DNA from: a virus
Virus record (IMG/VR): IMGVR_UViG_3300027971_000029
Coordinates: 1 to 64,000 of that record
Reading direction: 5' to 3' (one strand)
DNA length: 64,000 nucleotides
Each line of letters begins with the position of its first letter. Within the stretch, counting starts at the first letter, position 1. Shown here piece by piece: positions 1-64,000 of this stretch. Made by a program: the position numbers and the translations under genes. The notes under the pieces were generated by a model. That model was not told the origin of the DNA. It saw only the letters and a list, made by a program, of their open reading frames with translations, and did no database searches.

Positions 1-401
1 CATAGAGGCAAATATTCATATGCGTATTGAAGTCGACCTAAAATCTCACGAGCCAATGCGCCTTTGTTTGCAAGAATTGCAATCTTATAATCAATGTTGA
101 ATAGTACAGTCCAAAGCATGTATCCAACTGTCGTAGTTGTCTTACCAACCTGACGAGGCATCTTTGCAATACAGAAACGATTGTTGTGAAATGTATCAAC
201 CATCTCTTCTTGAAATGGCCACATGTCGAATGGAACAAGACCTTTGTCCACATTGACAATCTTCACATATGTTTTGATGAAGTAAATTGGGTCTTCAGAA
301 CACTTTACAATCTCTGCAACCTGTTCTTCAGTGTAGGATATCTCTACACCTAATCTTTTTAGACTCGCATTACCATTATACCCACCACCATTATCACTCA
401 T
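1..401 (-). CDS. 17: Terminase large subunit (gp17), N-terminal part, cut by window edge
   Basis: This is the ATPase/nuclease motor that packages DNA into the prohead. Only the first 133 codons are in the window; the frame runs open off the left edge. The ATG at 401 overlaps the stop of the small-terminase gene (ATGA). The visible part contains the T4-like segment leading to the Walker A loop, read as MPRQVGKTTT at about residue 79-88, followed by the hydrophobic strand of the ATPase core (KIAILANKG). In T4 gp17 the same SRQxGKTT motif lies near residue 160, so this protein has a shorter N-terminus, as is common in marine T4-like phages. The nuclease domain lies outside the window. Confidence 0.95.
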   Translation of the reverse strand, partial: MSDNGGGYNGNASLKRLGVEISYTEEQVAEIVKCSEDPIYFIKTYVKIVNVDKGLVPFDMWPFQEEMVDTFHNNRFCIAKMPRQVGKTTTTVGYMLWTVLFNIDYKIAILANKGALAREILGRLQYAYEYLPL

Positions 402-811
402 TGATTTTTCTTCAAAAATTTTACCAGTTCTGTTGTTGAGCCAACAAAAACTGCTTTGTCAACATTCACATTTCCGCTTTGTTTTTTCTCTTCTGAACCT
501 TGTAAATCTCTCTTGCGCTTTTGCAATTCAAGTAAGTCTTTATTTAAATCAGATAAATTTTTGATGAATGTTGCGGCAACTTCATATGCTCTTGGTTGTT
601 CAGATTCGTTTGCTACCAACAAAAGATTATCAAAAGCAACACCACCTTTGTTGATTAATTTTTTGATATTCTGTCTGGCAAACTCAACATCTTCTTCAAT
701 GGTTGAATCTTTTATTTCGACAACGGCAGTCTCTTTGACCTCAATTACATTTGTTGGTGTTATTGGGTCTATGTCGAATATGTCTGATAAGTTTTTATCT
801 ATGCTTTTCAT
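398..811 (-). CDS. 16: Terminase small subunit (gp16)
   Basis: The 137-residue protein is the DNA-recognition and regulatory partner of gp17. It has an acidic N-terminus, a central helical region (about 40-105, rich in Lys/Glu/Leu, coiled-coil-like) and the C-terminal ending VFVGSTTELVKFLKKNQ that resembles T4-like gp16. It overlaps gp15 upstream (ATGA at 808-811) and gp17 downstream (ATGA), so the three are translationally coupled. The call rests on position between gp15 and gp17, on size and on helical content. Confidence 0.88.
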   Translation of the reverse strand: MKSIDKNLSDIFDIDPITPTNVIEVKETAVVEIKDSTIEEDVEFARQNIKKLINKGGVAFDNLLLVANESEQPRAYEVAATFIKNLSDLNKDLLELQKRKRDLQGSEEKKQSGNVNVDKAVFVGSTTELVKFLKKNQ

Positions 812-1857
812 AATGTATCAGGGTATTCTTTTGACTGAATGGTATATCCAAAATCGTCATTAGTATCCGCAGTGACTGGAGATTGAGTAATCTTTGTGTT
901 TGCTATCAATAATGGTGTAGTCTCTACAGTAGAAACGACATATCTTGCATGTGAATCTGCACCAATAACAATATCGTTTGCAGACAATACACCAGTCATC
1001 GAAGTTGCAATGAGAGTGTTTGAATTTGGTCTCCAGTACAATACTGTGCCAAGAACATCTCTCTTGTTTTCAACATTGATAGTCTCACCTTCAAGATATG
1101 TTCCGTTTCCTGTGTTTGCAGTATTCTGCATAACTACAGTCTGAATTGCTTTGTTATTGGTATCGTAGAACAAGTTTGTTGTAGAACCACCAGTGATAAT
1201 GTTTGCACCATTGGCAACAATACCACTATCGATACCAATAATGATAGCACTGTTAGCAACAGGACCAAACAGATATCCTTTGACAGTGAATGTCAAATCC
1301 CATGTAATGATTCTTTGTGAATCTAAACCACCCTCATATTCTATGTTCTGTGAAACACTATTGAGAACAATAGGAATGTCTTTGATGATATTCAGTGATG
1401 GAACTAAATTGGCAGTGACTGTATAGTCTGGAACAAAATATGGTAGAATTTGCTCAACGATTTGTGTACCATCTTCAATGTTACGAACAAATATGCTTAG
1501 AGTAAAATCAAAATTATATGGTGCACCAACATACTGAGACTTGACTGTTCTTTTGACTGTTGTGTCAGCGGCCGCAATCTTAATAGCCGATTGTTGCTTA
1601 CGGCTAGAATCATATGAAATGTTTGTCATTTCAAAATTAAGTCTAGGTAAACTAATAGCAACTGACTTTGTTAGAGTAGGGTCTTGCTGTAATCTTGTGA
1701 TGAATTTTTCTTTGGCACCATATGCAAGAGGCACTTTAATAACTTCTCTTGCAGTGCCATCATTAGCATATCTTTTGATAGACAAATTATTAAACATCGT
1801 ACCAAAAATTACGACATATTTTCGAAAGCTACGATTGTAAAAATGAGTACCAAACAT
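808..1857 (-). CDS. 15: Tail sheath terminator / proximal sheath stabiliser (gp15)
   Basis: This neck protein caps the tail tube and sheath and joins the tail to the head. At 349 residues it is longer than T4 gp15 (272). The N-terminus (MFGTHFYNRSFRKYVVIFG) is the usual gp15 opening in marine T4-like phages, and the 60-215 region has the expected beta-rich body. The C-terminal 130 residues look like an added beta domain. The start ATG at 1857 shares a base with the gp14 stop (TAATG). The order gp13-14-15-16-17 in the transcription direction matches T4. Confidence 0.92.
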   Translation of the reverse strand: MFGTHFYNRSFRKYVVIFGTMFNNLSIKRYANDGTAREVIKVPLAYGAKEKFITRLQQDPTLTKSVAISLPRLNFEMTNISYDSSRKQQSAIKIAAADTTVKRTVKSQYVGAPYNFDFTLSIFVRNIEDGTQIVEQILPYFVPDYTVTANLVPSLNIIKDIPIVLNSVSQNIEYEGGLDSQRIITWDLTFTVKGYLFGPVANSAIIIGIDSGIVANGANIITGGSTTNLFYDTNNKAIQTVVMQNTANTGNGTYLEGETINVENKRDVLGTVLYWRPNSNTLIATSMTGVLSANDIVIGADSHARYVVSTVETTPLLIANTKITQSPVTADTNDDFGYTIQSKEYPDTL

Positions 1858-2768
1858 TACGGTTCACCAAATGGATTGTTTTCAGAGAAGTCGATGATAT
1901 TATCACCCTCTGTTTGAACAATTTTATTATCTGCAATATCTTCAAATGAGAAGTCGAGGTCTTGTGCTTTTGATTCACCACTTGTTGAAAGTATCCAAGA
2001 TGCATTACTTGTGGCACCTTTAATGGCTTGTAAACTTGTGAATGTTCCATTAATCTTAATAACTTCAAGTTTTCTTGTTGTCGAATTAAATGATGTACAT
2101 TCAGCAAAAGCGGTTGCTGTAGCAACATTGCTACCTTGATATACTGTCTCATTATTTGCCGCATCGAAGTTTCCGCTACCTCCAGCATTTACAGACAATG
2201 TTGTTACTGTATAATTGTGTCTAATTTGTTCATCAACTTCTTCAACACCAGTTTCAATAATTTCACTTGAGAATACGAACTGTCGAAGTTTCAATGAATA
2301 CAAATATACATTGTTGTCACGCCCACGACCCAATGGATAGAACATTGCAGGAGTGTTCTCATGCTCAACATGAGCAATTTCAAAGAAGTTTTGTACAAGA
2401 GGAATGTAAACTAAGTCACCTTCTTGCGCCCTAAACAATCCTGGAACACTTGCTTTAAATCTGCGGCGAGAAACAAGCATAGTCATCTCATCACGAATAT
2501 CAAGGCCAAACTTAGAAATGAAATCACCTTCACCTTCCATACCAGATACATTGTTGATGTACATCTCAATTGGGTATGCTGTGACATATTTCTTCAGTTG
2601 GTCTTCACCATACAACTTATCAATACTTGAATTGTCTGTAGTTCTTGGCAAATAGTAAACATCTATACCATAAATTTTCATAGCCTCAATCATCAAATCC
2701 TCAACGAGCAACTGCTCATTGGTTACTTGATTAACCGGAAAATTATTGAAATATAGATTCGTTGCCAT
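1857..2768 (-). CDS. 14: Neck protein gp14
   Basis: This head-closure/neck protein is 303 residues. The N-terminal half is typical gp14: it opens with MATNLYFNNFPVNQ, then EAMKIYGIDVYYLPR at about 29-43 and the FGLDIRDEMTMLVSRRRF segment near 88-105. The C-terminal third is Ser/Thr/Asn-rich. Together with gp13 it forms the collar that seals the portal after packaging. It starts two bases after the gp13 stop (TAATAATG) and its stop overlaps the gp15 start. Confidence 0.93.
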   Translation of the reverse strand: MATNLYFNNFPVNQVTNEQLLVEDLMIEAMKIYGIDVYYLPRTTDNSSIDKLYGEDQLKKYVTAYPIEMYINNVSGMEGEGDFISKFGLDIRDEMTMLVSRRRFKASVPGLFRAQEGDLVYIPLVQNFFEIAHVEHENTPAMFYPLGRGRDNNVYLYSLKLRQFVFSSEIIETGVEEVDEQIRHNYTVTTLSVNAGGSGNFDAANNETVYQGSNVATATAFAECTSFNSTTRKLEVIKINGTFTSLQAIKGATSNASWILSTSGESKAQDLDFSFEDIADNKIVQTEGDNIIDFSENNPFGEP

Positions 2769-2770
2769 TA

Positions 2771-3724
2771 TTAACCAACTAAAATATCTGGCGGCAATAC
2801 ATTCAGACTTTGAATATCTTCTTCAATCTTTTGAATTTCAACAACAGCCTCATCGTAAATTGCTTGTCCATTCAACATCACACCACCTGGCATTTGAATA
2901 CCTGCAAATTTTTTAAGGTTATTACCCCATTGTTTTTTAATTAATGCAATAGTGTATCTCTTTAAAAATCTATCATTCCAAACATCTGAGATGCCTGATT
3001 TTGAAATTGTTTGTCCAGTTGCTGTACTGGTGAATGCACTGTAAACATTCAATGAAGTTGATGAATTAATTTCAATGATTGTTTGAGTTTGACTGCCAAC
3101 TGTGATATCATCACCAATAAAAAAATCATTGTAGAAGTTTGTTCCAGTACCAGTTACCACAACTGAAGCATTTGCAACATTGGCTGTTCCAGATGCAGTA
3201 AATGTATCAGGGTCTAATTTACGATAACATTCAACAACTACCCAATCATTTTCTTTTATGCTATTATTCCAATCAATATCAAGAAACAATTTGTTGAGAT
3301 GGCGATTGAAACGATATTGTGGTTTACCAGAGAACAACAAATTCAATGTTGCGATATGTTGCATTGTGATTTCATATGGCACATATGACACTGAAGTAAA
3401 GTCATACAAATCATGCAATCTTAATTGATAGCGCAAATCGAACATGTTGATTGATGAGTTTGAATCATCAAACGGAAACACATTCACAACACCAATCACT
3501 GCATCAGGAACATAAATCCATTTTCTTGCAATATCATCTGTTGTAATTTTATGCTTCATGTAAATCTTCTCAACACCATCGAAGTGATAGTCTTGAAAGA
3601 ATTGTAATGCTTCATCTATTCTATCTTCTAATTGGTCATCATCGACATTGATATCGATGACAGGAAAACCCAACTCACGAAGACAGTAGGTTTTAAAAGT
3701 GGATCTTGTTGTTGGTTTAGCCAT
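2771..3724 (-). CDS. 13: Neck protein gp13
   Basis: This head-completion/neck protein is 317 residues (T4 gp13 is 309). The family segment LGFPVIDINVDDDQLEDRI and the following FFQDYHFDG lie at about residues 18-50. A beta insert rich in Thr/Val (about 180-235) is typical of marine versions. A late-type box ATAAATA sits seven bases before the ATG and there is no Shine-Dalgarno sequence, so this gene is one of those that may start a leaderless late transcript. Confidence 0.93.
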   Translation of the reverse strand: MAKPTTRSTFKTYCLRELGFPVIDINVDDDQLEDRIDEALQFFQDYHFDGVEKIYMKHKITTDDIARKWIYVPDAVIGVVNVFPFDDSNSSINMFDLRYQLRLHDLYDFTSVSYVPYEITMQHIATLNLLFSGKPQYRFNRHLNKLFLDIDWNNSIKENDWVVVECYRKLDPDTFTASGTANVANASVVVTGTGTNFYNDFFIGDDITVGSQTQTIIEINSSTSLNVYSAFTSTATGQTISKSGISDVWNDRFLKRYTIALIKKQWGNNLKKFAGIQMPGGVMLNGQAIYDEAVVEIQKIEEDIQSLNVLPPDILVG

Positions 3725-3734
3725 AGTAGTATAT

Positions 3735-4193
3735 TTATCCTAGTGCAATTGCAAGTGCCAATATATCACCAACTGTGGCACCGCCGCCAGCGGCCGCAGT
3801 TGTTTGTCTTGTGTTATCAGGGAATATAATGCCGTCTGCTGTCACATTACCTTTAACACCGATACCACCAGCAACAATTATCGCACCAGTTGTGTTTGAT
3901 GTTGATACCGTTGTACTTGTAACATTAATCTTTGCTACATTAAGTGTCGCTATAGATTTATTGAATGTGAAGGCGGCATTGGCGCCAAAAGAACCAGCGT
4001 CATTGAACTGTACTTCTGTTGTAAGTCCAGCAGGCTGAGTTGTCCTAATCGAACCAAGAGTGTTCGATGAAGTCTTATAGTAAATTATACCATCGGCAAA
4101 ATTGAGAGCAATCTCACCGTTAGCAATAACACCTAAAGAAGGAGTGGCTGCCGCTGTACCCGAAGAACGGACTGCAATGACTGTATTTGCCAT
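3735..4193 (-). CDS. Small virion fibre-like protein
   Basis: The 152-residue protein opens with MANTVIAVRSSGTAAATPS. This resembles the phage fibre N-terminal domain that carries IANGEIALNFADGIIYYK. A central Thr/Val beta repeat and IIFPDNTRQTTAAAGGG follow. It ends in ALAIALG, the same C-terminus as the protein at 21005-21730. It is probably a structural or decoration protein of the neck or fibre region. The exact role is unknown. It begins two bases after the preceding stop. Confidence 0.6.
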   Translation of the reverse strand: MANTVIAVRSSGTAAATPSLGVIANGEIALNFADGIIYYKTSSNTLGSIRTTQPAGLTTEVQFNDAGSFGANAAFTFNKSIATLNVAKINVTSTTVSTSNTTGAIIVAGGIGVKGNVTADGIIFPDNTRQTTAAAGGGATVGDILALAIALG

Positions 4194-4195
4194 GC

Positions 4196-4735
4196 TTAGA
4201 AAGTTCCGCCAGCCGATTCAACTTTCAAAATAACATTATTTTCTTTTGCAGAAACTTTCTCTGTAGATTTTACTTCTTCAACTTCTTCTTTGGTAGACTC
4301 AATTATTTCTAAACCTAGTTTTTTTCTTTTTGAATTTGGTAGCATGTCTTCTAACTGTTTGATGTAATTGTTTTTATCAGCAATATCATTTTCAATATTG
4401 GCAACTTTATCATTCAATTTTGCAAGTTCTCTTGCCTGTTCATTCAATGCAGTCTGTAGACGATGTTTATCAGCATCACTATTGCTAGTGTTCTTAATGA
4501 TATTGTCTTTGTTTTCAACTTCAGAAGTTAGAGAAACAATCTTGTTTTGTAATTCATTTTTTTCTCTAACAACAGAATCATATGAATTACCTTTTTCTTG
4601 AAGAACAGGTATTTCTTTTACCTTCTCATCAAGAAATTTGATTTGAGTCTGAAACATAAAATTTTGTTTCAGAACCGCAGTAAAGTTTTCTAGTACTACC
4701 TCATTGTAGACATTTATAAAATTTGCATCGGACAT
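4196..4735 (-). CDS. Coiled-coil protein ending in GGTF
   Basis: This 179-residue protein has a long heptad-like stretch (about residues 30-135, rich in Glu/Lys/Leu/Asn) that predicts a coiled coil. A basic patch (PNSKRKKLGLE) and a short Lys/Glu tail follow. The C-terminus ESAGGTF resembles the GGSF ends of the proteins at 4767-6566 and 6612-6857. It has a good ribosome site (AAAGGG) upstream. It is probably a virion or assembly protein of the fibre system. I do not recognise a family. Confidence 0.55.
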   Translation of the reverse strand: MSDANFINVYNEVVLENFTAVLKQNFMFQTQIKFLDEKVKEIPVLQEKGNSYDSVVREKNELQNKIVSLTSEVENKDNIIKNTSNSDADKHRLQTALNEQARELAKLNDKVANIENDIADKNNYIKQLEDMLPNSKRKKLGLEIIESTKEEVEEVKSTEKVSAKENNVILKVESAGGTF

Positions 4736-4766
4736 AATAAAACCCTTTCATAGTATTAATTATATA

Positions 4767-6566
4767 TTAGAAACTTCCGCCATTCAAATGTGCAAATGTT
4801 GGAACACCAGCAGAACTGATTTGTAGCACATGACCTTCAGTAGCTGAAACTACAGTAGTCAATGCGCTTGAACCTTGACCAAGAACAACACCATTCAATG
4901 TAAGTGCAGTATTACCTGTACCACCATTACCAACTGCAAGTGTACCAGAAATGTGAGTGGTAAGACCAATCTTACCATAGCTAGGCGCAACACCTATACC
5001 ACCAGAGATTAGGGCATTGCCTGTAGCAACATCAGCGAGTGATGCTAGAGTTGTTGCACCAGATGCATAGATGATATCACCAGTAGTATATGATGCAAGA
5101 CCTGTACCACCACGAGCAACAGCAAGTGTGCCAGAAGTAACTTGAGATGCGGCAATTGCAATCTCTGCGGCAGTTACTGCTGAAACTTCACCATACTGAT
5201 TAACAGTTAATGATGTGATTGTATTACCAGCGGCAACACCACCAGTTAATGTGTAACCAGTATTCGCCTGTGATGCAAGTTTAGTGCCATCAAAGATAAC
5301 TCTTTGACTTGATGTGAATGATGTTCCATTTGTACCACCTCTTGCAATAGGCAATGTGCCTGTTGTTACAGCAGATGCATCGATAGCAATAGCAGTATTA
5401 GTAACAGCAGAAACTCTACCATATGCATCTGTAGTGATGACTGGATGATAAGATGATGAACCATATGTACCAGCAGTTCCTGTATTTGCTAATGTTGCAA
5501 GTGCAGTGCCGTTGAATGCAACAATACCATTTGTAAATGATGTTTGGTTTGTACCACCATCAGCAATAGCGATTGCAGAAGCAAGACTAGAGACTGTACC
5601 ACCAGTGATGTTTGCTCTTAGTGTAGCAGTATTAGCGGCAGTTAAAGAACCAGTCGCAAGTGTATTTGATGTTGGGTCTGTTACTAATCCTTTGAATAAG
5701 AAGAAGTTACCTGCGGCTTGTCTGACAAGACCATGATATGTTACAGAAGAACCTGTGTTTGCTTGTCCATAGAAACCAATATCTAAAACATCACCAACTG
5801 TATTATTGGTAGCAAGTTTGATTAGAGAATCGGTTGTTGTTACTGTTGAAGTATTGACTGTTGTGGTAGTACCAGTAATAGTTAAGTTACCTGTAACAGA
5901 CAAGTCGCCAGAAATAGATTGTGCGCCAGATGTACGAACAACAGTATTGTCAACATCAATAATAACTGTAGTATTTGCAGCCGTTACAGCAGTAGTGATA
6001 CCATCACCACCTTTGAATGTGAGAGTATCTGTAGAAAGAGCAACAGGATCAGTTCCTGTATCACCAGCAATGTTTAGTGTAGTTGAAATTGAGACATTAG
6101 CCGCAGAAGTAATACGACCTTTTGCATCAACAGAGAATGTAGGAATCTGTGTAAGACCACCATATGTGCCAGCAGAAACACCAGTCGAACCTAGTGTTAA
6201 TGGAATGTTTGCATTTGCAGAACCGTCAATAGAAACAGTACCATTGGCATCACCAGAGACACCAATCGTTCTTGCAGTTGCCCAAGTAGATGCAGTATTT
6301 GCATTACCAAACAATGATGCATAGATTGCAGTCGCTGAAAAGATACCTGCTGTATCTCTTTTTACAATCGTATTTGCTGTATTAGCAGATGCCGCATTCT
6401 CAAGTAGTTGAGTATAGTAGCGACCACCAATTGCAATAACTTGATTGCCGGCTTGACCTATGAATAACTTACCAGATGTGTTTGAATAAGCAGGTTCAGC
6501 AACATTCAGTGTCGTAGGGGCTGCCGTTGTTTCTGAATATTTCAGTTGAATAACTGTATTTGCCAT
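4767..6566 (-). CDS. Tail fibre protein with GGTG/GGTN repeats
   Basis: The 599-residue fibre starts MANTVIQLKYSETTAAPT, with the common fibre head FIGQAGNQVIAIGGRYYTQLL at about 34-55. The remainder is low-complexity beta-rich sequence. Four copies of a repeat built on IARGGTNGTSF or VGNGGTGNTAL sit between about residue 335 and 575, the pattern of triple-stranded beta shafts. It ends in GGSF. A late-type box lies at 6599-6606, with an AAGG ribosome site before the ATG. Its likely role is host recognition or fibre shaft. Confidence 0.75.
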   Translation of the reverse strand: MANTVIQLKYSETTAAPTTLNVAEPAYSNTSGKLFIGQAGNQVIAIGGRYYTQLLENAASANTANTIVKRDTAGIFSATAIYASLFGNANTASTWATARTIGVSGDANGTVSIDGSANANIPLTLGSTGVSAGTYGGLTQIPTFSVDAKGRITSAANVSISTTLNIAGDTGTDPVALSTDTLTFKGGDGITTAVTAANTTVIIDVDNTVVRTSGAQSISGDLSVTGNLTITGTTTTVNTSTVTTTDSLIKLATNNTVGDVLDIGFYGQANTGSSVTYHGLVRQAAGNFFLFKGLVTDPTSNTLATGSLTAANTATLRANITGGTVSSLASAIAIADGGTNQTSFTNGIVAFNGTALATLANTGTAGTYGSSSYHPVITTDAYGRVSAVTNTAIAIDASAVTTGTLPIARGGTNGTSFTSSQRVIFDGTKLASQANTGYTLTGGVAAGNTITSLTVNQYGEVSAVTAAEIAIAASQVTSGTLAVARGGTGLASYTTGDIIYASGATTLASLADVATGNALISGGIGVAPSYGKIGLTTHISGTLAVGNGGTGNTALTLNGVVLGQGSSALTTVVSATEGHVLQISSAGVPTFAHLNGGSF

Positions 6567-6598
6567 GGCTTCTTACCTTATTGTTATAATTGATGTTC

Positions 6599-6606
6599 TA
6601 TTTATG
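6599..6606 (-). promoter_or_regulatory. Late promoter box (CATAAATA)
   Basis: The minus-strand sequence CATAAATA matches the T4-like late consensus NATAAATA. It stands 32 bases before the ATG of the fibre gene at 6566, leaving a leader of about 26 bases that contains AAGG. Confidence 0.55.
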
Positions 6607-6611
6607 ATTTC

Positions 6612-6857
6612 TCAAAATGACCCGCCGACAAGAGTGGTTGGTTGACTTGCTCTCACATCATTTGCTTCAAACTTTCCTGTCGCAGAATTATATACCAACG
6701 ATTGACCATTAGTAACATTAAGAACATCCACATTCGATAAACTACCTAATGAAATGTTTGATGAAGGAATTGCTGAAAGTGAAGCAACGGATTTTGTAGA
6801 AGGTCTAATCGAAACCGTTGATGCAGAATTCGTAATTACTGTTACATTCGTTGCCAT
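6612..6857 (-). CDS. Small virion-associated protein ending in GGSF
   Basis: This 81-residue protein is rich in Ser, Asn and Val (TVSIRPSTKSVASLS). Its short central motif, NGQSLVYNSATGKFEAND, is the widespread fibre/decoration motif in which a label is attached to the generated value. It ends in LVGGSF, like the neighbouring fibre. The ATG overlaps the stop of the previous gene (TAATG). It is probably a small structural or fibre-accessory protein. Function is otherwise unknown. Confidence 0.55.
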   Translation of the reverse strand: MATNVTVITNSASTVSIRPSTKSVASLSAIPSSNISLGSLSNVDVLNVTNGQSLVYNSATGKFEANDVRASQPTTLVGGSF

Positions 6858-7189
6858 TATCGTGTCACTGATGGAAGAACTGTTGCGATACCCTCAACAA
6901 CTCTAGTTTTGATATTTGCTGGACTTGTCATAACCAAATCATAAACATATCTTCCGGGAGTCAAATTTGAAGTGTTTGCTGATGTCATAGTCATTGTTAT
7001 TTCACCATTAAATGCATCTGTGATTGATACTGTGAAATTTGATGATGTTGTTGAGTAATGTGATTTACGCATCTGTGCTGATGCGCTATATGATGTTAAG
7101 TTTTGACCGACACCGGCACCAGTATTCACATTAATTTTTGATGAAAAGTCGGCACCTTGTTCGACCGTAATTTCTGCATAACCAGCCAT
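6857..7189 (-). CDS. Virion protein with BppU-like Ig/beta domain
   Basis: The 110-residue protein matches a common beta-sandwich phage domain: EQGADFSSKINVN near the start, YSASAQMRK, FTVSITDAFNGEITM, then LTPGRYVYDLVMTSP and a closing VVEGIATVLPSVTR. Such domains occur at the base of receptor-binding proteins and in small structural proteins. A strong GGGGGAA ribosome site precedes the start, and a CTAAATA box lies about 30 bases upstream. Confidence 0.65.
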   Translation of the reverse strand: MAGYAEITVEQGADFSSKINVNTGAGVGQNLTSYSASAQMRKSHYSTTSSNFTVSITDAFNGEITMTMTSANTSNLTPGRYVYDLVMTSPANIKTRVVEGIATVLPSVTR

Positions 7190-7218
7190 TGCATTCCCCC
7201 GAAAACTTGTTAATACTC

Positions 7219-7226
7219 TATTTAGT
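7219..7226 (-). promoter_or_regulatory. Possible late promoter box (ACTAAATA)
   Basis: ACTAAATAGAG on the minus strand departs from NATAAATA at one position (C for A). It lies 29 bases before the ATG at 7189 and just beyond the terminator at 7249-7270, a natural place for a new transcript to begin. Confidence 0.4.
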
Positions 7227-7248
7227 CATTCATGGCACTAATAGAAAC

Positions 7249-7270
7249 AAAAAACCCCGCCTTGGCGGGG
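7249..7270 (-). terminator. Rho-independent terminator
   Basis: The minus strand reads CCCCGCC, a two-base loop, GGCGGGG, then six T. It closes the transcript of the genes at 10823-7291 and separates them from the genes downstream. Confidence 0.85.
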
Positions 7271-7290
7271 ATTTGTTATAGTGAATTGTA

Positions 7291-7767
7291 TTATTCTGTC
7301 GGCCAGTTCTGTGCTGTTACAACAGTTACCAAAGCAGGAACATCTGCGGCACCAGCAATTGCAGTCACTAATCGTGTGCATTCTGCAAGCACAGCGGCAC
7401 GATATGTTACTGTTGCTTGTGGAATTGCAACATCTCTCTCTGCCTTGCGAATGACCATCCAGTCAGTTTGTGATAGAAGACTGTTTGCAGTTTGTTTGAC
7501 AGTTGCAGTCCATAGAGTTTTCAAACCGTGTTGAACATATGGCTCACCGGCTGCTGGTGTAACAGTTTCATCATTGAGTTGTTTTGGATTATCAACACCC
7601 CAATAGAATCTGTCATCAAAGGCCACAGTCGTATCTTGTACTTCAGTGATACCAATTGCTTGTTTTTCTGCTAATGTAGTTAATCGTAACCAATTGGCAG
7701 GATACTGAACACCATTATGTTTGAATGGTGCATCCAATGGTAGAGTTTTGTTATCTAGTAAAAACAT
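7291..7767 (-). CDS. Fibre-associated small protein (DUF4376/tail-fibre-assembly-like)
   Basis: The 158-residue protein sits directly after the 822-residue adhesin, where tail-fibre chaperones commonly lie. Its N-terminus has YPANWLRLTTLAEKQAIGI and FYWGVDNPKQLND. Its C-terminal half has the SLLSQTDWMVIRKAE motif followed by a Thr/Val/Ala-rich helix, which resembles the DUF4376 / fibre-assembly C-terminal region. It may be a chaperone or a minor fibre subunit. The ribosome site is AAGGAAA. Confidence 0.6.
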   Translation of the reverse strand: MFLLDNKTLPLDAPFKHNGVQYPANWLRLTTLAEKQAIGITEVQDTTVAFDDRFYWGVDNPKQLNDETVTPAAGEPYVQHGLKTLWTATVKQTANSLLSQTDWMVIRKAERDVAIPQATVTYRAAVLAECTRLVTAIAGAADVPALVTVVTAQNWPTE

Positions 7768-7776
7768 TTTTTTTCC

Positions 7777-10245
7777 TTATCGTGCATTCGAATATTTGAA
7801 TGGGTTCTCGGCAAAAGCGGCATAGATGTAAGTCCATCCACTAAAGTTAGCATACTCAGAATTGCGCTTAGGTTTGAACCCGTTAGAGAGAATGTCGATG
7901 CCATCTGAATCAGTACTTTCTACTGCGGTTTGATTGGCATACAATTCTTTTAATGATGCATTATTTGGGTTACGGCTAGTATCAATTATTGTCCAAACTG
8001 TTGACGCAGTAGAATTGCTAGAGGCTTTTATCAAAATAAATCGTGGACGGAATCCAGTGTACACAAATGGACCGTCTGTAGAGCCATTGCCTGTGTAGCT
8101 ACCGAATGCGCTGTACCCCGGTATTTCAGACCAACAATAAGCAACATTTGTAATTCCATTTTCATTCACAGCAACAACATTGGCAGGACTTCCAGCCGTT
8201 GCAAATCCAAAAGTTGTACTGCTACTTAAATCACTCAACACACCATCACCAACTGATGCGGCTGAAGTTGATGCCGATGTTGTATTCAAGAACAAGTTGG
8301 TATTAGTAGTTGTGCTTTTATGCTTAACATGCCAATAATCTGTACCAGTTCTTTCTTTACATATAATCATTGCAGGAACTGCATTCAATCCATGTCCAAC
8401 AGTTGCGGCAGTAACTCCGTTTCCTGTCCAAGTCACAATGCTAAATCCTGCTGTAGGATTTGCGCTGACTTGTGATGATATAGTGCCACTTGTATTAGTG
8501 ACTGCCGTACCGCCTGCTTTCCAAGCCCAACCAACATAAGTTCTATTTGTATAGTATACCTCACCAGCAGTTGAATCGGTATCTATAATATCAAATCCAG
8601 TTGAACTGAAAACATATTTTGCTGTGGTACTGCCAACAGCATCAGCACCTTCGACTGCGGTTGAATTTGACTTTAACCATTTTGATCCAGAATTATCACC
8701 ACGAACTGAGTCTACCCAATAATGATGTTCTGCATCACTTCTATTTTTACTCCAAACTAAATCTGGTTGAAATCCTAAAGCAATACTTTTTTGACCAGTT
8801 GTTGGGCTTGCAACATTGGCTGTCCATAGGGCAGCGGTCATATTAAGCGCACCATTTTTAATTGCTGGCGCAGGTAAGTTATAAGTGTTTAATGCACTAT
8901 AACCAGTTGGTGGGGTGTATGCGAATGGGCGCTGACCAAAGTTAACTGCGAATGTTACAGCGTATATTCCAGAGGCGCCTCCTGTATCAGAAAATGCTGG
9001 AGAAAAAGTGCCACTCAATCCAGTATATGCAGTACCTTGTGATGAGTTATTTTTATAAAATGTTAATGTTCCAGCATCCATGTCAAGAGCAACACCAATA
9101 ACATCACCATTTGTGAATGATGCTCCATAAGCACTATTCGTTCCGTTGTTATACTTATTACCCGCTATACCATTATAGATATATCCAGTTGACAAGTTTC
9201 CAAGAAAATCAGTGATTCTTGTGGCAGATGATAATATTCCAACGGACCCTCGGGCACTGCCTGCGGTTTGTGTGGCTTCCCAATACCATTTTCCCGATGA
9301 TACACCAATAGTTCCTTTAACGGCTCCTGCACTTCCTGAGCCGGTGGTTGCTATTTGCAAATTGCCTGCTGAAATTGTTGGGTCACTATAATAGTCTAAT
9401 GGATTCAATACTGCATAGTTACTAGCCAAAGGACCAACAGTCGGCGAGTCTGTCATAAAATCGTAAGTAACACCAGCAGTTTTGCTGATGGCATTTGGCG
9501 TCCAGTTGTTGCCGTTACCTGAAGAATCTTTACCTATTGTTGCGGCTGTGTTATCACTTGTGTCTGCAAACTTCAAATAGAAACCGTTTGTGCCATATGT
9601 ACCAGTATATTTTTTCGCAACCCATTGACCAGTAAGAGTATCGGTTTCACCAAATGATGATGGTGTTAGTTGCTGACCATCGACTGAATGAAACTCGGCA
9701 TAATAACCGTCAAATGGAGTTGTTGGAACTACACCTGCATCATTTTCAGTTCCAATGTATTGAGCCGCACTACTAGAGTTCCATTCAAGTGGTTCATTCT
9801 GAGCAATTTGACTGTTAGATGTCCATGTAGTTTGTTCCACACTGTTGACATAAACACGAAAACGATTAGCGGCCGTTGCTTGTGTAGTATCTACTGAAAA
9901 TACAATATGATACCAAGCTGATGGGTCACGATACGCAATCCCACCAACAAGATTCATCCTAACACCACCACCAGCAGATATTTGAAGTGTGTTGCCGGCT
10001 TGAAATCTTGCACCCCAACCAGTACCATTATTTGTTGCTGAGTTACTTCCACCAATAAGTGTTTTACCAGAACCTAATATTCCACGCTTAACCCAAAAAC
10101 TAACAGTCCAGATTGTGCGACTAGTTGTTGTGGCGTGTGTTCTATTCAAATAAGCACTTGCACTACTACGCAAGCGCACACTATTGTTTATGAAGTAACC
10201 ACCTTGACCAGAACCACCAATCAAAGCATTATTATGAATTCCCAT
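7777..10245 (-). CDS. Large adhesin with LamG-like and SPRY-like domains
   Basis: This 822-residue, Ser/Thr/Gly-rich protein is a probable receptor-binding fibre. Residues about 20-235 look like a concanavalin/LamG fold (TVSFWVKRG, WYHIVFSVD, FDGYYAEFHSVDGQQL). Residues about 285-440 look like a SPRY domain (GKWYWEATQT, GDVIGVALDMDAGTLTFYKN, VNFGQRPFAYTPPTGY). The C-terminal 370 residues carry the repeated 'VTWTGNGVT...VGHGLNAVPAMIICK' and 'YTGNGSTDGPFVYTGFRPRF' modules seen in large marine phage adhesins. It overlaps the upstream gene stop by one base (TAATG). The role in binding surface glycans is inferred from the folds. Confidence 0.75.
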   Translation of the reverse strand: MGIHNNALIGGSGQGGYFINNSVRLRSSASAYLNRTHATTTSRTIWTVSFWVKRGILGSGKTLIGGSNSATNNGTGWGARFQAGNTLQISAGGGVRMNLVGGIAYRDPSAWYHIVFSVDTTQATAANRFRVYVNSVEQTTWTSNSQIAQNEPLEWNSSSAAQYIGTENDAGVVPTTPFDGYYAEFHSVDGQQLTPSSFGETDTLTGQWVAKKYTGTYGTNGFYLKFADTSDNTAATIGKDSSGNGNNWTPNAISKTAGVTYDFMTDSPTVGPLASNYAVLNPLDYYSDPTISAGNLQIATTGSGSAGAVKGTIGVSSGKWYWEATQTAGSARGSVGILSSATRITDFLGNLSTGYIYNGIAGNKYNNGTNSAYGASFTNGDVIGVALDMDAGTLTFYKNNSSQGTAYTGLSGTFSPAFSDTGGASGIYAVTFAVNFGQRPFAYTPPTGYSALNTYNLPAPAIKNGALNMTAALWTANVASPTTGQKSIALGFQPDLVWSKNRSDAEHHYWVDSVRGDNSGSKWLKSNSTAVEGADAVGSTTAKYVFSSTGFDIIDTDSTAGEVYYTNRTYVGWAWKAGGTAVTNTSGTISSQVSANPTAGFSIVTWTGNGVTAATVGHGLNAVPAMIICKERTGTDYWHVKHKSTTTNTNLFLNTTSASTSAASVGDGVLSDLSSSTTFGFATAGSPANVVAVNENGITNVAYCWSEIPGYSAFGSYTGNGSTDGPFVYTGFRPRFILIKASSNSTASTVWTIIDTSRNPNNASLKELYANQTAVESTDSDGIDILSNGFKPKRNSEYANFSGWTYIYAAFAENPFKYSNAR

Positions 10246-10649
10246 TATGAATACGCCGCAGTAAAGACACAGTGAACATTGCTTGTAGTACGCACAATAT
10301 AATCAATTCTATCAACAGAATTTGCGGCTGTTGACAAAGTTGGTGCAGTACCATTAATAAAATCATAACTTGAACCGTATGCAAGTGTTCTGCTACCTGT
10401 ACCATCTTGAACAACAAAGATTGAACCTGATTGACCAGCAGTTAATGCGCTAGGATTAGCAAGAGTCCTGTTACCACCAAGAGTCACTGTGAAGTTACAG
10501 CTTGTCTGTAAGTTTGGTGTGATGGTTGCGGCATCAGTCAATGTCGTAATTGTTGGAGCCAAAGCACCATCGATTGTGTCGCTCAATGCCAACTCACCTA
10601 ATGAAGTAACATCAGTACTTGTGTAAATTGATTTAACTATTCTAGCCAT
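10245..10649 (-). CDS. Fibre head-domain protein
   Basis: This 134-residue protein consists mainly of one beta module: NFTVTLGGNRTLANP at about 52-66, AGQSGSIFVVQDGTGSRTLAYG at about 72-93, and VDRIDYIVRTTSNVHCV near the end. The module is common in phage tail fibres and collar fibres, where it usually forms a C-terminal trimer head. Here it is a free-standing protein between a tiny repeat protein and the large adhesin. A TATAAATA box lies about 50 bases upstream, inside the preceding gene. Confidence 0.6.
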   Translation of the reverse strand: MARIVKSIYTSTDVTSLGELALSDTIDGALAPTITTLTDAATITPNLQTSCNFTVTLGGNRTLANPSALTAGQSGSIFVVQDGTGSRTLAYGSSYDFINGTAPTLSTAANSVDRIDYIVRTTSNVHCVFTAAYS

Positions 10650-10667
10650 ATATTTCTTCTTTTAAAA

Positions 10668-10823
10668 TTAAGACAGTTGAATTGCATCGTATGTTCCATC
10701 ATATTTATAGAATGGAATTTGACCGAGTTGCAGTACAAGTGCAGTGTTTAATGTTCCATCATATTTATAGAATGGAAATATCGCATTAGTTAAAAATGTT
10801 GATTTTATTCTACTTAGTGCCAT
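10668..10823 (-). CDS. Tiny protein with two IPFYKYDGT repeats
   Basis: This 51-residue frame opens with MALSRIKSTF. It contains two copies of a nine-residue unit, FPFYKYDGT (about 16-24) and IPFYKYDGT (about 36-44), exactly 20 residues apart. The start has AAGGATAA upstream, and the gene fits between a stop at 10827 and the gene starting at 10649, so it is part of the cassette. The repeats are also nearly identical at the DNA level and each contains TATAAATA. The function is unknown; it may be a minor fibre or peptide module. Confidence 0.6.
   Translation of the reverse strand: MALSRIKSTFLTNAIFPFYKYDGTLNTALVLQLGQIPFYKYDGTYDAIQLS
10691..10777 (-). repeat. 27-base direct repeat, two copies 60 bases apart
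   Basis: Identical 27-base copies lie at 10691-10717 and 10751-10777. They encode the YKYDG units of the tiny protein above, and on the minus strand each contains TATAAATA (10702-10709 and 10762-10769), the perfect T4 late box. Confidence 0.9.
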
Positions 10824-10826
10824 TTG

Positions 10827-11063
10827 TTATCCTTGAGGCATTGCAGATTTGATAGCATCAACTGTAGATGCTGAATCAATTGCTGTTTGCATTGTTGAGT
10901 ATTTTGTTCTGATGGCGGCTCTAGCGGCTTCAGCAGCCGTTGCATCGGCACCAGGAATCTGTTTCATAATAACTTCATCGTAAGGTTTGAATTCTTCCGT
11001 TCTGGCTTGACGGCGAATGTCATGTGCAATTGCTTTTGCTTTAGTTACATTGATGGTAATCAT
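10827..11063 (-). CDS. Small conserved fibre-cassette protein
   Basis: The 78-residue protein begins MITINVTKAKAIAHDIRR, then EEFKPYDEVIMKQIPG and a helical Ala-rich C-terminus. Proteins of this form recur next to fibre genes in marine T4-like phages. The ATG overlaps the preceding stop (ATGA at 11060-11063). The sequence is predicted mostly helical; chaperone or fibre-tip attachment are possibilities, but no function is known. Confidence 0.6.
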   Translation of the reverse strand: MITINVTKAKAIAHDIRRQARTEEFKPYDEVIMKQIPGADATAAEAARAAIRTKYSTMQTAIDSASTVDAIKSAMPQG

Positions 11064-11323
11064 TCAGTCACCTCTTTAGCCGCTTGTTCTGCAAACCATG
11101 CATCAGCACCAATGGCATGACCAGTTGGATTTGTGAAGTCTGTTTCCCATGCATTGAAAAATGTGTAATCTTCAGGAAGTAATGAAAAATCAATGATGTG
11201 ATATGGTTTGCCAACCGGCACATCTTTACGAGCAATTTCTTCAATAGAAATACCACAACTAAGATTAGGCGTAACAATTGACAAGTGTCCTTCATCGTTT
11301 GGGTAAATAATAACTTGGCTCAT
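11060..11323 (-). CDS. Small conserved fibre-cassette protein
   Basis: The 87-residue protein reads MSQVIIYPNDEGHLSIV, then GKPYHIIDFSLLPEDYTFFNAWE at about 38-60. That form (IIYPND ... PYxIID ... LP.D.TF.NAWE.DF) is common among small phage proteins encoded near fibres. Its ribosome site is AGGTAAGAAAG. It follows the 272-residue fibre and couples to the next small gene. Function is unknown. Confidence 0.6.
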   Translation of the reverse strand: MSQVIIYPNDEGHLSIVTPNLSCGISIEEIARKDVPVGKPYHIIDFSLLPEDYTFFNAWETDFTNPTGHAIGADAWFAEQAAKEVTE

Positions 11324-11333
11324 ATTTTCTTTC

Positions 11334-12152
11334 TTACCTGAAAAATATTAAATAAAAATTATTTGGTTCTGTTGGGGTGATGTTACTCATATTTAATACA
11401 TAAAATCGATAAGACCCAACAGCAACACCGCCTCCATTATATCCAGCAACTTGTGCGTTTGACCCGCCTGGACCACTTGCTATTCCTGCAATTGCATAAC
11501 TAGTATCTAGTAAAGCGGATGAAAAATTAATTGTATAATCACCTCCACCATTTCTTGTTACAGAACTAACATTAAAAGAAGCACCTACTGTAACTGTGCT
11601 TGATGCAATGCTACAAGAAACCCATGCTTTTGCTGTTGTTGAAGAATAAACTGGTTTAGTTGCTGTGTTTTGAGTACTACCGCCCACAAACATATTACCA
11701 GAAGAGTCAATACGCATTCTTTCTGTGCTGTTTGTATAAAACAGTTGTGAGTGTGCTGAAAATGTACCAAGAATTCCGGCACCCAAAGTTGCGGATTCGC
11801 AGATAAATCTTGCGTCTGCTGTGTCACCAGTAAGGCGTATGCCCTGCGCTGTGGTAACACTGTTACCTGTAATAACAAATTTTCCATCTGTGGGTGAACT
11901 AGTACCAACCCCCACATTACCAGATGCATCAAGACGCCAACGCTCAACACCTGCTGTGGTAAGTGCAATTGTATTTGCAAGTGGCATGTACATACCAGTT
12001 GATGTGTTACCACTGAAAGCAATTCCTGGTCTGCTCACACTACCAGCATTAAATGTACTAGTATTCGAAAATGTCACCTGCGCCGCAACATTAATCGAAG
12101 ATGCGTATGATGCATCTGATTCTATGCGGTCAACAATTATAGTACCTGCCAT
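11334..12152 (-). CDS. Tail fibre protein (GVGTSSP-type)
   Basis: This 272-residue fibre opens with MAGTIIVDRIESDASYAS. It carries the classic fibre segment GVERWRLDASGNVGVGTSSP at about 67-86 and a second ERMRIDSSGNMFVGGS near 143-158. The C-terminal 110 residues form a beta-rich head ending NNFYLIFFR. The start is ATG at 12152 with TTAGGATA before it. It is likely a receptor-binding or shaft subunit, and is different from the two paralogous fibre families nearby. Confidence 0.7.
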   Translation of the reverse strand: MAGTIIVDRIESDASYASSINVAAQVTFSNTSTFNAGSVSRPGIAFSGNTSTGMYMPLANTIALTTAGVERWRLDASGNVGVGTSSPTDGKFVITGNSVTTAQGIRLTGDTADARFICESATLGAGILGTFSAHSQLFYTNSTERMRIDSSGNMFVGGSTQNTATKPVYSSTTAKAWVSCSIASSTVTVGASFNVSSVTRNGGGDYTINFSSALLDTSYAIAGIASGPGGSNAQVAGYNGGGVAVGSYRFYVLNMSNITPTEPNNFYLIFFR

Positions 12153-12172
12153 TTTTTATCCTAATTCTTTAT

Positions 12173-12439
12173 TTACGCTTTTGGGTATTTGGTTTTGACT
12201 GCTTGGCAGTCAGCAATGTACTTAGCAATCTGTGCTTGGTCACCTTTTACGATACCATCAAGATAATCAGTGATTGGTGGATACTCTGCTTGGCGTTTTA
12301 ATATGTGAGCATGAGCATCAATGTATACTTGAATTGCGGTTTCATTTAATTTAACTACATTATCATTTTCATCATAGGCAACATCGTTACGAATTGTTGC
12401 CACATTAGAATGAGTTTTATATACTGCTTCGTGATTCAT
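12173..12439 (-). CDS. XkdW-like small fibre-associated protein, copy 1
   Basis: This 88-residue protein begins MNHEAVYKTHSNVATIRND. The start at 12439 overlaps the upstream fibre stop (ATGA) and is preceded by GGAGAT, so I prefer it to a longer frame. Family features: IYK/VYK near the N-terminus, YIDAHAHILKRQAEYPPITD at about 42-61, and a lysine-rich end KTKYPKA. Four paralogues lie in the window (12173, 13101, 18794, 19620), each right behind a fibre of the same family. Confidence 0.7.
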   Translation of the reverse strand: MNHEAVYKTHSNVATIRNDVAYDENDNVVKLNETAIQVYIDAHAHILKRQAEYPPITDYLDGIVKGDQAQIAKYIADCQAVKTKYPKA

Positions 12440-13089
12440 GCCGCTATCTCCATTGCTGTCATTGTACACATTCCAGGAGCACCACCAATGGCTCTTTGGT
12501 TAAAATAGCTTGTTTGCGTTGGTGCATTTCCATTGTAAAAAACTAATTCATATGTTTGTGCAGAAATTGTCCCTGGCGAATATATTTTATTTAAACTTGC
12601 AAAGTACAGAGAATTGGTAGCATTAGTTCCTGACTGATTAAAAACAGTAATATAGCTGTTGGTATCTAATGTTGAATTTACTCTATATGCATAATAGCCA
12701 AAATCAACAGTACTGCAAGACCAACCCCAATTAGAAAATACTAAAATTCTACTTGTCGTGCTGGTTGGAGTTATAGTGACAGATAGCCCCGTAGCAGTTG
12801 GATTATTATTTGAACCATTAGATGCGGATGATGTTACAATTGACTGAACTACTTGCAATACCGAACCAGTTTGTTGCAAAATTGGATTGCCAGAACTGTT
12901 TAATATTTTTGTGTTTGCGGCCGATAAAGTAACATTACCGTTTGCAGAAAATGTTCCGGAAGAAAATGCTCCAGCAAGTTGTAAATTTCCACTTGAATCA
13001 AATCGTGCATACTCAGTACCAGCTGAATTCAGAACGAATACATTTGATGTGGTAGACTGTAGTGTATCTGCTTTAATTGTGCTTGCCAT
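12436..13089 (-). CDS. Tail fibre, family A, copy 1
   Basis: This 217-residue fibre has the family A signature: ANTKILNSSGNPILQQTG, then GSVLQVVQ, VTITPTSTTSRILVFSNW and a C-terminus ending MTAMEIAA. Family A also includes 13376-14053, 19051-19620 and 19889-20434. The start, at MASTIKADTLQS, has an AAAAGGAT site upstream. The downstream partner is the XkdW-like gene at 12173-12439. Nucleotide identity to copy 2 is very high over about 60 bases near 12850-12915. Confidence 0.75.
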   Translation of the reverse strand: MASTIKADTLQSTTSNVFVLNSAGTEYARFDSSGNLQLAGAFSSGTFSANGNVTLSAANTKILNSSGNPILQQTGSVLQVVQSIVTSSASNGSNNNPTATGLSVTITPTSTTSRILVFSNWGWSCSTVDFGYYAYRVNSTLDTNSYITVFNQSGTNATNSLYFASLNKIYSPGTISAQTYELVFYNGNAPTQTSYFNQRAIGGAPGMCTMTAMEIAA

Positions 13090-13100
13090 AAATTTCTCTT

Positions 13101-13379
13101 TTATCCTTTTGGATACTTGCTTTTGACTGCTTGAACTTTTGCTAACATTTCAGCGGCAGCATCTCCGCCTTTCCATAAAGCATCAAGTTGGTCACCTATT
13201 GGCGGATATTCTACTTGGCGTTTAGATTTATATGCATGGGCATCAATGTAAGATTGAACTGTAGCTTCATTGTAGTGAACTACATTATTATGTTCATCAT
13301 ATGCAATCTCATCACAAATGCTAACGACTGTGGGATATGTTTTGTAAATTGCTTCATGTTTATTCATAATCATGCTCAT
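13101..13379 (-). CDS. XkdW-like small fibre-associated protein, copy 2
   Basis: This 92-residue paralogue has the core VYK/IYK-type opening (MNKHEAIYKTYPTVVSICDE), YIDAHAYKSKRQVEYPPIGD and a KSKYPKG tail. The ATG at 13379 overlaps the fibre stop (ATGA) with GGAGAT upstream; a second in-frame ATG lies four codons downstream. It pairs with the fibre at 13376-14053. Confidence 0.72.
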   Translation of the reverse strand: MSMIMNKHEAIYKTYPTVVSICDEIAYDEHNNVVHYNEATVQSYIDAHAYKSKRQVEYPPIGDQLDALWKGGDAAAEMLAKVQAVKSKYPKG

Positions 13380-14053
13380 GCTGATATCTCCAAAAGAGTG
13401 ATTTGCGCTTGATTACTATCAAGATTTACATAAAAATATCCGCTTGTGTTTGTATTTCCAAATTGTGTTTTGTAAGTGGTTGCAGAAGTAGTTGCAGGAG
13501 AATCAAGATAGCAACAACTCCATTTTTGGTCACCACCAACTGAGGTGGTATCATTTAAACAAACTCTTTGGTCAGTTAATAAATTTGTAGCGCCACGCTG
13601 TAAATAAACAGTTCCGCCTGCACTAGATGCTTGAGTTTTAAAAAAACGCTGACTTACTAAAACTAATATCTTGCTTGTTGAACTTATTGGAGTAATTGTT
13701 GCTGTCAAACCAGTATCAACTACAGTTGTACTTGCCGATGAGACGGTAGAAGTGGTTGTTCCATTTACTACTTGCAATACTGAACCTGTTTGTTGCAGAA
13801 TAGGCTTTCCAGAACTGTTTAGAATTTTTGTGTTTGCATTCGTTAAAGTAAGAGTTCCGGCAACATTCATAGTTCCAGTAACAGTCGCATTAGTGAGGGT
13901 TGCATTGCTGTTCGTTACATTAATGGTTACATTGTTTGTTGGAATCAAAGTCAATCCAGTGCTACTAGCCGTGAGGATAGTAGTGTTACCCACATTCAGA
14001 CTAATCTGCTGTGAGGTCGCTTGAATTGTATCTGCAATAATTGTGCCGGCCAT
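13376..14053 (-). CDS. Tail fibre, family A, copy 2
   Basis: This 225-residue fibre opens MAGTIIADTIQATS. It contains NTKILNSSGKPILQQTGS, then LQVVNGTTTST, ATITPISSTSKILVLVSQ and SPATTSATTYK, ending ITLLEISA. It is followed by a coupled XkdW-like gene. The mid part is a near copy of family A copy 1, at both protein and DNA level, which suggests duplication. Confidence 0.75.
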   Translation of the reverse strand: MAGTIIADTIQATSQQISLNVGNTTILTASSTGLTLIPTNNVTINVTNSNATLTNATVTGTMNVAGTLTLTNANTKILNSSGKPILQQTGSVLQVVNGTTTSTVSSASTTVVDTGLTATITPISSTSKILVLVSQRFFKTQASSAGGTVYLQRGATNLLTDQRVCLNDTTSVGGDQKWSCCYLDSPATTSATTYKTQFGNTNTSGYFYVNLDSNQAQITLLEISA

Positions 14054-14061
14054 GTTTTACC

Positions 14062-14484
14062 TTAAAATATTGTCCAAGTGCTGTTGTTCGCTATTGTTAC
14101 AACTACATTATTTGCAACAGTCAATGGACCAGCAGAACTTGCATTATAGCCTGTACTAATTGTGACATTCTCTGTCAGAGTAGCGGCGTTGATTCTAACA
14201 ATTCCATATGTATCTGCACTTAGATATGGATTTGTAAGTATTCTTTGTCCAAGATAAACAACTTCAATATTACCTGTACCAGCTGGTGGTGCTTCAGTAA
14301 ATACTAGTTGCCCATTGATTACTGCATACGAATCTGTCTTCTGCTTAACACCAGAAACGAAAACAAGCACGGATGCTTCGTTACCATATGGGTAAGTTAA
14401 TGTGAATGCAGTTGCTGTACCATCACCAGAATAAAATTCTGAGTTGAATGTTCCTGCTACTTGCTGTTGTCCTAGGTATGCCAT
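14062..14484 (-). CDS. Fibre-type virion protein with no ribosome site
   Basis: This 140-residue protein opens MAYLGQQQVAGTFNSEFYSG and contains FTLTYPYGNEASVLVFVSGV, then FTEAPPAGTGNIEVVYLGQR. It resembles the N-terminal half of the fibre at 15801-17579 (FTEAPPTGTNNVYVVYRN), so it is probably a related shaft or base protein. A CTAAATA box ends five bases before the ATG and I see no Shine-Dalgarno sequence; a leaderless start is possible. Confidence 0.6.
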   Translation of the reverse strand: MAYLGQQQVAGTFNSEFYSGDGTATAFTLTYPYGNEASVLVFVSGVKQKTDSYAVINGQLVFTEAPPAGTGNIEVVYLGQRILTNPYLSADTYGIVRINAATLTENVTISTGYNASSAGPLTVANNVVVTIANNSTWTIF

Positions 14485-14492
14485 GTTTGTAT

Positions 14493-14654
14493 TTAGTTGG
14501 TTTCTTCAGCAGGTTCAGGAGTATTGCCTTCAGCAAGCCATGCAAGATATTTTTGGTAGTCGGTGTTGGCTGGGTCAAAGGGTATAACCAAATTATCAGC
14601 CAATTTACAAACGCAAGACACTTCATTGTTAGAGTTTTTAATAAGTTTGTACAT
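14493..14654 (-). CDS. MYKL-type tiny fibre-associated protein, copy 1
   Basis: This 53-residue protein reads MYKLIKNSNNEVSCVCKL, then [20 protein letters not shown] and ends EGNTPEPAEETN. The ATG directly follows the fibre stop (TAA then ATG) with GGAGAT just upstream, so it is coupled to the family B fibre at 14655-15626. Paralogues are at 15649 and 17588. Small proteins of this family lie near tail fibres in marine phages. No function is established. Confidence 0.72.
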   Translation of the reverse strand: MYKLIKNSNNEVSCVCKLADNLVIPFDPANTDYQKYLAWLAEGNTPEPAEETN

Positions 14655-15626
14655 TTACATCTCCGCAGAAAAAGTTAATGTTAGGTCAGTCCTACCATTT
14701 TGATAAAAATTGCCTACATAAGCGGAAGCAGTAGTTATTGTAAAACCAGCAGCGCCTCCACTTACTGACGGGCTTGTTCTCATTGGAGTAGCATATGTTA
14801 GTGAATACCAAGTTGCGGCTGGGTTAACCACAATTCCGGGTAAAACTTGATAGTATCTTAAACACAATACCAACTCACGACCATAGTCACGATAATCGAA
14901 TGCTGTGGCCTGTGGACCTTTTTCCAATTGAACACCAGTGATGTATAAAGTAGCACCACTGGAACCAACTATTGATGTTGATCCTGTGGCTTTTCTATAC
15001 CCACCAGCAGTCCATGTATTAGCAGTTGTTGCATAATTTGATCCTGATCCTAAGTCTATAGTAAACCAAATTCCAGTACCATTTGTTGCACCTACCCATG
15101 TTCCTGTTGTATCTCCTGGAATTGTGATAGTTTTATATTCCCAAGTATTAGAGGAATTAATTGTAAAACTGAAAGCATATGTTCTGCTAAAAGCATCATT
15201 TCCTATTGTGCCTGAAAATGTTCCTGTTAAAGAACTACGCACCCAAAAAGACACAGCAATACTTGAAGCACTTGAAGCACCAAAACTTAAATCTGCTGTA
15301 TTAAAACCTTCAATTGGTTGAGTTAAGTAAAACTGGTCTGTTGATAATGCCGAATAAGAGGATGATGAAGTTACGCCAAGATATTTTGTAAATCCTGCTG
15401 GCGGAGTTACAGAACCAGCATTTTGTTGTGCCGTAAATTTAGATGATTGAGTTACTCCGGCTTTCCATCTATCTACAATAAAACCACCATCCGCAGGAGT
15501 AACACTAGCACCAGCATTTCTCTGGTCAATCACCATGGCACCGTTAATGATTCTATTCTTAAATCCATACGGAGAAGAACCACCATTCTCATTGCTGAGT
15601 GCTTGCGATACTGTTTGAATTCCCAT
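14655..15626 (-). CDS. Tail fibre, family B, copy 1
   Basis: This 323-residue fibre carries the family B signature FKNRIINGAMVIDQRNAG at about 22-39, VDRWKAG, a LamG-like beta core (FWVRSSLTGTFSGTIG) and GVQLEKGPQATAFDYRDYG near 230-248. The last segment suggests a carbohydrate-binding sandwich domain. It is followed immediately by a MYKL-type tiny gene. The ATAAATA box overlaps the stop codon of the upstream gene, about 19 bases before the ATG. Confidence 0.75.
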   Translation of the reverse strand: MGIQTVSQALSNENGGSSPYGFKNRIINGAMVIDQRNAGASVTPADGGFIVDRWKAGVTQSSKFTAQQNAGSVTPPAGFTKYLGVTSSSSYSALSTDQFYLTQPIEGFNTADLSFGASSASSIAVSFWVRSSLTGTFSGTIGNDAFSRTYAFSFTINSSNTWEYKTITIPGDTTGTWVGATNGTGIWFTIDLGSGSNYATTANTWTAGGYRKATGSTSIVGSSGATLYITGVQLEKGPQATAFDYRDYGRELVLCLRYYQVLPGIVVNPAATWYSLTYATPMRTSPSVSGGAAGFTITTASAYVGNFYQNGRTDLTLTFSAEM

Positions 15627-15648
15627 TATTGTTCTCTTAAAATTTTAT

Positions 15649-15804
15649 TTATTCGTCAGCAGGAAGCGGTGTGTTGCCTTCAGCAAGCCATGCTTGAAAC
15701 TCTGGATTGTCTTCTGAGCAAGTCACACGACAAATATTGTCATCATCAATACGAGCAAATATTCTTGGTTCGCCTTGTATGGTTGGTAAATATTTGTAAA
15801 TCAT
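15649..15804 (-). CDS. MYKL-type tiny fibre-associated protein, copy 2
   Basis: This 51-residue protein (MIYKYLPTIQGEPRIFAR, then EDNPEFQAWLAEGNTPLPAD) is the most diverged of the three copies, but keeps the W-L-A-E-G-N-T-P ending. It starts in ATGA overlap with the fibre at 15801-17579, so coupling is clear. Confidence 0.7.
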   Translation of the reverse strand: MIYKYLPTIQGEPRIFARIDDDNICRVTCSEDNPEFQAWLAEGNTPLPADE

Positions 15805-17579
15805 AGTTCTGCACTCCATCCAAGATAAACAGAAGTGGCGCCAGCCCTAAGTCCGACTCCTTGACCTGCCGTAAGCCCCGAAGCTACAGTACATTCAACC
15901 CTTGCAGTATTTGTAGAAGCAGTTGTAAAAGCTGGCACAGAAGATAGAACAGCCGCAGATGCCGCAAAAACTAATTGATAATTACCAGCAGTTCCAGATT
16001 GTTCTAATGCGGTAGGATTGGAACGCATTGTTACAGGGAATGGAATACTAATTGCGCCAACTGTACTGGAAACACACCAACCAACACCCATTAAATCACT
16101 GGATGAGTTTACCGTTTGTTTATAGTAGTACCTCTGACAAAGCGCCAACTCAGTACCAAATGGTCGATAATCGAATGCTGTGGCTATGCTACCCTTTTCT
16201 AGCTGTACGCCTGTGATGTAGAAAGTAGCGCCGTTTGTTGCCACAAAATTGGTTGCACCTGTAGCGGCATAGTGAGCGTTGGTTGTCCAGGCGCCAGCAG
16301 TTCCTATATTATAAGTAGAACCTGTACCTAAATTAAATAACACTTGAGGCCCACGACCGTTTGTAGAATTCCATGTGCCTATAGTTGGTCCTGCAATCGT
16401 TACAGTTTTTTGTTCCCATGTATTTGCTGATGAGATTGTGTATGTAAAAGGATAAAACGCAGTACCAGCGGCACCTTCAATTATGCTGCCACCAAATGTT
16501 CCGGTCAACGAACTACGAACCCAAAAAGAAAATGTGACTGTTTGAGCGCCAGAAGCGCCCCAGCCTAAGTCGGCAATGTTGTAACCTTCAATGAATTGTT
16601 GAATGCCAATTACATCAGTTGCCGCCACCGAATATGCAGAAGTTGAAGTAACACCAAGATAGTATTTGTATCCTGTTGGCGGCGTAACCGAGTTCACATT
16701 TTGCTGAACATTGAACCGTGCGGCTCCAGAGTTGTTTTGCACAGTCCAACGGTCAACCGTGTACACCCCAGTAGTTCCACTGACACTCGCACCCGCATTC
16801 CTTTGGTCAATCACCATCGCACCATTAATGATACGGTTCTTAAATCCAAAATCATTTGGTGCATTGATTGCACCAACAAGAGTTCCGTAAATGTTATTAT
16901 ATGTTGCTGTTGGTGAACCTATGTTCGATGTTGCATTAGCAGATGGAACAATAGCGGCAGTTGTTAATGTGCCAATAATTGTCGGTTGACTAATATTTGA
17001 ATTTGCAGCCAGCACTGTTATTGTGCTTGTTGTTCTGAAACCTAAATGACGGATGTGTACATTTGCATTCAATGGAGGTGCAGATGTAAATGTGATTGTT
17101 GTGCCAGATGTTGTATAGTGTGCAGGTGCTCTTTGAACAACACCATCGACAGTAACAAATACTGTGTTTGCATCAGCAGGCGGTTCTGATAATCCGTATG
17201 AAGACACATTACCATTTGCAGTGTAATTGTCTGTAGTAAAAACACGAATATTATTTGCTAACTTAGAATATGTGATAGAACCATCTGGCAATGAAACTTG
17301 AGCAGATGACTGATAGTTTCTGTAAACAACATAGACATTGTTTGTACCAGTTGGTGGTGCTTCTGTGAATATCAAAGAGTTACCATTGACAGTGTATGCT
17401 GTTATTGGTTCTTGTTGAATGTTCTCAACAAAGACTTCAAGGTCAGTTGCGAAATTAACTGAGCGAGTTAGTGTGAATGCTGTTGTTGAATTGTTACCAG
17501 AGAATCGTTCAGCATCCGTTGGTATCGGAGAAGAACGGCTTATATCCCACGGTAAATTATTATTTCCTAAGTATGACAT
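15801..17579 (-). CDS. Tail fibre, family B, copy 2 (with longer N-terminal part)
   Basis: This 592-residue fibre has a family B C-terminal half: FKNRIINGAMVIDQRNAG at about 248-265, FWVRSSLTGTFGGS and GVQLEKGSIATAFDYRPFG. The extra N-terminal 240 residues contain repeats of the VFTEAPPTGTNNVYVVYR / ITFTSAPPLNANVHIRHLG kind. An ATAAATA box ends five bases before the ATG and I see no ribosome site, as at 14484. The tiny MYKL-type gene follows with an ATGA overlap. Confidence 0.75.
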   Translation of the reverse strand: MSYLGNNNLPWDISRSSPIPTDAERFSGNNSTTAFTLTRSVNFATDLEVFVENIQQEPITAYTVNGNSLIFTEAPPTGTNNVYVVYRNYQSSAQVSLPDGSITYSKLANNIRVFTTDNYTANGNVSSYGLSEPPADANTVFVTVDGVVQRAPAHYTTSGTTITFTSAPPLNANVHIRHLGFRTTSTITVLAANSNISQPTIIGTLTTAAIVPSANATSNIGSPTATYNNIYGTLVGAINAPNDFGFKNRIINGAMVIDQRNAGASVSGTTGVYTVDRWTVQNNSGAARFNVQQNVNSVTPPTGYKYYLGVTSTSAYSVAATDVIGIQQFIEGYNIADLGWGASGAQTVTFSFWVRSSLTGTFGGSIIEGAAGTAFYPFTYTISSANTWEQKTVTIAGPTIGTWNSTNGRGPQVLFNLGTGSTYNIGTAGAWTTNAHYAATGATNFVATNGATFYITGVQLEKGSIATAFDYRPFGTELALCQRYYYKQTVNSSSDLMGVGWCVSSTVGAISIPFPVTMRSNPTALEQSGTAGNYQLVFAASAAVLSSVPAFTTASTNTARVECTVASGLTAGQGVGLRAGATSVYLGWSAEL

Positions 17580-17587
17580 AATTGTAT

Positions 17588-17746
17588 TTATTCGTCCGCA
17601 GGTAGAGGTTCGTTGCCTTCAGCAAGCCATTTGAGATATGCTTGGTAGTCTGTGTTGGCTGGGTCAAATGGAATACAAGCATTATCAGACAATCGAATCA
17701 CATCTTGTACTTGATTGTTTATAGGATTTTTAAAAAGTTTATACAT
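17588..17746 (-). CDS. MYKL-type tiny fibre-associated protein, copy 3
   Basis: This 52-residue protein reads [19 protein letters not shown], then [20 protein letters not shown] and ends [10 protein letters not shown]. It starts next to the stop of the family B fibre at 17747-18790 (TAA then ATG, with GGAGAT before). It is the closest match to copy 1. Confidence 0.72.
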
Positions 17747-18790
17747 TTACATCTCCGCTGTAGCAACTATTGGAGCAATGATATATGGTCTAGCTGTTGC
17801 TGTAAAACCAGTAGCACAAACTGTTCCTTCAATACTTGATGTACTAAATGTTGGTGTCCATGCTTGACCACCTTCAGAATTACCAGTTCCAGAAGTTATT
17901 GTTGGGGTTGCTCTCTTTGTAACTTTAAAAGGAATATAAAATCTTGCATTATCAGCACTACCATTATCAATGTAAACAGTTTGAGAAGCAACAATTTCAT
18001 AATATCTTTGGCACAATTGTAACTCAGCACCATATGAGCGATATTCAAAAGATGATGCAGTTGAACCTCTTTCCAACTGTACTCCTGTGATGTAGAATGT
18101 GGCGCCGTTTGTGCCTACTACGCTTGTTGCGCCTGTTGCGCTTCTATAATCACCAGCCGCCCATGCTCCAGCCGTTCCGCTAAAAGTAGAGCCTACACCC
18201 AATCCAAAATTAACATAAACCCCAATCCCATTAGTTGCCCCCGCCCAAGTTCCAGTAGTATCACCAGCAATTGTTATGCTGATTGTTGTCCATGTATTTG
18301 CTGAAGAGATGGTGTATGTAAAAGGATATGACCTATTAAAACTTGACCCATTTCCTAAACTTCCACCAAAAGTTCCAGTAAGTGATGAATAAACTCTAAA
18401 AGATAATGTAACTGTCTGTGCGTTTGCAGTACCCCAAGCTAAATCTGCAAAATTAAACCCTTCAATTGCTTGAATAAATGTGTAAATACTCCCAGCAACT
18501 ATTGAAAATGCGGATTGTGATGTTATTCCATAGTAGTTATTAAATCCCGTTGGGGGAGTTACCGAGCCAGCATTTTGTTGCCCAACAACTTTACCAGTTG
18601 TCGGGTATTGAACAACTTGCCATCTGTCAACCACATAACCACTAATAGTATTTGTTGTTGCCGCACCAGCATTTCTCTGGTCAATCACCATGGCGCCATT
18701 GATGATGCGATTTTTAAATTCAGTCCAACCACCAGATTGTACTGAGCCGTCTGCGAATACTATACTATCGCCACCGTATGATACACTCAT
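17747..18790 (-). CDS. Tail fibre, family B, copy 3
   Basis: This 347-residue fibre is the third family B member: FKNRIINGAMVIDQRNAG at about 24-41, YVVDRWQVVQ, SLTGTFGGSLGNG and GVQLERGSTASSFEYRSYG. The C-terminal region is a beta-rich head. DNA near 18670-18720 is nearly identical to the matching parts of the other two family B genes, so homologous recombination between them is plausible. Confidence 0.75.
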   Translation of the reverse strand: MSVSYGGDSIVFADGSVQSGGWTEFKNRIINGAMVIDQRNAGAATTNTISGYVVDRWQVVQYPTTGKVVGQQNAGSVTPPTGFNNYYGITSQSAFSIVAGSIYTFIQAIEGFNFADLAWGTANAQTVTLSFRVYSSLTGTFGGSLGNGSSFNRSYPFTYTISSANTWTTISITIAGDTTGTWAGATNGIGVYVNFGLGVGSTFSGTAGAWAAGDYRSATGATSVVGTNGATFYITGVQLERGSTASSFEYRSYGAELQLCQRYYEIVASQTVYIDNGSADNARFYIPFKVTKRATPTITSGTGNSEGGQAWTPTFSTSSIEGTVCATGFTATARPYIIAPIVATAEM

Positions 18791-18793
18791 TTG

Positions 18794-19054
18794 TTATACC
18801 TTTGGATATTTGTCTTTAACTGTTTTAATCTGTGCTTTCCATGCATCAAGACCACCGTGATATAGAGTATCTAGTTGGTCTGGAATGGAAGGGTATTCTG
18901 CGGCTCTTTGATACTTGTATGCGTTAGGGTCGACCCAAGCATTGACGGCAGTCATATCAATTTCAATTTTGTTACCTTGAGCATCAAATGCGCCTGTGCC
19001 ATCATCAATCGTAACAACTTGTGGATAAAGAGCATATATTGCTTTGTGGTTCAT
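18794..19054 (-). CDS. XkdW-like small fibre-associated protein, copy 3
   Basis: This 86-residue copy reads MNHKAIYALYPQVVTIDD, then WVDPNAYKYQRAAEYPSIPD and VKDKYPKV. It overlaps the fibre stop at 19051 (ATGA). It pairs with the family A fibre at 19051-19620. It is the most diverged copy in the middle third. Confidence 0.72.
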   Translation of the reverse strand: MNHKAIYALYPQVVTIDDGTGAFDAQGNKIEIDMTAVNAWVDPNAYKYQRAAEYPSIPDQLDTLYHGGLDAWKAQIKTVKDKYPKV

Positions 19055-19620
19055 GCCGCTATCTCCATGACTGTGATTGTTGATGTTGCTCTGGCCCCAT
19101 ACTGCGCCGAATCAGTATCACTATTATTTCTATTTACCCAAGCAGTATTACTTTGCACTGCCATTTGTAATTTGTATGTGGTTGCAGAGGTAGTTAATGG
19201 CGAATCTAAGAAAAACAATGGAAGTGAACCCGTGTGTGAAACATAGTCAGAATTTCCATAATACCAAGCAAAACTTACTTGCGCTCTTGAACCAGCAGAG
19301 TCACCAACACATATGGCGGTAGAATTTCTCATTAATCTAAAGAAATGTAATTGAGCACCAGATGTACCAACTGCTATATTAGCATTAATATAAATTTTAC
19401 TACTTGAACTTATTGGAGTAATAGAAACAGAAAGACCTGTAATATCAACAAAAGTGGGTGAAATTGATGCGGTTGAAAATGTATCCGTCTTTATTGATTG
19501 AACCACTTGTAACACTGCACCAGCACCAATTTTTGTAGAAGGTATGGCTGCGTTTGATAAACCAGAAATTGCACCATTACCAAAGGTCATGCTTCCGGTG
19601 CCGTCAAGAACTAATGCCAT
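19051..19620 (-). CDS. Tail fibre, family A, copy 3
   Basis: This 189-residue fibre has the family A core GAVLQVVQSIKTDTFST, then VSITPISSSSKIYINANI, LDSPLTTSATTYKLQM and a terminal ITVMEIAA. Its ATG shares one base with the previous stop (TAATG). The N-terminus (MALVLDGTGSMTFGNGAISG) is shorter than in copies 1 and 2. Confidence 0.75.
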   Translation of the reverse strand: MALVLDGTGSMTFGNGAISGLSNAAIPSTKIGAGAVLQVVQSIKTDTFSTASISPTFVDITGLSVSITPISSSSKIYINANIAVGTSGAQLHFFRLMRNSTAICVGDSAGSRAQVSFAWYYGNSDYVSHTGSLPLFFLDSPLTTSATTYKLQMAVQSNTAWVNRNNSDTDSAQYGARATSTITVMEIAA

Positions 19621-19892
19621 TATGATACTCCCTTTGGATATTTGTCCTTGACTGCTTTAATCTGTGCCGCTATCTCAGCGGGAAATACTCCAGCTTTATA
19701 TAGAGCATCTAATTGGTCACCTATAGGCGGATATTCTCTAGCACGAAGTTGTTTGTATGCATTGGCATCAATGTAAGCCTCAACTGCGGCTTCATTGTAT
19801 TCAACAATCTTTTCATCTTTGTCGTATGCAACATCACCACGGATTGAGACCACGGTAGGATTGAGTTTATAAATTACATCATGTTTGTTCAT
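19620..19892 (-). CDS. XkdW-like small fibre-associated protein, copy 4
   Basis: This 90-residue paralogue reads MNKHDVIYKLNPTVVSIRGD, then YIDANAYKQLRAREYPPIGD, QLDALYKAGVFPAEI and KDKYPKGVS. It overlaps the stop of the family A fibre at 19889-20434 (ATGA). It has the fullest form of the family consensus. Confidence 0.75.
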   Translation of the reverse strand: MNKHDVIYKLNPTVVSIRGDVAYDKDEKIVEYNEAAVEAYIDANAYKQLRAREYPPIGDQLDALYKAGVFPAEIAAQIKAVKDKYPKGVS

Positions 19893-20434
19893 ACGGCCAC
19901 CTCTATCAAAGTAATATATGTGGGCATGGAATCTACATGTGTTCTAACAGTATTACCACTGCCTGCTTTGTTATACAGTGTATATGTAGTAGCAGAAGTG
20001 GTAGCTGGAGAATCTAAAATTTGAAAGTTTATGGTTGTCAAATAATCAGAACTATTATTATTAATATAACCACCAGGATTTCCACTACCACCAGCAATGT
20101 TTGTGCTTCCACGATAAAGTGTAAGATAATGCCATTGGTTACTTCCATTACCACAAGTTACAGACACTTGAGCCAAAATTTTACTTGTAGAAAAAGTTGG
20201 CGTAATAGTGGCAGCGGCTAGTGTAGAAACATATGAAGTTGATGTTGTACTTTGTGCAGTGGAATATACTGCTTGAACCACTTGCAATACTGAACCTGTA
20301 CCTCTGTATGTCAATCCATTTGATGTTATCTTATTAACCAAAACACCATTCTGTTGAATTGTGAGGTCACCAGAACCATCACCATAAAATGTTGAACCAA
20401 GAACACCCGTGGTTGTTGTATTAATTAATGCCAT
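19889..20434 (-). CDS. Tail fibre, family A, copy 4
   Basis: This 181-residue fibre opens with MALINTTTTGVLGSTFYGDG, carries GTGSVLQVVQAVYSTAQS and ATITPTFSTSKILAQVSV, and ends ITLIEVAV. It ends at an ATGA overlap with the XkdW-like copy 4. It is the first member of the fibre array in transcription order and probably a short terminal fibre subunit. Confidence 0.73.
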   Translation of the reverse strand: MALINTTTTGVLGSTFYGDGSGDLTIQQNGVLVNKITSNGLTYRGTGSVLQVVQAVYSTAQSTTSTSYVSTLAAATITPTFSTSKILAQVSVTCGNGSNQWHYLTLYRGSTNIAGGSGNPGGYINNNSSDYLTTINFQILDSPATTSATTYTLYNKAGSGNTVRTHVDSMPTYITLIEVAV

Positions 20435-20435
20435 T

Positions 20436-20651
20436 TTATAGAACCACCCATTTCTGACCTGTCGGTACTGTAACTGATTTACCAGTTAGAATCGTAACTG
20501 GACCAACAGAGTAACCATTGTTTCCTGTTGTGAATGTATAATTGTTGTAAATGGTGTTTGCACTTTCAATAATAGCGACTCCAAGTTGCATGGCAGTATT
20601 AGCACCGCCACCAGCACCAAATAAGCCGCCTTGGACACGAGTTAGAGCCAT
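20436..20651 (-). CDS. Small virion-associated protein
   Basis: This 71-residue protein (MALTRVQGGLFGAGGGANT, then YTFTTGNNGYSVGPVTILTG and VPTGQKWVVL) resembles fibre-base modules in which a short glycine-rich N-terminus precedes a beta unit. It has GGTGG-rich upstream sequence and lies between the family A fibre and the 108-residue protein. It is probably structural. Confidence 0.55.
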   Translation of the reverse strand: MALTRVQGGLFGAGGGANTAMQLGVAIIESANTIYNNYTFTTGNNGYSVGPVTILTGKSVTVPTGQKWVVL

Positions 20652-20977
20652 TATGAAATCTCCAACAAACTTGCGATTACATCGACAGAGCCATTGGCGC
20701 TGGTTGTGATTTTTAAAACATCGGCGGCTTGCATAACAATTTTCTGGTCACCACCAACAGCAATAAGTGCAGAGCCACTCATAATTGGTGCATTTGCAAT
20801 AATCGTATAGTCTACTGCTGAACGAGTTATGAATGCGTTAGCAGTGACTGTTCCAGCAGACTTATTTGCGATTGAAAGACCAATCAGAGTTGTTGCTGTA
20901 GCAGAAGGGCAAGTGTATACAGTGTTACCACTTGTTACAATATTTGCCGATAAGTTGCTCTTAAAAGTATTTGCCAT
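20651..20977 (-). CDS. Small virion structural protein
   Basis: This 108-residue protein has SGNTVYTCPSATATTLIGLSI at about 16-36 and GSALIAVGGDQKIVMQAADV at about 68-87. It resembles small beta structural proteins found beside fibres in cyanophages and related phages. A TATAAATA box just upstream (20997-21004), a short leader and AGGA before the ATG mark it as the head of a late transcript. Confidence 0.6.
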   Translation of the reverse strand: MANTFKSNLSANIVTSGNTVYTCPSATATTLIGLSIANKSAGTVTANAFITRSAVDYTIIANAPIMSGSALIAVGGDQKIVMQAADVLKITTSANGSVDVIASLLEIS

Positions 20978-20996
20978 TTATTTTTCCTAGATATTC

Positions 20997-21004
20997 TATT
21001 TATA
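20997..21004 (-). promoter_or_regulatory. T4-type late promoter box TATAAATA
   Basis: This is a perfect minus-strand TATAAATA. It follows the stop of the gene at 21005 directly and precedes the ATG at 20977 by 19 bases, with AGGA in between. It would give a leader of about 14 bases and start the transcript for the fibre array. Confidence 0.75.
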
Positions 21005-21730
21005 TCATCCCAATGCAATTGCTAAGGCAATTGAACTACCATCTACAGTACTTATTGCAGAATAGATAGCAGTATTTGCCGCACCTACAAAACTTGTGAT
21101 GTTTGCAATATTTGCAGTTAGTGTGTTTGCGACAGTTGCATTGCTCATTGTGGTATTGCCTGTAACTGTCAGCGTATTTGCAAAGCTACCTGAACCAGAC
21201 ACAATCAAGTCATCAAACCCGATTGCATCTAATGTAATGTTACCAGATACAGTTAAGTTACCACCAATGACAACATCACTCGAAACATTCAAAGTTGTAC
21301 CTGAGCCAGTCAGGTTAACATTACCTTTGAATGTAGCAGTGTTCGACACATTCATTGTTTCGCCAGAACCTGTCGTATATATTGTTCTGCGAATATTGAT
21401 ATCGTTATTGACTGTTGCGGAATCGTTTACAAAGACATTCTTAGTGATTACTGCGCTATTAGCAACAAACAAAGCATTGGCTGAACCAGTAACATTCAGA
21501 ATTGAGATGTTACCGGTTGCAATTGTTGCAGCCGTATTGACTGTTAAATTACCACCAATGGTAGCATGGTTTGTGACATTTAAAGAAACACCTGTCTTTG
21601 TTAGGCGAAGTTCTGTACATGCAGTGAATGTTGGACCGTCTGTTAAGTTATTGGCCGCAGTAATCAGGCTCTGAGTAGCCGCAAGCCATTGAGCAAATGT
21701 ATTAGCATTTGTGATATAACTAATTGCCAT
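21005..21730 (-). CDS. Fibre/shaft-type virion protein ending in ALAIALG
   Basis: This 241-residue protein begins MAISYITNANTFAQWLAATQ, an N-terminus typical of T4-like marine fibre proteins. It continues in repeats such as NVTNHATIGGNLTVNTAATI and LNVSSDVVIGGNLTVSGNI, a beta-helix pattern. It ends SSIALAIALG. The last seven residues match the C-terminus of the protein at 3735-4193. It overlaps the previous gene by 11 bases. It is probably a shaft-like structural protein. Confidence 0.68.
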   Translation of the reverse strand: MAISYITNANTFAQWLAATQSLITAANNLTDGPTFTACTELRLTKTGVSLNVTNHATIGGNLTVNTAATIATGNISILNVTGSANALFVANSAVITKNVFVNDSATVNNDINIRRTIYTTGSGETMNVSNTATFKGNVNLTGSGTTLNVSSDVVIGGNLTVSGNITLDAIGFDDLIVSGSGSFANTLTVTGNTTMSNATVANTLTANIANITSFVGAANTAIYSAISTVDGSSIALAIALG

Positions 21731-21956
21731 TTGTGCCTCTCATAGCAATAACTTGCAATAATTGTTTAATCTCTTGCATATCTTCTTCTAGTTTTTGCAA
21801 ACGAGTTCTAGTGTCCTGTTGTTCATTCTTTTGAGCCAAAAGTCTTTTGCGAGTATTCTGAAATTGTTGGAGACCTTGTCTATCTGTATTTAGAACAGCT
21901 TGTGTAGACATGTCTCTAACATATTCAGTATTTTCTATTTTTACAAAATTTGTCAC
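21720..21956 (-). CDS. Small coiled-coil protein, GTG start
   Basis: This 78-residue protein opens MTNFVKIENTEYVRDMSTQA, then a helix rich in Gln/Arg/Lys/Glu (about 22-70), probably a coiled coil. The start is GTG (GTGA overlap with the 2053-codon gene), which is unusual here. The same type of small protein follows the large baseplate protein in marine T4-like phages. Function is unknown. Confidence 0.68.
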   Translation of the reverse strand: MTNFVKIENTEYVRDMSTQAVLNTDRQGLQQFQNTRKRLLAQKNEQQDTRTRLQKLEEDMQEIKQLLQVIAMRGTNGN

Positions 21957-24900
21957 GATAATGATGGTATAGCAATGACACGCAAGTCTTTGATTCTTGG
22001 TACTTTTGTAGAAGTAGTGTCGGTTGAAGTCATAACAATCTTAATGGCAAAATACTTGAATGATGTGAAACCATTACCATATCCAACTTTGTTAGAAGGT
22101 GTGCCTGCTGTTCCAGGCGCATATGTGTACTCTTTCAAGTCTTGCGCTGTGATAGACTTCAAGTTAGTGCCTGAAACCAATGTCATCAATTGGTAATTCT
22201 TTGAATCAAAAACATCGGTATCGTCAGCAGAAAGAATCTTGTAATAAACATAAATGTTTGCACTTGCTGGTTTGTATGCAGTAAACGACAGACGGAAGTC
22301 ACCAGCATCTAAACCATCAGCTAATGTTACTTTACGAGTTATATATCTTGCTCTTGCTGGACCACCAGATGGTTGGTCTTCGCCACTTGAAACTGCGGTT
22401 GCTTGAGTTGCTGATGGATTACCACCAGTGATTGTAACTGTTGGTGTGCTGGTATAACCAGAACCACCAGCATCAACAACAATACTTGAAACTTTACCAG
22501 CAGAGAATGTTGCATACGCATTAGCGCCTGCACCGCCACCGCCTGTGATTGATATCGAAACATTGCTGTTTGTGGTATAACCAAATCCTGGATTTGTTAT
22601 GATGATATCGGTATTAGCCAATGACAAATCATCAACATAGTTTTCAATTCCAAGCACACTCAATCTCTCAACATCAACAAGTGGAGAGATTTGTGTATTA
22701 TCAGAAGATAACAACAATCTGACTTTGAACGAGTTAGCATCAGATGTAAGAACACGGCGACCTAGTGTGTCATCAAAGAAAACATTTTCTTCAATGTTGA
22801 ATGAACGCATATTCTGACGCTCACCAGTTGAACTCAATGTTGTTGCATATTGTGTGCCAATCGATGTGTTTGGTAGAATTAAATTCTGTGATGTAACATA
22901 GAATGAGTCAACAGAAACATTTGATGTTGGCAAATCAGTTGAATCTAAACGGAACTCAACATTCGCTGTAACAGGGTCGTATTCTGCTCTCATAATACGG
23001 AACATCAAATCTTCTTCTTGAATTGCTGTCCAAGTAGATGAGTTTTGTGATTTGAAGAATGAACCAAGATATGGTTGAGTAGAAATAATTCTATCTGTGC
23101 CAACAAGTTTCTGACCAACTTCAGACACATAGACTTGATACTTGATAGAGTTGGCAATCAATACAACTGCATATTCAGTACCAGGCTGTAATGTCACAGG
23201 TCCATCAAATGTTACTGTGGTATACAATGCAGTGTCATCTAAAGGCTGTGTCAATGCAGGGTCAGAATATCTTGCTCTCATTGTCTCTTCAGAAACTTCT
23301 TTAATAGTATCTGGATTAACACTGATATCTGCATATGGCAGAATTTGTGAAGAATGTGGATAACCATTCACCACAGGGCGAATTTGAACTTGTACAGGAA
23401 TATCAGGGTCTTTTGTTTTGAACAATAGACGCACAGATGTAATTTGAACACCATTACCATATTGGCGTTGGTCAATAAAGAATGTCTGTGCTAATGGATC
23501 CCAATAGCCAACTCTAGCCCTACCAACAACTTGTTCACGAAGAACGGCATTTGAAGTTACTAATGTTCTATCATCTTGCAAATCGGTTCTCTTAATTACT
23601 GGAACACGAGTAGAAACAATTGTTGATTCTGTTGTCTGCAATAGACCTTGTGCATAGTATGTTGCATCACCATTTGTTGATGAAGAAGCCAATGCACCTG
23701 ATGTTGTGTCAGTGAGTCTGAATACTCTTTCACCAGTTCTGAATCTTGTATCAGTATTACTTGGAATAATGAACACACCAGAAACTTCACCTCTTCTATC
23801 AGAGTCAATTGTGCCGATAGAATATGTTGAAGTAGCGTCAGGTGTTGTTGTCCAATTTGAAGAAACTGTCGCTACTCTTGTAGTTACATTATATGAAGAG
23901 ATTGTTCTCTCTTGGCCAATTCCAGTTCCTGAAGTCACATAGATTGACTTACCAACATAGTTTGTATTTGCTATAGATGTGTTAGCTGTTGTATTGCTAT
24001 TTAATACATGGAAGTCTAAACTAATTGTGCTTGATGTTGCGGCATTCGCTTGACCAGAATAGTGAACAAATCCAGAGATGCGAGTATTAGCACCAGATGT
24101 TGCACCAATCAAGAAAGTAGCATTGCTTGTAACGATACGAACATTACCAACATTTGCATCATCGCCTGTTGAAATATTAACTACGCTTACATTTGTGACA
24201 GTAGCTTCATTGCGGTTCAATACGACAATAGCAGATGCTAAATTTTTGCTTGTTGCAGGTTCGTAAATTCTTACTGCTTCACCATTTTGATATGTGTCAA
24301 TGTATGCGGCAGTATTGCTAGAAACAACAATCTTGTTTGTTTTGTTTAGATAAGATTGAACCGCTTCACCATCAAAGAATCCATATAGTGATGTATTAGG
24401 TTTGAAACCTTTACCAACAAAGACAAGACCACGGGCACGAATGTATGGAATGATAGAAACATCAATAACACGATTACCAATATTCTTAGTGATTGTATCT
24501 GTCGAGAATTGTGTTCTAACACCGGTTCTTGATTGTTTTGTTGTTACATCAGCAACAGTTCTCTTAACAACATCTTCATACACTTCAACATAGTGACCTA
24601 AAGGTCCTAACCAACCTCTGTCTGCCGGAACTACTGTTTCATCTCTTTGATTCGTGATAGATGTTGAAAGAGTCTGCCATGAATTCCAATGAGCACCAAA
24701 AGTTTCAGGTGCAGATTTTTCAACTGTCTGAGCCAAGGCTGCCCAAGCATCATTGTCACCTTCAAGGTTAACAAGAACATCAGGCTTCTGGTCGGTGTCA
24801 ACCCAATTGTCAGATGATGGATCAAGTGAAATTGAGCCGATAAAAGATACAGCATTGAATGGGTTTACATTAACTGCTTTTGATGAGAATGGTTGGTCAA

Positions 24901-27900
24901 TCAATGTTGTTTCAGTATAATTGATTGACACCAACAAACCATTTCGTTTGTAGTTGCTACTGTTTGTTTCGTAAATATCTAATTGAGTATTATCAATTGC
25001 AAATGGTGGGCGAAGTTCTTGCTGTTGGGAATCGATAGATACTTTGTAATCAACATTCAAAACATCACCAATATTATGACCTGTGAATGGGTCAACAAGA
25101 ATACCATTCTTGAAACGAGCCAATCCAGTTTCATCGTCAGTGATTTGTGTTTCTTTAGCCGCTTTTTCAAGCAAGTTTAACGAAGTGTAATATTCAAGAT
25201 TACTAATTCTCTTTTCAAGCAAACCAATATCACGCATTGTGTAGCGGCGATTGTCGATAAACTTAACACGAACATTTTTAATGTTAGCAGTGTATGCAGG
25301 CAATGTAATTGTATACAATGTCATTGCATTTTCTTTATCTGCTGGCGCTGTTGGTGTCAACGAAGGTGTGCCACGAAGAACTTCAAATGTTCTATCTTTG
25401 GTAGCAATAACCTTATCGATTCTTGGCAAATAATATGAGAAGTCGGTTTCTAAATCTGTACCAGATTGTCCAAGAATAATCTCATCATATTGTCCAGTTG
25501 TATCGCCATTCTTACGGCGAGGTCTGAAGTCAATAGAATCAGACAATGCATAACTCAGTCCTGTCTGAGGTGAAGTATACATTGGAACTTCTGAGTAAGT
25601 CAACCCAGCATCGATATAAGAATCAACAGTCAAATAACCTGAACCAGTGTGACCATAGTAATTCAAATATACAACGGTATTACCTGTAGGTCCAGTTTTA
25701 TTTGATTTCAATGTGATTGTTGCATGGTCATAAGCATTATCTCTTTGACCAGAATCAAAATTGTAGTTGGATGTCAAGTCAGTTGCAAATGATAAGTTAG
25801 CTTGTGATGCAACATTCGAACCAAAGTCTTTAACAGCGGCTAACGAAATACCATCAGCAACATATAAAACTTGTGGGCTGTTTGGTGTTCTTAGTGCGGT
25901 TGTTGCTGTATTTGCAAAAACAAGTTGAGCACCATTAGCACCAGATGTTTGTGATGCTGTTAGAGTTATGCCAGTTGCAGGTGAAGTTGAAGAACTTGTG
26001 GTATCATACAATGAAGTATTAGCTAACAGTTTTTGTTTTGATTTACGAAGACTTCCCAATGAATGAGAATATGGTAAACGAACTTTTGTGTAAACTCTAG
26101 CGGATGCATTATTTGCACCATTGACAGTGATTGTATAAGTTGATGTATTGCCAGCAGTAGTCACTGTTACAGAATTGGCACTACTCATTAAATTGATAAC
26201 TGTACCATTAGCATATGTTGTGCCAGCACCAGTTAGAGTAATGAATAAATTATCAATAGCATCAGAAGTTGCTAATGGGCTTCCTGTGACTGCTGAACGA
26301 ATACCGGCGGCAGTTGTGAATGATAGGATGCCAGTTGAACCAAATGTACCAGCATACACTTTGCGCCCATAGTATTCGCTGTTTGTGATTGGTAAAGCAC
26401 CAGATGCTGTAGCATCAGCAATCGCCGCTTGTGGGAATTGGAATATTAACTGATTGAAGTTTGTTTCTGAAATGAATGCACCACGATATGCATCAACAAG
26501 AACATTGTTCTTATTTGCAGAGTTGACATCCATTCTTGTGGTAACAGTTGCACCAGAATTGATGATAAATGATTCAGCATCTTTGAATTCGAAGTCAAGT
26601 GAGAATTGTGTCGCTGTAGTTGGAGTACCAAACACGAAGTTTGGAGAAACTGTTGCGATTTTTGTATCACCACGATAGTTTGTGATTGTGACAATCTCAC
26701 TAACATTAGCACCTACATCTTTTACAATGCGAAGTTTTACACCATCATATGCATTGTTTTGTGTAGCGGCATTTGAATCAAGTGTGATTGTATTTGCTGT
26801 TCCTGATTGTGCATTAGCACTTCTATAAGAAACATTTGCATCAAAAACATATCCACGGAATACACCAGTCTTAATGCTTGTGCTATTTGCACCAGATTGA
26901 TAATCTAATGCACGAAGTCTAATTGTACCAATATTTGTAGCACTCAAAGTTGTGGTGCTTGTGGTATTCAAATTAGCCGTATCGGAACAATGAATGCTTA
27001 ATGGCTCAAATGTTTCTAATGGAATTGGTCCAGAAATATTTGAAACATCAACATAGTTTTGATAGCTGATTGTAACACCATAGTTTGTTACATTGGCAAC
27101 TTCACGAGCCTTTTCGGAGAGAAGAACTGTTGGTCCTTTTGTCTCAAACTCATATCCAAGAATGTATGCTTTACCAGATTCAAGAACAATATTGTATGCA
27201 TTGGCATATGTGTCGTTATCATTCAATGAGATTTGAAATGGGCGAACTGAATAGTTGCCAGACTCATCGTATGTTCTACGAGCAAGAGTCTTTTCAATTT
27301 CAGCGTATGTTGGGTACTGAATTGATTTTGTTAACTCACCATTCTTAACACGAAGCAATTCGATGAAACTTGTATCATCGGTACTTGTCAGAGACCTCTT
27401 AGATAAAGTGAGCGTAATTTTAAAACGAGTAGAACCTGGTGCTTGATAGTTAGATGCATCTTGTGCAGGGTCAAGCAATGAAGTGTCATTACTTTCATCG
27501 ATAACTTCTTCAGTGATTTGAAGACCTACCTTGTAAGAAGGTAGTGCATTATATCTTTCAAGAATGATTGATTGTGAACCAACTCTTGCAAAAAATCCAT
27601 TGACAAAGAATACACCATCATTGATATTGCAAACAGATGCGGAGCCTGTTGGGTCTACGCCAAAAACTGTTGCGAAAAAAATCTCATCTTCAGTTTCAAG
27701 ATTTTCGTTAGCAATGAAAATATCACCAGATGTATATTTTACAACGAGAGTTGGTTGATTGCCATCTTCACCAGCATCAACGGCAATAACATATGCACGA
27801 GTTCCACGACCAGTGGAATCTTGAATCCATTTACCATCGAAGTTTGCTACATCAATAGCATTGCTATTAAAAGTATTATTAACTCTAATAAAACCGACAC

Positions 27901-28114
27901 GCTCAACTTCAAGTGTGGTTTGTCCACCAACAACAAGAGAACCATTTTTAAACACATGCTGACCAAAACGGTCAACTTGTTTTTGAAGGGCTGTCTGTAA
28001 TTGTGTTAATTCACGAGCCTGAACGGCATAGCCAGGACGGAACAAAAGTTTGTAGAAATCTTTCGTTTCATCGAAATCATCATAATAAGGGTTTTGTGAA
28101 ATATCAATAGCCAT
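21953..28114 (-). CDS. Giant baseplate/tail structural protein (DUF4815-type)
   Basis: At 2053 residues this is the largest product in the window. The N-terminus (YYDDFDETKDFYKLLFRPGY at about 9-28, then ARELTQLQTALQKQVDRFG at about 33-51) is the DUF4815 opening found in marine myoviruses. The central body is a long beta-rich region. The C-terminal 200 residues carry GG.GY / PTVTITGG units and an adhesin-like segment (LADGLDAGDFRLSFTAYKPA). It replaces T4 gp9-gp12 in this position, so it probably links the baseplate wedge to fibres. The ribosome site is TAGGTAAAAC. Confidence 0.75.
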   Translation of the reverse strand: MAIDISQNPYYDDFDETKDFYKLLFRPGYAVQARELTQLQTALQKQVDRFGQHVFKNGSLVVGGQTTLEVERVGFIRVNNTFNSNAIDVANFDGKWIQDSTGRGTRAYVIAVDAGEDGNQPTLVVKYTSGDIFIANENLETEDEIFFATVFGVDPTGSASVCNINDGVFFVNGFFARVGSQSIILERYNALPSYKVGLQITEEVIDESNDTSLLDPAQDASNYQAPGSTRFKITLTLSKRSLTSTDDTSFIELLRVKNGELTKSIQYPTYAEIEKTLARRTYDESGNYSVRPFQISLNDNDTYANAYNIVLESGKAYILGYEFETKGPTVLLSEKAREVANVTNYGVTISYQNYVDVSNISGPIPLETFEPLSIHCSDTANLNTTSTTTLSATNIGTIRLRALDYQSGANSTSIKTGVFRGYVFDANVSYRSANAQSGTANTITLDSNAATQNNAYDGVKLRIVKDVGANVSEIVTITNYRGDTKIATVSPNFVFGTPTTATQFSLDFEFKDAESFIINSGATVTTRMDVNSANKNNVLVDAYRGAFISETNFNQLIFQFPQAAIADATASGALPITNSEYYGRKVYAGTFGSTGILSFTTAAGIRSAVTGSPLATSDAIDNLFITLTGAGTTYANGTVINLMSSANSVTVTTAGNTSTYTITVNGANNASARVYTKVRLPYSHSLGSLRKSKQKLLANTSLYDTTSSSTSPATGITLTASQTSGANGAQLVFANTATTALRTPNSPQVLYVADGISLAAVKDFGSNVASQANLSFATDLTSNYNFDSGQRDNAYDHATITLKSNKTGPTGNTVVYLNYYGHTGSGYLTVDSYIDAGLTYSEVPMYTSPQTGLSYALSDSIDFRPRRKNGDTTGQYDEIILGQSGTDLETDFSYYLPRIDKVIATKDRTFEVLRGTPSLTPTAPADKENAMTLYTITLPAYTANIKNVRVKFIDNRRYTMRDIGLLEKRISNLEYYTSLNLLEKAAKETQITDDETGLARFKNGILVDPFTGHNIGDVLNVDYKVSIDSQQQELRPPFAIDNTQLDIYETNSSNYKRNGLLVSINYTETTLIDQPFSSKAVNVNPFNAVSFIGSISLDPSSDNWVDTDQKPDVLVNLEGDNDAWAALAQTVEKSAPETFGAHWNSWQTLSTSITNQRDETVVPADRGWLGPLGHYVEVYEDVVKRTVADVTTKQSRTGVRTQFSTDTITKNIGNRVIDVSIIPYIRARGLVFVGKGFKPNTSLYGFFDGEAVQSYLNKTNKIVVSSNTAAYIDTYQNGEAVRIYEPATSKNLASAIVVLNRNEATVTNVSVVNISTGDDANVGNVRIVTSNATFLIGATSGANTRISGFVHYSGQANAATSSTISLDFHVLNSNTTANTSIANTNYVGKSIYVTSGTGIGQERTISSYNVTTRVATVSSNWTTTPDATSTYSIGTIDSDRRGEVSGVFIIPSNTDTRFRTGERVFRLTDTTSGALASSSTNGDATYYAQGLLQTTESTIVSTRVPVIKRTDLQDDRTLVTSNAVLREQVVGRARVGYWDPLAQTFFIDQRQYGNGVQITSVRLLFKTKDPDIPVQVQIRPVVNGYPHSSQILPYADISVNPDTIKEVSEETMRARYSDPALTQPLDDTALYTTVTFDGPVTLQPGTEYAVVLIANSIKYQVYVSEVGQKLVGTDRIISTQPYLGSFFKSQNSSTWTAIQEEDLMFRIMRAEYDPVTANVEFRLDSTDLPTSNVSVDSFYVTSQNLILPNTSIGTQYATTLSSTGERQNMRSFNIEENVFFDDTLGRRVLTSDANSFKVRLLLSSDNTQISPLVDVERLSVLGIENYVDDLSLANTDIIITNPGFGYTTNSNVSISITGGGGAGANAYATFSAGKVSSIVVDAGGSGYTSTPTVTITGGNPSATQATAVSSGEDQPSGGPARARYITRKVTLADGLDAGDFRLSFTAYKPASANIYVYYKILSADDTDVFDSKNYQLMTLVSGTNLKSITAQDLKEYTYAPGTAGTPSNKVGYGNGFTSFKYFAIKIVMTSTDTTSTKVPRIKDLRVIAIPSLS

Positions 28115-28121
28115 GTTTTAC

Positions 28122-29444
28122 CTAGAATTTAACAACGAATTTAATGTTTTCTGCTTGATTGCTTGCACGAGATACCGGTGTTCTATTTTCAACATAAATC
28201 AAATCTCCTGTCATCGGTTCAAGTTCTGGATTTGTTACATTAACAACAGTTCTTGACACAGTAGAGGTGTTTCCTTTTAAATTTAAGCCGGCCTGAATCG
28301 TTCCTCTAACTTCATTTATCTTAACTAAACTTGCTGAGTTATCGACAACATATCCACTGAAGGTGCTGTTTGCCGCATCAGTTCCCTGATATACTAATTC
28401 ATCAATTGTGAAATTTGAACCTGATGTAATCACAATATCTGTCGTTAATGAAACAGCAGAGTTTGCATTTGCGGAACTAATCTCAGTATTCTGTCCATAT
28501 TTATGAGGTCCAACAAGCAAAGATACTTGTCTGAAATCATTATTTATAGTAATTTTACCACCTTCAGTAGCATCTCCGCTACCAACTTTGACGGCAATCA
28601 TCACAGTATTTGCACCCAATTCTCTTGCTGGATTGAATGCATGTCCACCATACGCTGAAATGATTGGTCGAACATTAGCGCCAGTACCAGAACCGACAAC
28701 AGTGATTGTGCAATTTTGGCGAGTGTAATCTGTGCCACGAACAATATTATTAAAACCAACAAGAACACCATTGGCAATATTTGCAGTCACATTAGCGCCG
28801 GCGCCATTACCTGTAATTTTAATTGAGGTGTTTGTGTTTCCATAACCAGAACCACCAGATTCAATTTTGATTCTTGTGATTGCGCCTTCTACAATGTTGT
28901 TTGAACTTCCACTGTATGAATTAAATTGTGCAGTTGGTACTGGAATAAAATCTTCAGTAATAAATTTATTTGATGGTGGAATAGCATACATGTATTTCCA
29001 CACATATCCATCAGCAGTCTCAATGAATCCATTACTGATTGTGTAATCTCCAGTGGGTTCAACTGTTGATAAACCACCGTTTCTATTGTCAAGGCAACGA
29101 TAAACTCCACCAGTGGAAGTATAAACATAGTTTCCGTTTGCCGATGAGTACATTCCATCAGAACGGTCATCGTATGGTGTGTAAACAGAATTTGCTGTCC
29201 AATCAAATCTTGGAATTACAAGACCTACATCATTACCAGTTACTTTCTTTCCACCAATCATTGCACCATAAACATCATAAACAATATTGTCGGTGTCTAC
29301 GATAGCAGGTGGTGTATCAGTGTCATCCCAAGAAACACTTTTTCCTAGAACAACATAACCCACAGTAGCGGCTGGCTCAGAGAAGCCTTCAGCAAACTGA
29401 ACCGCATCATTATATCCTAATCTTCTTGTAGAGAGTGTAGTCAT
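28122..29444 (-). CDS. 8: Baseplate wedge subunit gp8
   Basis: This 440-residue protein matches T4 gp8 in its key points: IPRFDWTANSVYTPYDDRSD at about 77-96 (T4: IPRRDW), YRCLDNRNGG, ADGYVWKYMYAIPP at about 142-155 (T4: GDGYVWEYLFEIPP), FRQVSLLVG near 310, and a C-terminal MTGDLIYVENRTPV that matches T4's GEMIYMENRPPI. A beta insert with GGSGYGNTNTSIKITG sits at about 195-215, so it is longer than T4 gp8 (334). A CATAAATA box ends six bases before the ATG, with no ribosome site, so it too may be leaderless. Confidence 0.88.
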   Translation of the reverse strand: MTTLSTRRLGYNDAVQFAEGFSEPAATVGYVVLGKSVSWDDTDTPPAIVDTDNIVYDVYGAMIGGKKVTGNDVGLVIPRFDWTANSVYTPYDDRSDGMYSSANGNYVYTSTGGVYRCLDNRNGGLSTVEPTGDYTISNGFIETADGYVWKYMYAIPPSNKFITEDFIPVPTAQFNSYSGSSNNIVEGAITRIKIESGGSGYGNTNTSIKITGNGAGANVTANIANGVLVGFNNIVRGTDYTRQNCTITVVGSGTGANVRPIISAYGGHAFNPARELGANTVMIAVKVGSGDATEGGKITINNDFRQVSLLVGPHKYGQNTEISSANANSAVSLTTDIVITSGSNFTIDELVYQGTDAANSTFSGYVVDNSASLVKINEVRGTIQAGLNLKGNTSTVSRTVVNVTNPELEPMTGDLIYVENRTPVSRASNQAENIKFVVKF

Positions 29445-29463
29445 ATCTTTTATTTATGCGTCA

Positions 29464-31482
29464 TTACCAAGCATCAGTAGAAGCAATTCTACTCCAAATA
29501 TTTGTCGTACCATCATAGTTTGTAGAGCAATAATAGATAAAGTTATTTGCAAGAAACACCATACCTTTAGTGTGTCCAACAATACCTTTATTTGTAGAAG
29601 GTACTGTGCCAATATGTGTTAATGTATTTGCTGTAAATGAAATTGAAGTATTGGTGATAGAACTCACACGACCATTTGCGGCTAGTGTAATAACAGGAAC
29701 TATAGTTGAGTTACCATAGACACCAGCAGTGGTAGAGATATTTGTTGTGTCAGTATTAGCTTTATCAAATGCGGCTTGACCCGTAACATTTGCAGTATTA
29801 GCTTTATCAAATGCCGCTTGACCTGTTGTTGTCGCAGTATTAGCTTTATCAAATGCCGCATTGGCTTGAGCAAAGGCAGCCAATGAAGTATTGGCACTAC
29901 TATCATAACTTGCCTGTGCAACTAGTGCAATTGTTAAAGCACTATTGGCAGTATCAAATGCACTGTTGGCATGTGTATATGCGGCATTAGCTTGAGCATA
30001 TGAACCATTACTTGTGTTTGCTGTATTAAATGCGGCCTGTGCAGTAACTGTAGCAGAGTTTGCTTGAGTATATGCGGACAACGCAACAACATTTGAAACA
30101 TTGGCTTGAGTATATGCAGAAGCGGCAACAGTATTTGCTGTGTTAGCTAATGTGTAAACTGTGTTTGAATATGCATATGCAGAATCAACTTTTACATTAA
30201 TTGTGTTCGCCCATGCGTATGAACTTGTTGCAATTGCATTGGCAAGATTTGCTAGGGTGTATGCAGTGCCTGCAAGTGTGTTTGCAGAAAGAGCATTTGC
30301 GTTTGCAGTGGCCGCCGCAGTTACAGCACCACCAGCAGTGATGATAGAATTGTTTGCCGCAGTATATGCAGAGTTTGCACGAGAAAATGCGGCATTGGCT
30401 CTATCGAATGATGCTTGAACAGCAGTAGAGTTTGCAGTTACGGCTACACTATTTGCAAGATTAAATGCGGCATTGGCATGTGCAAAAGAATTCTTTACTG
30501 AATTTGCCGTAGCGGCATTTGAAGTGCTTGTCGAGATTGTGCTATCTTCAAGTTGAACAATACCAGGAACTGAAGTTGTTGAAAGTTGAATGGTAGTGTT
30601 AGTGATTGAACTTACACGACCTTTTGTTGTTGTGGTAATAACTGGAATGCTTATCGCATTACCATATGTTCCTGGAGTGCCAACATCAATCAGACCAATG
30701 TCAATTGTATCGGTTGTTGCATTTGCAGAAACAAAAACACCATTCGACACATTTGCTGTGATTGTCAGTGTATCTGAATTACTTGATGCGACAACGCTTG
30801 TACCATTAGCGGCAATAGTGACATAAGAATTTTGTGCTACTGAGTTTGCTTTATTGAATGCGGCTTGACTGGTCACATTTGCAGTATTAGCTAATGTGTT
30901 TGCGGCATTGGCTTGTGCATATGCCGCATTGGCTTGAGGTCTAGCAAATGTGTCTGTTGTTCCAGATGACAGAGTGTTTGCAAAATTGTATGCATTCTGC
31001 GCTAGAGTTGTGCCTGCGTTAGCTTGTGTGTATCCTGAAGCCGCTACAGTGTTTGCGAGAAGTGCTAATGTATATGCAGAATTGGCTGTACTGAATGCGC
31101 CGTTGGCATAAGTTGTATTAGCAAAACCTGTGATTGCAGTATTGACGATTGAACTTACACGACCATTAGCAGAAAGGGTGACAACTGGAATATAAAATGC
31201 ATTACCATAAACTCCAGCAGTGGTAGAGATTGTGGTGTAATCTATATTGGCTTGATTGTATGCATTCTGCGCTAAAGTATTTGCTGAGTTAGCTTTTGCG
31301 AATGCACCGTCACCGGTACTCTGTGCATTGGCAGATGCGTTACCGATGGCCGTATCAAGAGCCGCAAGAGTGAACTGTTTTGTAGTACCAGATATTTTAT
31401 CCCAAACGACAAATACTGTATTTTGAGTATTCGAGGTTGCGGTCGATAGTACCGGTAAGTCTATAATTGTTTTACTAGCCAT
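29464..31482 (-). CDS. Repeat-rich fibre protein (Ala/Asn coiled-coil type)
   Basis: This 672-residue protein opens MASKTIIDLPVLSTATSNTQ, then VFVVWDKISGTTKQFTLAAL, a fibre N-terminal pattern. It continues in dozens of short Ala/Asn units of the form AFxxANxAxxxAxxAY and AQAAFDKAN. DNA repeats of a 20-base unit with a 42-base period lie at 29753-29856. Beta modules interrupt the helices (VSSITNTTIQLSTTSVPG, VIPVITLAANGRVSS). It lies between the gp7-like protein and gp8, which suggests a fibre or wedge extension. Confidence 0.68.
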   Translation of the reverse strand: MASKTIIDLPVLSTATSNTQNTVFVVWDKISGTTKQFTLAALDTAIGNASANAQSTGDGAFAKANSANTLAQNAYNQANIDYTTISTTAGVYGNAFYIPVVTLSANGRVSSIVNTAITGFANTTYANGAFSTANSAYTLALLANTVAASGYTQANAGTTLAQNAYNFANTLSSGTTDTFARPQANAAYAQANAANTLANTANVTSQAAFNKANSVAQNSYVTIAANGTSVVASSNSDTLTITANVSNGVFVSANATTDTIDIGLIDVGTPGTYGNAISIPVITTTTKGRVSSITNTTIQLSTTSVPGIVQLEDSTISTSTSNAATANSVKNSFAHANAAFNLANSVAVTANSTAVQASFDRANAAFSRANSAYTAANNSIITAGGAVTAAATANANALSANTLAGTAYTLANLANAIATSSYAWANTINVKVDSAYAYSNTVYTLANTANTVAASAYTQANVSNVVALSAYTQANSATVTAQAAFNTANTSNGSYAQANAAYTHANSAFDTANSALTIALVAQASYDSSANTSLAAFAQANAAFDKANTATTTGQAAFDKANTANVTGQAAFDKANTDTTNISTTAGVYGNSTIVPVITLAANGRVSSITNTSISFTANTLTHIGTVPSTNKGIVGHTKGMVFLANNFIYYCSTNYDGTTNIWSRIASTDAW
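29753..29856 (-). repeat. Tandem repeat, 42-base period
   Basis: A 20-base unit recurs at 29753, 29795 and 29837 in the fibre gene (14 residues per period, reading AAFDKANTxxxTGQ or similar). Related diverged units continue upstream in the gene. Such repeats can change copy number by slippage. Confidence 0.85.
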
Positions 31483-31490
31483 GTTTTACC

Positions 31491-34139
31491 CTAGTTGAAA
31501 AGTAGTGTCTCTTCATTTTCTGTTTGTAAATATTCCAAATTCTCTGTCTGAATTGCCTCAACAACCGTCACGATTGTAACAATTGTGTTTCCGTTCGAAG
31601 TATATGTGAACGGAGAAGTTACTGTCAATGATGTATTACTTATAATGTTATTAACTGTTCGTATTTCATTATTTACAAGAACAGAACATCCAATAGTAAT
31701 TGTACCATTTGTATTTGCCACATTGAACAATGTACCCGTACCAGTCACCACAATACTCGCATTAGCAACATTGACTGTACCAGTAAGAGTTGTTTCACGA
31801 GAAACTTGTCCGGTTTTAGCAGAAGTTGCTCTCTGTGGAGTGACTGTTTTCTGAATCATGTATTCAGCAAACATTCTGGTTCCTGAAGGATGAATCAAAT
31901 CTTTTAAAACTTGACTATATTTATTGAAGTCGGTTTGAGACTGAATCACATATGAATAATTCTGATAATAGTCTCTATCTTGAATTCTTCTGTCTGAACT
32001 CAATAAACCATCAGTTGTTGTGAACTTACCTTCATAGGTAAACTGAGAACTTAACAATATTGCAACAGCATTCGCTAAACCATTACCTAACCCTGTTAAA
32101 TTGATAGTTGGCACAGTCTCATATTGCGAACCAGGATTTGTCAAAAGAATAGACCTGATTTGTCCTGGATCGAATTCAGCATCTGCTAATAGTGATTCAC
32201 CATCACCATATATTGCTTCAGAAATAAGAATTGCATTATTTCCTGTTGCTGTTGTGACTGTGATTGTTGGTAGCAAATGTTGTTCATACAATTCACCACC
32301 AATATATGTTCTATCGTAAATGCCAATCGATGCATTCGATGTTGTTGCTGTCCATTGTACATTCACATTGGCACTTGTTGCACTTGAAATTGCATTGATG
32401 AATCTGGTCTGATTACTGATTTCAATCTTATCACCAATACGCAATTCAGTATTAAAAGCAGTACCAGTACCAACAATTGTAACACCACTTGCAGTCACAT
32501 TAGCACGACCAGTTATTCTTGGCGGTGCAAATTGAATTGTTTTGATTCCATTATTTGAAGAATGAAGTCCGGACACTCTAGCATATGCACCCCAACCACT
32601 GCCACCAACAGGAGTTGCAAACTGCAATTCATCACCTACTGTATAATTTGAGCCACCATTTGCTACATTGATTTTACCAAGAATACCTAATGTGACAATG
32701 CTTGTATTGCCTGTGGCTGAGCCGCCGCTTGTATTTGATGTTGAGAATGAGATAGTTGGTCCAACAGCATTCAATGATGGTAGTGATGCAAACTCAAATG
32801 TACTTGATAGAACAATGACATTGCTGATTGGACCCAAACCAGTGATGCTGGCATATGATAATGCATCTACAATTCTTGTTGCAGAATTTTCGCCTGTTGG
32901 TATAACTGTAGCAGGAAAACCATAATCTGAGTCTGTTATTGTTTTACCTTCATATAGAGAAATGATATCTGAATTAACATTGATTGTGTTTGGATGAATA
33001 TTACTTGTAGAATTTACAGTATTGATAGCCATCGTCAGTCCGGTGTTTGGTGTAGTTGTGATGAGAACTTCACCACCAACTTTGAAGCCAGCACCACCAC
33101 GAACAATAAGTACTCTAGAAATTAATGCACTATAGACTTCATTGATAATAGCAGATGCCGGTGATTCAGGACTACCACCAACGATTGGAACAGCATCACC
33201 AATATTATAACTTGCACCACCAGAGACAATATTAATCTCTTTCAAAACAGAGAGAGACTTAAAGTATAAAGTTAAATAATTAGTGTCTTCATAAAAATAT
33301 TTACCAGTAACATTTTCACCTTGAATGAACGAAACTTCTTTACTGAGATTTGAAATGAAGATTTCATTTACATTTAATAGACCAACAATAATTTCTTCTG
33401 CATTTTCAGATATTGCAGTAGCGCCAGATGTTTCGCCAGTGAAAGAGAGAACTACTTGAGTGCCATCAGTTCTACTAATATTTTCAATAATATTAGATGA
33501 TGTATAATTCAATTTGATTATTGAATTATTTGCTGGTGCTGTATTAAATGTAACAATTGGATCATTTGGAGAAATGGTGTAACCATTTGCTGTGGTACAA
33601 TTGGAAGTTTGCAAAACATCATTGACATAAACTTCAAGGTTTGAAGGGCTTGCGACTTCAAACAACCTAAAAACTTTTGTACTACCATTACCTGTTGCAA
33701 GATGATAAAAGTCAGGTAAGAAACGAATAGATTGTCTCTTAATCCATTTACCTGATGATAGTCTTAGAATGTTATCTTTAGGATAGAAGATTTCAATCTC
33801 TTCACCATATAATGCTCTGAATAGAAAACGATATGCTTTCTCTGTACCTTTGGCACGCCAAAAGTCTCTAATGTGTTTAACTAAAAACGCTTTGTTGGCA
33901 AGTGTTTCAGCAGGAATTGATTGTAAAAACTTGCGGCGAAAGTATTCTTCAAAATCAGTAAGAGTATTATCTACATCGAAATAATTTAAAAGATTTCTAC
34001 CAAAATCTGTTGCCTTGTTTGTTTGCTCCAAATACTCATAGTAGGCTTCAACGAAGGCCACAAATGTATCGTAGTCTGCCCGAATAAATTCAGGCAGTTG
34101 CTCACGAACAACGGTTGATAACTTATTAGTTATTGACAT
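31491..34139 (-). CDS. Baseplate wedge protein, gp7-like
   Basis: This 882-residue protein lies where gene 7 sits in the T4 order (6-7-8). The N-terminus is conserved in marine T4-like phages: VREQLPEFIRADYDTFVAFV at about 11-30, EAYYEYLEQTN and FRRKFLQSIPAETLANK, then KHIRDFWRAKGTEKAYRFL. The middle and C-terminal parts are beta-rich with several GG.GY units (for example VNIVSGGASYNIGDAVPIVG). The start ATG overlaps the gp6 end by 14 bases. The homology to T4 gp7 is not visible directly; the assignment rests on position. Confidence 0.7.
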   Translation of the reverse strand: MSITNKLSTVVREQLPEFIRADYDTFVAFVEAYYEYLEQTNKATDFGRNLLNYFDVDNTLTDFEEYFRRKFLQSIPAETLANKAFLVKHIRDFWRAKGTEKAYRFLFRALYGEEIEIFYPKDNILRLSSGKWIKRQSIRFLPDFYHLATGNGSTKVFRLFEVASPSNLEVYVNDVLQTSNCTTANGYTISPNDPIVTFNTAPANNSIIKLNYTSSNIIENISRTDGTQVVLSFTGETSGATAISENAEEIIVGLLNVNEIFISNLSKEVSFIQGENVTGKYFYEDTNYLTLYFKSLSVLKEINIVSGGASYNIGDAVPIVGGSPESPASAIINEVYSALISRVLIVRGGAGFKVGGEVLITTTPNTGLTMAINTVNSTSNIHPNTINVNSDIISLYEGKTITDSDYGFPATVIPTGENSATRIVDALSYASITGLGPISNVIVLSSTFEFASLPSLNAVGPTISFSTSNTSGGSATGNTSIVTLGILGKINVANGGSNYTVGDELQFATPVGGSGWGAYARVSGLHSSNNGIKTIQFAPPRITGRANVTASGVTIVGTGTAFNTELRIGDKIEISNQTRFINAISSATSANVNVQWTATTSNASIGIYDRTYIGGELYEQHLLPTITVTTATGNNAILISEAIYGDGESLLADAEFDPGQIRSILLTNPGSQYETVPTINLTGLGNGLANAVAILLSSQFTYEGKFTTTDGLLSSDRRIQDRDYYQNYSYVIQSQTDFNKYSQVLKDLIHPSGTRMFAEYMIQKTVTPQRATSAKTGQVSRETTLTGTVNVANASIVVTGTGTLFNVANTNGTITIGCSVLVNNEIRTVNNIISNTSLTVTSPFTYTSNGNTIVTIVTVVEAIQTENLEYLQTENEETLLFN

Positions 34140-36180
34140 TTCTTAGTCTAGGAGTTACAACAATAGAATCAGTTGCATCAGTATCAATCAAAAGAATTTG
34201 ATTTTTTCTTGAGTCAATAATTTTTGTTTCAGGTTCAATTGCAATACGAATATCACTGTGGTCCGAATCTAGTGCTTCAATTTTAAAGTTGTTAAGAACA
34301 ATCAAGCCAGTATCATAGTTGATTGTACCTGCTTCTGCATTGATAATAATCTTCTCAGCCAACTCATTGAAATAAAAGGTTCTGAGTGTACCAAAACGAG
34401 CCGCTACAATTGCAGTTCCTTTAGCACCAAAACCATCACCGCCTGTGATAGTAACAATAGCACGACTATAACCAGTGCCACGAGTTATCATAGTAATTTT
34501 TGTAACTTTACCATTTACAATGGTTGCTTCAGCAGTCGCACCAGAACCATCGCCAGTAATAGTTATGGTCGGCGCTTCAAGATAGTTGTAACCAGAGTCA
34601 ATAACAATTACTTCATCGACACCAGTGAATGAATTTGGTGCTTCATCAAGATAAGAAAGACGATATGTACCAGAGGCATCATTAACATAAAATGGAGTAG
34701 AGTCTAATGAATCATACAAGCCACCACCACCACCACGATGTAGTGGCATGGCATAATCGATGTAGTAAGTTTTCAATGCATTTAATTGTGGCATGAACCT
34801 TTTCTCAACACGAGTTTTGATTTCGTTACCAACAATACCTGATGAGACACTATCAATTAAACTTTGTAATTTTGATTGAACAAAAATTACACCAAATTGT
34901 TGTAGATTTGTTTCGTTGTAAGTAACCACTGCGTTTCGAGCCAATGTCGCAATTTGATTCTGAGTTAATGTTGTGAGAGTCAAATCAACTTCAACAGTAA
35001 CATCAAATTTCAAGTAGATGTACTCAGGGTCTACAATTTCTGGTGTGACCGTCACAAGGCATAGTGGTTTAATATACTCATTTACAATTCTAGCCTTTTC
35101 TGTATCGTTGATTAAAACGCCAGATTTTGGTTTGAATGAGATATAAACTTTTCCATAGATTGGTGGTGTGTTTTCTTCTCCACCCCAAACAGAAACCGTA
35201 TCAATAGCAGGATAGTTTTGTTTCAATAGAACTTCAAAATCAGAAGTTGTCACTGCACGGTTTTGTGAACTGTAATAATGTGGCGCATTGAACTTAATCG
35301 ATTGAATTGTTTCTCTTTCAGCACCTGCCGATGCCGCAGTATTTGCGTTGATAACAACTTGATTGTAACCAGAAATAGAACCGGTAGTAAAAGAGTTTGC
35401 TTTGTTGGCCGCTTCTGCACTTGAAGAAACATAAGAAATAATGACAATGTTTCCATTTGCAAGATTGCTACCAACAACACCATCACCGAACTTAATCTTA
35501 TAGGTATCATCAAGTGAGCCTTCTAAGAAATACACTTTTGAATTGGCATTGATTTCTGTAGCATCGGTCGATATTGTATAAGTATGAGAATCAGTATTCG
35601 ATGATGATGCTTGAACTGTAACCAAAATAGTTGAAGTGTCTACATTGATATCACTAATTAGAAACTCTCTCTTTGGATTTAAAGCAGTGTTATATCCATA
35701 ATTCAATACCCTAGGGAATCCTTCTACAATTTCAATACCTTTAATATTGAACACTCCACAATCACGAATTGTGGTATATGATTTTGTTGTGACAAAGTTA
35801 TAATTTACGCCATCGATTGATTCAGAGAAAAATTCTTGAAAACGAGGTATAGTTAATGTGCCAGCATTGTCTGTTGGAATAATACCAATATCAATTGTTG
35901 CAATTGCAGAACGGCGAGATACTGGAGTGTATCCAATATGTTTAGCATGTGACACTACAGAATTTCTAACAACAGCACTATCCAAGAACATCTCATTGGC
36001 AACCATGTTCTGATAGTATGCATTGTAGTGAGTATTGTATGCTAGAATATCCAGCAATACGGAAATACTCGAACCTTCAAAATCATAATCGGTAAATGCC
36101 GATTGATTGCGAAGATAGTTTTTTAAATTGTTTCGAATAGAAACAAAATCTAATTCGGTTATAGTTAGTTTATCTGCCAT
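34126..36180 (-). CDS. 6: Baseplate wedge subunit gp6
   Basis: This 684-residue protein opens with the gp6 family segment LTITELDFVSIRNNLKNYL at about 4-22 and LLDILAYNTHYNAYYQN at about 44-60. Baseplate-J-like beta segments follow (VVRNSVVSHAKHIGY, RRSAIATIDIGI). A C-terminal insert has SGYNYLEAPTITITGDGSG and RGTGYSRAIVTITGGDG. It pairs with gp7/gp53/gp25 in the baseplate wedge. Start context: 36180 follows gp25 by one base. Confidence 0.92.
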   Translation of the reverse strand: MADKLTITELDFVSIRNNLKNYLRNQSAFTDYDFEGSSISVLLDILAYNTHYNAYYQNMVANEMFLDSAVVRNSVVSHAKHIGYTPVSRRSAIATIDIGIIPTDNAGTLTIPRFQEFFSESIDGVNYNFVTTKSYTTIRDCGVFNIKGIEIVEGFPRVLNYGYNTALNPKREFLISDINVDTSTILVTVQASSSNTDSHTYTISTDATEINANSKVYFLEGSLDDTYKIKFGDGVVGSNLANGNIVIISYVSSSAEAANKANSFTTGSISGYNQVVINANTAASAGAERETIQSIKFNAPHYYSSQNRAVTTSDFEVLLKQNYPAIDTVSVWGGEENTPPIYGKVYISFKPKSGVLINDTEKARIVNEYIKPLCLVTVTPEIVDPEYIYLKFDVTVEVDLTLTTLTQNQIATLARNAVVTYNETNLQQFGVIFVQSKLQSLIDSVSSGIVGNEIKTRVEKRFMPQLNALKTYYIDYAMPLHRGGGGGLYDSLDSTPFYVNDASGTYRLSYLDEAPNSFTGVDEVIVIDSGYNYLEAPTITITGDGSGATAEATIVNGKVTKITMITRGTGYSRAIVTITGGDGFGAKGTAIVAARFGTLRTFYFNELAEKIIINAEAGTINYDTGLIVLNNFKIEALDSDHSDIRIAIEPETKIIDSRKNQILLIDTDATDSIVVTPRLRNVNN

Positions 36181-36567
36181 TTATCGAATCCGTTCAAGCA
36201 GGAAGTCTGCTGTAATTGGGTTTGTTTTCATATCAATGAAAAATTCAATTCTAACATCATATGCATTATTATCTTCATTAGGAATAACATCAACTCTTCT
36301 CACTCTTGCACGAGGCTCAAAGTTAGCAATTGTTTGCTCAATCATTTTTTGAAGGTCAGATGCTGTAAAAACTGAAACAGGTTCAAACAACAATTTTCTG
36401 ACATTAGAACCTAATTCTGGATTGAAAGGTCTTTCATAGTGATTAGTCAGAATTAAATTTCTGATTGCAAACGCTACAGCATTTTCATCTTTTTTAGTCA
36501 CCAAGTCTTTTTTGACTGGATGAATGCCAAAATTTAAGTCTAAATCCGAATAAGTGTATGTAGCCAT
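36181..36567 (-). CDS. 25: Baseplate wedge subunit gp25
   Basis: This 128-residue protein (T4: 132) is the sheath-starter gp25 with a lysozyme-like fold. It has LDLNFGIHPVKKDLVTKKDE at about 9-28, RPFNPELGSNVRKLLFEPV at about 46-64 and the conserved FEPRARVRRVDV at about 88-99 (EPR motif). A CATAAATA box ends six bases before the ATG and no ribosome site is visible. It is followed closely by gp6. Confidence 0.95.
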   Translation of the reverse strand: MATYTYSDLDLNFGIHPVKKDLVTKKDENAVAFAIRNLILTNHYERPFNPELGSNVRKLLFEPVSVFTASDLQKMIEQTIANFEPRARVRRVDVIPNEDNNAYDVRIEFFIDMKTNPITADFLLERIR

Positions 36568-36576
36568 AGATATTAT

Positions 36577-37344
36577 TTATGTCAACTTTTTCAGAAGAGT
36601 GTCAGTTCCTACTGTTTCCATGATGAACTTTCCGCATGGGTCTTTCACAATAGCACCAATAGCCATTGCAAGAGCCGCAGATTTTAATTGCTCAATAGAG
36701 TTTTCAATAAATTGTGAATCCTTACTTATGATAGCATTCACGATTGTAGCAATTCCTGCAACAGTTGCTGTGATATCTGCAATTGTTGCAATACCTTTAT
36801 TGATTTGGTCTACTATTTTTGCAATATCATTTGCGGCCGCATCGATATCGTCACCAGAGAAAATACCAGTCATACCACCAACAATGTTGAGACAACCTTT
36901 AGCACCATCAATGACATTCGCCATATCGTTCATTGATTTACCAATACTTAAAACTTGTTCAAGTCCTGGCGCATCTATACCTGCACCTTTTAGAGTTCCT
37001 GATAATCTATTTGTGTGTCCCAAAAAGTTGCTCATCGAAGTCTGCAAATTTCCTATTCCGCCGCCAGCCAAATATGCTGTTGCGGCACCAGCACTTATAT
37101 TTGGATTTATTATCGCACCGGTAGAAATTGCAGTTAATGTTGTTGTTAATGAATTGACCTGACTAGTCACACCACTAATTGTATCAGTCAAAGGATTATT
37201 GAACAATGCCGCACGATTTTCTGTGACTGAACTAATCAAATCTTTAGACTGTGCAGTGAGACCAGACACTGGTGGCGCACCCTCAGGCAAATTACGCAAT
37301 GCGGTGATTGCTAAAATTGAAGTTGTATCTAAACTAAAAGCCAT
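36577..37344 (-). CDS. Probable baseplate/virion protein of unknown function
   Basis: This 255-residue protein lies between the PAAR tip and gp25. It is rich in Ala, Gly, Ile and Thr, with a probable amphipathic/hydrophobic stretch at about 145-225 (SKDSQFIENSIEQLKSAAL follows). It has GAIVKDPCGKFIMETVG near the C-terminus. The position fits a hub or spike accessory. I do not recognise a family. The ribosome site is GGGG before the ATG. Confidence 0.5.
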   Translation of the reverse strand: MAFSLDTTSILAITALRNLPEGAPPVSGLTAQSKDLISSVTENRAALFNNPLTDTISGVTSQVNSLTTTLTAISTGAIINPNISAGAATAYLAGGGIGNLQTSMSNFLGHTNRLSGTLKGAGIDAPGLEQVLSIGKSMNDMANVIDGAKGCLNIVGGMTGIFSGDDIDAAANDIAKIVDQINKGIATIADITATVAGIATIVNAIISKDSQFIENSIEQLKSAALAMAIGAIVKDPCGKFIMETVGTDTLLKKLT

Positions 37345-37347
37345 TAA

Positions 37348-37632
37348 TTACCCCGAAAAAACATTAGGTGAACCTGTCACCATTGTTGAACCACAATCAA
37401 TTGCATCACCGATTCTACAGAGAGGAATACCATTTGCAGAAACAGTAGATGATCCTCCAATTGCACTTCCTGTATGACTTGATGTAGCACTGTGAATATC
37501 CCAAGCATCACCCATTCTGTGTACAGGTATACCATTGACAAAAACATTCGTTGAACCACTCACACTTGGGCGTGGTGAATAGCTGTCATGTCCTGAACAA
37601 CTATCACCTAATCTAACTACAGGCATTGACAT
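37348..37632 (-). CDS. PAAR-domain spike tip protein
   Basis: This 94-residue protein has PAAR repeats: VVRLGDSCSGHDSYSPRP at about 5-22, VFVNGIPVHRMGDAWDIH at about 30-47, TVSANGIPLCRIGDAIDCGS at about 63-82. His and Cys residues at the repeat ends (H15, H38, H47, C71, C80) are suited to bind a metal. It sharpens the spike tip as T4 gp5.4 does. Its ATG overlaps the gp5 stop (TAATG), so it is coupled to the spike gene. Confidence 0.88.
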   Translation of the reverse strand: MSMPVVRLGDSCSGHDSYSPRPSVSGSTNVFVNGIPVHRMGDAWDIHSATSSHTGSAIGGSSTVSANGIPLCRIGDAIDCGSTMVTGSPNVFSG

Positions 37633-39725
37633 TATAAGGTCGTTGTTCTGGCGCCCGCTGTAAGTCTTACAGCAATAGGGCTATCAAAGTTTGATGAGAC
37701 TGTCCAATCTCTACTAATGTAAGTCACAACCAATTCTTTTCCATCAAATAAAAAATTAGTTAAATTTAAAGTATTGTTTTGATTGCCACCAAGAATTTTA
37801 ATCACTGCTGTTGTAGGATCATACCCACGATAAAATCCAACATGTCCAAATCCTGGTCTTGTTTTTGATGAGAAGACAACAATATCATTCAATCTCCATT
37901 GAGAAGGATCGTTCAATGGTAATGATTTACCATATCCTTTGTATCCTTGTGAAGCTAGAGTTTGTTTTCCTGGAAAGCAATTTGTTTTTAATGCATAGCT
38001 TACAAATCCTGCACACCATGCAGTTTGGTCTGTTGGATCACCCGCTCTACCCACGGCAGAATATAATTTAAGAATTTTAGGATTTCCTGGTTTACCTGGA
38101 CCATTTTCACGCCAACCACCAATTATCAATTCATTATCAAGCCATGCACATAGTTTCTTGTATTTTTCTTGAGGGCTTTGACCAATTGCACAATCTGCTG
38201 GTGGCGTTGTGTCTGGAATTTTAGCAGGAACTTCTGTTCCATCTGGTTTTGTTATTGGCTCTGGAAGAGGAACTGCACCGGCACCTTTCAAAGCAGGAGG
38301 AACATTTGGATCTTTTTTACTTTCTTCTACACCCTTTTTCTCATAATCGGTGAGTGGTGTTTGTTTAGGTTCATCGGTGCGTTCAGCAATTTTAAATGTT
38401 CTTGGGTCAGGATTTTCTCTACCACTTCCTGGATTCAATTGCACTGTTGACCCTTGAATAGTTGTTGTTGAATCTGAATAGAGTTTTGATTCTCCTTTTG
38501 CTTCCATCTTCAAAGAACCAGAAATATTAAAATCAGCATCACCACCAACTTCAAGACAAAAGTTTCCTTTTGCCTTCATGTTAATATTATTTTCAACAGT
38601 GATATTACAATTGCCAGCGACATAGATGTTAGAATCTGCTAATGTTATTTGATAATTGCTTTTTCTTGATTTTATAACTATATCGCCATCAGGATGCATT
38701 TCGATAAATGTTCCCATTCTGTGATATAGATGAACTCTTTCAGCATCCCTAGTATCATCTAATTCAAATACATGCCCAGACTTAGTTTCCATAACCATGT
38801 TATGTGGAAATTTTGCATTGTATTTTGTCTCTGGTTCTGAAAATGAACCACCACACGCAATAGGAACACTTTGAACTTTAGTTTCTTTTTTAGGACCAAC
38901 AATAGTTTCTGCGGGTTTATAGTTACGAGCCAATCGTGAATTGGTTGGTTCATTTAATCTTTTTGGACTTGGATTTGGTTCGGCCGCATCTGCTTCTTTT
39001 TTTTCAACAATTGTTTCTGTTGGGTCGAATATTGTATCTGCTATATTTGCCGTATTGGCTTCAGGATCATCTTCTGGAAGAGGATTCTTTTTAAAGAAGT
39101 AATTGAAAAGGTCATCTATTAATGCAAGACTTGATGCTCCTGAAACACCACCAACAGTGCCATAAAAAGAATTTGTTTCTTTTACTTTGGCGGCCGCAAG
39201 AGGAACAAAAGTTGGACTATTCATTGCCGATGCATAATTTGGCACCGAACTTTTCAGAATCAAGGCTGCCACTGTTGCACTGACATTTGGATTTGTTTTT
39301 AGTGTATCTGGATTATCGACAATATCAATTTTGATACTATCGACTTTAGCTAACTTCTGATATTTGATACGCTCTTCAAGTGTGATGATTGGTAAAATAT
39401 CACCTGTAACACCAACAATAGCAATCAATGCACATTTAGCCACTTTAGTAGTTAAGCCAACATCATCACAAGCATTAATAATTGCGGCGATATTTGTTGG
39501 TGTTAAAACTGATAGATTAATGTCTAAGTTTGTTGGAGGAACTCTCGGAATACTTTCATTGATTTTTTGAATAGTATTGTTGACAGTGATTGTAATATTT
39601 GCAATCAATGGATTACCAAAGCCATCATAAACTATTTCGCCACAATGGTCTCTCAAAAATCCTGTAGTGTTTGAGGTCGGCGCTGTATTAGCAATGATTG
39701 TGTATGGTTGAAAAAGAGTCGCCAT
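37632..39725 (-). CDS. 5: Central spike protein (gp5-like beta-helix) with NlpC/P60-like hydrolase
   Basis: This 697-residue protein has three parts. Residues 1-280 are helical/low-complexity and not recognised. Residues about 295-450 form the gp5/VgrG-type beta-helix (VMETKSGHVFELDDTRDAER, GTFIEMHPDGDIVIKSRK, TVENNINMKAKGNFCLEV). Residues about 510-665 form a NlpC/P60-like (TIGR02594 type) hydrolase with catalytic Cys in TAWCAGFVSYAL, His in GFGHVGFYRGY and a third residue near ILGGNQNN. T4 gp5 instead carries a lysozyme domain between OB fold and helix. The OB fold is here a separate gene (39725-40105). Probably cuts peptidoglycan locally during injection. Confidence 0.78.
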   Translation of the reverse strand: MATLFQPYTIIANTAPTSNTTGFLRDHCGEIVYDGFGNPLIANITITVNNTIQKINESIPRVPPTNLDINLSVLTPTNIAAIINACDDVGLTTKVAKCALIAIVGVTGDILPIITLEERIKYQKLAKVDSIKIDIVDNPDTLKTNPNVSATVAALILKSSVPNYASAMNSPTFVPLAAAKVKETNSFYGTVGGVSGASSLALIDDLFNYFFKKNPLPEDDPEANTANIADTIFDPTETIVEKKEADAAEPNPSPKRLNEPTNSRLARNYKPAETIVGPKKETKVQSVPIACGGSFSEPETKYNAKFPHNMVMETKSGHVFELDDTRDAERVHLYHRMGTFIEMHPDGDIVIKSRKSNYQITLADSNIYVAGNCNITVENNINMKAKGNFCLEVGGDADFNISGSLKMEAKGESKLYSDSTTTIQGSTVQLNPGSGRENPDPRTFKIAERTDEPKQTPLTDYEKKGVEESKKDPNVPPALKGAGAVPLPEPITKPDGTEVPAKIPDTTPPADCAIGQSPQEKYKKLCAWLDNELIIGGWRENGPGKPGNPKILKLYSAVGRAGDPTDQTAWCAGFVSYALKTNCFPGKQTLASQGYKGYGKSLPLNDPSQWRLNDIVVFSSKTRPGFGHVGFYRGYDPTTAVIKILGGNQNNTLNLTNFLFDGKELVVTYISRDWTVSSNFDSPIAVRLTAGARTTTL

Positions 39726-40105
39726 TATTTTTTCGCTACTTGAGTTGTAATAATTTCACTAGGTGGTCTAGGTCTGTCTGCTAATTTTGCGGGTGTTCTT
39801 GGGTCGTTGAAACCCTTACTTGAGTTTGCTGGTTGTTGAGGAATACCAGGAACAATACCAAGCATCATTGGATATTGTGCATCTTCACCATCTGCAAAGA
39901 AACCAAAAACCATATCACCTTCTTCTGCCCTATTGTATGGACCAAAATCTAATGAATGTATTGGATGTGCCCACGGCAAGTCTGTTGTTGGCACTTCTGT
40001 TTTTTCTGCGGAATGATATCCTGCTACACGAACTCGGCAACGAAATAGTTGCAATGGGTCTTCGATATCTTCAACGACACCGAACCAAAATTTAATATCT
40101 TTCAT
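39725..40105 (-). CDS. gp5 N-terminal OB-fold domain as a separate protein
   Basis: This 126-residue protein matches the OB-fold domain of gp5 (PF06714 type): FWFGVVEDIEDPLQLFRCRVRV at about 6-27, LPWAHPIHSLDFGPYN at about 43-58, and GDMVFGFFADGEDAQYPMMLGIVPG at about 63-87. In T4 this domain starts gp5. Here its stop overlaps the spike-gene start (TAATG), so the two act as a split gp5. It should bind the gp27-like hub trimer. Confidence 0.82.
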   Translation of the reverse strand: MKDIKFWFGVVEDIEDPLQLFRCRVRVAGYHSAEKTEVPTTDLPWAHPIHSLDFGPYNRAEEGDMVFGFFADGEDAQYPMMLGIVPGIPQQPANSSKGFNDPRTPAKLADRPRPPSEIITTQVAKK

Positions 40106-41385
40106 TACTTAGGTATCTTTTTCAAGGAGTCTTTCACCAATTCAATAACACACACATGACTATCACGCTTCATTATATGCCTCACAGCAGTAATCAAATA
40201 ATTTCCAGAATTCAAAACATCTTCGTCTTTTATAACTGGCGCCTTATTCAATGAAACTTCAGGTGCTATAAATTCAACAACAGCACCTGCTGTAAATTCC
40301 ATACTTCCTGGAATCGTCAATGATAACTTCTGCATATTTAACCCACCTAAAAACATAGGTCTTTGAAGATACCATTTCTCAATGTCATTGGGTTTTGGAC
40401 CAGGACCATATGTTATCTTATCACAATCTTTTGTAGATAGTTGTAATGATTGAACACTTCTGGTTGGTGTAGATGGACCACTGAATGTGTCACTATGTGG
40501 ATTTATTTTATTCAAATGTTTTGTGCTACTAAAAAATCCATTTGACTCTAAAGTTGTTTCTGCAATTACTTGTGTCAAAGGATTGACTGTCACTAATGTT
40601 GAACCTGCATATCCATTTGATACCAAATTTAAAACATCGAATGAATTTGAAAATCTATAATTCTCTCCACCATCAGATTCTTCTTCAGGTAAAGATGGTT
40701 TTGCTTTTGGCGCCAAAGCCGGCTCAGCAATTTTTTTGATTGTGGCATGTAATTTTCGTACAGCCTTTTTTTGCACCAAATTTTCTAATGATACAAAATT
40801 GAATCCCACGAATGTTTCAAAAAACAAATAAGTTGAGCCTGCACTCAGTGGAGATATCGCTCTCTTTGACAACCAATTGATTGCTTTGAACGGTGTCATA
40901 AATGGAATTACAATATCATAAATTCCTGCGGTAGGTTCAATATTCTTAACTTCAGCACCAAGTCTTTTTTCGGCAACATTTTTTACCATTTCACTTATTT
41001 TTCTACCACTGTATGATTTCGAAAACATCTCAGTCTTGAACATTTCTTCACCGCAAAAATAAAGAATGTAATTTTCATTAGTGTCGCTTTGTTTCACTCG
41101 GTCACTCATTTTATAAATTCGATATTTTTTCTTGTATGTTGTTTTATGAGATGGTTTTGTAAATACAATTGAAATGGATTCATAACCGGCAAGAGGTAAT
41201 TTATTAATCAAATTATTACTGTCACTCAACAGAATATTGCCAGTTAATACATTGTTGTAGATATCTTCAAATATGTTTAACTCAAACAGAATACCTCTAA
41301 CATCAATTTTGCGACCATTGCCTGCTATTAAAATACATTCATTCAATTCAAAGTCATATGAATTGACCATTCCATCAGTTGCCAT
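40105..41385 (-). CDS. 27: Baseplate hub protein (gp27-like)
   Basis: This 426-residue protein occupies the gp27 slot next to the OB-fold gene. It has the N-terminal beta domain (ECILIAGNGRKIDVRGIL, NNVLTGNILLSDSNNL) and TPFKAINWLSKRAISP at about 168-183, a hub feature. T4 gp27 is 391 residues. It makes the trimeric cup that holds the spike. Stop and next ATG share TAATG. Confidence 0.75.
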   Translation of the reverse strand: MATDGMVNSYDFELNECILIAGNGRKIDVRGILFELNIFEDIYNNVLTGNILLSDSNNLINKLPLAGYESISIVFTKPSHKTTYKKKYRIYKMSDRVKQSDTNENYILYFCGEEMFKTEMFSKSYSGRKISEMVKNVAEKRLGAEVKNIEPTAGIYDIVIPFMTPFKAINWLSKRAISPLSAGSTYLFFETFVGFNFVSLENLVQKKAVRKLHATIKKIAEPALAPKAKPSLPEEESDGGENYRFSNSFDVLNLVSNGYAGSTLVTVNPLTQVIAETTLESNGFFSSTKHLNKINPHSDTFSGPSTPTRSVQSLQLSTKDCDKITYGPGPKPNDIEKWYLQRPMFLGGLNMQKLSLTIPGSMEFTAGAVVEFIAPEVSLNKAPVIKDEDVLNSGNYLITAVRHIMKRDSHVCVIELVKDSLKKIPK

Positions 41386-41386
41386 A

Positions 41387-42040
41387 TTAAGTGTTTTCCA
41401 ATAAGTCTTCTAATTCTCTAATAATCTGACCAGTGTAGTCTTTCTTTAAAAGATAAATTGTTCGTTTCTCTTCGTTTAGATTTTCTTCATATTCATAAGA
41501 ATAAACAACATTTCTTGTTGTGGTTTGTGTTACTACGGGTCCACCAGGCAAAGTTGCCTCAACAGGAACCATATTGACAAGAGTCGCATATTCAGTAGCA
41601 TCACTTGGTAACACTGTTCGTGAAGACTCTCCAAATGTGGTACTTGTAGTTATGATTTTTTCATAATGATGAACTGTTGTTTTGGATAATTCAATGCTAC
41701 CATATTTTGATTTAATGAATCTTTGGAAACTAATATAGTCTTTAGGCCAATCTAAAACTGGGTCTAGAATATTATTGAACAAAGTTATAAACCAATACAA
41801 ATCGGCAGAGCCATAAAGTTTGTGTGCAATTATTTCTGGTCTGTCACCATCTTTAATTTGATACTTATAAAAGATGTGAGTGTTTCTACGCAGAAAATCA
41901 CGAAAATCAATTCTCTGATTATCATAGTATAGTGTAACTCTGGTAAAGATATTGCTGACAACATCTACAGTTTTCTCTTTTTGGTCTGCGTTTAAATTGT
42001 AACCAATTAGAGGAAATTTTTCGAAATAAGCAATTGCCAT
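41387..42040 (-). CDS. 53: Baseplate wedge subunit gp53
   Basis: This 217-residue protein (T4: 196) has the gp53 core: IFYKYQIKDGDRPEIIAHKLYG at about 56-77 and LYWFITLFNNILDPVLDWP at about 81-99, followed by FQRFIKSKYGS. It carries a LysM-like region. It is coupled to gp48 upstream (TAATG at 42040) and spaced one base from the hub gene. Wedge assembly role as in T4. Confidence 0.9.
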   Translation of the reverse strand: MAIAYFEKFPLIGYNLNADQKEKTVDVVSNIFTRVTLYYDNQRIDFRDFLRRNTHIFYKYQIKDGDRPEIIAHKLYGSADLYWFITLFNNILDPVLDWPKDYISFQRFIKSKYGSIELSKTTVHHYEKIITTSTTFGESSRTVLPSDATEYATLVNMVPVEATLPGGPVVTQTTTRNVVYSYEYEENLNEEKRTIYLLKKDYTGQIIRELEDLLENT

Positions 42041-43029
42041 TAGTATCCCTCTTTGACTTTTTCTTTGGTGATGAATTCCAACTCTTTGAATGACAGTTGC
42101 AAACGAATGTATACTGGCATACCATCTTTGAATGTTATATAACCATTAGGTGCATAATCGACATTCAATCTGTCTAAAACACAACTTGATATTCTTCCTA
42201 AATTTTTATTTGAAAATCCAATATCAAAAGTAGCTGGTGGTACAAAGTAACGACCACTATATCCACCTAAGATTTCTGGTGCTGAGTGAAATTTTAATGC
42301 ACCAATAATGTCGATAACATTTTTTGCTTCTTTAGATGATTTTGGTGCAAATGTAAAGTCGAATTGAAATGCTCTTAGTTTAGGTGAAACATACAAAACT
42401 TCAATTTGAGGATTTACTGCATAACCAGTAAGACCCATAGCAATTTGTGTTTTGGCACCACCACCCATCGCTTCGCCAGCGGCTTCAGCGGCCGCTGGAA
42501 GTAGACTTGTTAATACTCCACCTTTTTGTCCATTCTGTACATTATCAGTTTTTGAGAATGCGCCTGTGATACCTTGAGCCGCTTGAAGAGCAACACCAAG
42601 TTCGTCAGTCAAACTTACTTCTTTCCAATCTTGTGAAAAATCCCATGTTAGTGTGTCTGGCATATGCAATCTGATTGACTGAGTAATTCTATTTGTCTTC
42701 TGTCCTAAACTTAAAGCGGGAGCCGCACCTTCAACTTTCTCACCATCACCACCACCTTTACTTCCTCCAATTTCAACTACTGTCGTAACATCTCGACCGG
42801 CTGCCGCTGCCGCAACTTTGTTATCACCCGCCTGACCACGACTTCCAGTATATGCAGTTCCTGCACCAGCAGTGAATCTCGACTTACCTTGAATGTTTAT
42901 GCCGATGCTAAAGAAATGAGAGTTACCACCACCGCCCAAATCAGCAGGGTAAGTTTTACTTTCAAAAGCAAAAGGTTGCTCCTCAATCGGAGATGCTGGA
43001 CCTGAGGCTGTAGTTGGTTCAATTGCCAT
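42040..43029 (-). CDS. 48: Baseplate tail-tube cap (gp48)
   Basis: This 329-residue protein has the gp48 features TQSIRLHMPDTLTWDFSQDW at about 117-136, the FDFTFAPKSSKEAKNVIDII segment at about 226-245, and LDRLNVDYAPNGYITFKDGM near 288-307. The N-terminal 110 residues are Gly/Ala-rich. It is the first gene of the minus-strand late block that runs to gp17 with internal promoters. A TATAAATA box stands 44 bases upstream, giving a leader of about 33 bases. Confidence 0.82.
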   Translation of the reverse strand: MAIEPTTASGPASPIEEQPFAFESKTYPADLGGGGNSHFFSIGINIQGKSRFTAGAGTAYTGSRGQAGDNKVAAAAAGRDVTTVVEIGGSKGGGDGEKVEGAAPALSLGQKTNRITQSIRLHMPDTLTWDFSQDWKEVSLTDELGVALQAAQGITGAFSKTDNVQNGQKGGVLTSLLPAAAEAAGEAMGGGAKTQIAMGLTGYAVNPQIEVLYVSPKLRAFQFDFTFAPKSSKEAKNVIDIIGALKFHSAPEILGGYSGRYFVPPATFDIGFSNKNLGRISSCVLDRLNVDYAPNGYITFKDGMPVYIRLQLSFKELEFITKEKVKEGY

Positions 43030-43072
43030 TTTCTTGTTCTATTAGTAGATATATAAAAGATGAGTGATAAAC

Positions 43073-43080
43073 TATTTATA
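43073..43080 (-). promoter_or_regulatory. T4-type late promoter box TATAAATA (minus)
   Basis: This is a perfect TATAAATA on the minus strand that reads toward gp48. It lies in the 50-base divergent gap between gp48 and gp4. The predicted start is about 33 bases before the gp48 ATG. Confidence 0.8.
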
Positions 43081-43511
43081 TGGCATACAGAGGCAGATTC
43101 TACCCAAAACATCCTTTAAAGTATAAAGGTGATCCAAACAAAATCATATATCGTTCTTCATGGGAAGTTCGAGTGATGAAGTATTTGGATGAGAATGATG
43201 GTGTTGTCTGGTGGGCAAGTGAGGAAATGAATGTCAAGTACATCTCACCTGTTGATGGTCGTGTGCATAGATACTTTCCTGACTTTGTTGTTAAGGTAAG
43301 AAGGAAAGATAACTCTTCTACAATCTTCATGCTTGAAGTTAAACCTGAAGCACAAACTAAGTTAAGACAACCTAAAAGAGTCACTAAGCAATACATTAAT
43401 GAAGCGGCAACATACGCTGTTAATCAAGCTAAGTGGAAATATGCTGAAGAGTTCTGTAAAGACCATGGATGGGTATTCAGAGTGGTAACAGAGAAGGACT
43501 TAGGAATCTAA
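43080..43511 (+). CDS. 4: Head completion protein (gp4)
   Basis: This 143-residue protein matches T4-like gp4: MAYRGRFYPKHPLKYKGDP, IIYRSSWEVRVMKYLDEN at about 22-39, GRVHRYFPDFVVKVRRK at about 59-75 and FMLEVKPEAQTK at about 83-94. The PDF...EVK residues suit a PD-(D/E)XK nuclease fold, as proposed for gp4. A weak TATAAAAG box lies 20 bases upstream. It is divergent from gp48. Confidence 0.93.
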   Translation: MAYRGRFYPKHPLKYKGDPNKIIYRSSWEVRVMKYLDENDGVVWWASEEMNVKYISPVDGRVHRYFPDFVVKVRRKDNSSTIFMLEVKPEAQTKLRQPKRVTKQYINEAATYAVNQAKWKYAEEFCKDHGWVFRVVTEKDLGI

Positions 43512-43596
43512 TTAACTTCAAACCGGACACAGTTACTTATAAGATGGGTATCAGTCAGACCAGGCAATGATGTTATCAATGTGGTTACAATGTGAG

Positions 43597-43604
43597 TATA
43601 AATA
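43597..43604 (+). promoter_or_regulatory. T4-type late promoter box TATAAATA (plus), five bases from the ATG
   Basis: This is a perfect TATAAATA on the plus strand, five bases before the ATG at 43610. With the usual T4 spacing the transcript would start at the A of the ATG, without a leader. Confidence 0.65.
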
Positions 43605-43609
43605 GTCTT

Positions 43610-44188
43610 ATGGCATATCTAATTGACAGAATCAATCAACAACTAGCAAAAGAGGGTATCAAGCCAAGAACTGATGCCGCTCGGGCATGGTTACGCCAAG
43701 AGGTCGCTAATCTAAATCCTAGTCGTTCAGCAATGATGCGAGACCGTGAAAAGTTGCGTAATAGAACAATGATTGGTAGAATGTACTTTTATTTTTACGA
43801 CCCTAAACATAAAGCTACACTACCATACTACGATAGATTTCCTCTTGTTTTGCCAGTCGAAAGATATGCCGATGGATTCTTGGGATTGAATCTTCATTAC
43901 ATTCACCCAAAACAACGAATCATTTTACTTGACAAATTGAGTGACTTTGCGACAAATTCAAAATACGATGAAACAACTAGATTACGATTGACATATGCCA
44001 CATTGGCAAGTGCAACAAAAGCCTTTGAGGCTACACCGTGTATTAAGAGATATTTGTTTAATCATGTTGAAAGTAGATTTTTAGAAATTACAGCAGACAA
44101 ATGGGACATTGCCGCTCTATTACCATTCGAATACTTTGTTGGTGCAAGCAAGAGTAAAGTATTCAAAGACTCAAGGACAAAATTTTAA
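43610..44188 (+). CDS. DNA end protector-like protein (gp2 candidate)
   Basis: This 192-residue protein has conserved segments MYFYFYDPKHKATLPYYDRF at about 58-77, PLVLPVERYADGFLGLNLHY at about 78-97 and a C-terminal WDIAALLPFEYFVGASKS. It matches the conserved protein found beside gp4 in marine T4-like phages, where it is often labelled gp2. T4 gene 2 also lies beside gene 4. I prefer the ATG at 43610 (MAYLIDRINQQL) to the GTG six codons upstream, because the late box lies between them. Confidence 0.6.
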   Translation: MAYLIDRINQQLAKEGIKPRTDAARAWLRQEVANLNPSRSAMMRDREKLRNRTMIGRMYFYFYDPKHKATLPYYDRFPLVLPVERYADGFLGLNLHYIHPKQRIILLDKLSDFATNSKYDETTRLRLTYATLASATKAFEATPCIKRYLFNHVESRFLEITADKWDIAALLPFEYFVGASKSKVFKDSRTKF

Positions 44189-44922
44189 TGTTATCAGAAT
44201 TCTTAGCAGATATAAATTCAAAAAGTTATTCAAAGGCCAGTCACTTTGATGTTAGATTTCAATTGCCGGGGGCACTTGCATCTGGTGCTGGACAAGGTGG
44301 CGGCGGATTAATATCAAATAGAGATATTGCAATTCGATGCGAATCTGCTGATTTGCCAGGAAGACAATTAGTTACCATAGACAACAAAGTTTATGGACCA
44401 ATTTATAAAACTGCCTATCAATCTCTTTTCACTGATTTGAATTTAACTTTTTTAGAAACTAAAGATATGGATTTCAGATATGCTTTTGAGCGATGGATGG
44501 AATATATTCATCCAACTCTTGGAAGTAACGATGTTGAATACTATGATAGTTACACTGTGCCTATGACCATCACTCAATATGATATAGTTGGTGATATGAA
44601 TATTACAAGATATAAAGATAAATTAGTAGGTACCAAATATAAGAAGACTTTAACATATGGCATTATTGAAGCATTCCCAGTAAATATTAATCAATTGACT
44701 GGTTCATGGTCGGATGATGGTTTTCATAAATTACAAGTGTCTTTTGCATATCGAAGACATGTAATAGTTCAAGAAAAAGTGCCAGGTTTGCAAAACAGAA
44801 TACCACCAGCACCAGTTACTTCAGCACCTATAGCAGGAAGTGGTGCGGCAGGAAAACCACCAATCTTAGCATTCAATTTGCAAGGATTTCAACTTAATCG
44901 AAATATTGAAGATAATGCTTAA
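44188..44922 (+). CDS. Tail tube-like / baseplate tube protein (gp54-like position)
   Basis: This 244-residue protein has the tube-fold segments SHFDVRFQLPGALASG, IAIRCESADLPGRQLVTID at about 46-64, VYGPIYKTAYQSLF and MDFRYAFERWMEYIHP, then YYDSYTVPMTITQYDI at about 117-132. The C-terminal Pro/Ala region is unstructured. It lies upstream of the gp26 and tape-measure genes, which fits gp54 or another tube initiator. It begins in TAATG overlap. Confidence 0.6.
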   Translation: MLSEFLADINSKSYSKASHFDVRFQLPGALASGAGQGGGGLISNRDIAIRCESADLPGRQLVTIDNKVYGPIYKTAYQSLFTDLNLTFLETKDMDFRYAFERWMEYIHPTLGSNDVEYYDSYTVPMTITQYDIVGDMNITRYKDKLVGTKYKKTLTYGIIEAFPVNINQLTGSWSDDGFHKLQVSFAYRRHVIVQEKVPGLQNRIPPAPVTSAPIAGSGAAGKPPILAFNLQGFQLNRNIEDNA

Positions 44923-44952
44923 TTATAAACTGAAATGAGGAGACTTTAAACT

Positions 44953-45675
44953 ATGGCTTTACCAAAAATTGATGTGCCTATATTTGAGATGACTTTGCCT
45001 TCAACAGCCAAGTCAATCAGATATAGACCTTTTCTTGTAAAAGAAGAGAAAATATTATTGATTGCAATGCAATCCAAAGAATCGAGTGTGATGATTGAAG
45101 CAGTAAAACAAATCATCAGTAACTGCGTTGTTGATGATATCGATGTCGATGATTTATCATTGTTCGATATTGAATATCTGTTTTTAAATCTTCGTGCGAG
45201 GTCCATTGGAGAAAAGGTAGATTTGAGATATCGATGCAACAATATTGTAGATGATGCTAAGTGTAATTTTGTTTCTGAGTATCAAGTTGACTTGTTGACT
45301 ATCAGACCAAAATTTACTGAAGGTCACACAAACAAAATTCAATTGACTGATAAGATTGGTGTGTTGATGACATATCCGAAATTCACAACATTCTCAAAAG
45401 CAACCAAATTAGAAACTAATGATGAGACTGCTTTCGATATTGTTTTAGATTCTATTGAAGCGGTCTATGATGATGAAGAAGTATATTATGCAAAAGATAC
45501 GAGCAAGCAAGAGATGAGAGAATTTATTGATTCTTTGTCCACAGAGCATCTTGTGAAACTTGAACAATTTTTTGATACTATGCCAAAGATAGAAGAACAT
45601 GTTCATTTCAATTGTCCAAAATGTAACCATGAAGACGATATTATCGTCAAAGGTTTAGAAAGTTTTTTCGTTTAG
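44953..45675 (+). CDS. 26: Baseplate hub / tail-assembly protein gp26 (PF12322-type)
   Basis: This 240-residue protein matches T4_baseplate (gp26): MALPKIDVPIFEMTLPST, KSIRYRPFLVKEEKILLIAM at about 21-40, IISNCVVDDIDVDDLSLFDI at about 55-74. Two CxxC-like pairs (residues about 222-225, FNCPKCNHED) suggest a zinc ribbon at the C-terminus. A clear GAGGAGA ribosome site precedes the start. Zero-frame translation stops at 45675, but a T TTT TTC heptamer just before allows a -1 shift into the extension at 45669-45866. Confidence 0.88.
   Translation: MALPKIDVPIFEMTLPSTAKSIRYRPFLVKEEKILLIAMQSKESSVMIEAVKQIISNCVVDDIDVDDLSLFDIEYLFLNLRARSIGEKVDLRYRCNNIVDDAKCNFVSEYQVDLLTIRPKFTEGHTNKIQLTDKIGVLMTYPKFTTFSKATKLETNDETAFDIVLDSIEAVYDDEEVYYAKDTSKQEMREFIDSLSTEHLVKLEQFFDTMPKIEEHVHFNCPKCNHEDDIIVKGLESFFV
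45663..45669 (+). promoter_or_regulatory. Candidate programmed -1 frameshift site (T TTT TTC)
   Basis: The heptamer T TTT TTC is in the right phase relative to the gp26 frame (AGT TTT TTC). It is followed two codons later by the zero-frame stop. After slipping, the -1 frame is open for 65 codons to the TAA at 45864-45866. No strong hairpin is obvious downstream. Confidence 0.6.
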
Positions 45676-45866
45676 CGTTTGGTTATGATACTCTTCAAAA
45701 CTATTTTATGGTAAACTTTGCTATGATGCAACACCACAAATATAGTCTGACTGAGTTGGAAAGTATGTTACCTTGGGAGAGAGTAATATATGTCAGTTTA
45801 CTGAGCCAGCACATTCAGGAAGAGAATGAAAAAATTAAACAACTCAATGCACAAAGAAGAAGATAA
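45669..45866 (+). CDS. Frameshift extension of gp26 (gp51-position / GT-like)
   Basis: This 65-residue segment in the -1 frame of gp26 begins RLAFGYDTLQNYF. It has MMQHHKYSLTELESMLPWER at about 19-38, a sequence conserved in this position in marine T4-like phages, and a charged helical end (EENEKIKQLNAQRRR). Its stop overlaps the tape-measure ATG (TAATG). An in-frame ATG at 45708 has no ribosome site, so frameshifting is the better explanation. Placement before the tape measure resembles lambda G/GT tail chaperones. Confidence 0.65.
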   Translation, partial: RLAFGYDTLQNYFMVNFAMMQHHKYSLTELESMLPWERVIYVSLLSQHIQEENEKIKQLNAQRRR

Positions 45867-48800
45867 TGGCAGAAAAAGCAATTAAAGTAGAACTATCCGA
45901 AGAAGATAGAAAAATACTTCTCGCCCAGAAAAAGGCGTTATCCGATATTCTGAAACCAGAAAAGAAGAGCAAGGGTATTGGCGCTATGGCTGCCGAAATG
46001 ATTCTTTCTGGAGAAAAGTCTTCTGTCATAGGTGCATTGGGTTCAGCAACCAAACAAAAAGCTACAGAATCTCTCCAAAATAAAACTGAACAACTTAAAG
46101 ATAAATTCGACCCACTAAACATAATTCACAGTATGTTTGGTGGCGGTGGTTTTGGTAGTGTTATGACTGCCGCCATTGGAAAAAGTATGGGTCGAGATGA
46201 AGATGATGTTCGTAAATTTGCAAGATTGGATCCAGCTGAAGATAGACCAGATGATGGTACCCCATCACAAATGCCAAGTGGTGAGGGTGGTGAAAAGAGC
46301 AATACCATGTTATCAGAAATGTTGAAGTATGTTATAAAAATTTCTGAAGACATTAGAGGATTAAAAGATTCTTCAAAAAATCAAGAAGGCCTTTTTAAAG
46401 ACCAAATTGAACTAGATGGAAAACAATTAAATCTAGAAGAGAAACAACTTGATGCCGCCAATGAAGCAAAATATGAGGCCGAGTTTGCAAAGAAAAAACC
46501 TACACCAGTGGGTGAAGATGGAAAAGATAAAAAAGAGACTAAAGAAGAAAAAGGATTCTTATCATCATTGTTAGGATTTGCTAGTGCATTGCGTATGATA
46601 GTAAGTGGTCCTTTCAAAGCCTTTGCCGCAATTTTAGGATTTGCATTATCACCTCTTCGTGCATTAGGAAAACTGCTCGGTGGTCCTTTATTGCGAGGTC
46701 TTGCGGCGGTTGGTGCCGCAGCACTTCCAGCCGCAAGAGCAATTGGTGCAAAAGCACTTGAGTATGGTGGTAAAGCAGTGACTGCCGCAACACCATATGT
46801 AAAAGCCGCAGGAGCAAAAGCACTTGAGTATGGTGGTAAAGCCTTAGAGGTCGGTAAATCAGTTGGTCGTTCAGCATTATCATATGCGGCAGAAAAAGCA
46901 CCACAACTAGTTGAAGGCGCTAAAGCATTTGGTAGTAAAGCACTTGATGTTGGTAAAAACATCGGCGCTAAAGTAGCAGAAAAAGCACCAGGTATTATAG
47001 AGGGTGTTAAGACTATGGGTGGTAAAGCACTAGAAGGTGCAAAATCACTTGGCGGTAAAGCATTGGAATCTGTAGGTCTTAAAGCCGCCGCACCAAAACC
47101 AGGATTTTTAACAGCGTTTGGTGAAGTGGGTGCAAAACGAGCCGCTGCCGCTGGTGCTGAGACAGCAGGTAAAGAAGGTATTGCCGCACTGATTAAAAAA
47201 GCGATTGCAAAAAGAGTTCCTAAAGCAGTTGGTTCTGCACTTGGAAAATCAGTACCATTTTTGGGTGCCGCTATTGGTGTTGGTTTTGCTCTTAGTCGTT
47301 TGATGGATGGTGATGTTGTTGGTGCTGGATTAGAAGCAGTCTCAGGTATTGGTTCTTTTGCTACAGCAATCCCTGCAACAATAGCACTTGTTGCAAAAGA
47401 TATCTATCAAGATGTTTATGGAGTTAAACCAGAATCAGACCCACAGTTTGGTGAGAGAATTGGATTGATTCAATCAGAAACTGAAGCCGCAGTGAAAGCA
47501 GAATTTGCTGGTAAGGTTGGAGAAGAAGAGAAAAAAGGCGGTGATAAAAAAGAGGGTGATAAAAAAGAGGGTGATAAAAAAGGCAATGCACCTGAAGAAA
47601 CAAAAGTTCCAGAAGCGCCTGAATTGAAAGGTGATACAAAGCAACAGGCTCAGCGTAAATCGGCTGAAGATACTGAATCTAGTATGAAACGCAATATGAT
47701 TACGGACAGAATCAACGCCGCAGGTGAAAACGCTAATGATCCTGATGTTCTCGCTGCCGCCGAAGAGTCGCTGAAACCAGGTTCGGAGGATTTTGAGACA
47801 GGATTAAAAAATCGTAGAAAAACAAAAACTGATGGAGGATTTAAACCAAAATCAGCACCATCACAAGTATCAAATTTAATGGACGGTGGTGGAGATGCTG
47901 TTGAACCTTTACCAGAAGAATCATCTGGAACAGGAGAAGACCTTGATGCTGAGTGGAATACAGATAATTATCCAACTATGTTTTATAGTTCATTTAAATT
48001 TGGGCAAGAAGACCCTGAGAATGCTAAAAAATATAACATATATCAAAGAACTCTTTCAGAAGAGTATGCATTGAAACGAGCAAAATCTTATGGTCGTGAT
48101 AAACCAAATCAAGATGATTATGATACAACTGGTGTGAAAGCATACAAAGATTCTTTATTGAAATTTCGTAAAGAACTTACGGCTTCAGGTGCGGCACTGT
48201 TTGGTGATGCACCTGCGGCAGAAGCGGCACCAGCAACTTCGCCATCACCTCCACCAGTAGAAGCACAATCAACACCACCACAAGAATCATCATCACAAGC
48301 GGCACCAACACCATTTGCATATTCAGCAACTCCAGAAGAAGATAACAATGATTATGCGGCGCCAGTAGAACCTGCGCCAGTAGAACCTTTACCAGCTGAT
48401 GCTTTTGAAACTGGTAAATTGGCTATAAAAGGTATGGTCAATAGTGCTGTAGATATGGACAAAGGTGCTCTTGCGCCTACGCAAGAAAAGGGAGAAAGAA
48501 CAGACTTCCAAATATCAACTCCACAAGGAACATTGATATTCCCAGACCAAGCTACTTTTGAGATGTGGAAACAAAAACCACAAAATGTAAGTTTTACTGA
48601 AATCCCTCAAGGGAAGTATGCACAAATAATAGAAGACCTTGGCTCTACAAAAGAAGAAAAGTTCAATGAGTCATTCCAAATATCAACACCACAAGGTACT
48701 CTGATATTCCCTGACCAAGCTACTTACAAAGAATGGCAGACTAATACACAAAATGTAGGGTTCACTCAAGGTCCTGAAGGGAAGTATGCTAAAACATTTG

Positions 48801-49033
48801 AATCTGCTGAATTGACACCAGCACGACCAACAACTGGTGAAAAAATGATGACTCAATCTAATGAAAATACTATGGCTAAGACAGAAGCAATGACTGGTGG
48901 TAACAATACAAACACTTCAATTGTGTCTGCACCAAAAGTTACAAATGCTACTAATGTAACGAATGCTCCAATCAATGTCAGAAACAGTGAGAACACATTC
49001 GTAAGAAATCAAGATAGAGTACACTATTTCTAA
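45866..49033 (+). CDS. Tape measure protein (gp29-like)
   Basis: This 1055-residue protein is probably the tail-length ruler. Residues 1-220 are helical and charged. Hydrophobic segments lie at about 235-300 and 450-510. Ala/Gly/Lys repeats (AKALEYGGKALEV, VAEKAPGIIEGVKT) run from about 300 to 400. The low-complexity stretch GDKKEGDKKEGDKK is near 558-571. Two repeats of FQISTPQGTLIFPDQATF lie near 881-898 and 937-954. The C-terminus (NATNVTNAPINVRNSENTF) is typical of marine T4-like tape/hub proteins. The start overlaps the frameshift extension stop. Confidence 0.78.
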   Translation: MAEKAIKVELSEEDRKILLAQKKALSDILKPEKKSKGIGAMAAEMILSGEKSSVIGALGSATKQKATESLQNKTEQLKDKFDPLNIIHSMFGGGGFGSVMTAAIGKSMGRDEDDVRKFARLDPAEDRPDDGTPSQMPSGEGGEKSNTMLSEMLKYVIKISEDIRGLKDSSKNQEGLFKDQIELDGKQLNLEEKQLDAANEAKYEAEFAKKKPTPVGEDGKDKKETKEEKGFLSSLLGFASALRMIVSGPFKAFAAILGFALSPLRALGKLLGGPLLRGLAAVGAAALPAARAIGAKALEYGGKAVTAATPYVKAAGAKALEYGGKALEVGKSVGRSALSYAAEKAPQLVEGAKAFGSKALDVGKNIGAKVAEKAPGIIEGVKTMGGKALEGAKSLGGKALESVGLKAAAPKPGFLTAFGEVGAKRAAAAGAETAGKEGIAALIKKAIAKRVPKAVGSALGKSVPFLGAAIGVGFALSRLMDGDVVGAGLEAVSGIGSFATAIPATIALVAKDIYQDVYGVKPESDPQFGERIGLIQSETEAAVKAEFAGKVGEEEKKGGDKKEGDKKEGDKKGNAPEETKVPEAPELKGDTKQQAQRKSAEDTESSMKRNMITDRINAAGENANDPDVLAAAEESLKPGSEDFETGLKNRRKTKTDGGFKPKSAPSQVSNLMDGGGDAVEPLPEESSGTGEDLDAEWNTDNYPTMFYSSFKFGQEDPENAKKYNIYQRTLSEEYALKRAKSYGRDKPNQDDYDTTGVKAYKDSLLKFRKELTASGAALFGDAPAAEAAPATSPSPPPVEAQSTPPQESSSQAAPTPFAYSATPEEDNNDYAAPVEPAPVEPLPADAFETGKLAIKGMVNSAVDMDKGALAPTQEKGERTDFQISTPQGTLIFPDQATFEMWKQKPQNVSFTEIPQGKYAQIIEDLGSTKEEKFNESFQISTPQGTLIFPDQATYKEWQTNTQNVGFTQGPEGKYAKTFESAELTPARPTTGEKMMTQSNENTMAKTEAMTGGNNTNTSIVSAPKVTNATNVTNAPINVRNSENTFVRNQDRVHYF
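46748..46842 (+). repeat. Direct repeat of 29 bases in the tape measure gene
   Basis: The same 29 bases occur at 46748-46776 and 46814-46842 (66-base period, 22 residues), encoding AKALEYGGKA. Diverged copies of the unit continue to about 47070. Confidence 0.85.
47540..47584 (+). repeat. Three tandem 15-base units (GDKKE)
   Basis: Three copies of a 15-base unit at 47540-47554, 47555-47569 and 47570-47584 encode GDKKE, GDKKE, GDKKG. It is a slippage-prone short repeat in a disordered linker of the tape measure protein. Confidence 0.9.
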
Positions 49034-49042
49034 AAACAAAAA

Positions 49043-49060
49043 ACCCCGCCTAGGCGGGGT
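49043..49060. terminator. Convergent two-way terminator
   Basis: An inverted repeat ACCCCGCC/GGCGGGGT with a TA centre is flanked on the minus-strand exit by six T then TTTTT, and on the plus-strand exit by a weaker CAAACTTTT. It ends the tape measure transcript and the gp32 transcript. Confidence 0.85.
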
Positions 49061-49080
49061 CAAACTTTTATAAAACTAGT

Positions 49081-49980
49081 TTATTCTTGTCCAGCCAAAG
49101 ATTTGAAATAATCCAAATCATCATCTGCTACAGACTTGCGGTCAATCCGCTCTAAATCATCTTCCGACAATTTGCGAGAGATGTCCGCAGACTCTGCCTT
49201 AGTTTTAGGTGCAACTGCACCACCATCAAAACCGAGGACCTTATCTAAACGAGCCTTTAGAACTTCATAAGACTTAAATTGTTTAGGCTCAAGGAATTCT
49301 TTGAGAGAATATTCTTGCTTCCACAATTCTTCTAGTTTAGAATCATCACCATCAAAAAGAGCAGACTTGTCCGCAAATTCTGATTTATCATAATTACGAT
49401 AGCCCTCGACATTACGAATCTTCAATTTGAAGTTAGCACCTTCCCACATGTCAAATGGATTGACAGGTGTCTCATCAGCGAATTCTGGATTCATTGCCTC
49501 TGAGATTTTATCAAAGATTTTCTTACCAAACTTGTACAGTTTGATTTGACCTTCGTTAGAAGGATTTGTTGGATCGGAAATCACCAAGATATTAGCGATG
49601 TAAGTCAACTTGCGTTTTTGCTTACGAGCAATTTCTTTGTTGGCTTCGATGCCAGAGTTCCAAAGAGTAGAGTTATACTCAGAGACTGGATCTTTTTGGT
49701 TAAGAGTAGTCAAAGAGTTTTCGATATACCAACCACCAGGACCTTGAAAGCCATGATTGAATACACGAACCCATGGCAGACCATCTTCACCATCAATAGA
49801 AGGTGCGGGTAGAAAACGAATAACAGCCATGCCATTACCTGCTTTATCTACTTCGGGTTGCCAAAAACGGGTGTCTTCTTTGGAGCCAGCCTCTACGGAC
49901 TGGTTATTAACTGATTCAACAGCCTTTGTCAATTTGTCGAATTGACTGCTATTGCGTTTGAGGTTTGCAAATGAACTCAT
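49081..49980 (-). CDS. 32: Single-stranded DNA-binding protein gp32
   Basis: This 299-residue protein coats ssDNA during replication and recombination. It opens MSSFANLKRNSSQFDKLTKA (the LAST-like basic N-terminus), then RFLPAPSIDGEDGLPWVRVF at about 55-74, LWNSGIEANKEIARKQKRKL at about 107-126, YKFGKKIFDKI and FDMWEGANFKLKIRNVEGYR. The C-terminus is acidic (DDDLDYFKSL). It has no cysteine, so the T4 zinc site (H-C-C-C) is missing; VSEYNSTLW stands where the CPVC-like cysteines should be. The ribosome site is AAGGAAAA. Confidence 0.93.
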   Translation of the reverse strand: MSSFANLKRNSSQFDKLTKAVESVNNQSVEAGSKEDTRFWQPEVDKAGNGMAVIRFLPAPSIDGEDGLPWVRVFNHGFQGPGGWYIENSLTTLNQKDPVSEYNSTLWNSGIEANKEIARKQKRKLTYIANILVISDPTNPSNEGQIKLYKFGKKIFDKISEAMNPEFADETPVNPFDMWEGANFKLKIRNVEGYRNYDKSEFADKSALFDGDDSKLEELWKQEYSLKEFLEPKQFKSYEVLKARLDKVLGFDGGAVAPKTKAESADISRKLSEDDLERIDRKSVADDDLDYFKSLAGQE

Positions 49981-50039
49981 ATGTATTTTCCTTTTGTATA
50001 ACGGAGTATGTTTGTATGAACGAATTATCCACAGTATGC

Positions 50040-50068
50040 ATTATATCTCATATATAGACAGATTGCAA
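50040..50068 (-). promoter_or_regulatory. Host-type promoter for gp32 (TTGCAA-N17-TATAAT)
   Basis: The -35 box TTGCAA is at 50063-50068 and the -10 box TATAAT at 50040-50045, on the minus strand, with 17 bases between them. It reads toward gp32, whose ATG is at 49980, and overlaps the end of the gp59 gene. Confidence 0.7.
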
Positions 50069-50650
50069 GTGGCTTTTTAAAATCTCCTGAAACTTTGCCT
50101 TATCATAATCAATGAATGGGGTATACTTAATTGCAGTCAAGCATACCTCAGGCCATCTAATTGTGTCATCGATTTTTCGACTCCACATTGGAAAGAAGCC
50201 TAGCATATCATTCAATATGCACAATGTTTCAAATTGAGTTTCTTTCCGTAATGTTCTTGTCAATAGAACAGGATATTCTCCATCTTCTACTTTCAAAATG
50301 TCATTGGGATTAGAATAATCAATAAACAATTCACGGCAGTCATTATCAAAGATATAACTGAGTGATTGATGGCTCATCAAAAACAATTTGTATATCGATT
50401 CGGCATCTTCTTCTAAGAGTTTGCCAACCCATATCTTATTGTCGATGATGAAATTTGAAACGAGAAATTTAACAAACTCTTCTCTACTATACTTCCGAGA
50501 AAGTTTGTAGAAATAGTATTTGTCTTTTCTCAATTCAAATGTCTGTACAGAAATGTTTGACTTTCCATTGTATTTGAAATAGTCATAACTCTTCTGTGTA
50601 AAATGTATCTTCAAAGAATTGTATAAAGCAAAGGCTTCATAACCAGTCAT
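50048..50650 (-). CDS. 59: Helicase loader gp59
   Basis: This 200-residue protein (T4: 217) loads the replicative helicase. Recognisable parts are MTGYEAFALYNSLKIHFTQK, YFKYNGKSNI, RKDKYYFYKLSRKYSREEFV at about 41-60, then NFIIDNKIWVGKL. It sits between gp33 and gp32 as in T4 (33-59-32), which supports the call. The C-terminal half is less conserved. Confidence 0.85.
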   Translation of the reverse strand: MTGYEAFALYNSLKIHFTQKSYDYFKYNGKSNISVQTFELRKDKYYFYKLSRKYSREEFVKFLVSNFIIDNKIWVGKLLEEDAESIYKLFLMSHQSLSYIFDNDCRELFIDYSNPNDILKVEDGEYPVLLTRTLRKETQFETLCILNDMLGFFPMWSRKIDDTIRWPEVCLTAIKYTPFIDYDKAKFQEILKSHLQSVYI

Positions 50651-50663
50651 AATAATTATAATC

Positions 50664-50885
50664 CTAAATTGGTAACTTCGACACCGTAGGCATCATCCTC
50701 ATTTCTTGGGCATCACTTTCAATTTTAGATTTGAGATTAGAGTTTACCAAAGATGCGGCAACTTCAATTTCAAGTCCAGTCTCTCTACAATATTCAACTA
50801 TTGCATCAATGTGATTACACCTATGTCTCCGCATCATCTCTTCAATTGCTTTTGCAAACTTCATCATTTCATCACGAGTAGGCAT
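50664..50885 (-). CDS. 33: Late-transcription co-activator gp33
   Basis: This 73-residue protein begins MPTRDEMMKFAKAIEEMMRR, then NHIDAIVEYCRETGLEIEV at about 24-42 and VNSNLKSKIESDAQEM, ending PTVSKLPI. This form and length fit gp33 of marine T4-like phages. It binds host RNA polymerase and the sliding clamp for late promoters, in agreement with the NATAAATA boxes in the window. It lies just upstream of gp59, as in T4. Confidence 0.85.
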   Translation of the reverse strand: MPTRDEMMKFAKAIEEMMRRHRCNHIDAIVEYCRETGLEIEVAASLVNSNLKSKIESDAQEMRMMPTVSKLPI

Positions 50886-50887
50886 AA

Positions 50888-51148
50888 TTATTTTTTCGCC
50901 TGAGTTGTTCCAATGATTGATGGAGTGTTATGTGATTGCATTGAAGATGCAAATGCAATACAGATAATGTCTGTGCTAGATGCATATGAGCAACGAACCG
51001 ATAATGGGTCAATACCTTTTGATATTGCACTGTCAACATTCGCCGCCATTAATTTTCTATCATTGGTGTAGAAAAAAGTCATACCACCAATCAAGGCAAG
51101 CAAAATCAAAGTGGCTGAAATTTGTAATGAAATTTTATCGATAGGCAT
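50888..51148 (-). CDS. Small membrane protein
   Basis: This 86-residue protein has one membrane helix (ISATLILLALIGGMTFFY at about 10-27). A short periplasmic or lumen part follows with two cysteines (RCSYASSTDIICIAFASS). It overlaps the end of the SleB-type gene by 14 bases and follows it, so it may be a lysis partner (spanin or antiholin are possibilities), but no family is recognised. Confidence 0.55.
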   Translation of the reverse strand: MPIDKISLQISATLILLALIGGMTFFYTNDRKLMAANVDSAISKGIDPLSVRCSYASSTDIICIAFASSMQSHNTPSIIGTTQAKK

Positions 51149-51701
51149 ATTGGTTTTCCTTTAGTGTTTTAAAGTAAAAGATATGTCTACCAATCTGTGT
51201 GGTCTTGACCATATTCTTCCACTTAGGGTTTACATAATCTGCATGATAAAAAAGTGCTCCTGAAGTAGGGTCATCAATCTTTTCATAATTTGCATAGACA
51301 TATGTTGCTAAGTCTCGAATATCATTATATCTTGAATTGTATCCAGTTGTCAATACTTTAGAGGTAGAAATAGAATTATTCTTCTCTTCACACCACCATG
51401 AGAATTGACAAGTCTTTCCCACTTTCTGTTTAACAACACCACAGATGTTGTCTTCAAAATGTCCTGAATTCATTCTGTTGATTGTAACAAATGCTACAGC
51501 AAGTTGACCTTCTCTTGGTTCATATGCCGATTCAAAATAAATGTTTTCTGCTAGGCAATTAACTTGCTCTTTTGCTTTAGCGTTCAAACTAAAATAGTTT
51601 GCTGTGAAAGGTATAGATGTTTGTGAATCAGTAAAAATAAAAACTGATAAAAGTATACCTAACGAAATAATAGTACTCAAAAAGATTGAGTGTTTTAACA
51701 T
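51135..51701 (-). CDS. Cell wall hydrolase, SleB type (endolysin candidate)
   Basis: This 188-residue protein has a hydrophobic N-terminal segment (IFLSTIISLGILLSVFIF at about 6-23), probably a signal or signal-anchor. The Hydrolase_2/SleB core follows: NCLAENIYFESAYEPREGQ at about 48-66 with the catalytic-type Glu, AVAFVTINRMNS, CQFSWWCEE and ALFYHADYVNPKW. It cuts peptidoglycan, and is a likely lysis enzyme. Position next to a small membrane protein suits a lysis module. AAAGGAAA precedes the start. Confidence 0.85.
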   Translation of the reverse strand: MLKHSIFLSTIISLGILLSVFIFTDSQTSIPFTANYFSLNAKAKEQVNCLAENIYFESAYEPREGQLAVAFVTINRMNSGHFEDNICGVVKQKVGKTCQFSWWCEEKNNSISTSKVLTTGYNSRYNDIRDLATYVYANYEKIDDPTSGALFYHADYVNPKWKNMVKTTQIGRHIFYFKTLKENQYAYR

Positions 51702-51719
51702 TGGTTTTTCCTTTCATAG

Positions 51720-51747
51720 AAAAAAAGGGAGACCATTGCGGTCTCCC
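51720..51747 (-). terminator. Rho-independent terminator
   Basis: The minus-strand hairpin GGGAGACC / GGTCTCCC (five-base loop) at 51727-51747 is followed by a run of seven T. It closes the transcript of the 51760-52032 gene; the SleB gene starts 19 bases beyond it. Confidence 0.85.
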
Positions 51748-51759
51748 ATAACCTTCTCT

Positions 51760-52032
51760 TTAAGAAGATTTCTTAGATACTTTTGGTTGTTCCGCAGGAA
51801 TGTTAGACACAAAACCATTAAGCACTTGTGCTTTGGCTATGATATCTACTTCTGAGGGATATGGCGGAAAACCAGGATGGGCTGGTGGGTCTTCGCCTTT
51901 GCTTTTTGAGGTATCGCATTTTGTGGACCAATCATTACTGATTTGTTCACGCTTACCAAAATAATCATCTGATAACATGTCTCTTGCCATTTTTAATAGT
52001 TCGAGACGGATTTCAAAAGGTGTCATTGACAT
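51760..52032 (-). CDS. Conserved phage protein of unknown function
   Basis: This 90-residue protein begins MSMTPFEIRLELLKMARDML, a helical segment typical of small phage proteins. The rest is Ser/Lys/Pro-rich (EDPPAHPGFPPYPSE). The ribosome site AAGGAGA is strong. A TATAAATA box 69 bases upstream and a terminator right after it make it a single-gene late unit. Confidence 0.6.
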   Translation of the reverse strand: MSMTPFEIRLELLKMARDMLSDDYFGKREQISNDWSTKCDTSKSKGEDPPAHPGFPPYPSEVDIIAKAQVLNGFVSNIPAEQPKVSKKSS

Positions 52033-52100
52033 AGATTTCTCCTTGTGTTGTGTAAAGTGTGTAGTGGATTATTTGAATGGGTCCCACCGAACCCATCATC

Positions 52101-52108
52101 TATTTATA
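52101..52108 (-). promoter_or_regulatory. T4-type late promoter box TATAAATA
   Basis: This minus-strand TATAAATA lies just beyond the stop of the outer-membrane gene at 52112 and 69 bases before the ATG at 52032, with a leader of about 63 bases. Confidence 0.75.
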
Positions 52109-52111
52109 CAG

Positions 52112-52549
52112 TTAGAAACTGTATTTGATGCCAGCAGTGATACGGCTACCGTTTTGTGCGGCAACAGAATCTTGTCCTGAAATGTATGTATAGTCAACTA
52201 GACCAGTAACATTTTTCACGATTGGCATACTGAAAGTAGCACCAGCAAGGGCGGCATAGCCATCAGAACCAGTTGCACTGTCAACATACACACCACCAAA
52301 CTTTACACCAACTCCAACTGGTCCAATTTTTGTGATTTGGATTGTGTCGGTCAAACTGTAAAGGTCTGCGGTTGTACTACGATTGAAGCCTAGTGTCAAG
52401 TCTTGTCCAAAAACTTTATCACCCAATGTTAGACCCCAAGCATTTTCTCTGGAACTCAAATTTGTTCCACCATTAACACCAACTTCAACCGCTTGTGCAG
52501 ATGCTACTGCGACCATTAGTGATGCGATAATTGCAATTTTCTTAATCAA
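52112..52549 (-). CDS. Outer-membrane beta-barrel-like protein with signal peptide
   Basis: This 145-residue protein has a signal peptide (MIKKIAIIASLMVAVASAQA, cleavage likely after residue 20). The mature part alternates polar and hydrophobic residues in beta strands (LTLGDKVFGQDLTLGFNRS, VGVGVKFGGVYVDS), and it ends in a C-terminal Phe (GIKYSF), the usual barrel-assembly signal. The start is TTG (preceded by AAGGAGT). It may alter the host surface, as Lom-type proteins are thought to do. It lies immediately after the tmRNA terminator. Confidence 0.75.
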   Translation of the reverse strand: MIKKIAIIASLMVAVASAQAVEVGVNGGTNLSSRENAWGLTLGDKVFGQDLTLGFNRSTTADLYSLTDTIQITKIGPVGVGVKFGGVYVDSATGSDGYAALAGATFSMPIVKNVTGLVDYTYISGQDSVAAQNGSRITAGIKYSF

Positions 52550-52567
52550 AATAAACTCCTTGTTGTA

Positions 52568-52607
52568 AAAAAAATGATAGCTTATTCTGTTACGAGGAAA
52601 GCTATCG
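52568..52607 (-). terminator. Terminator-like hairpin at the tmRNA 3' end
   Basis: The minus strand has GATAGCTT (52600-52607 complement) paired with AAGCTATC (52577-52584 complement), then a run of eight T at 52568-52575. It ends the tmRNA coding piece. The outer-membrane gene starts only 18 bases beyond. Confidence 0.8.
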
Positions 52608-52859
52608 AAACCCTAGGCCGTGTTTAGGCAGCCAATGCGAACTGTGAGTCGTTTGCGTTTACTTTTTTTGCTTGATTAACGGTCATCGCCTACCGTGCTG
52701 TCCACTCTGTTACTTGTTGCCCTGTCGAAACTAGTCTCCCCCATCAAAAAGAACCTACTGAATTACGATGCAGTGGTGATTAATTATTTCACCCTCTAAG
52801 TTCTTTTTGGTGGAGGAGGGGGGATTCGCACCCCCGTCCAGAACACTTTTCTCTTTACT
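52608..52859 (-). ncRNA. ssrA: Circularly permuted (two-piece) tmRNA
   Basis: Read on the minus strand. Acceptor piece first: TGTTCTGGACG, T-stem GGGGG / CCCCC around loop TGCGAAT (52824-52830), acceptor strand CTCCTCC (52812-52818), then ACCA (CCA encoded at 52808-52810). A 65-base intervening loop (52743-52807) closes by AAAAAGAAC against GTTCTTTTT. The coding piece then starts GGGGGAG (52736-52742), which pairs with CTCCTCC, followed by the tRNA-like ACTAGTTTCGACAGGG. The tag frame at 52624-52656 encodes ANDSQFALAA and stop. A helix CAGAGTG (52703-52709) with TGTTCTG (52839-52845) fits P2. Order acceptor-then-coding is the permuted form. The ends are approximate. It rescues stalled ribosomes and tags nascent proteins for ClpXP-type proteases. 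Confidence 0.9.
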
Positions 52860-53537
52860 TCATACAGCAATATCTTGATGTTTCTTCACATAGTAAAGAA
52901 GGTCATCAATGTATTTATGTTTTGTTTCCTCGAATATCTGAGGCAATGTTTCATCATTCACTGCAATAGCTACCACGATTTGTTCGATTGGTAAACCAGT
53001 AATCTCTTCGAACATAATTGCATAAGCACTACATTGCATAAAATAATTTTTGATATGGTCTTTGTCTTTCAACCTGCTTGATGTTTTAAAATCGATGACA
53101 GAAAGTTTTCCTTTCCATTCAGCAATACAATCTACACGACCAGCAACTTTCAATTTATGAGAATACAATGCTTGCTCTAAACAATAGATGTTGCCAATGT
53201 TCTTCATCAATTCAGGTTTCAGTTGAAGAAACATCTCCTTCACATTCGGCATCATCATTTGTATTTTCATATCACTCAATTCATTGAGTAAAAACTTTTC
53301 ACAAACATCATGCACTGAAGTACCACGGCGAGATGCTTGGCTTGATATCTTATTCGCCTGCTCCTCGCCTACTCTCTTACGCCATTCCATGATTGCTTTT
53401 TTATTGTAAGCAGATAGAACAGTGGTGATAGAAGAATACTTCTCACCATTCGGTGTTGTGTATTTTCTTCCAGATTCAGTTGTTACAGCATTTAATTCAA
53501 AATCTAGTTCTGGAAGTTTCACATGGTTAAAAATCAT
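52860..53537 (-). CDS. PD-(D/E)XK (RecB-like) exonuclease
   Basis: This 225-residue protein has the nuclease core: ASRRGTSVHDVCEKFLL at about 68-84, GRVDCIAEWKGKLSVIDFKTS at about 133-153 (the D...D-x-K motif), and QCSAYAIMFEEITGL near 169-183. It is common in marine T4-like phages and probably acts on DNA ends. The stop TGA at 52860-52862 abuts the tmRNA precursor. It overlaps the next gene by 4 bases. Confidence 0.85.
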   Translation of the reverse strand: MIFNHVKLPELDFELNAVTTESGRKYTTPNGEKYSSITTVLSAYNKKAIMEWRKRVGEEQANKISSQASRRGTSVHDVCEKFLLNELSDMKIQMMMPNVKEMFLQLKPELMKNIGNIYCLEQALYSHKLKVAGRVDCIAEWKGKLSVIDFKTSSRLKDKDHIKNYFMQCSAYAIMFEEITGLPIEQIVVAIAVNDETLPQIFEETKHKYIDDLLYYVKKHQDIAV

Positions 53538-53857
53538 GTAGCGCCAACTCTCTTTGTAATTTTATCAACATGCTTTTTAACAATCTCTTGAGTCCTTGCT
53601 TGTTTAATAGATTTCTTACCATAACGGTGACCATGAGGACTTGCTGGATGCGCCTCTGCAACCTTAGATAACACATCTTTGAAACCATCAGGTACCCGAT
53701 TTTGTGTTGAAGTAGAAACACCAGAAACAATTGCTGGCGCTGTCATTACAGGATGAATGTGTGGATTATTTTTTAGATATTCTTCACGCTCTGAAATTTT
53801 CATAAACGATTCAAACTCTTCACCTGTCTCACTATTCAAAAAATTATATGTTGGCAA
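53534..53857 (-). CDS. Conserved phage protein with FmdB-like N-terminus
   Basis: I prefer the TTG start at 53857 (107 residues), with GGAGAC before it, over the longer frame that overlaps the neighbour by 65 bases. The protein then opens (M)PTYNFLNSETGEEFESFM, a form like FmdB-type phage proteins, although the zinc cysteines are absent. A central SEREEYLKNNPHIHPVMT and a Lys-rich C-terminus (KKHVDKITKRVG) follow. Function unknown. Confidence 0.55.
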   Translation of the reverse strand: MPTYNFLNSETGEEFESFMKISEREEYLKNNPHIHPVMTAPAIVSGVSTSTQNRVPDGFKDVLSKVAEAHPASPHGHRYGKKSIKQARTQEIVKKHVDKITKRVGAT

Positions 53858-54398
53858 AATTTGTCTCCGGATACCAAAGAGGAACTGGTCTCTTCTTCCA
53901 CTTCGCAAGATGCGATTTGTTGTTTATATAGTAGTTGCGATAGGATGCAATAGAATCACCAACAATCTTCACTTCATCAGGCATTGCAGGTGTTGGCTCA
54001 GTAAAGTTTCCTCTTGGAATATTATTTGGTCGAACCTCTAATGCCCAAACAAGTTTTTCGCAAGCATGTTTTTTACCATAGCGATATGTGTATTCTTCAA
54101 GAAGAGATTCGAACATTTCGAATAACCAAGAATAATTTTTATCGCTTTGCCTTACCCAAACTGCTGAAGGATGATTGATATGAGTGGAAGCATAAAGCAA
54201 CTTATCACGATTATCATAAAGAACATATCGGCTTTGCTTTCGACCAGTGTCAGAATGGCCGACAACGATAGTACCATCAAGCACACGATGAGCAGTAGAA
54301 AGTAATTGAGCATATTCTAAAATCATTTTGACCACATGCTTATCGTTATGCATTTCTGCACACTTAGTCACATCATGGTCGAGGTAAAAAATATTCAC
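53844..54398 (-). CDS. Conserved T4-like protein of unknown function
   Basis: This 184-residue protein matches a conserved marine T4-like family: MNIFYLDHDVTKCAEMHNDK, HVVKMILEYAQLLSTAHRVL at about 21-40, ASTHINHPSAVWVRQSDKNY at about 70-89, and a C-terminal SIASYRNYYINNKSHLAKWK. The tail of the gene overlaps the next start. Enzyme-like residues (His, Asp, Tyr) are conserved, but the activity is unknown. Confidence 0.7.
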   Translation of the reverse strand: MNIFYLDHDVTKCAEMHNDKHVVKMILEYAQLLSTAHRVLDGTIVVGHSDTGRKQSRYVLYDNRDKLLYASTHINHPSAVWVRQSDKNYSWLFEMFESLLEEYTYRYGKKHACEKLVWALEVRPNNIPRGNFTEPTPAMPDEVKIVGDSIASYRNYYINNKSHLAKWKKRPVPLWYPETNFANI

Positions 54399-54401
54399 GG
54401 T

Positions 54402-54761
54402 TTAATCCCATCTGCGGTGGTCTTCTGCTACATGTTCCCAACCATCGTATTCACTGATATGCCATTTAACATTATCAGGAATTTCAACGACAGCAAGTTC
54501 GGATGCCCAATTATTTGCGGCTTCACCCATCTCTTCAACTACAGCAACCAAATCTTCATCGGCACGATTTTCGTAAAGGTCATATGCGCTGATATAGAAA
54601 CTTTCATCACCAACATGTCCTTCTTGGAAATATGTGGAGCCAAAAACTTGAGAATCAGATGTTTTCTTTTCCCACTTCACACCCTTGCGGTCAAGCAATT
54701 TCTCTAAAGCCTCTTCGGAAAGACCAAAGCCGCCATGACATCTATTGATTACTACTTTCAT
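54402..54761 (-). CDS. Conserved phage protein of unknown function
   Basis: This 119-residue protein opens MKVVINRCHGGFGLSEEALE, a widespread phage family opening, and has ELAVVEIPDNVKWHISEYDG at about 88-107 and a C-terminal HVAEDHRRWD. It lies four bases from its upstream neighbour. No function is known. Confidence 0.7.
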   Translation of the reverse strand: MKVVINRCHGGFGLSEEALEKLLDRKGVKWEKKTSDSQVFGSTYFQEGHVGDESFYISAYDLYENRADEDLVAVVEEMGEAANNWASELAVVEIPDNVKWHISEYDGWEHVAEDHRRWD

Positions 54762-54765
54762 AATT

Positions 54766-55083
54766 TCATTCCTTCAATGGACAGTGTTCATCATAACACA
54801 TACTATCACCAAGTTCACCTCTTGTCAAGCCACATCTGCCGCAGAGTTCATTAGGACTTTTATATTCTTGATATTCCTCTGTTGGAGGATCAAAGTCAGG
54901 TATCTCACCATAGTATTCTTCATCAGACACAAAATCTAAAGTGCCTGAAAAATGAAAACCAGACCCACGCAAAAACATTTCAAATTGTTCTAAAATATCT
55001 GGAAGATAATCTGCACTGAATTCAACAGTTGTTTCGGCACTGCGACCAGAGATGTTGTCAATTTGTTTAAAGATATATTTCAT
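54766..55083 (-). CDS. Conserved small protein with zinc-ribbon-like cysteines
   Basis: I place the start at ATG 55083, with GGAGAT four bases upstream, giving 105 residues (MKYIFKQIDNISGRSA). The C-terminus has CGRCGLTRGELGDSMCYDEHC, a possible zinc site (C..C...C...C). The middle is acidic (PDFDPPTEEYQEY). It lies just after a terminator at 55096-55128. Function is unknown. Confidence 0.6.
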   Translation of the reverse strand: MKYIFKQIDNISGRSAETTVEFSADYLPDILEQFEMFLRGSGFHFSGTLDFVSDEEYYGEIPDFDPPTEEYQEYKSPNELCGRCGLTRGELGDSMCYDEHCPLKE

Positions 55084-55095
55084 ATAAATCTCCAA

Positions 55096-55128
55096 AAATA
55101 AAAAAATAGGTCTACGGTTAGTAGACCT
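55096..55128 (-). terminator. Rho-independent terminator
   Basis: The minus-strand hairpin AGGTCTAC / GTAGACCT with a 5-base loop (55108-55128) is followed by a T-rich run (55096-55107). It closes the transcript of the 55148-55534 gene. Confidence 0.8.
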
Positions 55129-55147
55129 CTAGACCTTGTGAAAAAAA

Positions 55148-55534
55148 TTAAGAGGTCTGTTCTGCCGTAGCAGTTTCAGTAACTGTCTCAACAGTTTCGG
55201 TAGCGGTTTCTTGAGCACCAAGGTCTGCAAGTTTCTTCACAGATTTAGTTTTGGCTTTAGCAACAGTTGTGCTAATACCACGCTTGGCAAGATACTTTGT
55301 CATTTCATCGACATTCATAAGTTGGTATGCAGTTACCTTGCGACCATCTTTAAATGCTTTGATGACACCGCCGCCAAGGGCTTTGATACACCAAATATAA
55401 GTTGAAAGACGATACACTTCAAGTTCATTACTCAAAGTTGCGGCAACTTCTTCTTTAGAAATTTCTTTGCCACTAATCATTGTAACGAGCAATTTCTCCC
55501 AGACTTTGGGATCAGTTTGTTTACCACGAGCCAT
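55148..55534 (-). CDS. Conserved basic protein, possible DNA-binding
   Basis: This 128-residue protein begins MARGKQTDPKVWEKLLVTMI, then EEVAATLSNELEVYRLSTYI and IKAFKDGRKVTAYQLMN at about 58-74. The N-terminal region resembles a winged-helix or helix-turn-helix fold; the C-terminus is Thr/Glu-rich. Own promoter at 55566-55594, own terminator at 55096. It looks like an early regulatory gene, but this is inference. Confidence 0.6.
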   Translation of the reverse strand: MARGKQTDPKVWEKLLVTMISGKEISKEEVAATLSNELEVYRLSTYIWCIKALGGGVIKAFKDGRKVTAYQLMNVDEMTKYLAKRGISTTVAKAKTKSVKKLADLGAQETATETVETVTETATAEQTS

Positions 55535-55565
55535 TTAGACACCTCACATAGTTAATAATACACAC

Positions 55566-55594
55566 ATCATAACACAACGAAACCGCTTTGTCAA
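55566..55594 (-). promoter_or_regulatory. Host-type promoter TTGACA-N17-TATGAT
   Basis: The -35 box TTGACA is at 55589-55594 and the -10 box TATGAT at 55566-55571 on the minus strand. It stands about 32 bases before the ATG of the 55148-55534 gene, and the bases before the -10 box are TTGTGT. Confidence 0.8.
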
Positions 55595-55626
55595 CAGTCT
55601 CGCCACAATATTGCCCATTAGAGCAA

Positions 55627-55815
55627 TTACTTAAAGATACCATATTCGATAGCATCTTCATCATACGATTGGCTGGCATACATCATCATGTTATGCTCTG
55701 CCATTGAAATTTCAAACTGTTCAAGTTCGAAAGCATTCCAATAATCTTCAACTGCCTGAGCCTTTTCTGAGGCAGATACTTCATTAAGACATTCATTCAC
55801 TTCTTCGAAAGACAT
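55627..55815 (-). CDS. Small acidic protein
   Basis: I use the ATG at 55815 (62 residues; GGAGTTTATT before it). The protein reads MSFEEVNECLNEVSASEKAQ, then EDYWNAFELEQFEISMAEHN and a C-terminal EDAIEYGIFK. It is strongly acidic and helical. Small acidic early proteins of this kind can bind host enzymes. Function is unknown. Own promoter at 55845-55873. Confidence 0.6.
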   Translation of the reverse strand: MSFEEVNECLNEVSASEKAQAVEDYWNAFELEQFEISMAEHNMMMYASQSYDEDAIEYGIFK

Positions 55816-55844
55816 AATAAACTCCAATCAATTGAACATAGTCA

Positions 55845-55873
55845 ACTATAACACACTTTGGTGCAAATGTCAA
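55845..55873 (-). promoter_or_regulatory. Host-type promoter TTGACA-N17-TATAGT
   Basis: The -35 box TTGACA is at 55868-55873 and the -10 box TATAGT at 55845-55850 (17 bases apart). The bases before the -10 box are GTGTGT, as at the 55566 promoter. It reads toward the gene at 55815. Confidence 0.78.
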
Positions 55874-55876
55874 GCA

Positions 55877-56221
55877 CTATCTTCGCATGTTTGCCTGGTC
55901 TTTTGCATCATCTTTGCTAAAGATTGGCACAGCATTACTTTTGTGCAAAGTGCCAATACCTAGCATGGCATCACCAGTGTACACAGGTTTTGATTTTAGA
56001 GTGCCGCCATTGAATCCAGTGTTCAATGACGGATAACGAGACAAATCACGCTCAGGTGGAATGTAAGTTTTTGGTGGAATGTATGGTGTGAAAGATTTAG
56101 ACTTTTTAGTCTTCACTTTACCATACTTTTTTTCAAGCGATGACAACCACTCTTGGTGTTGTTCAGCTTGTTTTTTCGGTGTCTTTTTTTTCTTAGACCG
56201 ATTGTCAACATAAATCATCAT
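55877..56221 (-). CDS. Conserved T4-like protein with TPYIPP motif
   Basis: This 114-residue protein reads MMIYVDNRSKKKKTPKKQAE, QHQEWLSSLEKKYGKVKTKK, then FTPYIPPKTYIPPERDLSRY at about 44-63 and MLGIGTLHKSNAVPIFSKDD at about 86-105, ending KDQANMRR. It is a widespread protein of marine T4-like phages. The protein is basic. Function unknown. It overlaps tusA by 4 bases. Confidence 0.75.
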   Translation of the reverse strand: MMIYVDNRSKKKKTPKKQAEQHQEWLSSLEKKYGKVKTKKSKSFTPYIPPKTYIPPERDLSRYPSLNTGFNGGTLKSKPVYTGDAMLGIGTLHKSNAVPIFSKDDAKDQANMRR

Positions 56222-56436
56222 TTTGCCGTGACCTCATATTTTTGATAACCAACAAAATCTTCTTTTGTGTTCAGAATTATATCAGCCTGAAAGCAAAAAC
56301 GCAAGAAGTCTTTTTCAAAATCTTGGTCATCTGCCAAAATAGAAAGTTGTTCGCCCGAATTCATTTTATTGAGTTTCATGCGAACCTTCAGGATGGGAAT
56401 GGGACACTTCAGTCCACGACAATCAATTGAATGCAT
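56218..56436 (-). CDS. TusA/SirA-family sulfur carrier-like protein
   Basis: This 72-residue protein has the family motif DCRGLKCPIPILKVRMKL at about 5-22, with the CPxP cysteine at residue 11, and a beta core (EQLSILADDQDFEKDFLRFC at about 29-48). In bacteria TusA passes sulfur to tRNA thiolation and molybdenum cofactor pathways. It is at full family length, so it is probably functional. It is an auxiliary metabolic gene candidate, overlapping the gene upstream by 14 bases and the one downstream by 4. Confidence 0.85.
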   Translation of the reverse strand: MHSIDCRGLKCPIPILKVRMKLNKMNSGEQLSILADDQDFEKDFLRFCFQADIILNTKEDFVGYQKYEVTAK

Positions 56437-56581
56437 TAGGTTTTGTAACAGACCAGTACATCAATGCAAGACCAACCATGCACATAGCTAGTTCGCCAAG
56501 CAAATTAGAGTCAGCAGGTGCATTGTCGATACCACCAACAGCACCGAAAACAATGAAAAGACCGAGAAAAAATCGTATCAT
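56423..56581 (-). CDS. Small membrane protein
   Basis: This 52-residue protein reads MIRFFLGLFIVFGAVGGIDN, then APADSNLLGELAMCMVGLAL and MYWSVTKPNAFN. It has two likely membrane helices (3-17 and 30-45). It is preceded by AAGGAG and overlaps the TusA start by 14 bases. Small two-helix proteins with this opening are common in marine T4-like phages. The function is unknown. Confidence 0.7.
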   Translation of the reverse strand: MIRFFLGLFIVFGAVGGIDNAPADSNLLGELAMCMVGLALMYWSVTKPNAFN

Positions 56582-56614
56582 GGAAAACTCCTTCTTTATT
56601 CAGATTACAGATAC

Positions 56615-56643
56615 ATTATGACACATCTGGAACCGTTTGTCAA
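56615..56643 (-). promoter_or_regulatory. Host-type promoter TTGACA-N17-CATAAT
   Basis: The -35 box TTGACA is at 56638-56643 and the -10 box CATAAT at 56615-56620, 17 bases apart. The bases before the -10 box are TGTGT. It reads toward the membrane protein, TusA and the next gene. Confidence 0.82.
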
Positions 56644-56654
56644 GTGCTTTTCCT

Positions 56655-56677
56655 AAAAAAAGTTGTTTAAAAACAAC
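56655..56677 (-). terminator. Rho-independent terminator
   Basis: The minus-strand hairpin GTTGTT / AACAAC (loop of four) at 56662-56677 is followed by seven T at 56655-56661. It separates the upstream genes (from 64000 down to 56772) from the promoter at 56615. Confidence 0.75.
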
Positions 56678-56771
56678 AACATACAACAGTGGAAATGCGG
56701 TTTTGGGCCGTTTTTCCGCTTGGCTAGGGTCAGAGTCTCAGTGGACAGCTAAAAGCCGCCTAAAAGAGGTT
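56678..56771 (-). other. GC-richer noncoding stretch, possible small RNA
   Basis: No open frame of useful length fits this 94-base stretch. It contains GCGG / CCGC flanking an A-rich loop with GGCC, and a pair of CTTTTAG repeats around GGCGG on the minus strand. It is more GC-rich than its surroundings. A structured RNA or a leader/attenuator element is possible, but nothing else supports it. Confidence 0.3.
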
Positions 56772-56957
56772 CTAGCCGTGCAGGACTTGAGGTTTTGAAG
56801 ATGAATTTGCCGAAGTGTCTTCACGCATATCTTCTTCAAATTCTTGCAATCTTAATTGTTGCAATCTATGTTTGATTTCAGCATTATTTTTTTGCTGAGT
56901 CTCTAACAATTCTTCAAGTTCTCTAATTTCTTGTTTGATTTTAGAAAGAAAGGTCAT
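56772..56957 (-). CDS. Small coiled-coil protein
   Basis: I use the ATG at 56957 (61 residues; AGGAAAAAACAT before it). The protein reads MTFLSKIKQEIRELEELLET, then QQKNNAEIKHRLQQLRLQEF, clear heptads of a coiled coil, then an acidic Ser-rich tail. It may be a small assembly or regulatory protein. Function unknown. Confidence 0.6.
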   Translation of the reverse strand: MTFLSKIKQEIRELEELLETQQKNNAEIKHRLQQLRLQEFEEDMREDTSANSSSKPQVLHG

Positions 56958-57102
56958 ATGTTTTTTCCTGTTTATAAAGTCTGTATGTGGCTTTATCTTG
57001 TTGCTTTTTATGATTTGTGTTAGGTTTGAATTGTTGACTATCAGAATCATTTTTTCGATTCTTGTTCTTTGGTTTCCTAACAACCTGCTGATTTGAAATC
57101 AT
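56941..57102 (-). CDS. Small basic protein
   Basis: This 53-residue frame (MISNQQVVRKPKNKNRKNDS, then QQFKPNTNHKKQQDKATYRL) is highly basic. It has a very strong ribosome site (AGGAGGCG) placed right after the clpP stop, about 10 bases before the ATG. It overlaps the next gene start by 17 bases. It may bind nucleic acid; this is a guess from charge. Confidence 0.5.
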   Translation of the reverse strand: MISNQQVVRKPKNKNRKNDSDSQQFKPNTNHKKQQDKATYRLYKQEKTYDLSF

Positions 57103-57119
57103 TGAAGTTTTGCGCCTCC

Positions 57120-57695
57120 TTAAAGAATGCTATCCGCCACTCCAAGACTGATTAGTTGTTCGGCTTTGAGCCACGAGTCAGTCGGCGGTAACAATTTATT
57201 CTTGACTGTTTTTACATCAAGACCAGTTGCATCACATAGAATGTCGACCATGCGCTGATTACATAGGTCGGCTTCTTTCATGTGAGCCTTTATGTCATGG
57301 TACTTTCCTTCTGCCTCTTCGGAAAATTGATGACACATAATTCCTGTATTTTTTGAGATGATTCTTTCACCACGAGTTCCTGCTGAGAAGATGAGGAATG
57401 CCGCAGAGAAAATTGAACCAATGCCGATTGTTCTAATTGGGTACTTTGATTGTTTCATAACATCAATCAAAGCAAATGCTTGATACAAGTCACCGCCGCC
57501 TGAATTAACATACAGTGTCAAAATCTTACCTTCTTCTTCTTTGAAGTTCTCATAGGTAATCCATTCGATAGCTTCACGAATGTTAAATTCATCAATCTCA
57601 CCGCTGAGAAAAAAGATGTGGTTTTCAAGTAGACTGTGCCCAATAAGTTCACTTGGGCTGATAACTTCGTTATCTTTCTTTTTAGTTGTCGCCAT
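57120..57695 (-). CDS. clpP: ClpP-like serine protease
   Basis: This 191-residue protein (start ATG 57695; an upstream ATG at 57713 is possible) has the ClpP fold: LTLYVNSGGGDLYQAFALID at about 59-78, GIGSIFSAAFLIFSAGTRGE at about 91-110 with Ser97, and NTGIMCHQFS with His122. Asp173 is in LLPPTDSWLK. The full catalytic triad is in register. No ClpX partner is seen here. ClpP-type proteases also occur as prohead proteases, but this one lies far from the head genes, among early metabolism genes. Confidence 0.88.
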   Translation of the reverse strand: MATTKKKDNEVISPSELIGHSLLENHIFFLSGEIDEFNIREAIEWITYENFKEEEGKILTLYVNSGGGDLYQAFALIDVMKQSKYPIRTIGIGSIFSAAFLIFSAGTRGERIISKNTGIMCHQFSEEAEGKYHDIKAHMKEADLCNQRMVDILCDATGLDVKTVKNKLLPPTDSWLKAEQLISLGVADSIL

Positions 57696-58647
57696 GTTTA
57701 AGGTGCCAATCATATGCAGTTGAAATAATGTTTTCTAAATTAAATTTTGAAGTAAAGTTGAGAAGTTCCTGCGCCTTGCTTATGTTGGATACAAGCATGG
57801 CAGGGTCGCCCGCACGGCGTGGACCGTAGGTGATGTTAACTTTCTGACCTGTCACTTTTTCAATAGTATCTACAATTTGTTTGTTCGAACATCCTGTGCC
57901 CGAACCAATGTTAAAAATATCACTCTTCTGGTTTTTCAAAAGATACTCAGCACTTGCCACATGTGCATCGGCAACATCTGAAACATGAATAAAGTCTCTG
58001 ATGCAAGTTCCGTCCGGAGTTTCATAGTCATCACCATAGAGTGTAAAGTTATTTAGATTCTGAAGAATTCTAGGAATCAAATGCGTTTCTGGTTCGTGAT
58101 TCTCACCCATCTCACCATCAGGGTCTGCACCACCGACATTGAAATATCTCAAGCAAATTGAATTGATATTCTCTTTCTGCATGTCAGTGAGTATTTGCTC
58201 ACACATTAATTTGTTGCGACCATAAACACTTGTTGGATGACATTCATCAGTTTCAAGAAACTTTTGATTGCCGCTACCATAGACACCAGCACTTGATGAG
58301 AACACAATATTTTTTACATGATGAATTGCCATCTCATTTAGCAGATTGATTGTGCCAGCAACATTCACATCATAATATTCACTTGGATATACCTCACTTG
58401 TGCCAACTTCAATCAAACCTGCTAAATGAAACACTGTATCGATTTTAACTTTACCAAAAAGAAAACTTAGTTCAGGCGCACGAATATCACACGGATAAAA
58501 CATATCAGTATATTCATGTGTTTGTGATTTTGATTTTGAATCAACAACGATAGTTCGCCAACCAGCTTTTTTCAATGCTTTGGTTACATGCGAACCGATA
58601 TAGCCGTAACCGCCAGTAATCAGTGCAGTCTTCATTTCTGATGCCAT
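57682..58647 (-). CDS. galE: UDP-glucose 4-epimerase-like (GalE) NAD-dependent epimerase
   Basis: This 321-residue protein has the nucleotide-binding glycine-rich motif TGGYGYIGSH at about 11-20, the catalytic SSSAGVYG (Ser118-119) with YGRNK (Tyr142, Lys146), and RYFNVGGADPDGEMGENHEP at about 167-186, followed by GSGTGCSNKQIVDTIE. It probably interconverts UDP-sugars for surface glycans or DNA modification. The ATG at 58647 has AAGGGAA before it; an ATGA overlap start at 58635 (317 residues) is the alternative. Confidence 0.88.
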   Translation of the reverse strand: MASEMKTALITGGYGYIGSHVTKALKKAGWRTIVVDSKSKSQTHEYTDMFYPCDIRAPELSFLFGKVKIDTVFHLAGLIEVGTSEVYPSEYYDVNVAGTINLLNEMAIHHVKNIVFSSSAGVYGSGNQKFLETDECHPTSVYGRNKLMCEQILTDMQKENINSICLRYFNVGGADPDGEMGENHEPETHLIPRILQNLNNFTLYGDDYETPDGTCIRDFIHVSDVADAHVASAEYLLKNQKSDIFNIGSGTGCSNKQIVDTIEKVTGQKVNITYGPRRAGDPAMLVSNISKAQELLNFTSKFNLENIISTAYDWHLKHGDN

Positions 58648-59336
58648 GGATAGTTCCCTTGATATTTTTCTTTTGTGTATTTGTTACCGTCTTCAAAGAA
58701 ATCTTTAGTAACAGAATTTGCATTACCATCTAATCGATAGCAAAGGCTATGCTCTCCTGTGCATTCAAAGTTAGGAAAGAATTTTTTCAGATTGCTGAAG
58801 AATTGTCTATCAGCACCCCATTGGCCATACCACGCATGACCTATGTTAACAGCAACATCACGCCTAACGGCAAAAGATGATGTGTCGATATGATAAGCAT
58901 CATTATTGAAATAGATGGGCCATTTACCCAACGATTCACAGTTGTCATCACATATGTAATTACCGTGTTTATCATAAATCTTCCTTAATGAATATGCCCA
59001 TTGGGCGCCAGTCTCAATTGCTTTTACAAGTTTCTCAACATGGTTTGGTTCATACCAATTATCTTCATCAAGATAACATATGATATCTGCATTCACTAAA
59101 AAAGAACATGCGGCATACACACGATGACCGTACCATCCTTTACCGACATTCTCTTCAAGTTCAACCATTCTTGTCTTAGATGAACCCACAAGAATTTCTC
59201 TTGCCTTTGGTTCATACTGACAACCATCGATGAAGATGTAGTGAGTCAGGTCTTTATATGTTTGATTGTCTACCGATGAGACACACTGTTCCAATAAGTC
59301 AGATGCTATTGTGGGTGTTACTACGGCTACTTTCAT
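58632..59336 (-). CDS. Family 2 glycosyltransferase
   Basis: I start at ATG 59336 (MKVAVVTPTIASDLLEQCV, AAGGA upstream) rather than the ATG six bases earlier. This 234-residue protein is a GT-A fold transferase: CYLDEDNWYEPNHVE at about 87-101 (DxD-type acidic motif), then AYSLRKIYDKHGN and HIDTSSFAVRRDVAV. It is coupled to galE (ATGA at 58632). Together they could change the host surface or decorate phage DNA or fibres. Confidence 0.85.
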   Translation of the reverse strand: MKVAVVTPTIASDLLEQCVSSVDNQTYKDLTHYIFIDGCQYEPKAREILVGSSKTRMVELEENVGKGWYGHRVYAACSFLVNADIICYLDEDNWYEPNHVEKLVKAIETGAQWAYSLRKIYDKHGNYICDDNCESLGKWPIYFNNDAYHIDTSSFAVRRDVAVNIGHAWYGQWGADRQFFSNLKKFFPNFECTGEHSLCYRLDGNANSVTKDFFEDGNKYTKEKYQGNYPWHQK

Positions 59337-59499
59337 TTTCATCCTTAAAGGTCAATTTGGCACCACCAATAGTACCAGGCATTTCTAATTTCAATTCATC
59401 TTTAAATTCACGACAAAAAATTGCATCCCATCTATTGTCGTACTCATGTTGTGCAACGCTAAATGGTCTTGGTCTGCTTCCTTTACCACCATCACTCAC
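59299..59499 (-). CDS. Conserved MSDGGKGS small protein, GTG start
   Basis: This 66-residue protein begins MSDGGKGSRPRPFSVAQHEY, then DNRWDAIFCREFKDEL. Proteins opening with MSDGGKGS are common and well conserved in marine T4-like phages. The start is GTG (AAAGGAAAG upstream). It overlaps the glycosyltransferase by 38 bases. Function unknown. Confidence 0.75.
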   Translation of the reverse strand: MSDGGKGSRPRPFSVAQHEYDNRWDAIFCREFKDELKLEMPGTIGGAKLTFKDENESSRSNTHNSI

Positions 59500-59516
59500 G
59501 ATTCTTTCCTTTATAG

Positions 59517-59957
59517 TTAATCAACAGTCAATGGGATATCTGGAAATGACTCTTTGATAATTTTTGGTGTGAGAAATTTCACATTCAAATTTTTCTTGAA
59601 CATACCAACTAGCAACAAGGCTTCTTTTGCATGAACCGATTGTAACATGGTTACTGCAATTTGTGCTTGTTTCTTTGGTTCAAGTTTGCCTTTGTACTTT
59701 GGGTGATTTGGCACAAACACATAGAGTCTTTTCATCTCATTGTCGATTGTGGAAAATGTCAAACCTTCAGGCTCAGGCGCCGGTCTGTATTGTGGTACAG
59801 TCTCAACATCAAATTTAATGTCGGGATTGAATGCGTAATTTAAGAATTCACGAAATCTTTCATCACCATGCTTACGCAACACGGTAATTCTTTCTTCACG
59901 AGTTTTTGCATTATCAAACTCTTCGAAAATTTCATGGTATAGTCGTTTAAAACTCAT
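59517..59957 (-). CDS. Conserved T4-like protein (DUF6433-type)
   Basis: I use ATG 59957 (146 residues; GAGGTT before it). The protein reads MSFKRLYHEIFEEFDNAKTR, then EERITVLRKHGDERFREFLN, IKFDVETVPQYRPAPEPEGL at about 50-69, and FLTPKIIKESFPDIPLTVD. This pattern (FREFLxYAFNPxIxFDV, P..KxxSFPDI) is conserved in marine T4-like phages. It overlaps rnh by 11 bases. It may be a replication-linked factor by its position; no function is known. Confidence 0.72.
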   Translation of the reverse strand: MSFKRLYHEIFEEFDNAKTREERITVLRKHGDERFREFLNYAFNPDIKFDVETVPQYRPAPEPEGLTFSTIDNEMKRLYVFVPNHPKYKGKLEPKKQAQIAVTMLQSVHAKEALLLVGMFKKNLNVKFLTPKIIKESFPDIPLTVD

Positions 59958-60798
59958 CGATAACCTCAATCAAATTTTTAAGACGATTGGCAATCATGTA
60001 ATTCATAAATTGCTGTCTAGTCTTGGGTTTAGTGTCCTCATACTTAGTCACAATAGTTTCCAGCATTTCTTTTGGAATCTTAGTCAGGTCAATAAGCATT
60101 TCGTTACGGCGATAGTTGCGTAACATTTCATCATTGCAAAATTCTTCAGGTGGCGTATTCAGCCAATTGATAATTTTTGCTTCCGTGATAGGTCGTTGGC
60201 GACCACCTTCAACAAACACACCATCAGGCGATAAGATATTGGGAATGCCATCACCTTTGTCACCACGAATGATTAGTTGTTTTAATTGTACAGCAGGAAA
60301 AGGTTCTTTGATATACTTCTTCAGAATCGGTGAGTACTGTTCGACATTAGGAAACTTTTGCAATTGTGCAAAGTCTTTATCTGAAGAAAGAATCATCACT
60401 TTTTCTGTAGCGGCATACTTCATCACCAATGCGCCAATAACATCATCAGCCTCTGCACCTTGCACATCAATCACCTTGTAAGGCGAATTTTCAGCGAGTT
60501 CATCTTTGACTTTTTTCAGGCACTCGAAAATAGTGTTCCAATCAAATCCAGAATTTTCACGAGCCTTCTTGCGATTGGATTTGTAGTTAACAAAAACATC
60601 ACGGCGCCAGTAATGGCGATTGTCACAGGCGATAACTACTTCAGGACCATGACTGGCCTTGAATCGTTTAATGTATGTTCTCATTGTATTGAGAATCATA
60701 TGCCTCACTAAACTTTCATCGATTGTTGCTTTGGGCGAGGATCCAATCTGTTCCATTAGATTGGATATCGCTACTTGGTTATAGTCAAAAATAATCAT
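59947..60798 (-). CDS. rnh: RNase H / 5'-3' flap exonuclease (T4 Rnh type)
   Basis: This 283-residue protein is a FEN-1 family nuclease: MIIFDYNQVAISNLMEQI, EVVIACDNRHYWRRDVFVNYKS at about 53-74, QGAEADDVIGALV at about 113-125, SSDKDFAQLQKFPNVEQYSP at about 139-158 and GDKGDGIPNI at about 179-188. The metal-binding acidic residues are present. It removes RNA primers on the lagging strand. T4 Rnh has 305 residues. A TATAAT-like -10 box is near 60815, but no good -35 is visible. Confidence 0.92.
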   Translation of the reverse strand: MIIFDYNQVAISNLMEQIGSSPKATIDESLVRHMILNTMRTYIKRFKASHGPEVVIACDNRHYWRRDVFVNYKSNRKKARENSGFDWNTIFECLKKVKDELAENSPYKVIDVQGAEADDVIGALVMKYAATEKVMILSSDKDFAQLQKFPNVEQYSPILKKYIKEPFPAVQLKQLIIRGDKGDGIPNILSPDGVFVEGGRQRPITEAKIINWLNTPPEEFCNDEMLRNYRRNEMLIDLTKIPKEMLETIVTKYEDTKPKTRQQFMNYMIANRLKNLIEVIDEF

Positions 60799-60847
60799 AA
60801 TGAAACCTATTATACTCTCTTTAAGATTTTAGTGGGGCAAACATGCA

Positions 60848-61063
60848 TCAGTCATTTTTATTGAATTTGATGCTTTCACCACGCAGGAATACACCAATCA
60901 GAACAATGGCACACCATGTATCAAAAGTGTATGGAATAGCCAGAGCAGGAAAAAGTATATTCAAAGACCACAGAACAAAAAACGGTGATATAAAAATGAA
61001 TACGATAGCCGCTAGTGCAATCAATGCCATAACAGCAGGCGATTTAACTTTAATATTAAACAT
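60848..61063 (-). CDS. Small membrane protein
   Basis: This 71-residue protein reads MFNIKVKSPAVMALIALAAI, VFIFISPFFVLWSLNILFPA and ends RGESIKFNKND. It has two membrane helices (about 10-32 and 45-62). The GAGGTTCT ribosome site is clear and a TTGACA-N17-TACAAT promoter lies in the end of the gene upstream (61092-61120). It is typical of small membrane proteins in marine T4-like phages. Function unknown. Confidence 0.7.
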   Translation of the reverse strand: MFNIKVKSPAVMALIALAAIVFIFISPFFVLWSLNILFPALAIPYTFDTWCAIVLIGVFLRGESIKFNKND

Positions 61064-61069
61064 AGAACC

Positions 61070-62158
61070 TCACTTAATAATTTTCAAAAGGATTGTATCA
61101 TCATTTAGTCGACCTGTCAAGGGCGATTCAACTGCACGAATGTTTGCAATAACATTACGGAGAAAAACTTTGCCACCTTTGATAACTTCAGGCAAAGTCA
61201 CTTCTGGTTTACGCAATTTCTTCTGTACCGATTTGGTATCAACAAAATTCTGTATCGTGGTGCCTTTCAATGAAAGACCTGAAATGTCTTCAGCGATATA
61301 GCAACCAAGTTTACGAGTCTTGATATTGTAAACCCACAGAGTCGATGCACCAATCACCGATTTAGGGTCGATTGATTTTAGACCGAGTTCAGTGTCTTCA
61401 ACGCAATACTTCATCTTACCAATCAGTTCATCGGCAGTCTTGACCTTGCGCTTGCGAGGCTTGCGATTCTGTTTGGCTTCGCCTTGCAGAGTCAATGCAT
61501 CATCAATAATTTTAGAAAGAAACGATTCGAACCTTTTCAGTTCGGTTTTCTTCATATGCGAGTAGCCTTCGACCAATTGGTCATCGGTACCAGCAATTGC
61601 ATCAGAAATTTCACTTCGCACTTTTTTGTAGTGTTCAACGATTGCCTTAACATGCACACCTTTTGTAGACAATTCAGTCATCATGCCTTTTGGTGTTTTT
61701 GTTTCACGATAAGCATTCAGTGTGAAGTCATCGACCAAACCATCTAGTTCAGCAAGGATACGAGAAGTCGAGTCTTTAATCCTGTCTTGAATAGAAGGAT
61801 TCACAGTGGCAACAACCGCAACATCTTCAACCACTTCTTCAACTTTACCATCACCTTTTTTAATGGTAGTCAATGTCTTATCGAAATAGTTTTGATTTTC
61901 AACGGGCAGAGTCGCACCATTGTAGAGAAGTCGGCACACCCAACCAAATGTGGTTGTTTGTTTCTTAATCATACCTTCAGGTATTTTCAGTTTCAGTTTT
62001 TTGTTAAGATAGTCACCAATGTATTTGTGAGCATCCTTGTAGTCCTTGTTTGCGGAATACCAATTCAATGATTGAATCAATTGAATGCGAGTCATCTCTT
62101 CGATGTACTTCGGTTCACCACCAGCAAACACCGCATTAGCATCAAGTACTCTAGCCAT
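61070..62158 (-). CDS. Conserved phage protein of unknown function
   Basis: This 362-residue protein opens MARVLDANAVFAGGEPKYIE. The N-terminal 90 residues look globular; the middle (about 110-240) is helical and charged, and a basic patch (KQNRKPRKRKVKTADELI) is near 229-246. The C-terminal part (STLWVYNIKTRKLGCYIAED at about 272-291) looks like a compact beta unit. I do not recognise a domain. It overlaps the upstream gene by 8 bases. Confidence 0.6.
   Translation of the reverse strand: MARVLDANAVFAGGEPKYIEEMTRIQLIQSLNWYSANKDYKDAHKYIGDYLNKKLKLKIPEGMIKKQTTTFGWVCRLLYNGATLPVENQNYFDKTLTTIKKGDGKVEEVVEDVAVVATVNPSIQDRIKDSTSRILAELDGLVDDFTLNAYRETKTPKGMMTELSTKGVHVKAIVEHYKKVRSEISDAIAGTDDQLVEGYSHMKKTELKRFESFLSKIIDDALTLQGEAKQNRKPRKRKVKTADELIGKMKYCVEDTELGLKSIDPKSVIGASTLWVYNIKTRKLGCYIAEDISGLSLKGTTIQNFVDTKSVQKKLRKPEVTLPEVIKGGKVFLRNVIANIRAVESPLTGRLNDDTILLKIIK
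61092..61120 (-). promoter_or_regulatory. Host-type promoter TTGACA-N17-TACAAT
   Basis: The -35 box TTGACA is at 61115-61120 and the -10 box TACAAT at 61092-61097, with 17 bases between. It sits in the last codons of the gene at 61070 and reads toward the membrane gene at 61063. Confidence 0.7.
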
Positions 62159-62432
62159 TTATCACCTCTTCATAAGTTTGGTCAAACACTTCACGGATTG
62201 TGTAGATGCCGTCATCAAGATAACTGTATTGTACACTTAACATTCTAGCGGCCGTTTGGGCTTCAAGATAGTTAACAAAACAAAAACACTCACCGAACAC
62301 ACGATTAACAATCTCGCCATTTAGTTTGTGTCTCATGTTGTTTGCATCATAAGAACCAAGCATAGATTCATACTCGGTTGAATAAGCTACACGGTACCCG
62401 TCTGTAGTTTGTAAAATATAGACACCGTTCAT
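62151..62432 (-). CDS. Small phage protein of unknown function
   Basis: This 93-residue protein begins MNGVYILQTTDGYRVAYSTE, then NMRHKLNGEIVNRVFGECFC and FVNYLEAQTAARMLSVQYSY. It is an alpha/beta protein with a YDDGIYTIREVF-like segment. GAGAGGTG precedes the start. Function unknown. Confidence 0.55.
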   Translation of the reverse strand: MNGVYILQTTDGYRVAYSTEYESMLGSYDANNMRHKLNGEIVNRVFGECFCFVNYLEAQTAARMLSVQYSYLDDGIYTIREVFDQTYEEVING

Positions 62433-62442
62433 ATCATCACCA

Positions 62443-62658
62443 TCACCTCTCCAGAATTACATAATCACCAAAATACTTGTCGAATGTTTGTAAAAGATGT
62501 TCATAGTCACCTTCTCTCATTTCGGATATAATTTTTTCACTGGGAAGTTTCAATTGATTTGCAAACCGATTAGCATAACCCATCAACGCAAATGCATTAC
62601 CATCAGGTCCAGTCAAATCGATAACAATTTCACGAGCAACAGTTTTATCACGAAACAT
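62443..62658 (-). CDS. Conserved small protein (VIDLTGPDGNAF type)
   Basis: I use ATG 62658 (71 residues; AGGATT before it). The protein reads MFRDKTVAREIVIDLTGPDG, then NAFALMGYANRFANQLKLPS. The segment VIDLTGPDGNAFALMGYA is a common opening of marine T4-like phage small proteins. It is helical after residue 30. Function unknown. The 62660-62748 gap upstream holds no clear gene. Confidence 0.65.
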   Translation of the reverse strand: MFRDKTVAREIVIDLTGPDGNAFALMGYANRFANQLKLPSEKIISEMREGDYEHLLQTFDKYFGDYVILER

Positions 62659-62748
62659 AATAATCCTAAAACAACAATCCATTCAATCAAAGTATAGTGG
62701 CAATACGCTTTGTAGTACCAACCATAACGAGTCAGTCGGTTGTGTAAA

Positions 62749-62937
62749 TCACTCAGGATTTTCAACAGACTTCCTACTGTCTTCCATTTCAAATTTAGTC
62801 ACCAGTATTGAGTACATGGCATAGATTAATGCAACGATACAGAGCCAACCTAGCAACTGAGGACTAACCATGGAAAATAAAACACCAGCACCCATGATAC
62901 CTGCTGTGGCAAGAGCCGCTTTAACTTTGGAATTCAT
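62749..62937 (-). CDS. Small membrane protein
   Basis: The start is ATG 62937 (62 residues, MNSKVKAALATAGIMGAGVL). A longer frame back to 62979 would include the promoter at 62959-62987, so I reject it. Two membrane helices (about 7-24 and 30-46) and a charged C-terminus (EMEDSRKSVENPE) follow. Function unknown. Confidence 0.65.
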   Translation of the reverse strand: MNSKVKAALATAGIMGAGVLFSMVSPQLLGWLCIVALIYAMYSILVTKFEMEDSRKSVENPE

Positions 62938-62958
62938 AGAACAACCTTTCAAAAATAC

Positions 62959-62987
62959 ATTATACAACAAACCGTTCACTTTGTCAA
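62959..62987 (-). promoter_or_regulatory. Consensus host-type promoter TTGACA-N17-TATAAT
   Basis: The -35 box TTGACA at 62982-62987 and the -10 box TATAAT at 62959-62964 are both perfect, with 17 bases between. It gives a short leader to the ATG at 62937, with AAAGG in between. Confidence 0.85.
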
Positions 62988-63233
62988 GATGTTTTTTAGT
63001 GCCGCTTTGGCATCGTTGACATGCTCAACATCATCCATCAAACCGAGTTCATATACCATCATTTCATTACGAGCGATACGAATCAGTTCAAGGGCATATA
63101 TGATATCATCTTTATCTGAGTAGTGAAACCATTCATCAATAGTCTCTTGGTCAGACTGTAGCAAAAATTTCAGATTGTCTTTATCCCAATCATTCATTTT
63201 TGTAATTTTTTCAATCATTTCCCAATCATGCAT
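62976..63233 (-). CDS. Small acidic phage protein
   Basis: This 85-residue protein reads MHDWEMIEKITKMNDWDKDN, then DEWFHYSDKDDIIYALELIR. It is acidic and helical. It overlaps its upstream neighbour by 8 bases; its end overlaps the -35 box of the promoter downstream. Function unknown. Confidence 0.6.
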   Translation of the reverse strand: MHDWEMIEKITKMNDWDKDNLKFLLQSDQETIDEWFHYSDKDDIIYALELIRIARNEMMVYELGLMDDVEHVNDAKAALKNILTK

Positions 63234-63552
63234 ATACTGCCTCCTTATTCATTGCGGCAGTCACAACCGCAACAGCATTAGAATCAAAACCACCAATGTG
63301 CCAACGATATTCATTGAATGGTGTATTGTATTGTTTCCAGTCGTATATGGTAACGGTCTCAATCTTTTCATCACCGTCCTCATCGACATAGAAAACATCA
63401 ATTGCCCACTCGCAGGTAGTTTTGTCGCCACCATCATTAGGACCATATTTAGGTTTACCAAAAATGCTCACAAGTTCATCATATGTGGTTTTGATATAAC
63501 CTTGCAGGCTAGTAAGATTTCCACTAGAACAAGACATGAGAACAATATTCAT
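63226..63552 (-). CDS. Conserved phage protein of unknown function
   Basis: This 108-residue protein opens MNIVLMSCSSGNLTSLQGYI and has FGKPKYGPNDGGDKTTCEWA at about 31-50, then VTIYDWKQYNTPFNEYRWHI. The FGKP...GDKTTCEW...IYDWK pattern recurs in marine T4-like phage proteins. Function unknown; the start overlaps the gene upstream by 4 bases. Confidence 0.6.
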   Translation of the reverse strand: MNIVLMSCSSGNLTSLQGYIKTTYDELVSIFGKPKYGPNDGGDKTTCEWAIDVFYVDEDGDEKIETVTIYDWKQYNTPFNEYRWHIGGFDSNAVAVVTAAMNKEAVYA

Positions 63553-63806
63553 TTTAAATACTCCTTTTGAACAATCTTTTTCGCATCACTCAGCGATTTA
63601 AATTTCACTCCGTTGATGATGATGAATTTTGGACCATAGATTCTAGCCTCACCACCATCAAACGGAATACGATAAAATGTTTTGCCACCATCTACGACCT
63701 TCGACCGCTTTTTCTCAAAAAAAGGACCGTAAGTCAGGCCAGCGAACCGAAAGGTGTCTTCGAGTTCGGCGGCCGTTTGTGACCTTGCATAGGCAAGTGG
63801 TATCAT
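63549..63806 (-). CDS. Small phage protein of unknown function
   Basis: This 85-residue protein reads MIPLAYARSQTAAELEDTFR, FAGLTYGPFFEKKRSKVVDG, then FYRIPFDGGEARIYGPKFII. A basic patch is at 32-36. Its stop overlaps the next start by 4 bases. Function unknown. Confidence 0.55.
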   Translation of the reverse strand: MIPLAYARSQTAAELEDTFRFAGLTYGPFFEKKRSKVVDGGKTFYRIPFDGGEARIYGPKFIIINGVKFKSLSDAKKIVQKEYLK

Positions 63807-64000
63807 TATGCAGTCACCGCATAAGGCTTATTCCAAGAACCGATGTTGCAGTGGAAATAATAAGCGGTGTCGAAATAATCAGTCATTGCATCGGAACGGT
63901 CGTAGTAATCACCAGCCATCAATGCTTTTTTGATTGCTTGCATGGCTTCGAGAGCCTTGCCACTGTAGTGGTCTTGGATCCAGTAGAGGTTCACTTGTTC
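63806..64000 (-). CDS. Partial small phage protein (edge of window)
   Basis: The frame is open to the right edge. The visible part ends in MNLYWIQDHYSGKALEAMQA-like sequence (GTG at 63994 is a possible start), then KKALMAGDYYDRSDAMTDYF and NIGSWNKPYAVTA. A start further upstream cannot be excluded. Function unknown. Confidence 0.5.
   Translation of the reverse strand, partial: EQVNLYWIQDHYSGKALEAMQAIKKALMAGDYYDRSDAMTDYFDTAYYFHCNIGSWNKPYAVTA

Follow-up and report, generated by a model that had tools for sequence, protein, structure and literature searches.

Evidence for a programmed −1 ribosomal frameshift joining gp26 to a gp51-like extension in a proposed tail assembly chaperone gene of a new phage lineage

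The gp26 locus described here is very probably a tail assembly chaperone gene of the G/GT type that uses a programmed −1 ribosomal frameshift. The window, meaning the whole stretch of DNA that was analysed (64,000 nucleotides), makes up the opening 64 kb of an IMG/VR virus record 124,557 bases long and belongs to a new phage lineage whose close relatives are also found in IMG/VR. Its gp26 gene ends just past the slippery heptamer T TTT TTC, from which the −1 frame runs on into a gp51-like sequence. Observed here are the architecture of the locus, the homology of its parts, and a signal that is conserved and at which the coding frame changes. With 178 distinct genes, the family provides a clear and dense data set for one frameshift signal. 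The main features of the locus are as follows.

44188..44922, plus strand: tail tube protein, upstream of gp26 (PHROG 45, E 2e-30; Pfam PF23849)
44953..45675, plus strand: gp26 homologue, proposed short chaperone form, TAC-N (PF12322 and PHROG 150 profiles; T4 gp26 alignment)
45663..45669, plus strand: slippery heptamer, T TTT TTC, which lies in the gp26 reading frame
45673..45675, plus strand: zero-frame stop codon of gp26, TAG, one codon past the heptamer
45669..45866, plus strand: gp51-like extension in the −1 frame, 65 codons plus stop (PHROG 634), with conservation that begins at the slip site; would supply the C-terminal part of a long form, TAC-NC
45866..49033, plus strand: probable tape measure protein of 1055 aa, from its position, length and Ala/Gly-rich hydrophobic stretches

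The gp26 product is 240 aa long and the 3' end of its gene reads GAA AGT TTT TTC GTT TAG, where a single sense codon, GTT, separates T TTT TTC from the stop. The protein matches the Pfam profile PF12322 (T4_baseplate; 207.7 bits, cut-off 24.5, E 2e-61) as well as PHROG 150 (E 4e-71). Between the heptamer and the TAA at 45864-45866, the −1 frame holds 67 codons if the two slip codons are counted and 65 beyond them, and its stop and the next gene's ATG (45866) overlap as TAATG; the +1 frame is shut within 13 nt. The extension is matched by PHROG 634 (‘gp51, baseplate hub assembly catalyst’) with an E of 1.2e-26 over profile positions 56-119 of 121, and it contains a HHKYSLTELESMLPWER core. A preliminary description of the sequence had pointed out the in-phase heptamer near the gp26 stop, the 65 open codons ending in TAATG with the next gene and a conserved-looking core; the sequence bears out all three, and the core is conserved across the family. 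The window has 75 ORFs that reach 100 aa or more; in-phase X XXY YYZ heptamers occur five times within their last 15 codons, and a −1 extension of more than seven codons follows only the one in gp26. As a separate observation, comparison of the window with six near relatives gave a summed 19 substitutions over 185 nt of the extension versus 94 over 199 nt of the gp26 end, and this lower load of the extension holds at all codon positions.

Relatives were drawn from IMG/VR and from annotated phages, and 212 loci with gp26, including the window, were obtained, two of which are cut off. In this analysed set, from which the Ackermannviridae and Vibrio phage D506 (known beforehand to be without the heptamer) and T4 with two T4-type Aeromonas phages (genes 26 and 51 separate) were left out before the count, T TTT TTN stands in phase near the end of gp26, at the same place, in 210/210 untruncated loci, which share descent and do not count as independent events. 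The 210 loci contain 178 distinct gp26 genes, and 95 of these are diverged, with identity around the slip site below 80%. The heptamer is TTTTTTC in 154 of the distinct genes, TTTTTTT in 23 and TTTTTTG in one. Elsewhere in gp26, in-frame X XXY YYZ is found at 131 of 22,313 positions. The FF codons at the slip site are fixed as TTT TTY (with one TTT TTG), and FF elsewhere in gp26 mostly occurs in other contexts. A chance heptamer is ruled out by the conservation in 210/210 loci, by this low background rate and by the uniqueness of the heptamer among the window ORFs. The gp26 stop follows zero or one codon past the heptamer in 161/178 distinct loci. Sixteen distinct loci, Pelagibacter phage Mosig among them, have the zero-frame stop eight codons past it. 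Column entropy at the three codon positions is 1.20, 0.87 and 1.65 in the zero frame before the heptamer and 0.98, 0.79 and 1.50 in the −1 frame after it. The third-position peak lies in the zero frame before the heptamer and in the −1 frame after it; therefore, the coding frame changes there.

The extension could instead be a separate small gene (gp51) that starts at an internal ATG, such as the one at 45708, and is translationally coupled to gp26, but this is very unlikely. Most public records do show it as a separate gene: many cyanophage records give gp51 as a gene of its own with an internal or abutting start, and public relatives annotate the extension as gp51 from such a start or omit it. 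In addition, some ATG is present within the first 30 extension codons in 84 of the 95 diverged loci. However, the first start codons of the extension are scattered in position across these 95 loci, and a start of any kind with a Shine-Dalgarno core occurs within the first 30 extension codons in only six of them. In the window, the extension ATGs at 45708, 45723, 45726 and 45765 are without a recognisable Shine-Dalgarno site. The protein is also conserved upstream of the scattered starts, right up to the heptamer; counted from the slip site in the diverged loci, L10 is kept in 89/95, N17 in 90/95 and F18 in 90/95. Across the 178 distinct loci, the extension spans 58-71 residues from the heptamer. 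A stop shuts the −1 frame immediately ahead of the heptamer in 19/178 loci, so that an upstream start is impossible in these, and in most loci the frame is closed within eight codons upstream. A separate gene would leave the invariant heptamer unexplained, and in T4 gp51 both parts are fused. A separate start for the extension was accordingly rejected, the starts being scattered and without Shine-Dalgarno sites. The preliminary description had held that the extension has no ribosome site of its own, which agrees with the window ATGs and with the count of six in 95. It had also named heptamer conservation in relatives as a test of the frameshift, which the 210 loci provide, and a separate ribosome site and start in relatives as evidence against it, of which no conserved example was found.

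Two sequence elements flank the heptamer as candidate stimulators of the proposed frameshift.

45649..45653, plus strand: AAAGG, a weak Shine-Dalgarno-like element 9 nt ahead of the heptamer, where relatives have GAGG(G/A)
45680..45703, plus strand: possible stimulatory hairpin, TGGTT-A-TGA[TACTCT]TCA-A-AACTA, which starts 10 nt past the heptamer and fits inside a larger fold at 45670-45716

Complementarity to the anti-Shine-Dalgarno sequence peaks, among the relatives, in 8-mers whose first base lies 14-16 nt before the heptamer, which places a GAGG core 9-10 nt upstream. Where Glu is encoded at that position, the codon is GAG in 39 of 49 cases, compared with the 15.9 that codon use in the same genes predicts (nominal p 2e-11). 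The upstream element of the window itself is weak (−3.3 kcal/mol). On the downstream side, the 48 nt past the heptamer fold in relatives with a mean of −8.8 kcal/mol versus −4.2 kcal/mol for synonymous re-draws. This fold beats its synonymous controls (p<=0.05) in 56% of loci, compared with 8% for the 48-nt stretch starting 60 nt past the heptamer. The downstream fold of the window beats 200/200 synonymous controls at 48 nt and 93% of them at 36 nt. Two registers of the hairpin recur with some compensatory changes (e.g. C-G in 6 and G-C in 13 at one pair), in groups that were picked because they pair. No trade-off between Shine-Dalgarno strength and hairpin strength was detected (Spearman −0.12, p 0.25). 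The contribution of this analysis is the comparative evidence, from sequence, for a putative Shine-Dalgarno-like GAGG upstream and a putative hairpin downstream in about half of the relatives.

The −1 shift of enterobacterial dnaX involves a slippery heptamer, a Shine-Dalgarno-like stimulator upstream and a hairpin downstream (PMC3711429). The gp26 relatives share this three-part layout, with the upstream element weak in the window. Since dnaX is a different gene with a different heptamer, it is a functional parallel and not a relative. It can be proposed tentatively, at slightly less than an even chance, that the gp26/gp51 shift in T4-like phages (of cyanobacteria, pelagibacters, rhizobia and others) is driven by a dnaX-like signal of three parts (GAGG 9-10 nt upstream, T TTT TTY and a hairpin) in mixed proportions, and that such a signal has been undescribed so far. 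The Shine-Dalgarno-like element and the hairpin provide testable predictions on what sets the ratio of short to long form.

The heptamer is a run of at least six T and several loci have 7-8 consecutive T, as might be expected if RNA polymerase, and not the ribosome, slipped on the T run and joined the frames. Such an origin is highly improbable. The T runs that usually provoke transcriptional slippage are longer than six T, whereas most loci have exactly six T followed by C, and a Shine-Dalgarno-like element with a downstream hairpin is characteristic of ribosomal frameshifting. An accidental overlap, or a sequencing error that split one ancestral continuous gene of the kind that T4 gp51 shows can exist, is barely credible and is refuted by the recurrence of the arrangement in 210 loci, from isolates and metagenomes alike.

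The heptamer is not present in every gp26 relative. In the Ackermannviridae loci, a conserved −1 extension follows gp26 without an X XXY YYZ heptamer. Their −1 frame is closed 10-22 nt upstream of the gp26 stop, and their zero frame ends ATT TTC ATT TAA, or GTT TTC ATC TAA in Serratia phage Kevin. In Vibrio phage D506 (locus L055, ~1872), gp26 ends CTT TTC AAG TAA TGG, and an ATG of the −1 frame overlaps the stop as TAATG. A stop-restart in place of a heptamer shift is possible in this phage.

In T4, gene 26 (208 aa, minus strand) adjoins gene 51 (249 aa, plus strand). In profile alignments, T4 gp26 aligns along its length to the short form (202 columns) and stops shortly after the slip position. 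T4 gp51 aligns to the fusion as a whole, in 234 columns that reach through the YSL..I..M.P.ER core. T4 therefore holds both forms as two genes. The preliminary description had likened the layout to that of the G/GT tail chaperones with gp26 as their counterpart, and this likeness is supported by an extension homologous to gp51 and by T4 genes 26 and 51 as separate short and long forms. Vladimirov, Gautam and Davidson (in Virology 2022, 566:9-15) reportedly found that frameshifting is kept in several T4-like groups and that genes 26 and 51 of T4 are separate. The idea of a G/GT-type chaperone in T4-like phages has already been published, as conveyed by passages in two later papers, one quoting Vladimirov et al. 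2022 on some T4-like phages that have a short gene and also a longer, fused one (PMC10885494) and the other citing them for poly-T slip sites in the TAC-N genes of T4-like phages (PMC12846349). The locus described here has the same protein families as their gp26/gp51 chaperones but comes from a different phage lineage. A 2010 review of T4 lists both gp26 and gp51 as hub assembly chaperones, with gp51 needed for assembly and absent from the particle (PMC3004832). T4 genes 26 and 51 have long gone by the names hub protein and hub assembly catalyst; the present results support reading them as the short and the long form of a single tail assembly chaperone. Where cyanophage and related records show gp51 as free-standing or leave it unannotated, as many do, it should be annotated as a joined frameshift product.

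The mechanism that we infer, with regard to slippage, its rate and the chaperone role, would be as follows. The majority of ribosomes would terminate at 45675 and release the 240-aa gp26 as the short form (TAC-N). The others, a minority, would move back by one base at T TTT TTC, with tRNA-Phe on TTT and TTC, and translate as far as 45866, producing a long form (TAC-NC) of ~304 aa with a gp51-like tail. By analogy with lambda gpG and gpGT, both forms would bind the product of the next gene, the probable tape measure protein; the long form may recruit tail tube subunits through its C-terminal part, and neither form would stay in the virion. Lambda gpG/gpGT resembles the arrangement proposed here: a −1 shift takes place shortly before the first gene ends, a short and an extended protein result, and the locus lies directly before the tape measure gene (a probable one in the window). 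The slip site here, T TTT TTC, differs from that of lambda, and gp26 is larger than lambda gpG. The long form is rare in lambda, at ~30:1 (PMC5009743). The chaperone locus of Vandenendeviridae and Andersonviridae likewise has a TAC-N, a −1 shift on a poly-T motif and a −1 frame that stays open as far as the tape measure gene (PMC12846349), although its motif, GTTTTT, differs from T TTT TTC.

An AlphaFold2 model of gp26 (39 aligned sequences) reached a pLDDT of 88, with a short helix predicted to close the chain at the slip site. Comparison of this model with the PDB placed 2ob9, the tail assembly chaperone of HK97, at ranks 3 and 5 with a non-significant E of 2.3-2.7, a structural likeness that is suggestive only. 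The best named matches in BFVD were other gp26-type baseplate hub proteins, and a sequence search for a solved relative of gp26 returned only weak matches of no evident meaning. The 1055-aa gene downstream gave no profile match to any named tape measure family and its protein no significant BLAST similarity to T4 gp29; its position, length and composition make a tape measure role probable. The points against the chaperone reading are the non-significance of the 2ob9 match, the downstream gene without a tape measure profile, the weakness of the window’s Shine-Dalgarno-like element and the Ackermannviridae extension without a heptamer. The genes in the window run in the order DNA end protector, tail tube, gp26, extension and long downstream gene, and the same order is found as far as the extension in Sinorhizobium phage phiN3, Rhizobium phage AF3 and Vibrio phages ValKK3 and CZ01. 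In Caulobacter phage Cr30, the annotated tape measure gene lies one small gene further on. Elsewhere in the window, the minus strand at 21953-28114 encodes a 2053-aa protein that matches PHROG 358 (function unassigned in PHROG) with an E of 0.

Follow-up and report, generated by a model that had tools for sequence, protein, structure and literature searches.

A betaproteobacterial-type permuted tmRNA gene at a conserved locus of T4-like phages, with a linker that is probably exchanged as a cassette

The window analysed here, a stretch of 64,000 nucleotides from a 124,557-bp T4-like virus record in IMG/VR, contains a permuted tmRNA (ssrA) gene on the minus strand at 52552..52869. It is a beta-type addition to the known class of phage two-piece tmRNAs, and its gene structure, covariation, synteny and tag conservation, all read from the sequence, make it likely that it encodes a functional phage tmRNA of the betaproteobacterial type. 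Comparison with related phages also points to a property of the whole group. We think it likely that the linker of the phage permuted tmRNA is a swappable cargo slot, in which the linker and both acceptor halves are exchanged as one stem-preserving cassette. In many relatives this slot would hold a small protein gene under purifying selection, with its Shine-Dalgarno sequence in the closing helix and its stop codon often the TGA of a TGAT tail; the copy in the window would be free of cargo.

Rfam cmscan matched the gene over full model length with both RF04321 (tmRNA_permuted; 139.8 bits against a cut-off of 47, E 2.2e-27, 52869-52624) and RF01850 (beta_tmRNA; 122.9 bits against a cut-off of 84, 52920-52552). 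The beta model was the best-scoring one within the tmRNA clan, and no other locus in the entire window was matched. ARAGORN also predicted a permuted tmRNA, with the tag ANDSQFALAA. The initial annotation, which had proposed a permuted, beta-type tmRNA inside a T4-like phage and suggested a covariance-model search, was therefore right in its identification. It had placed the gene at 52608-52859, where the tmRNA does lie, but the gene is larger: it starts at 52869, inside the neighbouring exonuclease gene, and its 3' hairpin and T-run extend to about 52567.

The acceptor piece (52808..52869) stands upstream of the coding piece on the minus strand. It begins with the 5' strand of helix P2 (52869-52864), which lies within the exonuclease gene, and the exonuclease stop codon (52862-52860) falls inside the piece. 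P2 was taken from the Rfam alignment; an automatic pairing scan for this helix separated only weakly from its cross-combination control. The T-arm (52835-52819), the acceptor 3' half CTCCTCC (52818-52812) and A73 with CCA (52811-52808) follow. An intervening segment, or linker, of 65 nt without an open reading frame (52743..52807) comes next; it is closed by an 11-bp helix, AAAAGAACTTA / TAGGTTCTTTT (52807-52797 / 52757-52747), and ends in the tail TGAT (52746-52743). The coding piece then opens with the acceptor 5' half GGGGGAG (52736..52742), which forms seven of seven pairs with CTCCTCC, including a G-U pair at 3-70. G3-U70 is the identity element for alanyl-tRNA synthetase. The tag reading frame (52624..52656; GCA AAC GAC TCA CAG TTC GCA TTG GCT GCC TAA) encodes ANDSQFALAA followed by a stop, and the coding piece ends in the hairpin GATAGCTT/AAGCTATC and a run of T (52567..52606), a possible terminator. 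All of the elements proposed from the sequence alone, namely the acceptor piece with its T-arm and ACCA ahead of the coding piece, the seven acceptor pairs with one G-T, the linker with its closing helix, and the tag frame, were found on the minus strand as described.

Some features count against a functional tmRNA. The T-loop, TGCGAAT (52824-52830), has G in place of the usual U55, the pseudouridine site, and a scan for a sigma-70 promoter gave signals at the level of shuffled sequence. A terminator scan gave signals at that level as well. T-loops of the related phages read TGCGAAT, TGCAAAT or TTCGATT.

The acceptor stem covaries among relatives. In 43 distinct phage tmRNAs, picked by T-arm, ACCA and TTTCGAC anchors and at least six acceptor pairs, the stem was paired at all seven positions and G3-U70 was present in every case; the six-pair threshold favours paired stems, but neither seven pairs nor G3-U70 was demanded. 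Eight covarying stem types occur: CTCCTCC/GGGGGAG, CACCTCC/GGGGGTG, CAGGTCC/GGGCCTG, CATCTCC/GGGGATG, CAGCTCC/GGGGCTG, CAAGTCC/GGGCTTG, CGTCTCC/GGGGACG and CGCCTCC/GGGGGCG. One further contig (3300009154_001352, L027) has mismatched acceptor halves and was left out of the count of intact genes; either recombination or a chimeric assembly may account for it. In another relative (L044/L130) the acceptor stem and T-arm are kept, the tag frame is absent and the coding part passes into unrelated sequence.

In the predicted fold the acceptor stem, CCA/TGAT and the linker helix form one nearly continuous hairpin. The helix was found in a fixed register in all 35 distinct phage linkers, starting right after ACCA or one base later and ending 4-5 nt before the coding piece, with a mean length of 10.1 bp. 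Joining the start of one linker to the end of another gave a mean of 5.0 bp, and shuffling gave 3.8. Two Cupriavidus plasmid tmRNAs, the T4-like phage Melnitz and an alpha-type gene (L114) have this helix and TGAT too, which rules out the helix as a phage invention. Every permuted tmRNA examined here, bacterial ones included, has the closing helix, so that it is a general trait of these genes.

The acceptor stems differ even among phages whose exonucleases are 98% identical. The window has CTCCTCC/GGGGGAG, one close relative (L028) CACCTCC/GGGGGTG, and four others (L029 and L031-L033) CAGGTCC/GGGCCTG. Across four pairwise comparisons, the cassette made up of both acceptor halves and the linker was 59-64% identical, against 95-100% for the flanking parts of the tmRNA, and at most two other 60-nt stretches in 4-10.7 kb diverged more. 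On these alignments, the spacer and both acceptor halves are evidently swapped as a cassette between near-identical phages. Because both halves change together, such phages serve as naturally occurring compensatory mutants of a two-piece tmRNA.

In several relatives with long linkers, the linker opens with a Shine-Dalgarno sequence and ATG right after CCA. Among an unselected set of linkers of at least 80 nt, 7 of 17 kept an open frame from such a start through to their end, compared with 5.7% when the interiors were shuffled. A family of 54-57 amino acids (MKLEKVKQYFVVVDKDDTVKRVCWAPLLWDIPNLGYRFTGF...) is present in 13 contigs, and in all 12 that were inspected it lies in the tmRNA linker. The version of this family that ends in VGPA-stop overlaps the acceptor half GGGCCTG; its pairwise dN/dS is 0.16-0.25 for the more divergent pairs and at least 1 for a few close pairs. 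A search with the DNA pattern CCA-TAAGGA-ATG gave 59 loci, including duplicates of one contig, with a permuted tmRNA by structure, among both alpha-like and beta-like genes. This set was chosen by its start, so only conservation and stop position are usable as evidence; in 17 of its 43 distinct linkers the reading frame stops precisely at the TGA of the TGAT tail. At least ten spacer protein families from IMG/VR relatives (L148-L168, L169-L286) have pN/pS of 0.03-0.52. They include a 24-residue membrane-helix peptide, MNDDLTPLAIGVVVVLVVFALVLL (pS 0.62, pN 0.13), and a 62-residue cysteine-bearing protein. One spacer reading frame (L228) matches the phage family phrog_419 (E 9.7e-12), with PF14083 just above its cut-off, and a structure prediction for one spacer-encoded protein gave a pLDDT of 55, too low to be of use. 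Taken at the level of codon substitution, small proteins encoded in the spacers of many relatives are under purifying selection. Should they be expressed, one transcript and one helix would serve both a protein gene and the gene of a stable RNA. In none of the 12 contigs with the KVKQYF family that were checked did ARAGORN call the tmRNA.

The window tag recurs in many related phages in five DNA versions that differ mainly by synonymous changes or in the stop codon, in keeping with the expectation that the frame would be conserved. ANDSQFALAA retains AND, an aromatic residue at position 7 and ALAA, which are the SspB and ClpX contacts known from E. coli. Other relatives have ANDEKFALAA, ANESVYKLAA, ANDERFLMAA, ANDEKFRIAA, ANDAFYGEDRLAA and more. 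Altered ends are carried by L010 (ANDSQFRIAA), L045 (ANDEKFRIAA) and L051 (ANDERFLMAA); relative to ANDSQFALAA, L010 has two compensating frameshifts, and the final AA and stop are kept. A scan of 84,980 bacterial and archaeal species genomes, with each species represented by one genome and by contigs of at least 3 kb, did not find ANDSQFALAA itself. The broader pattern AND[S/T]QFALAA gave one match in the same genomes, ANDTQFALAA; the 3-kb contig that carries it is phage-like and also has tRNAs and a ClpP-like gene. Inferring a host from this match was rejected, the relatives of its bin (0.4-1.7 Mb genomes) mostly lacking a permuted tmRNA. The suggestion that the tag hints at the host proved weak: it was found in no bacterial species genome scanned, the tags of related phages are diverse, and Melnitz, whose host belongs to the Methylophilales (beta), has a tmRNA of alpha type.

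A ClpP-type protease gene lies 4.3 kb upstream of the tmRNA (57120..57713, minus strand; PF00574, E 1.6e-29), and its product aligns with ClpP structures in the PDB, including the Ser/His/Asp triad. This ClpP is a possible partner of the tmRNA. Among 13 further records searched, 5 also encode a ClpP; Melnitz and several more records that have a tmRNA lack it. In one relative (L107) a ClpP-like gene adjoins the tmRNA. The protease, the absence of the tag from the bacterial genomes scanned and the unusual tag ends of some relatives (RLAA, RIAA, LMAA, KLAA) would all suit a phage-specific tag that serves to destroy host or defence proteins or to redirect stalled peptides, not general ribosome rescue, an idea already discussed for phages (PMC9004378). 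However, tmRNA works on stalled ribosomes with no known choice of target, the window tag keeps the canonical ALAA degron, and several phages with the tmRNA do without ClpP, so that we regard a dedicated protein-tagging tool as unlikely.

The position of the gene is conserved. Directly upstream is a PDDEXK exonuclease (52860..53537; phrog_298, E 4e-71; PF12705), and downstream, after four extra ORFs, are the late-transcription coactivator gp33 (50664..50885; PF16805), the helicase loader gp59 (50048..50650; PF08993, phrog_269) and the single-strand DNA-binding protein gp32 (49081..49980; PF08804), all on the minus strand. Right after the tmRNA, 52112-52549 (minus strand) encodes a small exported protein with a weak, below cut-off YfaZ-like match; an exported ORF of similar appearance lies close to the tmRNA of L107. 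Elsewhere in the record, outside the window, 29 tRNA genes are clustered on the minus strand at record positions 76,898-83,025. The gp6-like baseplate protein is closest to those of Pelagibacter phage HTVC008M and Methylophilales phage Melnitz, at 40-41% identity.

Of 80 IMG/VR contigs that carry an exonuclease relative, at least 58 show a tmRNA gene downstream of it in the same orientation; ARAGORN called 51 of these, and the Rfam model or inspection added seven, L030 among them. About a quarter of the exonuclease contigs, several of them truncated, are without one, so the tmRNA is not essential in all relatives. The locus is conserved across phages down to 45% exonuclease identity, with the alpha model best in Melnitz and several contigs and the beta model in the group of the window. 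With a tmRNA behind the exonuclease in these contigs, and with the order exonuclease, tmRNA, gp33, gp59, gp32 also present in two isolates, Melnitz and Pelagibacter phage Mosig, the locus probably predates the split of these phages, the tmRNA having either diverged or been replaced in place. This points to the phage two-piece tmRNA as an old gene with fixed synteny across a wide group of T4-like phages, not as a set of scattered host captures, and the window gene would likewise be no recent capture from a host. Since tmRNA genes are common integration sites and leave fragments in prophages (discussed in PMC9004378), the gene could in principle be a host ssrA carried along as a passenger without function, or left behind by integration. 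Yet it is complete, with compensatory changes, its locus persists over the divergence just described, and its tag is unlike that of any bacterial genome scanned; a passenger is hardly credible.

For a functional tmRNA, we infer processing, charging, tagging and a benefit to the phage along the following lines. A single transcript would be made, in which the linker hairpin, with its closing helix and TGAT, keeps both acceptor halves together. Host tRNA-processing enzymes would excise the linker, leaving an acceptor piece that ends in CCA and a coding piece that starts with GGGGGAG, and the host alanyl-tRNA synthetase would charge the RNA via G3-U70. SmpB was not found in the whole phage record, so the tmRNA would use the SmpB of the host, which would deliver it to ribosomes that had stalled on broken mRNAs. 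Translation would then move to the tag frame, A-ANDSQFALAA would be appended, and the ribosome would stop at TAA and be released. ClpXP would degrade the tagged peptide, and the ClpP of the phage may contribute to this. Rescued ribosomes would benefit the phage while mRNAs degrade during infection. Ribosome maintenance and the tagging of host proteins have both been discussed as roles of phage tmRNAs (PMC9004378).

Mycobacteriophage DS6A also encodes a tmRNA-like RNA. According to PMC11915505, this RNA lacks a tag frame and is an inhibitor of the host's tmRNA, the inhibition being reported in E. coli. By this precedent, and with no SmpB found in the record, the window RNA might act as a decoy that inhibits trans-translation in the host by competition with its tmRNA or SmpB. 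In contrast to DS6A, many phages here conserve a tag frame together with its resume codon and stop, and the charging determinant G3-U70 is invariant; a decoy is very improbable.

Phage-borne two-piece tmRNAs were published in 2022 in a study of 402 phage genomes with 133 unique tmRNA structures, 53 of them two-piece and 50 of these 53 aquatic, with that of the T4-like phage Melnitz described in detail (PMC9004378). The initial statement that they are little described inside T4-like phages is thus only partly true. Melnitz (MZ577097) and Mosig (MT647606) are T4-like, as is the window phage, and like it have the tmRNA between a PDDEXK nuclease and gp33, followed by gp59 and gp32. Unlike Melnitz, the window has four extra ORFs before gp33. 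The tmRNA is permuted in Melnitz by both Rfam and ARAGORN and is annotated in Mosig. Melnitz shares the closing helix and TGAT tail with the window but fits the alpha model best, with the tag ANDNYVPVDYALAA, whereas the window gene is of beta type with ANDSQFALAA. Behind its tmRNA Melnitz has a glutamine riboswitch, described as a common, though not defining, feature of such ssrA loci; none was found in the window at the gathering cut-off, and none to E 1 in 52400-53100. The alpha-type ssrA of this phage has been used in print as evidence that it jumped hosts; an old locus offers an alternative reading.

Beta-type copies on Cupriavidus plasmids (RF01850; L136, NZ_CP073678; L137, NZ_CP016951) agree with the window in piece order, acceptor and T-arm, G3-U70, the closing helix with TGAT and the 3' loop CCTCG[A/T]AACAGAA, but have a 32-nt linker, the tag ANDEKFALAA and the T-loop TTCGATT, compared with 65 nt and TGCGAAT in the window. 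On both plasmids the permuted tmRNA gene is without a listed annotation; ANDEKFALAA is the tag of L136 and is also readable in L137, where ARAGORN picked another frame. The consulted sections of a 2025 tmRNA survey mention intervening sequences that contain a tRNA gene or a repetitive element, but no protein genes (PMC11915505). Our literature search found no report of protein genes in permuted-tmRNA spacers, nor of an RNA gene and a protein gene sharing such an arrangement. The surprise came from the relatives of the window gene, with a spacer that is swapped as a unit and that often seems to code for a conserved small protein.
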